Below are positions 1-33,858 of a stretch of 33,858 nt of DNA, piece by piece. This stretch comes from Kiloniellaceae bacterium. Lineage in GTDB: Bacteria; Pseudomonadota; Alphaproteobacteria; Kiloniellales; J153. The notes below the pieces were generated by a model. That model saw only the letters and a program-made list of their open reading frames with translations. It was not told where the DNA came from and did not search any database. Within the stretch, counting starts at the first letter, position 1; every line of letters starts with the position of its first letter. The translations under genes were made by a program, and so were the position numbers. The DNA lies in contig JAJFGP010000151.1 in NCBI GenBank assembly GCA_021776055.1, positions 1 through 33,858 on the forward strand. Direction: 5' to 3'.

Positions 1-193
1 AATGCGCCCCCACCTGAAATAGCTGATTTCTTGGGCCTCGCACGGCCCAGCCTTGGGGACCCCTCAGCCCCCACCCCACCCCGTCGGAATCGTGGAAGTC
101 GCTGTCGCCACAAGACAAGACGGCCTGAGCGGGTCCAGCCACGCTCGCACCTAGGATAGCGCGCCATAGGGCGCCGAGACCGAGGGTCGCGAG
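1..193. other. Left-edge intergenic stretch upstream of metF-like gene
   Basis: No credible gene is visible here. Three small inverted repeats are present: GAAAT/ATTTC at 16-20 and 26-30, GGGCC/GGCCC at 33-37 and 44-48, and GCGCC/GGCGC at 161-165 and 170-174, the last just before the ribosome-binding region of the first gene. The first two could be the tail of a terminator of a gene lying left of the window, but no T-tract follows. I see no convincing -35/-10 pair and cannot recognise a cobalamin riboswitch. Confidence 0.4.
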
Positions 194-1168
194 ATGAATG
201 TCATGACGGACGAGGCTAGCCTTGGGGCCAGTCTGAGCGCCACGCCAGGGGCCGGCGCCGCGGGCGATGCCAAGCAGCAGATCATCGATCTGATGCGCGG
301 CTTCAGTGCCGAGACCACCCCAGGCTCGGCGGCCAAGGTGGCCGATTTTCGCGACCATCTGGCGCCCGGCACGACGGTCTATGTAACCTTCCTGTCCGGC
401 GCCAACTTCGCCGACACCGTGGCGGTCTGCAAACGACTGGCGGCGGAGGGAATGCACCCGGTGCCGCACCTCGCGGCGCGCAGCATCGCCGACAAGGCGG
501 CGCTGGAAGACGGGCTGCGCCAATTGTCGGACTCGATCGCGTTACACCAGGTCCTGGTTATCGGCGGGGCTGTGACCACGCCGGTCGGCGCTTTCGCGGA
601 TTCCATGCAGCTTCTGGAAACCGGCCTGTTCGATAAGTACGGGGTAACCACCATCGGTGTCGCCGGGCACCCGGAAGGGAGCCCGGATATTCCGGATGCG
701 GGTATCGAGCAGGCGTTGGCTTGGAAGAACGCGTTTGCCGAGCGAACCGGCGCGTCGCTTTATATCGTCACGCAATTTTGCTTCGAGGCGGCGCCGGTGA
801 TCGCCTGGGACAAGCGCCTGCGGGCGAGCGGCAACCACCTGCCGATCCATATCGGCGTGCCCGGCCTGGCGACCTTGAAGACTTTGCTGGGTCACGCCAA
901 GGCGTGCGGCATCGGCCCGTCCCTGCGCTTCCTAACGCGCCAAGCGCGCAACGTGACCAAGCTCATGACCGTCTCGGCGCCGGATCGTCTGGTGACCGAG
1001 TTAGCCGCTTACCAAGCCAGCGACCCCGATTGCGGTATCGCGGGTGTGCACGTCTATCCGCTTGGCGGTTTGCGCCGCTCGGCCCTGTGGAGTGCCGCGG
1101 TCGCCGACGGCCAGTTCACCATGAAGCGCGATGGCAAGGGCTTCACCGTCGACGTCGACCTGGGCTAA
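194..1168 (+). CDS. Methylenetetrahydrofolate reductase (MetF) family protein
   Basis: This 324-residue protein reads as a MetF-type TIM barrel that interconverts methyl- and methylene-tetrahydrofolate with a flavin in the cytoplasm. The Glu of FSAETTPGS sits where MetF carries its catalytic Glu. The stretch FLSGANFADTVAVCKRL, the HPVPHLAAR segment and the later TQFCFE motif match conserved MetF blocks. The ATG at 194 follows a GAGGG-like site at 182-186; a second ATG at 203 is possible. It heads a three-gene + strand cluster with a 'virulence factor' protein and a MetH-reactivation protein. That context fits corrinoid-dependent methyl transfer (for example from methylamines or betaines) more than methionine synthesis. 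The direction of the reaction in the cell (oxidative or reductive) is inference, and the corrinoid protein and methyltransferase are not in this window. Confidence 0.85.
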   Translation: MNVMTDEASLGASLSATPGAGAAGDAKQQIIDLMRGFSAETTPGSAAKVADFRDHLAPGTTVYVTFLSGANFADTVAVCKRLAAEGMHPVPHLAARSIADKAALEDGLRQLSDSIALHQVLVIGGAVTTPVGAFADSMQLLETGLFDKYGVTTIGVAGHPEGSPDIPDAGIEQALAWKNAFAERTGASLYIVTQFCFEAAPVIAWDKRLRASGNHLPIHIGVPGLATLKTLLGHAKACGIGPSLRFLTRQARNVTKLMTVSAPDRLVTELAAYQASDPDCGIAGVHVYPLGGLRRSALWSAAVADGQFTMKRDGKGFTVDVDLG

Positions 1169-1182
1169 TCGCGTCCCCCCCC

Positions 1183-1467
1183 ATGGCTGACTACCGGGTT
1201 CTGTATTGGCAAACCATCCCCTCGATGATCGAGGCGACCGATGGCGCCGGCAAACACAAGATACAACTCAGCGACCGCTTTCAGGCACTGATCGACGCCG
1301 CGGCCATGGCGCAGGGCATGGCCGGAACGGACGCCTATCTGGAGCAATGGCGCAAGGGTCGGGCAAAGACCCGCGAGGGCTCGGCGGAAGACGTCGCCGC
1401 CGCCGTGCAAGCCGAGCTGGAGGCAGAGTTCGCGGATATCCGTGCCGCCGCCATGGGTAAAGTTTGA
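1183..1467 (+). CDS. Small conserved 'virulence factor' family protein
   Basis: This 94-residue protein starts MADYRVLYWQTIPSMIEA and resembles the small family labelled 'virulence factor' in protein databases. The name is historical and no biochemical role is established. It has no signal peptide, membrane segment or obvious metal site; the C-terminal half is Ala/Glu-rich and probably helical. The ATG at 1183 lies 14 bases after the metF-like stop, so the two are probably co-transcribed. In many alphaproteobacteria I recall this family beside MetF-like and corrinoid-protein genes, which suggests an accessory role in the same one-carbon pathway; that is recollection and inference. Family assignment is fairly likely, function unknown. 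Confidence 0.7.
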   Translation: MADYRVLYWQTIPSMIEATDGAGKHKIQLSDRFQALIDAAAMAQGMAGTDAYLEQWRKGRAKTREGSAEDVAAAVQAELEAEFADIRAAAMGKV

Positions 1468-1498
1468 AACGCCAGCATTGCGTGTAAACTCGCGCCCT

Positions 1499-2152
1499 AT
1501 GGCTGCCAATCAAAACGATGAGACAGGACTAGGTCCGCACGGGCGGTTTGTGCCACAGGGCGTGACCATCCCAACCGACCCGTTGCTGCGCATGCAGGGC
1601 TACCGCGACCTTGCCCGTGTACGCGACCGGGTGCGGAAGATCGCCGATGAGGCGGCGGCGCAAGCGGAGAGCCTAATAACACCGGTAGCGCACTATCGGC
1701 GCGTTCCTATTGCCGAGTGCGCCGGTGCAAGCTTGCGCCTGGAGACGGGTGCCATCTTCCACAGCAACGGATTCGCCAAGGCGCTAAGCGGTTGTTCGGA
1801 GGTTGTGGCCTTTCTTCTGACCGTTGGCCCACAGATGGACGATGCGGTGGCCAAGCTAAGTGTGGACGACGATTTGGTCACGGCGTTGTTTCTGGAGATG
1901 GCCGGCTGGTTGGCCGTCGAGCGAGCGACGAAGCAGTTGGCCGTGCACCTGTGGTCACTGGCCGGCGCCGAGGGATTGCGCCTGAGCCGCCGCCTGGCGC
2001 CCGGCTACGCCGATTGGTCGCTGGCGGAGCAAAAGCCCCTCTTCGACTTGTTCGCCGGGATCGACCTGCCGATCCAACTATTGGAAAGCAGCGCCATGAT
2101 GCCGAAGAAATCCCGCTCCGGCCTGTATGGCCTGGGCGCGATGGACGTCTAA
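1499..2152 (+). CDS. Stand-alone MetH activation-domain-like (B12 reactivation) protein
   Basis: This 217-residue cytoplasmic protein resembles the C-terminal activation domain of cobalamin-dependent methionine synthase, which binds S-adenosylmethionine to reactivate oxidised cobalamin. Visible matches are the central SEVVAFLLTVGPQMD block, the AdoMet-type LAPGYADWSLAEQKPLF segment (Arg-x-x-x-Pro-Gly-Tyr) and the C-terminal ESSAMMPKKSRSGLYGLG block. There is no cobalamin-binding DxHxxG module, so the corrinoid must be on a partner. I chose ATG 1499 because it lies 31 bases after the preceding stop. The in-frame ATG at 1442 would overlap that gene and add 19 residues unlike the family. It closes the metF-like cluster and probably services a corrinoid methyltransferase encoded left of the window (inference). 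Confidence 0.75.
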   Translation: MAANQNDETGLGPHGRFVPQGVTIPTDPLLRMQGYRDLARVRDRVRKIADEAAAQAESLITPVAHYRRVPIAECAGASLRLETGAIFHSNGFAKALSGCSEVVAFLLTVGPQMDDAVAKLSVDDDLVTALFLEMAGWLAVERATKQLAVHLWSLAGAEGLRLSRRLAPGYADWSLAEQKPLFDLFAGIDLPIQLLESSAMMPKKSRSGLYGLGAMDV

Positions 2153-2317
2153 TACCAAGGATCCTGCCAGCCAGAATTCCGCATATTTTCAAATAAATCA
2201 ATGGATTGCACCTCAATCCCGGTTAACTACCACGCACTCATCTTGGCTCAACCTTTACCTGCTAAAACAACGGAGACACCTCGGGGGTTGGCTTTGCAGG
2301 CATTCGGGTGGGCGGCG

Positions 2318-2902
2318 ATGAAAATTGAGCGACGCAAGAACGGCGACACGCGCGACGGCCGGATTCGCGACGAGCTTGCCGATATTCTACGCAACGACTC
2401 GAACGGCACGCCGGTCTGCGCGCCCGACTGTCCAAAAGCGAGCCCGGAGCATTGCTCGCGCCAATGCCCCCACATCCCCATGATGATGTCCAGCGACCCC
2501 GAAAACCATCCGCTGGAGGGCCGCATCGCGCCCCTAGTCTACGAGCTGAAACGGCTCGAGGCCTTCCACCCCTGCTGGTCCTGCGAGGGCCATAACGATC
2601 CCGACGGCAAGTTATGGAAGATCCCTCGGGTCTGGTTCTACTGCAAGTCTGTGGTGCACCTGCGCGTACTTGCCAACGCGGTCATGGAGCTCCATTTAGC
2701 CAAGAAGCTGAGCGTTCCCTGGCGCGTGGTGCTGACCTTCTCCGACGAGGACAACGCGGACACCACCTTCTCGCTGGAGCCCAACCTCGACCACGAGCGC
2801 CCCCTGCTGCCTGCCCTGCAGCGCGACATCGACACGATCGCCGAGGACTTGCGCGAATTGACCCTCACCGAGGCGCGCAAGCTCTCGCGCATGGCGCGCT
2901 AA
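2318..2902 (+). CDS. Cysteine-rich conserved hypothetical protein
   Basis: I do not recognise a named family for this 194-residue protein. It has a regular Cys cluster near the N terminus (C33, C37, C45, C49: Cx3C-x7-Cx3C) and a second motif HPCWSCEGH with C85, C88 and H91, followed by C108. This looks like a zinc or iron-sulfur site. The C-terminal third is charged and helical. There is no signal peptide or membrane segment. ATG 2318 is chosen because it follows a GGGTGGG-like site at about 2306-2312; the open frame extends up to 2201 but that part is less protein-like. The stop codon directly abuts the ATG of the oxygenase-like gene, so the two are very likely translated together and act together. 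Confidence 0.7.
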   Translation: MKIERRKNGDTRDGRIRDELADILRNDSNGTPVCAPDCPKASPEHCSRQCPHIPMMMSSDPENHPLEGRIAPLVYELKRLEAFHPCWSCEGHNDPDGKLWKIPRVWFYCKSVVHLRVLANAVMELHLAKKLSVPWRVVLTFSDEDNADTTFSLEPNLDHERPLLPALQRDIDTIAEDLRELTLTEARKLSRMAR

Positions 2903-3628
2903 ATGGCGATCGACCTCGATTCCACTGCCCTCGCCGCCCTGGAGCGCGATCCAGGCACACCCATCAAGGGGCGCCTGAACGGCACGACCTATACGGCGCG
3001 GATCGCGATTCCCGACTACGGCGCGCGGATCGCGCGGCACTACGCTCAGCGCCTGAGCACGCTCGCCATGGACTTCCCGTTCCACCACTTCGGACTGTCG
3101 ATCGAGTTCGAGACACCCGTCGAGCTCTCGGTCCACGACGACGAGCGACGCCTGGACGACGGCCTGCGCGCGCTGCTCGGCCGCTTCGGTCCGCTGATGC
3201 TCAGCAACGCCTATCTTCCCGACCGTGCGCGCGAGAGTGGCCAGCGCAACGTGTTCAAGTGCTTGAGCTTCCACATCGACCGCGGCCACACCCAGGACGA
3301 CAACATCTCGCTTTTCTGGCGCGATCCCTTCGATCCGGTGCAGCGCCAGCCGCGCAGCTCCTCGACGCTGGTGCTCGCCAACACCGCCGCCTACCTTCAG
3401 GCAGTCAAGGAGGGCCACGGCAAGCACGAGTTCAAACGGCTCTACCAGCTGTTCGAGGACGAGGATATCGACCCGCTCATCGGCGAGGTGATGGTCGAAC
3501 TAGGCTGGCGCGCGCCGGAGGGCGTGGGTGAGATCTCGCTCGTCGACAATCGCACGGTGCTGCACGCCAGCTACTACGCGCGCCCCAAGTTCAAGGGCTA
3601 CCCGATCTCGGTCCGGTACCTCTTCTAG
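2903..3628 (+). CDS. Putative Fe(II)/2-oxoglutarate oxygenase-like protein
   Basis: This 241-residue protein has the facial-triad spacing of Fe(II)/2-oxoglutarate oxygenases. H124 and D126 lie in FHIDRG, H221 lies in DNRTVLHAS, and R238 lies 17 residues later in SVRYLF, a plausible 2-oxoglutarate-binding Arg. The DNRxxxHxxxY segment recalls the TauD/clavaminate-synthase group. It lacks a signal peptide and membrane segments. It begins on the base after the stop of the Cys-rich gene, so translational coupling is expected. The substrate is unknown; hydroxylation of a protein, a small molecule or something delivered by the Cys-rich partner are all possible. The family assignment rests on motif spacing only and could be wrong, but expression as a real gene is well supported by coding pattern and operon arrangement. 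Confidence 0.65.
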   Translation: MAIDLDSTALAALERDPGTPIKGRLNGTTYTARIAIPDYGARIARHYAQRLSTLAMDFPFHHFGLSIEFETPVELSVHDDERRLDDGLRALLGRFGPLMLSNAYLPDRARESGQRNVFKCLSFHIDRGHTQDDNISLFWRDPFDPVQRQPRSSSTLVLANTAAYLQAVKEGHGKHEFKRLYQLFEDEDIDPLIGEVMVELGWRAPEGVGEISLVDNRTVLHASYYARPKFKGYPISVRYLF

Positions 3629-3641
3629 ATTCTCCCGAAGT

Positions 3642-3656
3642 CGGCGCCGCGCGCCG
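3642..3656. terminator. Possible hairpin between convergent genes
   Basis: A perfect CGGCGC/GCGCCG inverted repeat with a 3-base loop sits in the 44-bp gap between the oxygenase-like gene (+) and the CWC gene (-). No T-tract follows on either strand, so its role as a terminator is only a guess from position. Confidence 0.3.
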
Positions 3657-3672
3657 TGAACCCAACTGTCGT

Positions 3673-3873
3673 TTATGAGGATACGACCGAGTCCGTATTC
3701 TTGCTCGTCAGGCATACCGGGCACACACACGACATTTGGCCGGTGCGGATGAAGAACGCTTCGTAGTCGAAGTGGCGCTCGACATTCAGGCACCAGCAGT
3801 CGGCGGTTCCCGCGCAGTTGAACGTGCGGTCGCAATTCGGACAGGTGGCCTTCGGTGGTTGCGGATCGGTCAC
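3673..3873 (-). CDS. Cysteine-rich CWC family small protein
   Basis: This protein of about 66 residues has the ordered motif of the Cys-rich CWC family: CPNC, a third Cys in FNC, the CWCL block, and the C-terminal CVCPVCL. The eight cysteines predict a small zinc-binding fold; the family has no established function. I chose the GTG at 3873 because it overlaps the stop of the cyclase gene as GTGA, a common translational-coupling arrangement. An ATG at 3903 would give 76 residues with a longer overlap. It is the last gene of the - strand run that begins with the giant RTX protein, but such proteins are found in many contexts, so the link to cAMP signalling may be incidental. Confidence 0.75.
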   Translation of the reverse strand: MTDPQPPKATCPNCDRTFNCAGTADCWCLNVERHFDYEAFFIRTGQMSCVCPVCLTSKNTDSVVSS

Positions 3874-6161
3874 TTTGTCGTTGCCTCGTGGACGCCGTCC
3901 CAATCAGGCCCGGGCGGGTTTTCGCGGAAGGCCGTGATGCGCGCCTCATAGACCTGGAAGAATTCATCCAGATCAAAGGCCTGGTCCTGAGCCCGCGCCG
4001 CCGTCAGGGCCCGCTCAGTGCCGTCCCAATCGCGGGCACGGTAGCAACTCAGCGCCTCGTCCGTGCGGGCGGTCAGCGCGCGGAATGCCGGCTCGGCCGC
4101 CAGGGCCGCATCACCCAACAGGGCAAAGATCCGCTCCGGCTCGGCCTTGCCTTTTACCCGAACGGTGTCGATCTCAAGGAAGGCGAATTTGCCGGCGGCA
4201 CCCTCGGCGGTGCTGGTACCGACGAGGATGGGAACACCGTAGCGGCTGGATTGCCCTTCCAGGCGCGATGCCAAATTCACCGGGTCGCCGAGAACCGAGT
4301 AGTCGAACCGCAAGTCCGAGCCTAAGTTGCCGACTACGCACGCGCCCGTATTGATACCGATGCCGACTCGTAGGGGAAGATAAGGCTGATCGGCCTCGGC
4401 CGCTTCCTGTATGCGGACCGCGTTCAGGCGCTGCAAGCCCGAGAGCATGGCCAACGCCGCCGCGCAGCTATTCTCGGCATGGCGGGCATCGTCGAGAGGC
4501 GCATTCCAGAAGGCCATCACCGCGTCGCCCATGTACTTGTCGATCGTGCCGTTATGATCCAGCACCGCTTGCGTAAGCGGCGTTAGAAAGCGGTTCATCA
4601 GCCGGGTCAGGCCCTGCGGATCGGCCTTGAACAGCTCGGAGATCATGGTGAAACCACGGGCATCGCAGAACAGCACTGTCATCTGCTTGCGCTCACCGCC
4701 CAGGACCAGCCGGTCGGGCTCGCGCACCAACTGTTCGACCAATGCTGGCGACAGATACTGGCTGAAGGCACCGCGCACCTGGCGCCGCCGCGCTTCCTCG
4801 CGGAAATAGTTGATGAAAATGAGAAACACATAGATCGCTAGACCAGCGACCAACGTATAGGCCACATCGAGCAGCACCCCTTCGTTGGCATAGAGAGCCC
4901 AGGACCCGGCGATCAACGCCGCAGCCAGGCCACAGCCAAGCAAAAGTGCTGTAAACGCACCGAGGATCGGCACCAACACGATCATCAGCAAGCCGGCGGT
5001 GGCGGTAAGTACCAATTCCGCGCCAAGAGCAAAATGCGGGCGGAGCAAATACGACTTGCTCAGAATCGTCTCCAGCAATTGAGCGTGGATGGCCACGCCC
5101 GGCACGGCCGCATCCAACGGTGTCGACTTGACGTCGAACAAACCGGTCGCCGAACTGCCGACCAGAACAAGTTTCCCCGCCAGCGCTCCTTGCGCTACCG
5201 CGCCCGCCAGAACGTCCTTGGCAGGGACGTATGTATCTGGATCGTTACGGGCGTAGTTCACCCATATGCGGCCATTGCGGTCGGTCGGAATCTCGATACC
5301 GGCAACGGCGATGCTGCGCACCCCCGCGGAATCCGAACGGACGAGAAAAGGACTCTGTCCCGTGGCAACGCGTAACATTTCGAGAACCAGGGTCGGCATC
5401 ACCATGCCCTCGACATTGATCAACGCGGGGACACGACGAACAATGCCGTCTTGTTCCGGCAACAGTGTGAACATCGCCCGGCCGGAGGCCGCATCTTCGA
5501 GGATTGGAATGTTGCGCACGATGCCGGGAAATTCCGGCAAGAACGGGCGCGGATCCCCACCGGTGGTGGCCATCGGCACCTCGGCGAGCGGTCGTCCCGA
5601 GTTCGGTAGCCGGCGCGGATAGCCGGACTGGCCAAGGACCACGCGGCTTTCGCGCAAGACCTGGGCCAGCGCATCGTCCGTACCCGGCAACGCCCGGAGT
5701 CGGGCACGCAACGGTTCGTCTATGCCGGTGAGAGAGTCGGCGAGGGTCGCCGGCGACAGACGATCCGCCTCAGGGAAAACCGCATCGAACCCGATCACCG
5801 CGCCGCCACCGCCATGTATGCGCCGGATCAAATCCGCCACAAGCGTCCGCGGCCAGGGCCATTGGCCGAACGCCGCCAAGCTTTCCTCGTCAATGTCGAC
5901 GACAACCACCGGCTGCGAACCCGCCTGGCGCGGTTGAATGGTTTGGTACAGATCGAATGTGCGGAGCAGTAGGGTCTCGACGGGCGCCGGATTCCAGATA
6001 CGGACCACGAGCAACGCCACCAGCAAGGCAATGCCAAGGCAGCGACCGAAGCCGATCGCGTTCAGAACGCGCCGCGTTGCGCCTACACCGCGGCGCCTGT
6101 CCTTGCTATCATTGGCGACGACGGGCACGCGGCGGCCGCCGGGTTCGAACCCGTCTGCCAT
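3870..6161 (-). CDS. CHASE2-domain class III adenylate cyclase
   Basis: This 763-residue inner-membrane protein has one N-terminal membrane helix (about residues 38-56), a periplasmic CHASE2 sensory domain to about residue 375 (PVVVVDIDEESLAAFGQWPW is typical), three further helices (about 378-450) and a cytoplasmic class III cyclase domain. Catalytic features are intact: the metal Asp in VLFCDARGFT near residue 497, D541-KYMGD with Lys542 as the adenine-selecting residue, and FDYSVLGDPVNLASR with the partner Asp and transition-state Asn/Arg. This predicts cAMP synthesis from ATP in response to an envelope signal. It lies 13 bp after the SapC-family gene and downstream of the FecR-bearing RTX gene, so it is probably in the same transcript. 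The effector of the cAMP (CRP-like or other) is not in this window. Confidence 0.93.
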   Translation of the reverse strand: MADGFEPGGRRVPVVANDSKDRRRGVGATRRVLNAIGFGRCLGIALLVALLVVRIWNPAPVETLLLRTFDLYQTIQPRQAGSQPVVVVDIDEESLAAFGQWPWPRTLVADLIRRIHGGGGAVIGFDAVFPEADRLSPATLADSLTGIDEPLRARLRALPGTDDALAQVLRESRVVLGQSGYPRRLPNSGRPLAEVPMATTGGDPRPFLPEFPGIVRNIPILEDAASGRAMFTLLPEQDGIVRRVPALINVEGMVMPTLVLEMLRVATGQSPFLVRSDSAGVRSIAVAGIEIPTDRNGRIWVNYARNDPDTYVPAKDVLAGAVAQGALAGKLVLVGSSATGLFDVKSTPLDAAVPGVAIHAQLLETILSKSYLLRPHFALGAELVLTATAGLLMIVLVPILGAFTALLLGCGLAAALIAGSWALYANEGVLLDVAYTLVAGLAIYVFLIFINYFREEARRRQVRGAFSQYLSPALVEQLVREPDRLVLGGERKQMTVLFCDARGFTMISELFKADPQGLTRLMNRFLTPLTQAVLDHNGTIDKYMGDAVMAFWNAPLDDARHAENSCAAALAMLSGLQRLNAVRIQEAAEADQPYLPLRVGIGINTGACVVGNLGSDLRFDYSVLGDPVNLASRLEGQSSRYGVPILVGTSTAEGAAGKFAFLEIDTVRVKGKAEPERIFALLGDAALAAEPAFRALTARTDEALSCYRARDWDGTERALTAARAQDQAFDLDEFFQVYEARITAFRENPPGPDWDGVHEATTK

Positions 6162-6174
6162 CCCAGCCGACTCC

Positions 6175-6939
6175 TTAAGCGTGCTTGGACATCCGAACGA
6201 AGTTGTCCATGGATGCCCAGTGCCAGTGGACCAGGCTCACCCAGCCCTGACGGCGCCACTCCAGCCACACATCGTCGGGCAATGCCTTGTACGCCTTCTC
6301 GCTGATGACGCGCAGACCGGTGAGTTGGCGCTGGGTACCGCCCTGCAGATCGACCCTTACGTTGCGGCGTTCAAGCATATCGCGCGATTTGATCTCTTCC
6401 ACAAAGGCCGCCGTCACTGGCGCTTGGGCCTGAAACGCCACACAGAAATCCAGGGCGCGCTTTGAGCGTTCGCTTGGCTGGCCGTCAACGAACAGCGGCT
6501 CCGCATCCGGACTCTCCGCTACATCCACCACCAAATCGCTGGCCATATCGATATAGAGTACCACGTCGTTTTCCGTCGCGCCGCGCCCGTTGACAAACGG
6601 ATACCGGCGTACATACGCCGGGATATACGTATCGCGCTCCCAGTTCCCCGTCGCGTCCACGAAAAGATTGTGTCCTTGGCCATGACCTAGAACAGCGATC
6701 GGCACCGCCGAATCGTCATCGGCAAAAACGATGGGGTAGTTGGCACATGCCAGGCGAAACTCCTCGGCATGCAGAACGACCGCGTGCGAGGCCGCCGAAA
6801 AGCGAAAATCGCTTGGCCGCCGCAACCCCTTGCCACTATGAGTCGAGGCGCTTAATGGCACCGGATTCTGATAGAATAGAGGCATCGACGCCGAGGCACT
6901 CTGATCACCCGGCGCGGTTTTGTCGTTGTTCTCTGGCAT
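6175..6939 (-). CDS. SapC family protein
   Basis: This 254-residue protein matches the SapC family, first named from S-layer transport work in Campylobacter. Family-like blocks include HAVVLHAEEFRLACANYPIVF, the middle region with YIPAYVRRYPF and the following FCVAFQAQAPVTAAF, and the C-terminal WLEWRRQGWVSLVHWHWASM. Position supports a secretion or surface role: it directly follows the gene for the giant RTX protein (75-bp gap) and precedes the CHASE2 cyclase (13-bp gap). It has no signal peptide or membrane segment, so it is probably cytoplasmic. The biochemical activity of the family is not established; a chaperone or regulatory role for the RTX partner is inference. Confidence 0.85.
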   Translation of the reverse strand: MPENNDKTAPGDQSASASMPLFYQNPVPLSASTHSGKGLRRPSDFRFSAASHAVVLHAEEFRLACANYPIVFADDDSAVPIAVLGHGQGHNLFVDATGNWERDTYIPAYVRRYPFVNGRGATENDVVLYIDMASDLVVDVAESPDAEPLFVDGQPSERSKRALDFCVAFQAQAPVTAAFVEEIKSRDMLERRNVRVDLQGGTQRQLTGLRVISEKAYKALPDDVWLEWRRQGWVSLVHWHWASMDNFVRMSKHA

Positions 6940-7014
6940 GTCAGGCCAGCACCTCTCTGTTAGTACCGTGGGATTTCGACAGACTACGAGTCCGCCACAA
7001 CAGCCGCCGGTCTA

Positions 7015-10000
7015 TCACATAACGGCGGTAAAGTCGTCGGTATCCAACGAACTAGGCACGATACCCTCGACAAGCGCCAATATCTCGCCCGTGGTTGCCA
7101 CCGAGATCGTACTGCTTCCCGCGCCGGACGCACCGATGGTCAGATCGGAAAATTGCAGGCCGCCGGCGAGTCCGATGAGATCGACCCCATCCTCAAAATC
7201 GGACAGGACGTCGGCTGCTGCAAGGCTGGCACCACCATCGCCGGGTGCCAGGACAAAGAGATCGCTGCCCGCGCCACCGCTTAGCGTGTCGGCCCCGGTG
7301 CCACCGCGCAAAACGTCGTCACCAGCGCCGCCGGCATACGTATCGTCAAGCGCGCCGCCGTGATAAATCGTGCTGTTGCCACTCTGCGCGGCGGACAAAG
7401 CCGTAAAGCTGGCCGCGCTGGACCTAAAGTCCAACTGGTAGTCGAAATCCTGCGTTACCCCGTGGACCGCCGATGACAGATTCTCGGGCGAACCCGTCAA
7501 ACCTTCGCCGGCCGTCAGGAAATCGATGGAATCACCGACGGCCGGCAGATAGCCGCCGATCAGGGTGAAATCAACCAGCCCGCCCTGCACATCGGCCTCA
7601 CCGGCGACCTCGATCAGATCGGACAGGCCGGCGGCCGTACCACCCAACTCCATCTCCAACGTGCCGGAGACCAAGGTTAGGTTTCCACTCAAGTGAATGG
7701 TTCCTGCTGAGAACCCCGGATCGATAAAGCCGCCATCCAGGATCGTTTCAACGACATTGAAGTTGGCGTTCGGCGTGGCGGCACCGAGGGTTCCGGTTCC
7801 CTCCACGCGGCCGTTTTGTCCGATGTAGGCCTCAAACACGTTGACCGTGCCGAACTCGCCGATGATGAGCGTGCCGGTACCGCTCGCTGCGCTCGAAATC
7901 GGCAAGCCGGTGTCCGAATCAATCTGCATGCCGATTACCAATCGGCCACCGGCATTCAAGGTGGACACGACGTTGGCCGAACTTCCCTGCACGAGCACAG
8001 TGCCGACGCCGGCAACTTGCGAGTCTAAACTGCCGCCAATGACGGTCGTCCCGTCCTCCGAGTTCTGAACCGTGGCGCCGTTCAGAATCTCCAGGCGGCC
8101 TGTGCCCGATCGGCCGACGGCGATGTAACCGGAATCGAAACCATCCAGAAAGCTGTTTACGGTTATCGACGAACCGAAGCCCGAGACCACAACCAAGCCG
8201 TCGCCGCCGGCGAGCTGTCCGACCTGGAAACCAGGCTGAAACCCTTGCCCGCCGTCAATGACCAAATCCGCGCCATCAAGCACCCGCAGCTCGCCATGGC
8301 CTTCGCGGCCAATGATGGCAGAGGCACCGCCTCCAGCCACGCGCGTGCCGCTGAGCGACATTTGTGTGACCTGGTTGCCTAAGCTTCCAAACCCATCGAT
8401 GACGACCGAGCCGTCGCCCGTGTTTAAGTTACCGACAATCAGTTCGGACGCCGAGAAGGTCCGGCCACCAACCAAGGCGAAACGGCCGACGGCGGAGTTG
8501 CCGACGGTCAGCGTGATGTTATCGAAAAGTACATCGCCCGACCGGTCGCCGACCGCAATATCGACGGTACCCGTGGCGGAGAGCGGCCCCGGCGCCCCTG
8601 TACCGCCCTGATCATTGACCGTAACGTTGACCGTTTCATCGCCAATGAATCCGCGATCCGACTGATAGGCGAGGCTGTCCAGCGCGGCGTTTACGTTCGC
8701 CAAAGTCCCGGAAAAGGACATGCCTGTATCGTCCGTCCCGTCGCCTGTTTGGAAGGTAAGGCCGCCTATTTGGCCAAGGCTCAGCGTGCCGTTACCGACA
8801 TCCAGCGTGACAACCACGCTCGGCGCATCCGGATCGGCTGCGGCAACGGCCGCGCCGCTGTCGTCGATGACATCCGCTTCAAAGCCCGATGCAGAGATTA
8901 TCGTGAACGGCAACGTGAGAGTCGGAGCATCGTTTTGCGCGACCAAGGCAACCACCGCCAGCACAGCAGCACTTGACGCCGCACCGTCGTTGACAACAAA
9001 GCGAATATTGCGCTGCGGACTGTTACCGCCGGCAGTCGGGTCTTGCGCCAAATTCTGGTATGTAACCGACCGCAGCACCTGCTGATAGTTGGCGACCGAG
9101 TCGGTTCCACTTAGGCTCAGAATACCGGTCTGCTGGTTGAAACTCGCCACAATGCTCGTTCCGCCCGTGTTCGCGGCAAGAGCTTCGAGGCCGGGGTTCG
9201 CCATGGCATCGATGGTGACCGTGGCACTGGCAAGCGTCGAACTGTCCGGATCGCTGACCAAGAGGTTGTCATCCACGATGACCGCGGCACCGCCCTCGGT
9301 GAAACTGGCACCGCTGGCGCCGTTGAGATCGACGGCCGGCGGGTCGTTGACGGGATTCACCGCAAAATCGAACGTAGCCGGCGCGCTGACGCCACCGTCA
9401 GGATCAGCGACAGTGACCGTGAAGGACGCGATGTTGGATTCACTACCGTCGTGCACAAAGCTAACGAGCCCACCGTTGACTTGTGCCTGAGTGAAGCTGT
9501 TCGCCGCCGCACCGTTCACATGAACGGCGCCATTGCTTATTCCGGTGACTGTATAAGTTAGCTGCGCCGGGTCGGTCGTTTCCGCATCGCTGGCGCTCAG
9601 GAGTGCCGCGGGAATTTGAGCGCTTGCACCCTCATCCATCTCCCCATTGCCTCCGGTAACAACCGGCGTATCGTTGACATTGGTAAAGTCGATGACCGCG
9701 GAGCCGATGTCGCTCGCCGTCCCGTCGCTGACCGTCACCGTATAACTAGGCGCCGCCTCACCGCCGTCGTGAACAAATCGCACCGCCTCGACGACAACCT
9801 GTGCTTGAGTGAACGAGGCAATGGCAACACCAGGAGTTTGCCCAAATTCGAAGTGACCGCCTTGAACGTTGCTTATCGTGAATACGAGGGCGGCATCGTC
9901 ACTGTCGAGATCGGTTGCGCTCAGATCATCGCCGGTAAGAGTGACAACGCCACCTTCGCTGACGGTCAGGCTGTTGTTGCCCAGTACAGGCGGATCATTG

Positions 10001-12612
10001 ACCGCGCCAACAGAGACATCGACCGTTGCCGTATCGGACCCGCCCTGGCCGTCGGAGATGGTGTAGGTAAAGCTATCGGCACCGCTGAAATTCGCGTTCG
10101 GTGTGTAGGTGATCGTGCCGTCGGAATTGGCAACGACACTGCCATTGGTCCCTTGTGTTACAGCCGTGACACTCAGTGTACCGCCATCGGGATCGTTGTC
10201 GTTGTCCAACACCGAGATCGTGACCGACATATCCTCGGACGTTCCCGCCTCATCGTTCGCGGCAACCGGTGGATCGTTGACCGCATCGACAGTGACGTTG
10301 ACGGTTGCCGTGTCGAAACCGCCCTGGCCGTCAGCGACCGTATACGTGAAGCTATCGGCACCGCTGAAATTCGCGTTCGGTGTGTAGGTGATCGTGCCGT
10401 CGGAATTAGCAACGACACTACCGTTGGTCCCTTGAGTCACCGCTGTGACACTTAGCGTATCGCCATCGGCATCACTGTCGTTGGCCAACACCGAGATCGT
10501 AACCGGCGTATCCTCGTCTACCGATACCTCATCGTTCGCGGCAACCGGCGGATCACCAACCGGGTTGACGGTAACGTCGACCGTTGCCGTGTCGGATCCG
10601 CCCTGGCCGTCGGAAATGGTGTACGTGAAGCTATCGGCGCCATTGAAGTCCGCATTCGGCGTGTAGGTAACCGTACCGTCCGAATTGATAGCTACGCTGC
10701 CGTTGGTCCCTTGCGTGACGGCTGAAACGCTCAGCGTATCGCCATCGGCGTCGCTGTCATTGTTCAACACCGAGAACGTGGCCGACGTATCTTCGGCCGT
10801 CGACCCTGCGTCGTTCGCGGCTACAGGTGGATCATTGACAGCGCCAACAGAAACACTGACCGTTGCCGTATCGGATCCACCTTGGCCGTCCGAGATCGTG
10901 TAGGTGAAGCTATCATCGCCGTTGAAGTTCGCATTCGGCGTGTAGGTGATCGTGCCGTCGGAGTTGACGACAACACCACCGTTGGCCCCTTGGGTTACCG
11001 CTGAAACACTCAGCGTACCGCCATCGGAATCACTGTCGTTATTCAACACCGTGATCGTGGTCGGTGTATCCTCGGTTGTTTCCGCGTTGTCATCGGCCGC
11101 CACGGGCGGGCTGTTGCCAGCGCTGATGCTAACGGTCGTGGTGGCAAACCCACCTGCGCCATCGGATACGGTGTAGGTAAAGCTATCAGCGCCAAAAAAG
11201 CCCGGCGCCGGCGTGTAGGTCAGGGTGCCGTCCGGATTGATAGCCACGCTGCCATTGCTGCCCTGCGTGACCAAAAAGATACTCAGAGCATTCCCCTCCG
11301 GATCGATGTCGTTGCCGAGGACAGCGATGACGACGGGGGCCGAACCCGCGGTGACAGCGCCATCGGCCGTGGCAATCGGGGGGCTGTTCGAATCGCCGGG
11401 CGGACTACCAGGTCCACCGGGTGCCTGGCGCGGCGGGGTCGGGGTTTGCGGGCTGGTGGTTTCCGTGACCTGGGTCGATGAAGAAGATATATCGGTATTG
11501 GTGCGCTGTTCCTCGCCGAACTCCGGCTCATCGACGCCCAGACCGCCGGATGTTACGGGGCCGGTCACCGGCGGCGCCGCTGTTTCCAAGGGCGGCTCAG
11601 CAAAGGGATCGGTATCGGCGCCTGTGTTCGGTTCGTCGCTTGCTTGCTCGAACTCGCCATCCTCGATCTCGCCGCGCCGTTCCTCGCCAAGCCGCTGCTG
11701 CGCCTGGCCGTAGATGTCATGCGCCCGCGCCACCAGGGCTTGATCAATCGCCTGTTCGCCCGGCGTCTTGATCGACTCAAAGAACGGGCCGCCGGCGGAC
11801 TGGATACGCACCAACTGATTGAGATCCGAGACATTGGTGAGAAGCGTTCCCGACAGCTTGTCAAAAAGCCCATAGATGCCAACGCCGCCCTCCGGATCCT
11901 CGCCGATGGAATAGAGCGTCGACCCATCAATGGCCGAAATTTTCGTAATCGGCACGGTGCCCCGGACGCCAATGGTCGCCACCGGCGTTTCGATACGCAT
12001 GTTGCCGGTCGGAGCCACCTGGCCGGTGACGAAGACGAATGTGCCCTGCACCAGATCGAACAGCATCGAGTTCGCCGACCCATCCGGGTCGTAGACCATG
12101 CTGCTCAGCACCATGCGGGCGCCGCCGGATAGGGAAAAGACCGTCTCGTCGATGAAGGTAAGGCCGAGCGTCGACCCCGTTCCGGTCTGCACCACATCGC
12201 CCTGGAAAACCGGGTCGCCGACCGCCAGATCGACGGCCACCCCGGCGCGGATGACCTGGGCGTTGCCGGTGAGCGTCTCCACCTGGCCGATGGCCTCCGC
12301 GACGGGGGCACCGCCGGCCTGCGCGTACAGCAGCCCTGGGACTCGGGGGCCGACCAACGCCGCCACCAGGTCCGGCGACATCACCGCTCCGTCGGGCGAG
12401 AGAAGGGGCGGCGGAACCTCGGCGGTAAAATAGCCGCTGATAATCTGTGTCGTGCCGTCGCTGCCGGTCAGCAGCAGATCGTCGCCGGTCTGGCTGAATT
12501 CGGCGGTGAACAGCAGGTGTGCATCGGATACCGTGACGGCCCCGTCGCCAGCCTCCACCGGCGACAGCACAATTCCGGCCGCGGACGTATCAGGTCCCGC
12601 GCGGCCTACCAC
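7015..12612 (-). CDS. Giant RTX-type surface/adhesin protein with FecR and tandem Ig-like repeats
   Basis: This 1865-residue acidic protein has no N-terminal signal and ends with RTX calcium-binding repeats (GGAGDDVLRGGTGADTL near 1750-1790) and a short C terminus ending DDFTAVM, so type I secretion is expected. Domains in order: an N-terminal region; a FecR domain (about 108-220, starting GQVETLTGNAQVIR); a Pro/Ser/Thr-rich linker (about 330-405); five tandem 93-residue Ig/cadherin-like repeats (about 407-872, each with DPPVAANDE-, TYTPNANF- and DSFTYTISDGQGG-like blocks); two CSPG-like repeats (about 874-1089); two further cadherin-like modules (about 1090-1350); a glycine-rich beta-helix region (about 1350-1650) resembling autotransporter passengers; and the RTX tail. 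The start is a GTG at 12612, with an in-frame TAG two codons before it. No type I exporter genes are in this window. It is probably a cell-surface adhesin or matrix protein. Confidence 0.9.
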   Translation of the reverse strand: MVGRAGPDTSAAGIVLSPVEAGDGAVTVSDAHLLFTAEFSQTGDDLLLTGSDGTTQIISGYFTAEVPPPLLSPDGAVMSPDLVAALVGPRVPGLLYAQAGGAPVAEAIGQVETLTGNAQVIRAGVAVDLAVGDPVFQGDVVQTGTGSTLGLTFIDETVFSLSGGARMVLSSMVYDPDGSANSMLFDLVQGTFVFVTGQVAPTGNMRIETPVATIGVRGTVPITKISAIDGSTLYSIGEDPEGGVGIYGLFDKLSGTLLTNVSDLNQLVRIQSAGGPFFESIKTPGEQAIDQALVARAHDIYGQAQQRLGEERRGEIEDGEFEQASDEPNTGADTDPFAEPPLETAAPPVTGPVTSGGLGVDEPEFGEEQRTNTDISSSSTQVTETTSPQTPTPPRQAPGGPGSPPGDSNSPPIATADGAVTAGSAPVVIAVLGNDIDPEGNALSIFLVTQGSNGSVAINPDGTLTYTPAPGFFGADSFTYTVSDGAGGFATTTVSISAGNSPPVAADDNAETTEDTPTTITVLNNDSDSDGGTLSVSAVTQGANGGVVVNSDGTITYTPNANFNGDDSFTYTISDGQGGSDTATVSVSVGAVNDPPVAANDAGSTAEDTSATFSVLNNDSDADGDTLSVSAVTQGTNGSVAINSDGTVTYTPNADFNGADSFTYTISDGQGGSDTATVDVTVNPVGDPPVAANDEVSVDEDTPVTISVLANDSDADGDTLSVTAVTQGTNGSVVANSDGTITYTPNANFSGADSFTYTVADGQGGFDTATVNVTVDAVNDPPVAANDEAGTSEDMSVTISVLDNDNDPDGGTLSVTAVTQGTNGSVVANSDGTITYTPNANFSGADSFTYTISDGQGGSDTATVDVSVGAVNDPPVLGNNSLTVSEGGVVTLTGDDLSATDLDSDDAALVFTISNVQGGHFEFGQTPGVAIASFTQAQVVVEAVRFVHDGGEAAPSYTVTVSDGTASDIGSAVIDFTNVNDTPVVTGGNGEMDEGASAQIPAALLSASDAETTDPAQLTYTVTGISNGAVHVNGAAANSFTQAQVNGGLVSFVHDGSESNIASFTVTVADPDGGVSAPATFDFAVNPVNDPPAVDLNGASGASFTEGGAAVIVDDNLLVSDPDSSTLASATVTIDAMANPGLEALAANTGGTSIVASFNQQTGILSLSGTDSVANYQQVLRSVTYQNLAQDPTAGGNSPQRNIRFVVNDGAASSAAVLAVVALVAQNDAPTLTLPFTIISASGFEADVIDDSGAAVAAADPDAPSVVVTLDVGNGTLSLGQIGGLTFQTGDGTDDTGMSFSGTLANVNAALDSLAYQSDRGFIGDETVNVTVNDQGGTGAPGPLSATGTVDIAVGDRSGDVLFDNITLTVGNSAVGRFALVGGRTFSASELIVGNLNTGDGSVVIDGFGSLGNQVTQMSLSGTRVAGGGASAIIGREGHGELRVLDGADLVIDGGQGFQPGFQVGQLAGGDGLVVVSGFGSSITVNSFLDGFDSGYIAVGRSGTGRLEILNGATVQNSEDGTTVIGGSLDSQVAGVGTVLVQGSSANVVSTLNAGGRLVIGMQIDSDTGLPISSAASGTGTLIIGEFGTVNVFEAYIGQNGRVEGTGTLGAATPNANFNVVETILDGGFIDPGFSAGTIHLSGNLTLVSGTLEMELGGTAAGLSDLIEVAGEADVQGGLVDFTLIGGYLPAVGDSIDFLTAGEGLTGSPENLSSAVHGVTQDFDYQLDFRSSAASFTALSAAQSGNSTIYHGGALDDTYAGGAGDDVLRGGTGADTLSGGAGSDLFVLAPGDGGASLAAADVLSDFEDGVDLIGLAGGLQFSDLTIGASGAGSSTISVATTGEILALVEGIVPSSLDTDDFTAVM
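9995..11395 (-). repeat. Five tandem 279-bp coding repeats in the RTX gene
   Basis: Equivalent bases recur every 279 bp exactly (for example at about 10255, 10534 and 10813, then 11092), giving 93-residue Ig/cadherin-like units. Units 2 to 5 are strongly alike at the DNA level; unit 1 (nearest the FecR side) is more diverged. The arrangement permits change in copy number by recombination. Confidence 0.85.
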
Positions 12613-13111
12613 GGCCTAAAACCCCCAGACAATAGAGTGCTCCCTTCCCTGCAGGGTAGATCGGTCAACGCCGCTGTAAACCGGCGCCCAGCCACACCCC
12701 AGTATGGCCTTTCGCACAACCGATCCTTCCCCGTTTCTCCGCCGCGCCCGCCCCACCTTTTATTGCAAGCGCGTCAGCTCGGGATCATTCGATCTTATAA
12801 TTCAGGCAAATTATCCGATATTCCGGCACCAACGGCAATAATTCTCTCGCAATCCCACTAACCCACCCAATGAGACGCGCCGTGGCTCTAACATTGAGAA
12901 GCATAGCTTGCAAGCGAGGGCGCCGGAATTGTCTGCCATACTGGTTAATACACGCGATTTATCGAGTTTTCTTGGTTTTTCTTAGTAACGCGCGAAAAGA
13001 GTCCGGCTGCGCGCTCGCGGCTTGGCAGCCGAGCTACCATCTGCCATGAATGGGGCTGGGAGGCTACCAGCGGCGCGGCGACCTAACGCCACGGTGAACT
13101 GGAAGGACGAA
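12613..13111. other. AT-richer divergent intergenic region, RTX gene and peptide ABC genes
   Basis: About 500 bp separate the RTX gene (-) from the peptide ABC ATPase (+). The central part (about 12770-12990) is clearly more AT-rich than its surroundings. It contains a good - strand promoter candidate (12810-12838) and a palindrome CCCTGCAGGG at 12647-12656 in the RTX leader. The open frame that runs from 13022 into the ABC gene has no family-like residues before 13112. I see no tRNA, no IS end and no convincing + strand promoter. Confidence 0.5.
12810..12838 (-). promoter_or_regulatory. Candidate sigma70-type promoter for the RTX gene
   Basis: Read on the - strand, TTGCCG (12838-12833) is followed by exactly 17 bases and then GATAAT (12815-12810). 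This close match to the -35/-10 consensus lies in the AT-rich intergenic region. It would give a leader of about 190 nt before the GTG start at 12612. The match is by eye; a chance hit in AT-rich DNA is possible. Confidence 0.45.
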
Positions 13112-14095
13112 ATGCCCGAGCCACTGCTGAGCGTGCGGAACCTGCGTATCGAGTTCCCGACCCGGGCAGGCATCCTGCTCGCCATCGATGATGTATCATT
13201 TCACATCGATGAGGGGGAAATCCTCGGCGTGGTCGGTGAATCCGGCGCCGGCAAGTCGATTACCGGCATGTCGATCATCGGCCTTCTGGATCCGCCAGGC
13301 CGGGTTGCCGGCGGTGAAGTTAAACTCGACGGCCGGCGGATTGACAACCTTCCCTATGAGGACATGCGCCGAATTCGGGGCAGCAAGATCGGCGCCATCT
13401 TTCAGGACCCGCTGACCAGCCTGAATCCCCTCTATACAATCGGCCGGCAACTTATCGAAACCATCCTGACGCACACCGACCTTAGCCAGTCGCAGGCGCG
13501 CAAGCGCGCCCTGTCGTTGCTCGACGAGGTCGGTATTCCGGCGGCGGAAAAGAGGATCGACAACTATCCGCATCAGTTTTCCGGCGGCATGCGCCAGCGT
13601 GTGGTTATTGCGCTGGCCCTTTGCGCCAATCCGCGCCTGGTCATCGCCGACGAGCCGACCACGGCCCTCGACGTCTCCGTCCAAGCGCAGATAATCACTC
13701 TGCTCAAGCAGCTTAGCCGCGAGCACGGTACGGCGGTCATGCTGGTCACCCACGACATGGGCGTCATCGCCGAAACCGCTGACCGCGTCGCCGTCATGTA
13801 CGCCGGCCGTATTGCCGAGATCGGGCCGGTGGCGGAAGTCATTCAGCGCCCCAAGCATCCCTACACGGTCGGCTTGATGGGCTCCATCCCGACCATCGGG
13901 CATCGCACCGAGAAACTGGTGCAGATCATGGGCTCCATGCCGCGATTGACCGATATTCCCAGCGGCTGCGCATTCCATCCGCGTTGTCCGCGCGCCTTCG
14001 AACGCTGCCGTCGCGAGCGGCCCGACCCGATTGCCACGGACACCTCGGACGCGGCCTGCTGGCTGTATGCACAGGACGAGTTGATCGATGCCTGA
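13112..14095 (+). CDS. Oligopeptide/dipeptide ABC transporter ATP-binding protein (DppD type)
   Basis: This 327-residue cytoplasmic ATPase energises uptake of peptides or related compounds. It has Walker A GESGAGKS, the Q-loop in FQDPLTSLNP, signature SGGMRQR, Walker B LVIADEPTTALD and the C-terminal oligopeptide-ABC extension with the paired-Cys motif CAFHPRCPRAFERC. The ATG at 13112 follows a GGAAGGA site at 13101-13107; an earlier in-frame ATG at 13022 would add 30 residues unlike the family. Its stop overlaps the start of the next ATPase gene by 8 bases. The matching permeases and binding protein are absent on both sides, so this pair must serve a transporter encoded elsewhere, or one of broader specificity. 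The substrate cannot be read from the ATPase. Confidence 0.92.
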   Translation: MPEPLLSVRNLRIEFPTRAGILLAIDDVSFHIDEGEILGVVGESGAGKSITGMSIIGLLDPPGRVAGGEVKLDGRRIDNLPYEDMRRIRGSKIGAIFQDPLTSLNPLYTIGRQLIETILTHTDLSQSQARKRALSLLDEVGIPAAEKRIDNYPHQFSGGMRQRVVIALALCANPRLVIADEPTTALDVSVQAQIITLLKQLSREHGTAVMLVTHDMGVIAETADRVAVMYAGRIAEIGPVAEVIQRPKHPYTVGLMGSIPTIGHRTEKLVQIMGSMPRLTDIPSGCAFHPRCPRAFERCRRERPDPIATDTSDAACWLYAQDELIDA

Positions 14096-15173
14096 AGATA
14101 CGGCGGGACGCCGTTTTGACCAAGGGGACTCTCCGTTGGTCAGCATCCGTGGCCTGGCGCGTTATTTCGATATTTCCAAGCCCCTGCTCAATCGCGTCAT
14201 TGAAGGCGAATCTCGACAGGTTCTCAAAGCGGTCGACGGAATCAGCTTCGACATTCCGCGCGGCAAGACATTCGCCTTAGTCGGGGAATCCGGTTGCGGA
14301 AAGTCGACGGTGGCACGCTGCATCGTCGGGTTATATCGCCCGACCGCCGGCGCGGTTCTGTTCGACGGCGTGGACATGGCGGCAATCACCTCTCGACGTG
14401 AGATCATGCCGTTACGCCGGCGCATGCAGATGATCTTTCAGGATCCCTATGCCAGCCTCAATCCGCGCTGGCGCATCGCCGACATCGTGGCCGAGCCGAT
14501 CATCACCCATAAGCTGCTCAGCGACCGCAAGGCCATTCGTATCCGCGTGGACGAGTTGCTCACACATGTTGGCTTGGCTGCCCGCGACGGCGAAAAGTTC
14601 CCGCACGAATTCTCCGGCGGGCAACGCCAGCGCATCTCCATCGCTCGTGCCTTGGCCAGCAACCCTGAATTCCTGGTCTGCGACGAGCCGACCTCGGCCC
14701 TGGACGTATCCGTACAAGCGCAGATCCTCAATCTGATGAAGGACCTGCAACGTGAGCTTGGCCTGACCTATCTGTTGATCTCGCACGACCTGGCGGTGGT
14801 TTACAATTTTTCCGATCAGGTTGGCGTCATGTACTTGGGGCGCATGGTTGAATCGGAAAACGCGGGTACCTTGTTCCGGGCACCGCGCCACCCTTACACA
14901 CGTATGCTCTTGGACGCGATACCCGATCTGGACCTAACCGGCCGGGCACGCCAACCCGTCGCGGGAGAGGTGCCGGACCCCATCAGTCCACCGTCCGGCT
15001 GCACCTTCCACCCACGCTGCCCGCATGCCAACGACCGGTGCAAATCCGAGGCACCGCAAACCATCATGCACGGGAGTGCGCGTGTCGCCTGTCACGCGGT
15101 GGAAGAAGGCCGCATCGCTTCCGTGGACAGGCCGGTCATCCGGGGCCAAGCGGCGCAGGCCGAAGCTACATAG
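14088..15173 (+). CDS. Oligopeptide/dipeptide ABC transporter ATP-binding protein (DppF/OppF type)
   Basis: This 361-residue ATPase is the second nucleotide-binding subunit of the pair. It has Walker A GESGCGKS, Q-loop FQDPYASLNP, signature SGGQRQR, Walker B FLVCDEPTSALD and the C-terminal motif CTFHPRCPHANDRC. The region around residues 30-45 (FDISKPLLNRVIEGESR) is an insertion before the Walker A segment that is common in the DppF/OppF group. Its ATG at 14088 lies inside the end of the upstream gene, so translation is coupled. Its TAG stop (15171-15173) is the left end of a perfect inverted repeat that also holds the stop of the convergent gene. Confidence 0.92.
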   Translation: MPEDTAGRRFDQGDSPLVSIRGLARYFDISKPLLNRVIEGESRQVLKAVDGISFDIPRGKTFALVGESGCGKSTVARCIVGLYRPTAGAVLFDGVDMAAITSRREIMPLRRRMQMIFQDPYASLNPRWRIADIVAEPIITHKLLSDRKAIRIRVDELLTHVGLAARDGEKFPHEFSGGQRQRISIARALASNPEFLVCDEPTSALDVSVQAQILNLMKDLQRELGLTYLLISHDLAVVYNFSDQVGVMYLGRMVESENAGTLFRAPRHPYTRMLLDAIPDLDLTGRARQPVAGEVPDPISPPSGCTFHPRCPHANDRCKSEAPQTIMHGSARVACHAVEEGRIASVDRPVIRGQAAQAEAT

Positions 15174-15188
15174 CGGCGTTGGCCGCTA
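15171..15188. terminator. Palindrome containing both stop codons of convergent genes
   Basis: TAGCGGC (15171-15177), the 4-base loop GTTG and GCCGCTA (15182-15188) form a perfect 7-bp stem. Read on the + strand its first three bases are the stop of the DppF-type gene; read on the - strand its first three bases are the stop of the persulfide dioxygenase gene. It could act as a bidirectional terminator, though no T-tract is present. Confidence 0.45.
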
Positions 15189-16232
15189 AACACCAATACG
15201 CTCCAGGCGACCACCGGATTTTTGCCAGGCATCGACACCGCCCTTGAGATGACAGGCATCGGTGATGCCCGCCTCTTGCGCCACCTTGACCGCCATGGCC
15301 GAGCGTTCGCCATAAGCACAGTAAAAGACCAGACGGCGGCGCGAGACCTCGGCTAGCTCATGCAGTAATCCACCGGATCCGACGTTCTCCTCCAGATCCT
15401 GATAGGGCGCATGGACGGACCCGGCAATCACACCGTGCCGCTCCCGCTCGGCGCGATCCCGAAGGTCTACCAGCACAATTTCGTTGCGCTCGGCGATGAC
15501 GTTCGCCTCGTCACAGGTCAGCGACCAGCCGCCGGCATCTATTTCGTCCTGCGACATGCCCAGGTGCAAATTCGCGGGCACGGCGACGTCCATCATCTTT
15601 GGATTTGGCAGGTTTAAATTGTTCATGAGCTCGACATATTCATCGATCGATGCGACTTGCAGACGCGGGTTGTACGCCCTCTCCTCGTCAATGGTGCTGA
15701 CCATATCGCCCTTATAGTCGTGAGCCGGGTAGACCAGCGTTTCGTCGGGCAATTTCAGAAGCTTATTGAAGATCGAATCGTACTGTGCCCGCGCATCGCC
15801 GTGCTGAAAATCCGTGCGACCCGTGCCGCGAATAAGAAGTGTGTCGCCCGTGAAGACGCGATCACCCATCAGGAAACAGTATGAATCGTCGGTATGCCCC
15901 GGCGTGTAGAGAACCGACAGAGAGATACCCTCGATCTCGATCCGGTCGCCATCGGTGACACGCATGGAAACTACATCGGTGCCACTTTGCTCGCCCATGA
16001 CGGTGATGCAGCGCGTCCGATCGCGCAGCTCGCCCAGGCCGCTGATGTGATCGGCGTGCACGTGCGTATCGACCGCTTTGATCAACTTTAGATCCAACTC
16101 ACGAAGCAGCTGGATGTAGCGGTCGACCTTCTCGACAACCGGATCGATGATCAGCGCCTCGCCACCGCTACGGCTGGCGAGGATGTAGGTGTACGTCGAT
16201 GACGTGCTGTCGAAGAGTTGGCGAAAAATCAT
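15186..16232 (-). CDS. Metallo-beta-lactamase/rhodanese persulfide dioxygenase-like protein
   Basis: This 348-residue protein joins an N-terminal ETHE1-type metallo-beta-lactamase domain (about 1-235) to a C-terminal rhodanese domain (about 250-348). The metal-binding motif is HVHADH, followed by LYTPGHTDDSYCF, the conserved GRTDFQ segment and the YPAHDYKG block typical of glutathione-persulfide dioxygenases. The rhodanese loop FYCAYGERS carries the active-site Cys. Such fusions oxidise persulfide to sulfite and may pass sulfane sulfur to a thiol. ATG 16232 is chosen; the open frame upstream of it runs into the preceding gene. It lies 4 bp after the DapA-family gene and is the last of a - strand operon, but sulfur chemistry is not obviously linked to the sugar- or amino-acid-type enzymes upstream. 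Confidence 0.88.
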   Translation of the reverse strand: MIFRQLFDSTSSTYTYILASRSGGEALIIDPVVEKVDRYIQLLRELDLKLIKAVDTHVHADHISGLGELRDRTRCITVMGEQSGTDVVSMRVTDGDRIEIEGISLSVLYTPGHTDDSYCFLMGDRVFTGDTLLIRGTGRTDFQHGDARAQYDSIFNKLLKLPDETLVYPAHDYKGDMVSTIDEERAYNPRLQVASIDEYVELMNNLNLPNPKMMDVAVPANLHLGMSQDEIDAGGWSLTCDEANVIAERNEIVLVDLRDRAERERHGVIAGSVHAPYQDLEENVGSGGLLHELAEVSRRRLVFYCAYGERSAMAVKVAQEAGITDACHLKGGVDAWQKSGGRLERIGV

Positions 16233-16236
16233 CGGA

Positions 16237-17139
16237 TCACTCCGGGTTTTGCGGCCGTGAATCCACGGCGCGTTGGATGATACCGACGACACGCTCCCGT
16301 TCATAGCCCGCCAGCGGCAGGCGCGGGGCCCGGACCGTCTCGCTGCCAAGGCCGTTCATGGCCTGAGCCAATTTAATGTACTGCACCAGTTTGACGTGGC
16401 AATCCAGATGCAGAACCGGCATGAACCAGCGGTAGAGTTCGCGCGCCTCCGCCCAGCGCCCGGCGGTTGCCAGGCGCCACAGGCTCATGGTCTCGCGCGG
16501 GAAGGCGTTGACCAGCCCGGCGACCCAACCGACGGCACCGAGCAGCGCCGCCTCGAGCACCAGATCGTCGACCCCGCAGAACAACACATAACGATCACCG
16601 CAGCAGTTGACGATGTCGGTCAGGCGCCGGGGGTCGTCGGAAGACTCCTTGATCGCCACCAAAGTCGGCTCATCCGCCAGTTCCGCGAACATCTCCGGCG
16701 TGATGTCGACGCCGTAGGATACCGGATTGTTGTAGCACATGACCGGCAGGTCGCTGGCACCGGCGACTGCCCGGTAGTGGGCCAAGGTCTCGCGCGGGTC
16801 CGACTTGTAGACCATCGCCGGAAGGACCATCAGCCCATCGACGCCGATTTCTTGCGCTGCCTCGGCAAAGCGGCAGGCCATGGCGGTCGAGCATTCGGCG
16901 ACCCCCGTCAGCACAGGCACGCGGCCGGCCGCCCTATCCACGGTCGCGGCGAGGACCGCTTCCTTCTCCGCCGCGGTCAGGGTTGTGCTTTCCCCCAAGG
17001 TGCCAAGCATTACCAGGCCATCGACACCGGCCTCGATGAGCGCCTCGACGTGAACACCGGTAGCTTCAAGGTCGAGAGACTGGTCGGCGGCAAACTGCGT
17101 TGTCACCGCCGGATACACGCCCTGCCAGGACACTATCAT
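16237..17139 (-). CDS. DapA-family (dihydrodipicolinate synthase/N-acetylneuraminate lyase) protein
   Basis: This 300-residue TIM-barrel enzyme has the family's Schiff-base Lys in LVAIKESSDD, the catalytic Tyr region MCYNNPVSYG and the GTLGESTTL pyruvate-binding segment. The superfamily performs aldol cleavage, condensation or dehydration of keto acids, and members also deaminate pyrroline-hydroxycarboxylate in hydroxyproline breakdown. The ATG at 17139 has a strong GGGAGG site upstream; 17184 would add 15 atypical residues. It follows the enolase-superfamily gene (62 bp gap), which points to a catabolic pathway for a sugar acid or a hydroxyproline-like compound. True DapA for lysine synthesis would not usually sit here. 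The reaction is not settled by the sequence. Confidence 0.85.
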   Translation of the reverse strand: MIVSWQGVYPAVTTQFAADQSLDLEATGVHVEALIEAGVDGLVMLGTLGESTTLTAAEKEAVLAATVDRAAGRVPVLTGVAECSTAMACRFAEAAQEIGVDGLMVLPAMVYKSDPRETLAHYRAVAGASDLPVMCYNNPVSYGVDITPEMFAELADEPTLVAIKESSDDPRRLTDIVNCCGDRYVLFCGVDDLVLEAALLGAVGWVAGLVNAFPRETMSLWRLATAGRWAEARELYRWFMPVLHLDCHVKLVQYIKLAQAMNGLGSETVRAPRLPLAGYERERVVGIIQRAVDSRPQNPE

Positions 17140-17201
17140 CGTCGCCTCCCGTTGCCACAGCCCATACCATCTATAGGAGCGCAACGACGGCTGGAGTCAA
17201 C

Positions 17202-18305
17202 TCAGAAAACCTCGAACACCGGGTCGCCGAGCACGTCCGGTCGCGGCGCGATACCGAGGCCTGGCGCGGTGGAGGCGGCCATGCGCCCGCTGGTGCGCTT
17301 CGGCGCCCCTTGCGCGGTCGAGACCGTTACGTAGCTGTTGAAATCGGTAGCCGCGAGGCGGAATTCGGCCGGCGTGGAGTGGGCCAAATGGGCGATGGCC
17401 GCGGTCGCTATGTCGCCGCCCCAGCTATCCTCGATAATCATGGCGCAGCCAAACGAGACGCACAGATCGCGGACCTGCCGCGCCTTGCTCAAGCCGCCTA
17501 ACTTGCTGATCTTGATATTGACCGCATCCATCGCCTGGTCGCTATGACCGCGCGAAACCATGGCGATGTCATCCATGGATTCGTCGAGGATGAAGGGGCG
17601 GTTGGTGTGCCGGCGCACGGCCAGGCATTCGTCGTAAGTGCGGCACGGCTGCTCGATATAAACATCCAGATCCTTGACCGCATGCGCAACGCGCAATGCC
17701 TCGTGCTGGCGCCAGCCGGTATTGGCATCGGCGATGAGCACATCGCCGGTCTCCAGCACCTCCGCCGCAGCTTGGATGCGGGCGATGTCCTCGTCCGGGT
17801 TGCCGCCGACCTTGAGCTGGAACCGGCGGTACCCTTCCCTCCGATAGGCCCCAACCTTCTCCGCCATTGCGGCGGGCGTATCCTGCGAGATGGCTCGGTA
17901 AAGACCGACATCGGCACCGAAACGGCCGCCAAGCAGCACGCAGACCGGTAGCCCAACAACCTGGCCAAGAATATCCCAACAGGCGATATCGAGAGCCGAT
18001 TTCACATACGGATGTCCCTGCAGCAGCGCGTCCATACGCCGGTTCAACACCGCCAGGTCGCGCGGGTCGGCGCCGATCAAGCCAGGCGCGATCTCGTGCA
18101 ATCCGGCGCGGGCGCCGGCCGCGTAGGCCGGCAGATAAGCCGGCCCTAACGGGCAGACCTCGCCGTGTCCAACAATCCCCGTGTCCGTCTCCACACGCAC
18201 CACGGTGCTATCGAAGACGGAGACGGACTTACTGCCGGACCAGGCATAGCGGCCCTCGTGCAGGGGTAAATCGACTTGGTAGACGGCAATCTTGCTGATC
18301 TTCAT
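17202..18305 (-). CDS. Enolase-superfamily (mandelate racemase/muconate lactonising) enzyme
   Basis: This 367-residue protein has the capping domain and barrel of the superfamily. It shows the metal ligands in [15 protein letters not shown] and FILDES, and a Lys in [10 protein letters not shown] on the second side of the active site. At the first side, FQLKVGG has only the second Lys of the usual KxK pair. That single-Lys pattern and the N-terminal [15 protein letters not shown] recall cis-3-hydroxy-L-proline dehydratase and hydroxyproline-betaine epimerase relatives, as far as I remember them. The product acts on a carboxylate by proton abstraction with Mg2+. The ATG overlaps the stop of the alpha/beta hydrolase as ATGA. 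A precise substrate is not supported; sugar-acid dehydratase is a fair alternative. Confidence 0.85.
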
Positions 18306-19093
18306 GAGGTACCGCTCAAATCTGTGAGAAACGCTGAAATACGCGCCAGCACGGCCTCCCCTGCTTGCAGGTGCGGGCTGTGGCCGCAATTCGGAAGAAG
18401 CACGGCATCGGCCCGGCCGGCGGTGCCGCTGGCAATCGTCTCCACCTGAGCGGCGCTGCCGTGTTCGTCGTCCTCACCTTGCATGATCAAAACCGGACAA
18501 ATCACACGCGGCAAACGATCGACCATGGCCCAGTTGCGAAAATCGGGCCGCAGCCAGGTCTCGGCCCAGCCACGGAAGACCGTATCGGTATTGTCGCCGT
18601 GATAGCGCGCCAAGCGGGCGCGCAGATCGCCGGACTCCCAGCGCGCGACGACACCGCGAATGCCCGCCAAGGTGACGTCCTCGACAAAGACGTGTGCCGC
18701 CATGCTGACACACGCGGCGGCGCGCGCCGGAAACGCGGCGGCGAATAGCAGCGCGATCGAGGCGCCGTCGCTATGGCCGATCAGGATCGGCCGGGCGATG
18801 CCGCACGCATCCAGCACCTCGGGCAGCACGTCCTCGGCTTCAATATTCAAATAATCGCGTGGCCGTGGCAGCGCCAACCGATCCGAGCCGCCGAAGCCCC
18901 AACGCTCATAAACCAGGCCGCGCCGGCCAGCGGCCCGGCAGACAGCCTCCGGGAAGTCCTTCCATTGCGGGATACTGCCCAACCCCTCGTGCAGGAAAAC
19001 CAAGGTGCCGTCCGCCGCCGCTTCGGGCGCGCCAATCCATTGGGCGCGCAAGCGGTGCCCGGCGACCTCGACAAAGAACGGTTCAGCCGGCAT
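18302..19093 (-). CDS. Alpha/beta-fold hydrolase
   Basis: This 263-residue cytoplasmic protein has the alpha/beta-hydrolase pattern. An oxyanion-side segment [16 protein letters not shown] comes first, then the nucleophile elbow GHSDGAS (nucleophile Ser), an acid residue in [12 protein letters not shown] and the catalytic His in CGHSPHL. Substrate may be an ester, lactone or amide. The ATG at 19093 overlaps the FGE-like gene by 11 bp; a longer open frame to 19450 runs inside that gene and is rejected. Its stop overlaps the start of the enolase-superfamily gene by four bases, so it probably hydrolyses a lactone or ester in the same pathway (inference). Confidence 0.87.
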
Positions 19094-19895
19094 CGGCGGC
19101 GCAACGGAAGCCGACCATATCCAGGCCGATGTCAGGCGGATTGCCGTGGCGGTAAGAGACCCGCAGACAATAGGGATTGTTACCCCAACCACCGCCGCGT
19201 AGGGCCACCTGGTCCGGATTGCCGGGAAACGGGTCCCTGGTCCATTCCCAGACGTTACCGGCCATGTCTTGAATGCCGTAGGGCGAGGCACCGGCGGGAT
19301 AGCTGCCCACCGGCGCCGTGCGCAGGTAGCCATCGCCCGCATCGGCCGCACAGCAAGGCACCGTGCCGAAATTCGCCGGTGCGGCGGGTCCTGCCACTGG
19401 CGGTGCGTTGCCCCAGGGAAACCGGCGCCCATCGGTCCCTCGGGCCGCAAACTCCCACTCCGCCTCGCTCGGCAGGCGCAGGCCCCGCCAGGCGCAAAAC
19501 GCCGCGGCGTCGCGGGCGGAGATCTGCACTACGGGATGATCAGCGGCCTGCTCAACGCTGGTATCGGGGCCATAGGGGTGTCGCCAGTCGGCGCCGGTGA
19601 CCAGTCGCCAGCGGCCATCCCAGACGTACCCAGCGCCGGAGCGCTCCGTGTCCGTCCGATGCCCGGTGGCCGCGACAAAGGCGGTGAATTGCTCGTTTGT
19701 CACTTCGTGGCGCATCAGGCGAAACGGCCCGACGGCCATCGGCTTGGGCGCCTCGTTTGCATCACCCTCGGCGTCTCCCATGACAAAGGACCCGCCCGGA
19801 ACCGCGACCAGATCCAGGGATGTGCCGGAATCCTGGGCGGCTTGGGCGTTTGGCACGCCGAAAATGCCCAGCAACCCCAGCGAAATGGCCCCCAT
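19083..19895 (-). CDS. FGE/sulfatase-modifying-factor-fold protein, atypical active site
   Basis: This protein of about 270 residues has the formylglycine-generating-enzyme fold: VPGGSFVMGD, RHEVTNEQFTAF, LRLPSEAEWEFAARG, GNVWEWTRDPF and RGGGWGNNPYCLRVSYRH. In true FGE two Cys lie in RGGSWxCxxxYC; here only the second (in PYCLR) is present and the first position is Asn. That argues against formylglycine formation. The hydrophobic segment AISLGLLGIFGVPNAQA followed by AQ looks like a signal peptide, so export is likely. The start is unsure: ATG 19895 gives a signal without a basic N terminus, while ATGs at 20021 or 20030 add an unusual 42-45 residues. It leads the - strand operon and overlaps the hydrolase gene by 11 bp. 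Confidence 0.8.
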   Translation of the reverse strand: MGAISLGLLGIFGVPNAQAAQDSGTSLDLVAVPGGSFVMGDAEGDANEAPKPMAVGPFRLMRHEVTNEQFTAFVAATGHRTDTERSGAGYVWDGRWRLVTGADWRHPYGPDTSVEQAADHPVVQISARDAAAFCAWRGLRLPSEAEWEFAARGTDGRRFPWGNAPPVAGPAAPANFGTVPCCAADAGDGYLRTAPVGSYPAGASPYGIQDMAGNVWEWTRDPFPGNPDQVALRGGGWGNNPYCLRVSYRHGNPPDIGLDMVGFRCAADAG

Positions 19896-20253
19896 GCGGA
19901 CCGCGAATGAATATCCCTGAATGCATAGGGTTTTTCGAACATAGGTTGCGGTGCCGTCGAATACACCGGTTTTTCGCCAATCTTGCGAATTTATCGCAAC
20001 CTTTAACTGAATTTTAGCCATGGATTGCATACCACTGTGTTCTTACCGGATGTGGGTTGAGAGCCATCCCTCTCAATCTGGTTCGGCTGAGCGCGCGAGC
20101 ACGAAACAGGAACGAGAAAACTGTCATTCAATCACCGGTGGTGTTGATCCACGGCGACGAGACCCAGTTTGTATCCGCCCTCGCGCCCAAAGCGGCAGCG
20201 TACCGATGGCGGAAGGAAAGAACCATGATGTCTTTCAATAGGGGCACGGAAAC
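19896..20253. other. Divergent intergenic region, FGE-like gene and chemoreceptor gene
   Basis: About 358 bp with an AT-rich part at about 19920-20040. It contains the inverted repeat TTGCGA-ATTTA-TCGCAA at 19983-19999. The - strand frame stays open through the left half, so part of it may be coding for an N-terminal extension of the FGE-like protein. I found no convincing sigma70, sigma54 or flagellar-type promoter by eye. Confidence 0.45.
19983..19999. promoter_or_regulatory. Operator-like inverted repeat TTGCGA-N5-TCGCAA
   Basis: A perfect 6-bp inverted repeat with an AT-only 5-base spacer, in the region between the divergent FGE-like gene and the chemoreceptor gene. The size and symmetry fit a dimeric transcription factor, but no regulator is identified, and if the longer start of the FGE-like gene is real this lies in coding sequence. 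Confidence 0.3.
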
Positions 20254-23200
20254 ATGCTGAAGCAAAGTTTGTCTGGTACTGACGAGGGCCCGATCAGCGC
20301 GGCTCAAAAGAAGCTGGTGCAGGATAGCTTCGCCGCCGTCGCCCCGAACGCGGAGGCCGCGGCCGGGTTGTTCTACGGCCACCTCTTCGAGTTGGATCCC
20401 TCGCTCAAAGCCCTCTTCAAAGGCGACATGAAAGAGCAGGGCCGCAAGCTAATGGCCATGCTCAAGATCGCCGTGGCCGGCCTCGACGATTTGGGCAAGC
20501 TGGTTCCCGCGGTTCAGGACCTCGGCCGCCGCCATACTGCCTACGGAGTCAAAGACGAGCATTACAACACCGTCGCTGCGGCCCTTCTCTGGACTCTCGA
20601 GCAGGGCCTCAAGGACGGCTTCACCCCCGACGTCAAAGCCGCCTGGACCGCCGTCTACGGCGTCCTCGCCGAGACCATGAAATCCGCACCCGCAGCCCAA
20701 CCGGCACCTGCACCCGCAGCCCAGCCCGCACCGGAGCACACCATGCAAAACGATACCACAGGCAATAACATTTACCGCCAGATGGTCGAGGACATGCCCA
20801 TCAACGTGATGGTCTGCGATCTCGAGAATTTCTGCATCACCTATGCCAACAAGGCCTCCTTCGCCGCCGTCAAGCAGCTCGAAGAAGTGGTCGATATCAA
20901 GGCCGACAGTCTCGTCGGCACCTGTATCGATGTCTTCCACAAGAACCCCGCGCACCAGCGCCAACTTCTCGCCGACCCCAAGAACCTGCCGCACAACGCG
21001 CTGATCCAGGTCGGCCCCGAGACCCTCGATCTGCTGGTCACCGCCGTCTACGACGACAGCGGCAAGTATACCTCGGCCATGCTCACCTGGAGTGTTGTCA
21101 CCCAAAAGGTCAAGACCGATGCCCAGGCCGCTCAGCTGACCCAGATGGTCGAGGGCATGCCCATCGGCGTAATGATGTGCGAGACCGAGAATCTCGAGAT
21201 CAACTACATGAACAAGTTCTCGACCGAGACTCTAAAGACCCTGCAGGAGCACTTGCCGGTCAAGGCCGACGACATGATCGGCCAATGCATCGATGTCTTC
21301 CACAAAGACCCGGCACACCAGCGCAAGATCCTCTCCGATCCGGCGAACCTGCCGCACAAGGCACTCATTCAGGTCGGTCCCGAGACCCTCGATCTGCTGG
21401 TCACCGCCATCCACGACAAGGACGGCAGCTACATGGGCCCGATGCTCACCTGGAGTGTCGTGACCGCCAAGGTCAAGGCCGATGCCCAGGCCGCCCAGCT
21501 GACCCAGATGGTCGAGGGCATGCCCATCGGCGTGATGATGTGCAGCACCGAGAACTTCGAAGTGAACTACATGAACAAGTTCTCGACCGAGACCTTGAAG
21601 ACCCTGCAGGAGCACCTGCCGGTCAAGGTCGATGATATGATCGGCCAATGCATCGATGTCTTCCACAAGGACCCGGCGCACCAGCGCAAGATCCTCTCCG
21701 ATGCGAAGAACCTGCCGCACAAGGCCCTGATCAGCGTGGGTCCCGAGACCCTCGATCTGCTGGTCACCGCCATCCACGACAAGGAAGGCAACTACATGGG
21801 CCCGATGCTCACCTGGAGTGTCGTGACCGCCAAGGTCAAGGCCGATGCCCAGGCCGCCCAGCTGACCCAGATGGTCGAGGGTATGCCCATCGGCGTGATG
21901 ATGTGCGAGACCGAGAACTTCGAGATGAACTACATGAACAAGTTCTCGACCGAGACTCTAAAGACCTTGCAGGAGCATCTGCCGATCAAGGTCGACGACA
22001 TGATCGGCCAGTCCATCGATGTCTTCCACCAAGTGCCTTCGCATCAGCGCAACATCCTCTCCGATGCCAAGAACCTGCCGCATAAGGCGCTCATCCAGGT
22101 CGGCCCGGAGACCCTCGATCTGCTGGTCACCGCGATCCACGATCCGAGCGGGAAATACATGGGGCCCATGCTCACCTGGAGCGTGGTCACCGCCAAGGTC
22201 AAGGCCGATGCGGAAAGCGCCCGGTTGGTGCAGATGATCGAAGAGATGCCGATCAATATCATGACCTTAGACCCCAAGGACTTCACCATCAATTATGTCA
22301 ACAAGACTAGCCTCAACACGCTCAAGCCGCTAGAGCATCTGTTGCCTGTCAAACTTGACCAGCTGCTTGGCACGAACCTGGACATCTTCCACAAGGTGCC
22401 TTCGCACCAGCGCAAGATTCTCTCCGACCCGGCGAACCTGCCACACCAGGCCAAGATCAAGCTCGGCGATGAAACTCTCGACCTAAGGGTTTCTGCCATC
22501 AACGGACAGGACGGCGAATACATAGGCCCGATGCTCTCTTGGTCGGTCATCACCGGTCAAGTGCGCATGGCCGATGACTTCGAGACCAATGTGAAAGGCG
22601 TCGTCGAAATTGTCTCATCCTCCGCGACCGAGATGCAGGCAACCGCGCAAAGTTTGTCGGCCACGTCGGAGGAAACCAACCGTCAGGCAACCTCGGTCGC
22701 CGCGGCCGCGGAGGAGGCCTCGACCAACGTGCAAACGGTGGCCTCGGCTGCTGAAGAGCTTGCTAGTTCCATCTCCGAGATTGGTCGCCAGGTGGAAGAG
22801 TCGAGCCGCATCGCCGGGCAAGCAGCGACCCAGGCAAAAGATACCAATTCCCAAGTGGAAAGCCTGGCAGCGGCGGCCAACAAGATCGGCGAGGTGGTCG
22901 AGTTGATCAGCGACATCGCCAGCCAGACCAACTTGCTGGCGCTGAATGCCACCATCGAGGCGGCGCGTGCCGGCGAGGCCGGTAAGGGCTTTGCCGTGGT
23001 CGCCAGCGAAGTGAAAAGCTTGGCAACGCAAACAGCCAAGGCCACCGAGGAGATCGCCGGCCAGATCACCGCGATTCAGTCGGCGACCACCGATGCAGTC
23101 AAGGCGATCAAGGAGATCAGCACGACCATCGAATCGATCAACGATATCGCCGGCAACGTTGCTTCGGCGGTTGAGGAACAAGGTGCGGCGACCAAGGAAA

Positions 23201-23394
23201 TCGCCCACAGCGTTCAGCAAGCCTCGGCCGGTACGACGGAGGTTTCGAGCAACATCAGTGGCGTTACGCAAGCTGCTAGCGAGTCCGGCACCTCCGCGAC
23301 GCAGGTGCTCGAGGCAGCTTCCGAACTGGCCAAGCAGTCGGAGAACTTGCGTGGCGAGGTCGACAAATTCCTGGTCCAGGTCCGGGCTAGCTAA
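20254..23394 (+). CDS. Soluble globin-PAS(x5)-MCP chemoreceptor
   Basis: This 1046-residue protein lacks any membrane segment. Residues about 15-145 form a flavohaemoglobin-type globin: Tyr41 (B10), Gln62 (E7), proximal His94 in GRRHTAYGV and Tyr104. A Pro/Ala-rich linker (about 147-165) leads to five 121-residue PAS-like repeats (about 168-772), each with MPIxVM, DVFHKxPxHQR-like, and [10 protein letters not shown]-like blocks. The C terminus is a methyl-accepting signalling domain with the tip sequence [19 protein letters not shown]. It predicts a cytoplasmic oxygen, NO or redox receptor controlling CheA or a related kinase. ATG 20254 follows a weak ACGGA site. A receiver gene and an HPt gene follow on the same strand. 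Typical HemAT sensors use another globin class, so this FHb-like fusion is uncommon. Confidence 0.93.
20755..22569 (+). repeat. Five tandem 363-bp PAS-coding repeats
   Basis: Equivalent bases recur every 363 bp exactly (21118, 21481, 21844, 22207). The middle three units (21118-22206) are nearly identical DNA, while the first (from about 20755) and last (to 22569) are more diverged. This is the pattern expected from recent internal duplication by unequal recombination. Confidence 0.9.
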
Positions 23395-23410
23395 AAACTG
23401 ATCCGGACTC

Positions 23411-23472
23411 GGATCGGAGCGGCGCACCAGCTGTTCGAACCGCCTCGTCGGCTGGTGCCGCCGCACCGATCC
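23411..23472 (+). promoter_or_regulatory. Long stem-loop between chemoreceptor and response regulator genes
   Basis: GGATCGG-A-GCGGCG-CACCAGC (23411-23431) pairs with GCTGGTG-C-CGCCGC-A-CCGATCC (23451-23472). That makes 20 base pairs with one A/A mismatch and one bulged C, around a 19-base loop. It lies 17 bp after the receptor stop and 52 bp before the receiver ATG. No T-tract follows, so it may be an attenuator, RNA-processing or transcript-stabilising hairpin rather than a simple terminator. Confidence 0.6.
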
Positions 23473-23524
23473 AAACCACGCTCCTGCTGTCCCGCAAGGA
23501 GAGAGGCCGCAGGGAGAGGGTGCA

Positions 23525-24022
23525 ATGACAATAAGCCTTGATGCACTGAGCGTCCTGGTCGTTGACGACAACAAGCACATGCATTCGGTCGTCAAGGCAA
23601 TCCTCAACTCGATGCGCATAAAGAATGTTCGTTTCAGCGACAACGCAGCGGATGCGTTCATGGAGATGCGGCAATGGCATCCGGACATCATCATTACCGA
23701 TTGGGCCATGCAGCCGCTCGACGGTCTTGATTTCGTCCGCTTGGTGCGCAAGGGCGCCGATAGCCCGAACCCGTATGTCCCGATCATTTTGCTGACCGGC
23801 CATACCGAGATGTGCCGCGTCATCGAGGCGCGCGATACAGGGGTGAACGAAATCCTGGCCAAGCCGATCTCGATCAAATCGCTATACACACGCATAGCCG
23901 CGATCGTGCAGAGCCCACGGCCGTTTGTGAAGACGAAGAATTACTTCGGGCCCTGCCGCCGGCGCGGCACCAATCTGAACTACAAGGGCCCAGAGCGGCG
24001 AGCTAACGAAATTACATTCTAG
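23525..24022 (+). CDS. CheY-like single-receiver response regulator
   Basis: This 165-residue cytoplasmic protein has a receiver domain (about 8-130): acidic pair D14/D15 in VLVVDDN, phosphoacceptor D59 in IIITDWAM, the Thr of ILLTGHT, and the Lys of AKPIS. No DNA-binding or enzymatic output domain follows; the tail of about 35 residues ends with PERRANEITF and contains Arg/Lys-rich stretches. It should act by protein contact, as CheY at a motor or as a phosphorelay intermediate. The start at 23525 follows a GGGAGAGGG site. It lies 130 bp after the receptor gene, with a long hairpin between, and before an HPt gene. Confidence 0.92.
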   Translation: MTISLDALSVLVVDDNKHMHSVVKAILNSMRIKNVRFSDNAADAFMEMRQWHPDIIITDWAMQPLDGLDFVRLVRKGADSPNPYVPIILLTGHTEMCRVIEARDTGVNEILAKPISIKSLYTRIAAIVQSPRPFVKTKNYFGPCRRRGTNLNYKGPERRANEITF

Positions 24023-24081
24023 GTAGATGGAATGAGGCGCACTTTGGACGGTCGACATTCGCAGATATGGGAAGCGAATTT

Positions 24082-24603
24082 ATGAGTGATGACAACGATA
24101 GCAGTCGCGTTTTTACGCCGCCGAATTTGCTGCGCGCAAAGGTGGGCAATAAGCCTGGCCCCGATCTCGATCAGATTGTCGCCAAGGCGGAAGCCGCGCT
24201 CACCGAGCTGCAGGATGACTATGAAGTATGGATTCGCGACGATCTAAAAGCTCTGCGCGAGGCAGTTGCCTCCTTGCGCCAAGAGGTCAACCCGACCGTG
24301 CTTGAACGCATCAAGATCATGAGTCACGAGATCAAGGGACAGGGCTCTACTTATGGCTATCCGCTGCTGACCATTGTCGGTCACTTCCTATATGGCTTCA
24401 TCGACCGCGATGAGGATGTCGCGGCCCGGCACCTTGCTCTTATCGATGCGCACGTGGATTTCATGGCCTTGGTCCTGAGCCAGAAAATTCGCGACGAGGA
24501 TGACCCTCAGGCGCAAGGCATCTTGTCGGGGCTGCAGGACGCGGCAAAGAAGGCGCACGGTGGTGACCCGCGTGCCGCGAGCGCGACGCGATCGGCGAAG
24601 TAG
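24082..24603 (+). CDS. Histidine phosphotransfer (HPt) domain protein
   Basis: This 173-residue protein has an HPt-like core with the motif SHEIKGQGSTYGYP, in which H82 is the predicted phosphorylated residue and K85/G86 follow as in the family (HxxKG). The surrounding helices (about 28-145) fit a four-helix bundle. ATG 24082 is chosen for the GGGAAG site about 8 bases upstream; ATG 24067 would add five residues. It lies 59 bp after the receiver gene and could carry phosphate between that receiver and a second one. No histidine kinase is in the window, so the relay's source is unknown. Its stop is 5 bp from the stop of the convergent Rieske gene. Confidence 0.82.
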   Translation: MSDDNDSSRVFTPPNLLRAKVGNKPGPDLDQIVAKAEAALTELQDDYEVWIRDDLKALREAVASLRQEVNPTVLERIKIMSHEIKGQGSTYGYPLLTIVGHFLYGFIDRDEDVAARHLALIDAHVDFMALVLSQKIRDEDDPQAQGILSGLQDAAKKAHGGDPRAASATRSAK

Positions 24604-24608
24604 CGGTC

Positions 24609-24980
24609 TTACGAGTTCGGATTCGCCGTCAAGACGATACGGCCTTGGGCATCGGTCTCCACCGGCACCGATTGCAAGCGGGCGCCGATGCATGGTCCCG
24701 ATAGGCAAGTCCCATCGGCGATGGCGAACTGCGCCCCGTGGGTCGCACACAGGATCAGGCCGCTATCCTCACTGATGAAGCGATCCGGCGTCCAATCCAG
24801 GGGCGTGCCCTGATGCGGACAGCTGTTCACATAGCCAAAAACCAGCATCCCTTGGCGAACGACGAGAATATCGCAAGCGTTAGCGCCGTCGCCTAAGGTG
24901 AAGCCCCTGCCCTCGCCATCCTCGATTTCGTCCAGTCGGCACAGGATGCGCCCGGACGCCGGAATGGCGGGGTCGGTCAT
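24609..24980 (-). CDS. Rieske [2Fe-2S] ferredoxin-like protein
   Basis: This 123-residue soluble protein has the two cluster motifs of Rieske proteins, CPHQGTPLDW (Cys-x-His) and CATHGAQF (Cys-x-x-His), so a [2Fe-2S] cluster with two Cys and two His ligands is predicted. There is no signal or membrane segment, so it resembles small Rieske-type ferredoxins or nitrite-reductase small subunits rather than the bc1 subunit. It would carry electrons to an oxygenase or reductase not identified here. It starts 7 bp after the EVE-domain gene on the same strand, and the two are likely co-transcribed. Its stop is 5 bp from that of the HPt gene. Confidence 0.9.
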   Translation of the reverse strand: MTDPAIPASGRILCRLDEIEDGEGRGFTLGDGANACDILVVRQGMLVFGYVNSCPHQGTPLDWTPDRFISEDSGLILCATHGAQFAIADGTCLSGPCIGARLQSVPVETDAQGRIVLTANPNS

Positions 24981-24987
24981 ACCGCGG

Positions 24988-25401
24988 TCATACGGTGGTC
25001 TTGGCCATTTTGCAGATCAGACGCCATTCCGCATCGGTAACGGGCAAAACCGACAGGCGTGATTGACGCACCAAGGCGAGATTTGCCAACTTCGGCTCGG
25101 CCTTAATTTCCTGCAAGGTTACCGACCGCTCGACGGGTTTGACCGCGGCGACCTCGACCATGCCGAAGCGGCCTTTTTTGTCGCTCGGGTCGAGTTCGTA
25201 TTCGCCGATGACCTCGACGATGCCGACGATGCGTTTCTCGTCCACCGAGTGATAGAAGAAGACCTGGTCGCCATGCTTCATGGCCTTCATGTTGTTGGCT
25301 GCCTGGTAGTTGCGCACGCCATCCCAGTGGGTCGTGCGTTCGCGCACCTGATCGTCCCAGGACCAGGACCCCGGTTCCGTCTTCACCAACCAATAGGCCA
25401 T
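24988..25401 (-). CDS. EVE domain-containing protein
   Basis: This 137-residue protein opens MAYWLVKTEPGSWSWDD and contains HWDGVRNYQAANNMKAM and the HGDQVFFYHS block, all typical of EVE-domain proteins (THYN1-like, PUA-related fold). Such domains bind modified nucleobases in RNA or DNA. The ATG at 25401 gives the family's usual N terminus; the open frame continues to 25509 but the added part lies in the intergenic promoter zone of the divergent MFS gene. It precedes the Rieske gene by 7 bp. The ligand here is unknown. Confidence 0.92.
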   Translation of the reverse strand: MAYWLVKTEPGSWSWDDQVRERTTHWDGVRNYQAANNMKAMKHGDQVFFYHSVDEKRIVGIVEVIGEYELDPSDKKGRFGMVEVAAVKPVERSVTLQEIKAEPKLANLALVRQSRLSVLPVTDAEWRLICKMAKTTV

Positions 25402-25513
25402 GGATTGCCTCGTTCGCGTGATTGTGACTGGGTCATTTGTCGATAGACTGTTAGCAGGTTGACCGCTAGGTGAAAACCGCACGCCGCCCCTCGTTAAGGA
25501 TATCAGCACAGCC

Positions 25514-26725
25514 GTGACCAGAAAAACGAAGTGGGCCTCCTTGACGGTCTTGAGTCTGTGCCAGGTGGCGGCGATGGCGCTGTGGTTTTCCGCCTCGGCG
25601 GTTCTGCCGGCGCTGACCGCCGAGTTTCATCTAAGCGGCTTCACCCAATCGCTCTTTACCAGCAGTGTGCAGGCCGGCTTCGTCGTCGGCAGTCTGACCA
25701 GCGCGGTTCTCGGCTTGGCCGATCGGCTCGATCCGCGCCGCTTTTTCATGGTCTCCGCGCTCATCGCCGCGGCGGCAAATTTGGCGATCCTGGCGGTCGA
25801 GCCCACGTCCGCGTGGGTGCCGGTGTTCCGCTTCATCACCGGCGCCTGCATGGCCGGCATCTATCCGGTGGGCATGAAGCTCGCCTCCACCTGGGCGCGC
25901 GGTGACATGGGCTTGGTGGTGGGGTTGCTGGTCGGGGCGTTGACCTTGGGCACGGCGGCACCGCATCTCTTCAATGCCCTGGGTGGCATCGATTGGCGTT
26001 TTACCCTGGTCGCGGCGTCGGTCTCGGCGGTGGTGGCCGGGTTGGCTATCAACCTGGCGGGTATCGGCCCCAACGTGCATGCCGCTCCGCCCTTCCGCCC
26101 GGCGTTCGTGCTCTGGGCCTGGAAGATCAAACCGCTGCGTCTGGCCAACCTGGGCTACCTCGGCCACATGTGGGAGCTTTATGCCATGTGGGCGTGGGTC
26201 GGTATTTTCCTGCACGCCAGTTTCGCTCAGACCTTGGCGCCCGAGACGGCGGCGTTTGCCGCGAAGCTGGCGGCCTTCGCTACGGTGGCCATCGGCGGCG
26301 TCGGCTGCCTGGCCGGCGGCATTTTCGCGGACCGGTTGGGACGCACGACCTTGACCATGCTGGCCATGGCGATCTCGGGAACATGCGCCGCGACGGTGGG
26401 CCTGTTCTTCGATGGCGCGCCGTGGCTCGTGACCGCGGTCTGCCTGCTCTGGGGTTTTTCGATCGTTGCCGACTCGCCGCAGTTCTCGGCCTCCGTCGCC
26501 GAGTTGTCCGACCGTTTTCTCGTCGGCACCATGTTGACCCTGCAGACGTCCTTGGGCTTTACGCTGACCTTGGTCACCATCCACCTGATGCCGCTGTGGA
26601 TTGAGTGGCTGGGTTGGCGCTATGCCTTTGCACCGCTGGCCATCGGCCCGGCGCTGGGTGTGTGGGCCATGGCGCGCCTGCGCGCCCACCCGGAGGCGAC
26701 GCGCCTTGCCGGCGGCAAACGCTAA
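25514..26725 (+). CDS. Major facilitator superfamily transporter
   Basis: This 403-residue inner-membrane protein has about 12 hydrophobic segments and the MFS loop pattern GLADRLDPRRF between helices 2 and 3, with a second copy (GIFADRLGRTTL) in the C-terminal half. The start is a GTG at 25514, with AAGGAT about 14 bases upstream; the first residues read (M)TRKTKWASLTVLSLCQ, the expected basic cytoplasmic N terminus before helix 1. Substrate and direction cannot be told. It diverges from the EVE gene across a 112-bp gap and its last four bases overlap the convergent YciI-type gene. Confidence 0.9.
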   Translation: MTRKTKWASLTVLSLCQVAAMALWFSASAVLPALTAEFHLSGFTQSLFTSSVQAGFVVGSLTSAVLGLADRLDPRRFFMVSALIAAAANLAILAVEPTSAWVPVFRFITGACMAGIYPVGMKLASTWARGDMGLVVGLLVGALTLGTAAPHLFNALGGIDWRFTLVAASVSAVVAGLAINLAGIGPNVHAAPPFRPAFVLWAWKIKPLRLANLGYLGHMWELYAMWAWVGIFLHASFAQTLAPETAAFAAKLAAFATVAIGGVGCLAGGIFADRLGRTTLTMLAMAISGTCAATVGLFFDGAPWLVTAVCLLWGFSIVADSPQFSASVAELSDRFLVGTMLTLQTSLGFTLTLVTIHLMPLWIEWLGWRYAFAPLAIGPALGVWAMARLRAHPEATRLAGGKR

Positions 26726-27000
26726 GGAAACACCTTACGCCAGGGCTTGATGGTGACGCTTTCGAATAGGCCGGCCTGGTTGTAAGGGTCGCCGGCGGCG
26801 AAGGCTTTCGCGGCGGCTAGATCGGCAAAGTCGAGTATCAGCAAACTGCCATTCGGGGTTTCGCCGTCGTCGGTCAACATGGGGCCGGTGACGAGAATCT
26901 GCGGCCGGTGTTTTTCCAGATATTCCAGGTGCGCCGGCCGGGCATTCGTTCGGATCTCGCCGCTGCCGGCTTTGTCGATACAGATGATGGCAAAGTGCAT
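26722..27000 (-). CDS. YciI family protein
   Basis: This 92-residue protein matches the YciI fold (dimeric alpha-beta barrel): MHFAIICIDKAGS at the start, RPAHLEYLEKH with the conserved His/Asp-type region, GSLLILDFADLAAAKAF in the middle and FESVTIKPWRKVF at the end. Members are small putative enzymes of unclear activity. A strong AAGGAG lies just before the ATG. It follows gpsA by 24 bp on the same strand, and the tsaD-gpsA-yciI order is familiar in alphaproteobacteria. Its last bases overlap the MFS gene. Confidence 0.9.
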   Translation of the reverse strand: MHFAIICIDKAGSGEIRTNARPAHLEYLEKHRPQILVTGPMLTDDGETPNGSLLILDFADLAAAKAFAAGDPYNQAGLFESVTIKPWRKVFP

Positions 27001-27024
27001 GGGGTGCTCCTTTTTGAATGATCG

Positions 27025-28029
27025 TTAGCGAGTCTCGACCGCAAAGGGCCGAGTCAGCAAGGCTGCGATGGTATCGTCGATGCTTGCGCCCTGTTCAAGG
27101 ATGGCGGCAATACCGGCGGAGATGGGAACCTCCACGCGGTGTTGTGCCGCCAGGCCGACCACCGCGGCGGCAGAGTGCAAGCCCTCGGCAACCGTGCGCC
27201 GGCCGGCCAAGGCTTGGTCGAGCGTTTGCCCGGCGCCCAGGGCTTGGCCAAGAGCGAAGTTGCGGGACTGGATGTTGGTGCAGGTCAGGGTCAAGTCGCC
27301 TAAGCCGGAGAGCCCCATGAGAGTCTTGCGCCGCCCGCCCAAGGCCCGGCCCAGGCGCGCGATCTCGGCCAGGCCGCGGGTGATCAGGGCGGCACCGGCG
27401 TTAGCACCCAGCTTGCGCCCGGCGACGATGCCGCAGGCGACGGCGATGACGTTCTTCACGGCGCCGCCAATTTGCGCCCCGACCGGATCATCCGAAAGAT
27501 ACGGCCGAAAGGTCCGACTGCCCAGGGCGGTCACCAAGGCGGTGCCCAACGCCGCATCGGTCGTGGCCAAGGTCACCGCCGCCGGCAAGCCACGCGCCAC
27601 CTCGCCGGCAAAGGTCGGGCCGGAGAGAACGGCGACCGGGTGTTGGGGCAGGACCTCGGCTAGAACCTCGGACATAAGCGCGCCGCTGCCTCGCTCGATG
27701 CCCTTGGCGCAGATGACGAGCGGCCGGTCGCGAGGTAGCACGGCGGCGAAGCACCCGGCGATGGCCCGCAGGTGCTGCGCTGGTACGGCAAGCAGCACGG
27801 CATCCGCTGTTGCCACCTCGGCACCCTCCGTGGTGGCCCGGATCGCCGGATCAAGGGGCACGCCCGGCAGGTAATCGGGATTTTCGTGTTGTGCATTTAG
27901 GCGTGCCGCTAGCGCCGCGTCACGGGCCCAGATCAGCGCCTCGCGGCCGGCCCGGTGCGCGGCGATGGCCAGCGCGGTGCCCCAGGCGCCGGCGCCGATG
28001 ACGGCCACTCGCTGTAGGGGCTTGTTCAT
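27025..28029 (-). CDS. gpsA: Glycerol-3-phosphate dehydrogenase [NAD(P)+]
   Basis: This 334-residue cytoplasmic enzyme reduces dihydroxyacetone phosphate to sn-glycerol 3-phosphate for phospholipid synthesis. It has the Rossmann motif [12 protein letters not shown], the [11 protein letters not shown] block, [16 protein letters not shown] with the catalytic Lys, and [19 protein letters not shown] near the C terminus. Length is normal for GpsA. Its start overlaps the tsaD stop by four bases (ATGA), so translation is coupled, and yciI follows 24 bp later. Confidence 0.96.
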
Positions 28030-29075
28030 GCTGATACAGGCCCGCCAACCTCGCCCAGCGGCCAGCGCGGCCGGGGGGCGAAGTCCAGCGGGTCACGCAA
28101 GTCGAGGCGCCGGCGCTCGATCCCGGCCCAGGCGATCATCGCGGCGTTGTCGGTACACAAGGCTGGGGGCGGTGCGATCAGATGTGTCCCGCCTGCCGCC
28201 GCCACCTCGGACAATCGGGCGCGCAGGGTTTGATTGGCGGCAACGCCGCCGGCGACGACCAGGGGTCCGGACCGGCCGCAGCGCGTCTGAAAGACGGTCA
28301 GGGCGCGCGCACATCGGTCGGCGAGTACGTCGGCGACCGCAGCGTGAAACGAGGCGGCCAGATCGCGCGCGGTTTGCGACTCTCCTCTCAACTCGTCCGG
28401 GCCGATGTCGACGATGCGGTGGCGCACCGCCGTCTTTAGGCCGGAAAAGGAAAAGTCCAAGGTATCCCGCCCCATCATGGGCCTCGGCAGATCGAAACGC
28501 GCCGGATCGCCGCCTTGTGCCAGGCGCTCCAGCGCCGGCCCGCCGGGATAGCCAAGGCCAAGCATCTTCGCGCACTTGTCGAAGCATTCGCCGACCGCAT
28601 CGTCGATGGTCGTCCCAAGGCGGTGATAGCGGCCGATGCCCTCGACCGCCACTAACTGGCAATGGCCGCCGGAAACGAGCAGCAGGAGATAGGGGAACTC
28701 AGCATCGCTGGTCAGGCGCACGGTCAGCGCGTGCCCCTCCAGGTGGTTGATGGCCAGGAAGGGCAGGCTACGGGCCGCGGCGATGGCCTTGCCGGTCATC
28801 ACGCCGACAAACACGCCGCCGATCAGGCCCGGCCCGGCAGTAGCGGCGACGGCGTCGATGTCATCGAAATCGAGACCGGCTTCGGCCATGGCGCGGGTCA
28901 CCAGCGTATCGAGGTGGTCCAGGTGGCTGCGCGCGGCGATTTCGGGCACCACACCGCCATAGGGCCGGTGCTCGTCCAGTTGGGCGAGGACCAGATTGGC
29001 GCGGATGTGCCGCTCGCTGTCGACCAGCGCCACGGCCGTGTCATCGCAGCTTGTTTCGATGCCGAGGACAATCAT
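28026..29075 (-). CDS. tsaD: tRNA N6-adenosine threonylcarbamoyltransferase
   Basis: This 349-residue ASKHA-fold protein transfers threonylcarbamoyl to A37 of ANN-decoding tRNAs, working with TsaB/TsaE/TsaC. It shows [19 protein letters not shown], the metal-binding HLEGHALT (His-x3-His), [24 protein letters not shown] and the late [10 protein letters not shown] block. ATG 29075 is the family start; the open frame to 29162 would add residues encoded by a C-rich repeat region and is rejected. It diverges from hemC across about 128 bp and is followed by gpsA with a 4-bp overlap. Confidence 0.97.
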
Positions 29076-29130
29076 GGCGGCGGAGACTAGCGCGCGCGCC
29101 CGGTGTTGACCACCGGACTTGAACGCCAGG

Positions 29131-29163
29131 TTGCCCCCCAACTTGCCCCCCAACTTGCCCACC
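29131..29163. repeat. 12-bp tandem C-rich repeat in tsaD/hemC intergenic region
   Basis: TTGCCCCCCAAC occurs twice head to tail (29131-29142, 29143-29154), followed by a third partial copy TTGCCCACC. On the complement this gives two GGGGGG runs separated by six bases, a possible G-rich structure upstream of tsaD. It lies between the divergent tsaD and hemC starts, so length change could affect both promoters. Confidence 0.6.
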
Positions 29164-29203
29164 GTCCTTGCACGCTCGGCGCCCAGGCCGTAATGCTTTG
29201 CTC

Positions 29204-30157
29204 ATGAGTGCGCAGGCACCTTTTCGCCTCGGCACCCGGGGCAGCCCGTTGGCGCTGGCCCAGGCGCGCGAGTTGCGTGCCCGCCTTGCCGCCGCGCATC
29301 CGGCGCTTGCCGCCGAGGATGCGGTCGAGATCGTGGTGATCAAGACCACCGGCGACCAGGTGCAGGATCGCGCTTTGTCGGAGATCGGCGGCAAGGGCCT
29401 ATTCACAAAAGAAATCGAAGAGGCGCTTTTGGATAAGCGCATAGATGCCGCCGTGCATTCCATGAAGGATGTGCCCACCTGGCTGCCGGATGGGCTGGTC
29501 ATCGCCGCCGTTTTGCCGCGCGAGGATCCGCGCGATGTGTTACTCGTCCCGGGTGCTGTCAGCCTGGCGGCGTTGCCATCGGGCGCGGTCGTCGGTACGG
29601 GGTCGTTGCGGCGGCAGGCGCAGGTCCTGCTGGTGCGCCCGGATCTCAAGGTTGTCCCCATGCGCGGCAATGTCGGAACGCGGATGCGCAAGCTGCGGGC
29701 GGGCGAGGTCGATGCGACGTTGCTGGCGCTGGCCGGATTGCGCCGGCTGGATTTGGCAAAAGAGGTCGCGGCGGAGTCCGCCGTTCTCGGCGCCGAAGAG
29801 ATGTTGCCGGCCGCCGCGCAAGGTGCCATCGGAATCGAAATCCGGGCGAGCGATGCACGTACGCACGATGTGATCGCGGCCCTTGACGATGCGCCATCGG
29901 CGGTGTGTGTGGAGGCCGAGCGTGCCTGTCTAGAGGTTCTCGACGGTTCGTGCCGGACGCCGATAGCCGCCTTGGCGGAGGTCGAGGGCGATGTGCTGCG
30001 CCTACGCGCCCTGGTGGCCATGCCGGACGGCAGTCGTGCCCACCGGGCGGAGCAGCGTGGCGCCGCCGCCGATGCGATCGCCCTGGGCCGGGCCGTTGGG
30101 GCTGAGTTGCGCGCCGCCGCCGGCTCGGCGTTCTTCGCCGCGCTGGCCGATATCTGA
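29204..30157 (+). CDS. hemC: Porphobilinogen deaminase (hydroxymethylbilane synthase)
   Basis: This 317-residue cytoplasmic enzyme joins four porphobilinogens into hydroxymethylbilane. It has FRLGTRGSPLALAQ at the N terminus, the KEIEEALLDKRIDAAVHSMKD segment split around residues 75-95, PREDPRDVLL, and the C-terminal DGSCRTPIAAL loop whose Cys attaches the dipyrromethane cofactor. ATG 29204 is chosen because the family starts just before the FRLGTRGSPL block; an upstream ATG at 29168 adds 12 atypical residues. It is followed after 32 bp by the hemD fusion gene, whose product uses its product. Confidence 0.97.
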   Translation: MSAQAPFRLGTRGSPLALAQARELRARLAAAHPALAAEDAVEIVVIKTTGDQVQDRALSEIGGKGLFTKEIEEALLDKRIDAAVHSMKDVPTWLPDGLVIAAVLPREDPRDVLLVPGAVSLAALPSGAVVGTGSLRRQAQVLLVRPDLKVVPMRGNVGTRMRKLRAGEVDATLLALAGLRRLDLAKEVAAESAVLGAEEMLPAAAQGAIGIEIRASDARTHDVIAALDDAPSAVCVEAERACLEVLDGSCRTPIAALAEVEGDVLRLRALVAMPDGSRAHRAEQRGAAADAIALGRAVGAELRAAAGSAFFAALADI

Positions 30158-30189
30158 GTCGGCGCAAGACGGGAGGCAAAAGAAGCGAC

Positions 30190-32271
30190 ATGCGCGTACT
30201 TGTGACCCGCCCCTTGGAAGATGTCGGTCCGCTGGTCGCGGCGCTGAAAACGCGCGGCCATGAGGCCGTCATCGAGCCGATGCTCAGCATCGAACGCCGG
30301 GCCGACGTATCGTTGCCGTTACCCCTGGATGGGGTACAGGCGCTGTTGTTTACCAGCGCCAATGGGGTGCGCGCGTTCGCCGATCTGGCGCCCGAGCGCG
30401 ACCTGCCCGTTTTCGCCGTCGGCGATGCCAGTGCTACGGCCGCGCGCGAGGCTGGGTTTACGGCAGTGGAGAGCGCCGGCGGCGATGTGACAGATTTGGC
30501 GCGCCTGGTGCGCGACCACCTCGATCCGGATCACGGCGCCCTCTTTCATCCGGCGGCAAGCCAGTTGGCCGGCGATCTGCAGGGCGCGCTTGAGGATGCC
30601 GGCTTTACCTTGCGTCGGGCGGCGCTCTATGAGGCGCAACCGGCGGTCGATCTGTCCTCGGCGTTGCGCCGAGGGTTGGCGGCGGGCGATCTCGATGTGG
30701 CGGTCTTTTTCTCACCCCGTACCGCCCGCACGTTCGTGACTTTGATTGAGCGCGCGGGCCTGAATGCCGCATGTGCTCGGTTGCAAGTCGTATGTCTGAG
30801 CGAGGCGGTTGCGGCGCGGTTGCAGCCGTTGACTTGGGCGCGGGTCTGGGTGGCCGCGCGGCCCGAGCAGGACGCCGTGCTCGCCCGTCTGGATGAGGTT
30901 GCCGCCGAGGTGGACGCCAGCATACCCGACTCGCCGCCGCATCCGTCGGATGGTCAGTTGGACGCGCACGGTGTGGTCGCCAGCTTCGGCGGCATACGGC
31001 CGATGGCGAACAAGCTGGGGGTTGCGGTTAGCACGGTGCAGGGGTGGCGCGAGCGTGGCTCGATTCCGGCCGGGCGTCATGCGCAAATCCGGGCGGCTGC
31101 CAAAAAGCACGGCGTCGAACTCGATCCACCGGTGCAAGCAAGTGCTCCCGCTGTTGCCCCTACCGTATCGGTGGAACCACGGCCAGAGCCGCAGGCCCGC
31201 CCGGCCGAGGCCGCAGCCGCGATACCTGCAAGCACGCCGTCACCTGTATTCCGTTTGGCGGGCGCCTTCGCCTTGGGCGTTATCGCCGTGCTGGTTGGTG
31301 GCGGCTTGGCCATCGTCGGCCGTGACGTGTGGCTGGCCGAACCGCCAGCCGTTGTCACTGACTCTCCGAGCGCCGCCGACGCGGCAAATTTGGAAACACG
31401 GCTGGCGGCCATGGAAAGCGAGGTGCGCGACCAGGCGGCGCGCGCGGGAACCGGAGAGTCCGAGGCTGCACAAGCGGCCACGGCGCGGCTCGAAGAAGAA
31501 TTGTCCGGCATACAGAACCGCCTAGATGGCTTGGCCGAGGATGTAGCGGGCGCGGCCGATCCGTCGGGTGTCGATGCGGCGGCGCAAAGCGCGGCCTTGC
31601 AGGAGATGCAGATGCAAGTTCAGGCGCTGGGCGGACGAATCGATACCTTCGATGACAGATTGGCCGACCTGCAAAGCCAACTCGGGGAAGTCGCCGTATC
31701 GAGTGTTGGCAGCGACACACAAATCGCCGGCGATGCGGCGTTGACCTTGGCCGTATTGCAATTGCGCGATGCGGTGCGCGGCTCGGCCCCGTTCGCGGCG
31801 GAGTTGCAGACCGTTCTTGATTTGGCGACGTCGCCGGCATTTGCCGGTGGCTCGGATTTCATCGATGCTCTCACCCCTCTCAAGCCGTATGCCGAGATGG
31901 GTGCACCGGCATTGGCGAAGTTGAAATCCGATTTTTCGGCGGTGGCGCGGCGCATCGTCACGCACGGGCAAGGTGCGGACGACGAAGACTGGCTGGCTGG
32001 CGTTAAACGCCGGGTCTCCGGTCTCATATCCGTGCGGCCCATCGGTTCGGTCGAGGGCGAGAGCCCGGCGGCTGTCGTGGCCCGCGCCGAAGTGGCGCTT
32101 GCCGCCGACGATTTAGCCGGCGCGGTGCGCGAGTTGTCGGTCTTGCAAGGCCCCGCCGTGGCGGCGGCCGGCGACTGGCAGACGGGTGCCGAGGCGCGGC
32201 TGGCGGTGCAGACGGCGCTCAGCCAATTGGGCCGCGGCCTGATTGCCCGGCGTGGTTCGGCTAGCGAATAG
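30190..32271 (+). CDS. hemD: Uroporphyrinogen-III synthase fused to HTH and mitofilin (Mic60)-like protein
   Basis: This 693-residue protein contains a HemD domain (about 1-240; MRVLVTRPLEDVGPLV, LLFTSANGVRAF and VFFSPRTARTF are typical), which cyclises hydroxymethylbilane to uroporphyrinogen III. A helix-turn-helix-like segment follows (about 260-312, with MANKLGVAVSTVQGWRERG), then an Ala/Pro-rich linker, one membrane helix (about 353-381), a coiled coil (about 395-500) and a mitofilin-like C-terminal region (to 690). Membrane topology predicts HemD and HTH in the cytoplasm and the coiled coil in the periplasm. Mitofilin-like genes beside hemD are known in alphaproteobacteria; here both lie in one uninterrupted frame. 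A GGGAGG precedes the ATG at 30190. hemY follows 17 bp later. Confidence 0.9.
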   Translation: MRVLVTRPLEDVGPLVAALKTRGHEAVIEPMLSIERRADVSLPLPLDGVQALLFTSANGVRAFADLAPERDLPVFAVGDASATAAREAGFTAVESAGGDVTDLARLVRDHLDPDHGALFHPAASQLAGDLQGALEDAGFTLRRAALYEAQPAVDLSSALRRGLAAGDLDVAVFFSPRTARTFVTLIERAGLNAACARLQVVCLSEAVAARLQPLTWARVWVAARPEQDAVLARLDEVAAEVDASIPDSPPHPSDGQLDAHGVVASFGGIRPMANKLGVAVSTVQGWRERGSIPAGRHAQIRAAAKKHGVELDPPVQASAPAVAPTVSVEPRPEPQARPAEAAAAIPASTPSPVFRLAGAFALGVIAVLVGGGLAIVGRDVWLAEPPAVVTDSPSAADAANLETRLAAMESEVRDQAARAGTGESEAAQAATARLEEELSGIQNRLDGLAEDVAGAADPSGVDAAAQSAALQEMQMQVQALGGRIDTFDDRLADLQSQLGEVAVSSVGSDTQIAGDAALTLAVLQLRDAVRGSAPFAAELQTVLDLATSPAFAGGSDFIDALTPLKPYAEMGAPALAKLKSDFSAVARRIVTHGQGADDEDWLAGVKRRVSGLISVRPIGSVEGESPAAVVARAEVALAADDLAGAVRELSVLQGPAVAAAGDWQTGAEARLAVQTALSQLGRGLIARRGSASE

Positions 32272-32288
32272 GGTCGGGGCTTTCAACC

Positions 32289-33692
32289 ATGATTCGCATT
32301 GCCCTCTTCTGCCTCAAGGTCGGGGTTGTCGTTGCGCTCGCTTTTTGGCTGGCGGAACGGCCGGGGGATGTTTCCGTCGAGTGGCTGGGCTACCGGATGG
32401 ATACCACCGTCGGCGTGCTTCTGTTGGCGGTTGCGGTGGTCGCCGGGCTGGCGGCGCTTGCCTATCGGTTTTGGCGCTTTCTCTACCGCTCGCCGCGTGA
32501 TCTTGGCCGCCGGGTTCAGACCGGGCGGCGCCGGCGTGGCTACAAGGCGTTGACCCAGGGCATGGTGGCGGTCGCTGCCGGCGAGCCGGACGAAGCGGCG
32601 CGCTGGTCGCGCAAGGCCGATGCTCTGCTCGACGAGCCGCCGCTGACCATGCTGCTCTCCGCCCAGGCCGCCCAGCTCAACGGTGACGAGGCGGCGGCCA
32701 AACGCTATTTCAATGCCATGCTGGAGAACCCGGAGACCCGGTTTCTGGGCCTGCGCGGTCTGCTCAACCAGGCCTTGCGCGCCGGCGATCAGACCGCGGC
32801 CCTCGAATACGTGCGCCAGGCGCATGGCATGCGCCCGCGCACGCCGTGGGTGCTGACCTCGCTTTTCGATCTCAGCGAACGGCACGGCGATCTGGATACG
32901 GCCGAGCGCGCTTTGCGCGATGCGACCCGGATCAAGGCTTTGCCGGCACCGGAAGCAACCCGCCACCGCGCCGTATTACTGCTCGAGCGAGCAATGGCGG
33001 CGCGCGCCGCCGAGGATCCCGGCGCCGTCAAGCAGGCGCACGAGGCGCGGCGCCTGGCCCCTGATTTGGCGGCCGCCGGTATCTTCGAGGCCGAGCTTCT
33101 GATCGCCGCCGGCAAGGGCCGCAAGGCGGCGCGAGTTTTGGAGGAGACCTGGGCCCAGGCGCCGCACCCGGATATGGTGCGGCTCTATCTTCAGGCATTG
33201 CCGGCCGATGACGACCTCGGCCGTTTGAAGCGCTTGGGCAAGCTGACGGCCGGCCGCACCGAGCACCCGGAAAGCCATCTGGCCCTGGCCCGCGCCGCTC
33301 TGGACGCCAAGCTGTGGGGCGAGGCGCGCCGGCATCTAATCGTTGCCGCTGGCCCCGAGGGTTTGGATGGCGCGCCGAGCGAGTCGGTCTGTCGCCTGAT
33401 GGCGGCGCTGGAAGAGGCCGAGCACGACAATATGGCCGCCGCGCGTGTCTGGCTCGACCGTGCCGCCACGGCCGCCGCCGATCCCGGCTGGGTGTGCCGC
33501 ATCTGCGGGGCGGTGGCCGAAGCCTGGAGCGCCCGGTGCGGCGCCTGCGAGGCCTTCGACGGCCTGCGCTGGCAGCAGCCGCCTCGCGTCGTCCCGGCGG
33601 TTATCGGTAGCAAGACGGAGATTGCCGGCGAACTCGCGCCGCCTGTGACCACCACCGGTGCCAACCTACCGGCGATTCAGAACGACGCCTGA
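32289..33692 (+). CDS. hemY: HemY-family TPR membrane protein with zinc-ribbon-like tail
   Basis: This 467-residue protein has two N-terminal membrane helices (about 4-20 and 40-62) and TPR-like helical repeats (about 95-400). Its C terminus holds the two CxxC motifs CRIC and CGAC (about 400-430), followed by FDGLRW. It is the proteobacterial 'heme biosynthesis protein HemY', not the protoporphyrinogen oxidase of the same name. Its role in haem synthesis is inferred mainly from the hemCD context. The paired-Cys tail resembles the rubredoxin-like domain of LapB/YciM and suggests metal binding. It begins 17 bp after the hemD fusion stop and is the last gene of that operon. Confidence 0.9.
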   Translation: MIRIALFCLKVGVVVALAFWLAERPGDVSVEWLGYRMDTTVGVLLLAVAVVAGLAALAYRFWRFLYRSPRDLGRRVQTGRRRRGYKALTQGMVAVAAGEPDEAARWSRKADALLDEPPLTMLLSAQAAQLNGDEAAAKRYFNAMLENPETRFLGLRGLLNQALRAGDQTAALEYVRQAHGMRPRTPWVLTSLFDLSERHGDLDTAERALRDATRIKALPAPEATRHRAVLLLERAMAARAAEDPGAVKQAHEARRLAPDLAAAGIFEAELLIAAGKGRKAARVLEETWAQAPHPDMVRLYLQALPADDDLGRLKRLGKLTAGRTEHPESHLALARAALDAKLWGEARRHLIVAAGPEGLDGAPSESVCRLMAALEEAEHDNMAAARVWLDRAATAAADPGWVCRICGAVAEAWSARCGACEAFDGLRWQQPPRVVPAVIGSKTEIAGELAPPVTTTGANLPAIQNDA

Positions 33693-33820
33693 TTTTCTGG
33701 TGAGGTGGCCTGGCGTTGACGCAAGTCAGAGCCTCGACTAATTTGCCGGCAGCGGCGCTGGTTAACGTCTCGGTCAGCGGCGCGGTGGTATGATTCGCCA
33801 CTAGAACCGGTGGGACTAAG
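33693..33820. other. Intergenic stretch before tRNA-Thr
   Basis: No gene is seen. A TATGAT at 33789-33794 could be the -10 element of a promoter for the tRNA, giving a leader of about 20 nt, but no well-spaced -35 is present (TTAACG at 33762-33767 is 21 bases away). No T-tract hairpin for hemY was recognised. Confidence 0.35.
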
Positions 33821-33858
33821 GCCGCCTTAGCTCAGTTGGTAGAGCATCGCATTCGTAA
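33821..33858 (+). tRNA. tRNA-Thr (anticodon CGU), 5' part only
   Basis: The last 38 bases begin GCCGCCT and continue with the conserved D-arm segment AGCTCAGTTGGTAGAGC, then TCGCA-TT-CGT-AA, which places anticodon CGU in a 7-base loop. This is a tRNA-Thr for ACG codons. The gene runs off the right edge, so the acceptor 3' arm, variable and T arms are not seen. Confidence 0.93.

Follow-up and report, generated by a model that had tools for sequence, protein, structure and literature searches.

The window (the whole stretch of DNA analysed, 33,858 nt) carries a group of hem genes toward its right-hand end (Table 1). At its core is a single gene, with no internal stop between its ATG and the stop codon at 32269-32271, in which a uroporphyrinogen-III synthase (HemD) domain, a Cro-like helix-turn-helix (HTH), a predicted transmembrane (TM) helix, a predicted coiled coil and a mitofilin (Mic60) domain follow one another in 693 codons. 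Its neighbours are hemC, for the preceding pathway step, and a gene for a HemY-like membrane protein, the order of the alphaproteobacterial hemC-hemD-mic60-hemY operon (PMC7641849). The 128 bases between tsaD and hemC include 2.5 copies of a perfect 12-base repeat, TTGCCCCCCAAC.

Table 1. Coordinates of the hem locus, of the parts of the fused gene and of other features in the window.
Feature	Positions	Strand	Remarks
Cadherin-like repeat ORF	7015-12612	-	1865 aa
Chemoreceptor	20254-23394		1046 aa
tsaD	28026-29075	-	divergent neighbour of hemC
12-base repeat	29131-29160		tsaD-hemC intergenic region
hemC (hydroxymethylbilane synthase)	29207-30157	+	upstream of fusion; start codon about 29204-29207
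HemD-HTH-TM-coiled coil-mitofilin gene	30190-32271	+	693 aa
HemD (uroporphyrinogen-III synthase) domain	30190-30909	+	residues 1-240; sole HEM4 match in the genome
Short HemD-HTH linker	30910-30963	+	no ATG; in-frame GTG 30910, TTG 30958
Cro-like HTH (NCBIfam NF046037, carph-isopro)	30964-31125	+	model match 30973-31125
Ala/Pro-rich linker	31126-31239	+	disordered
Predicted TM helix	31255-31332	+	hydrophobic stretch; AlphaFold2 helix at residues 359-381, low confidence
Predicted coiled coil	31366-31701	+	residues 393-504, long helices (AlphaFold2)
Mitofilin domain	31714-32265	+	residues 509-692; Pfam match 517-678
HemY_N/TPR membrane protein (alphaproteobacterial HemY-like)	32289-33692	+	17 bases downstream of fusion

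Two other genes in the window have conspicuous repeats. In the chemoreceptor, a globin at the N-terminus is joined to about four tandem PAS-like units (363 bp each and nearly identical, their DNA matching at 82-87%) and to an MCP signalling domain; by its sequence it is a globin sensor whose PAS array was amplified recently. In the 1865-aa ORF, cadherin-like repeats recur many times almost unchanged, and a GGxGxD-type stretch lies in the C-terminal part; by eye it looks like a large, repeat-rich protein of the cell surface or a secreted one.

The HemD part of the fused gene matches HEM4 (PF02602) over residues 15-231 and profile positions 3-230 of 231 (E 4.8e-42; 144 bits, cut-off 27.5). The HTH, which Pfam matches weakly as phage Cro, is recognized by the NCBIfam carph-isopro model (residues 262-312; E 2.4e-18; 66 bits, cut-off 38), and the C-terminal domain by Pfam Mitofilin, PF09731 (28.8 bits, cut-off 27.4). 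Searches of the PDB with a profile of relatives gave the solved HemD 3mw8 for the first part (1.8e-7), the phage-type Cro 3bd1 for the HTH (0.0016), and MIC60-MIC19 7pv1 (3.5e-6 for the full profile and 9.4e-12 when only its mitofilin part was used). The sequence-only reading had placed HemD, HTH, transmembrane and mitofilin elements in one uninterrupted 693-residue frame; domain profiles and open frame bear this out.

An AlphaFold2 model built on 28 natural fused relatives predicts HemD and the HTH each at a pLDDT of about 95, and a helical domain at residues 509-692 that is mostly confident but weaker at about 591-620. The Mic60 order of TM helix, coiled coil and mitofilin domain is thus present in the window protein, with low confidence for the TM helix. 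A PDB fold search with the full-length model, which in practice probed the HemD part only, found Pseudomonas aeruginosa HemD 4es6 to be closest (Z 23.6, rmsd 2.9, 235 residues aligned).

There is no second HEM4 match in the genome, which is 99.8% complete, and URO-D, the next pathway enzyme, is present in one copy; haem synthesis in this organism therefore needs the fusion protein. That the only HEM4 match lies between hemC and the hemY-like gene suggests that its HemD domain is enzymatically active.

The joint between the two halves does not result from an assembly error or a lost stop codon, possibilities which the sequence-only reading had raised and which are ruled out by the same frame in a genus mate and many relatives. 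In the genus mate (G001, a Kiloniellaceae MAG; locus L002, also L117) the frame runs on an independent contig from mid-HemD to the end, and HemD, linker and HTH can be aligned with those of the window codon by codon, the 26 linker codons without a gap. Between the two, dN is 0.28 and dS 0.79 in the linker (dN/dS about 0.35), as for a sequence under purifying selection, and dN is 0.05 in the HTH. Every other member of the window's family that could be tested (G003, G006, G007, and G008) is fused, and so are whole other families and, among named strains, for example Inquilinus limosus DSM 16000 and Rhodovibrio sodomensis DSM 9895.

Among 289 alphaproteobacterial species sampled, stop-to-stop reading shows HemD and Mic60 to be joined in at least 41. 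Mitofilin was detected in 134 of the 289, and the fused ones make up about 30% of the roughly 140 in which Mic60 was found by any model. The HTH is absent from 33 of the one-frame genomes and present in eight (G000, G012, G135, G143, G161, G204, G255, and G266). That the mitofilin homolog is normally a separate gene, as first proposed, holds for the majority of these species but is overstated given this proportion, and the fusion cannot be called exceptional: the window is a member of a widespread architecture, with fusions in 29 families over all the loci examined. Both states are seen, with whole families fused and others split. A tree of 111 loci requires at least 19 changes between the fused and split states (fusion and fission counted alike), at least seven of them forced by well-supported branches; the 19 are a lower bound because the HTH-less loci in the tree were picked for being fused, and frequencies in the tree are likewise not representative. 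The hem neighbourhood of mic60, possibly including fusions, is reportedly mentioned by Munoz-Gomez (2015, 2017, 2023), Huynen (2016), and Tarasenko (2017), and priority for the HemD-Mic60 fusion cannot be claimed. What is added here is its frequency and turnover, an internal start kept in relatives and lost in the window, and a strongly conserved HTH.

This HTH had been taken as part of what makes the fusion special. It is also found at the N-terminus of stand-alone Mic60s in split relatives, and so travels with Mic60 rather than being a part of HemD; it belongs ancestrally to this Mic60 subgroup, while most alphaproteobacterial Mic60s do not have it. Over 116 distinct Mic60 HTHs, the stretch from FGGIRPMA through TVQGWK to an IPxxR motif is nearly invariant, exposed polar and basic positions included: Gly268, Arg270, Thr282, Gln284, Trp286, Arg289, and Arg296 are each conserved at 98-100%, and position 287 is basic in about 99%. 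The HTH is more conserved than either HemD or the mitofilin domain, and a conserved partner, either DNA or a protein, is therefore probable.

Carph-isopro HTHs also occur N-terminally on unrelated enzymes at six loci in other alphaproteobacteria (L093, L096, L098, L102, L104, and L105), among them a YjeF-type hydrate dehydratase, CarA, a zinc alcohol dehydrogenase, and SerA; those on YjeF and SerA have the TTVQGW recognition helix in common with the Mic60 HTH. The domain is a small mobile module grafted onto housekeeping enzymes. At three split loci (L110, L111, and L114), hemD is followed by a carph-isopro HTH protein in which no mitofilin domain was detected, either a Mic60 that has diverged or some other membrane protein.

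How might such a protein function? HemD converts the unstable product of HemC, hydroxymethylbilane, to uroporphyrinogen III; left alone, hydroxymethylbilane closes its ring spontaneously and gives isomer I, which is of no use. Mic60 spans the membrane with its N-terminus inside and its C-terminus outside, forms oligomers and bends membranes, so that a HemD fused to its N-terminus would be held at the cytoplasmic face where Mic60 assembles. We think it probable, if well short of certain, that this is a true gene fusion in which the cell's only uroporphyrinogen-III synthase has become the cytoplasmic head of Mic60; to judge from the sequence, a membrane-tethered HemD appears to be the best-supported mechanism. 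The fusion would insert through its TM helix with HemD and the HTH in the cytoplasm and the mitofilin domain in the periplasm, where the latter would oligomerise and shape the membrane. HemD would then be concentrated at Mic60 assembly sites, near the membrane-bound later steps and the operon's HemY-like protein; tethering might favour hand-over of hydroxymethylbilane from HemC, and haem supply could be coupled to respiratory membranes. Recurrent gene fusion is a classical sign of a functional link, and the recurrence of hemD-mic60 fusions therefore argues for a connection, physical or functional, between tetrapyrrole synthesis and the Mic60 membrane organiser; the sequence-only reading had suggested a physical one. 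Counting against a tethered HemD are the Pfam mitofilin score of the window protein, which is barely above its cut-off; proteolytic processing, which would undo the tether; and the possibility that repeated fusion of adjacent genes on the same strand can be near-neutral.

The last two points together make up the strongest of the alternatives, which we nonetheless consider unlikely: stop-codon loss between co-transcribed neighbours would be close to neutral, and the joined HemD and Mic60 would act independently or be separated by proteolysis. The genes are adjacent and co-directional, and in several split relatives they lie in the same frame with one stop between them, so that one substitution fuses them; fused and split arrangements are also found inside single genera. 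However, fusion has been kept through whole families, including every testable member of the window's own, and its recurrence in 29 families looks higher than for a random operon junction. Less probable still is a gene with two products, in which ribosomes reading through make the fusion, and a second ribosome entry in the linker yields a stand-alone HTH-Mic60, leaving HemD tethering partial. Distinct fused frames with the HTH number 40; 36 of them contain an in-frame ATG in the HemD-HTH linker, and two more a GTG at the same place. An ATG also precedes the TM helix in 24 of 33 HTH-less fused frames. In 35 of the 36, the Met is followed by Ala, Ser, Thr, Pro, Gly, or Asp (e.g., MAEQD, MSDET, MTDDK), resembling the starts of separate Mic60s, with their small or acidic residue after Met. 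ATGs are 2.9 times as dense in this linker as in the one after the HTH, and Shine-Dalgarno pairing is stronger at the linker ATGs (-7.0 kcal/mol) than at the remaining in-frame ATGs of these genes (-3.9; Wilcoxon p = 3e-6), but exceeds that of synonymous shuffles only modestly across the relatives (combined p = 0.008). Since a Mic60 start codon and a Shine-Dalgarno-like stretch survive in frame, most HTH-bearing fused genes probably yield both the fusion and a free Mic60, and in these relatives only a fraction of the Mic60 produced may carry a tethered HemD. Of the 40 frames, this leaves those of the window and its genus mate, which have no ATG in the linker. The next ATG in the window, at 31003, is inside the HTH; the pairing upstream of its linker GTG is no better than with synonymous random codons (p = 0.65); and this GTG and the linker TTG are GTC and TTT in the genus mate, so the GTG is not a conserved Mic60 start. 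Some free Mic60 may come from either codon, but the window's genus appears to have lost the conserved internal start and to be committed to the fusion. On the tethered-HemD reading, most HTH-bearing relatives would make both tethered and free Mic60, and the window's genus the fusion only.

More doubtful again is a role as a one-component regulator anchored in the membrane, with the HTH binding DNA (e.g., at the hem operon) and reporting the state of the membrane or of haem, or else tying DNA to the membrane. The HTH surface is the most conserved part of the protein, its likeness is to phage Cro, and several enzymes of other alphaproteobacteria (CarA, SerA, YjeF, and alcohol dehydrogenase) carry related HTHs. 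On the other hand, an operator search of 63 distinct tsaD-hemC upstream regions found no shared dyad, and the only words there above shuffles were start codons and GC-rich words; most alphaproteobacterial Mic60s, moreover, do without the domain. HTH folds also act as protein-binding domains, as in RodZ, and this too counts against a DNA-binding regulator.

Compared with known systems, the window protein is closest to the alphaproteobacterial Mic60 (COG4223/mitofilin) of the same operon, with which it shares gene order, TM helix, coiled coil, and mitofilin domain; it differs from the usual form in having HemD fused in frame and an N-terminal carph-isopro HTH. For alphaproteobacterial Mic60s other than this one, membrane remodelling and a role in intracytoplasmic membranes have been reported (reviewed in PMC12136173). 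Its whole architecture is found in one frame in Inquilinus limosus, Rhodovibrio sodomensis, Ferruginivarius sediminum, Aestuariispira insulae, and others; these keep the in-frame linker ATG for Mic60, which the window's genus does not have. HemX (PF04375) of other Pseudomonadota occupies the same operon position, a membrane protein with TM helix and coiled coil directly after hemD. Fusions of HemD and HemX exist in betaproteobacteria; none was found in the loci checked here. The HemX profile compares with the mitofilin domain at 22.6% probability, and a search of the window's genome for PF04375 at E 0.001 found nothing. In yeast and in animal cells, the haem metabolon is a binding partner of MICOS, and losing MICOS impairs ferrochelatase (reviewed in PMC9163361). 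There, as in the fusion, a Mic60-type organiser is physically linked to haem synthesis, although the mitochondrial link is to the terminal-step enzyme and by protein-protein contact, while that in the window is to HemD and by gene fusion.

Least likely of all the readings considered here, and frankly speculative, is that hemD-mic60 acts as a switchable gene with two starts, evolved repeatedly, through which the share of HemD anchored by Mic60 is set (all of it in the window's genus), with the near-invariant HTH tying the same spot to DNA. If this were true, tetrapyrrole synthesis, membrane folding, and the nucleoid would meet in one protein. More generally, the recurrence of the fusion in free-living relatives of mitochondria, and its maintenance in whole families, suggest that the link between Mic60 and haem synthesis is older than mitochondria. 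Obligate fusions, two-start genes, and separate genes together provide natural genetic material with which this link can be tested in culturable bacteria.
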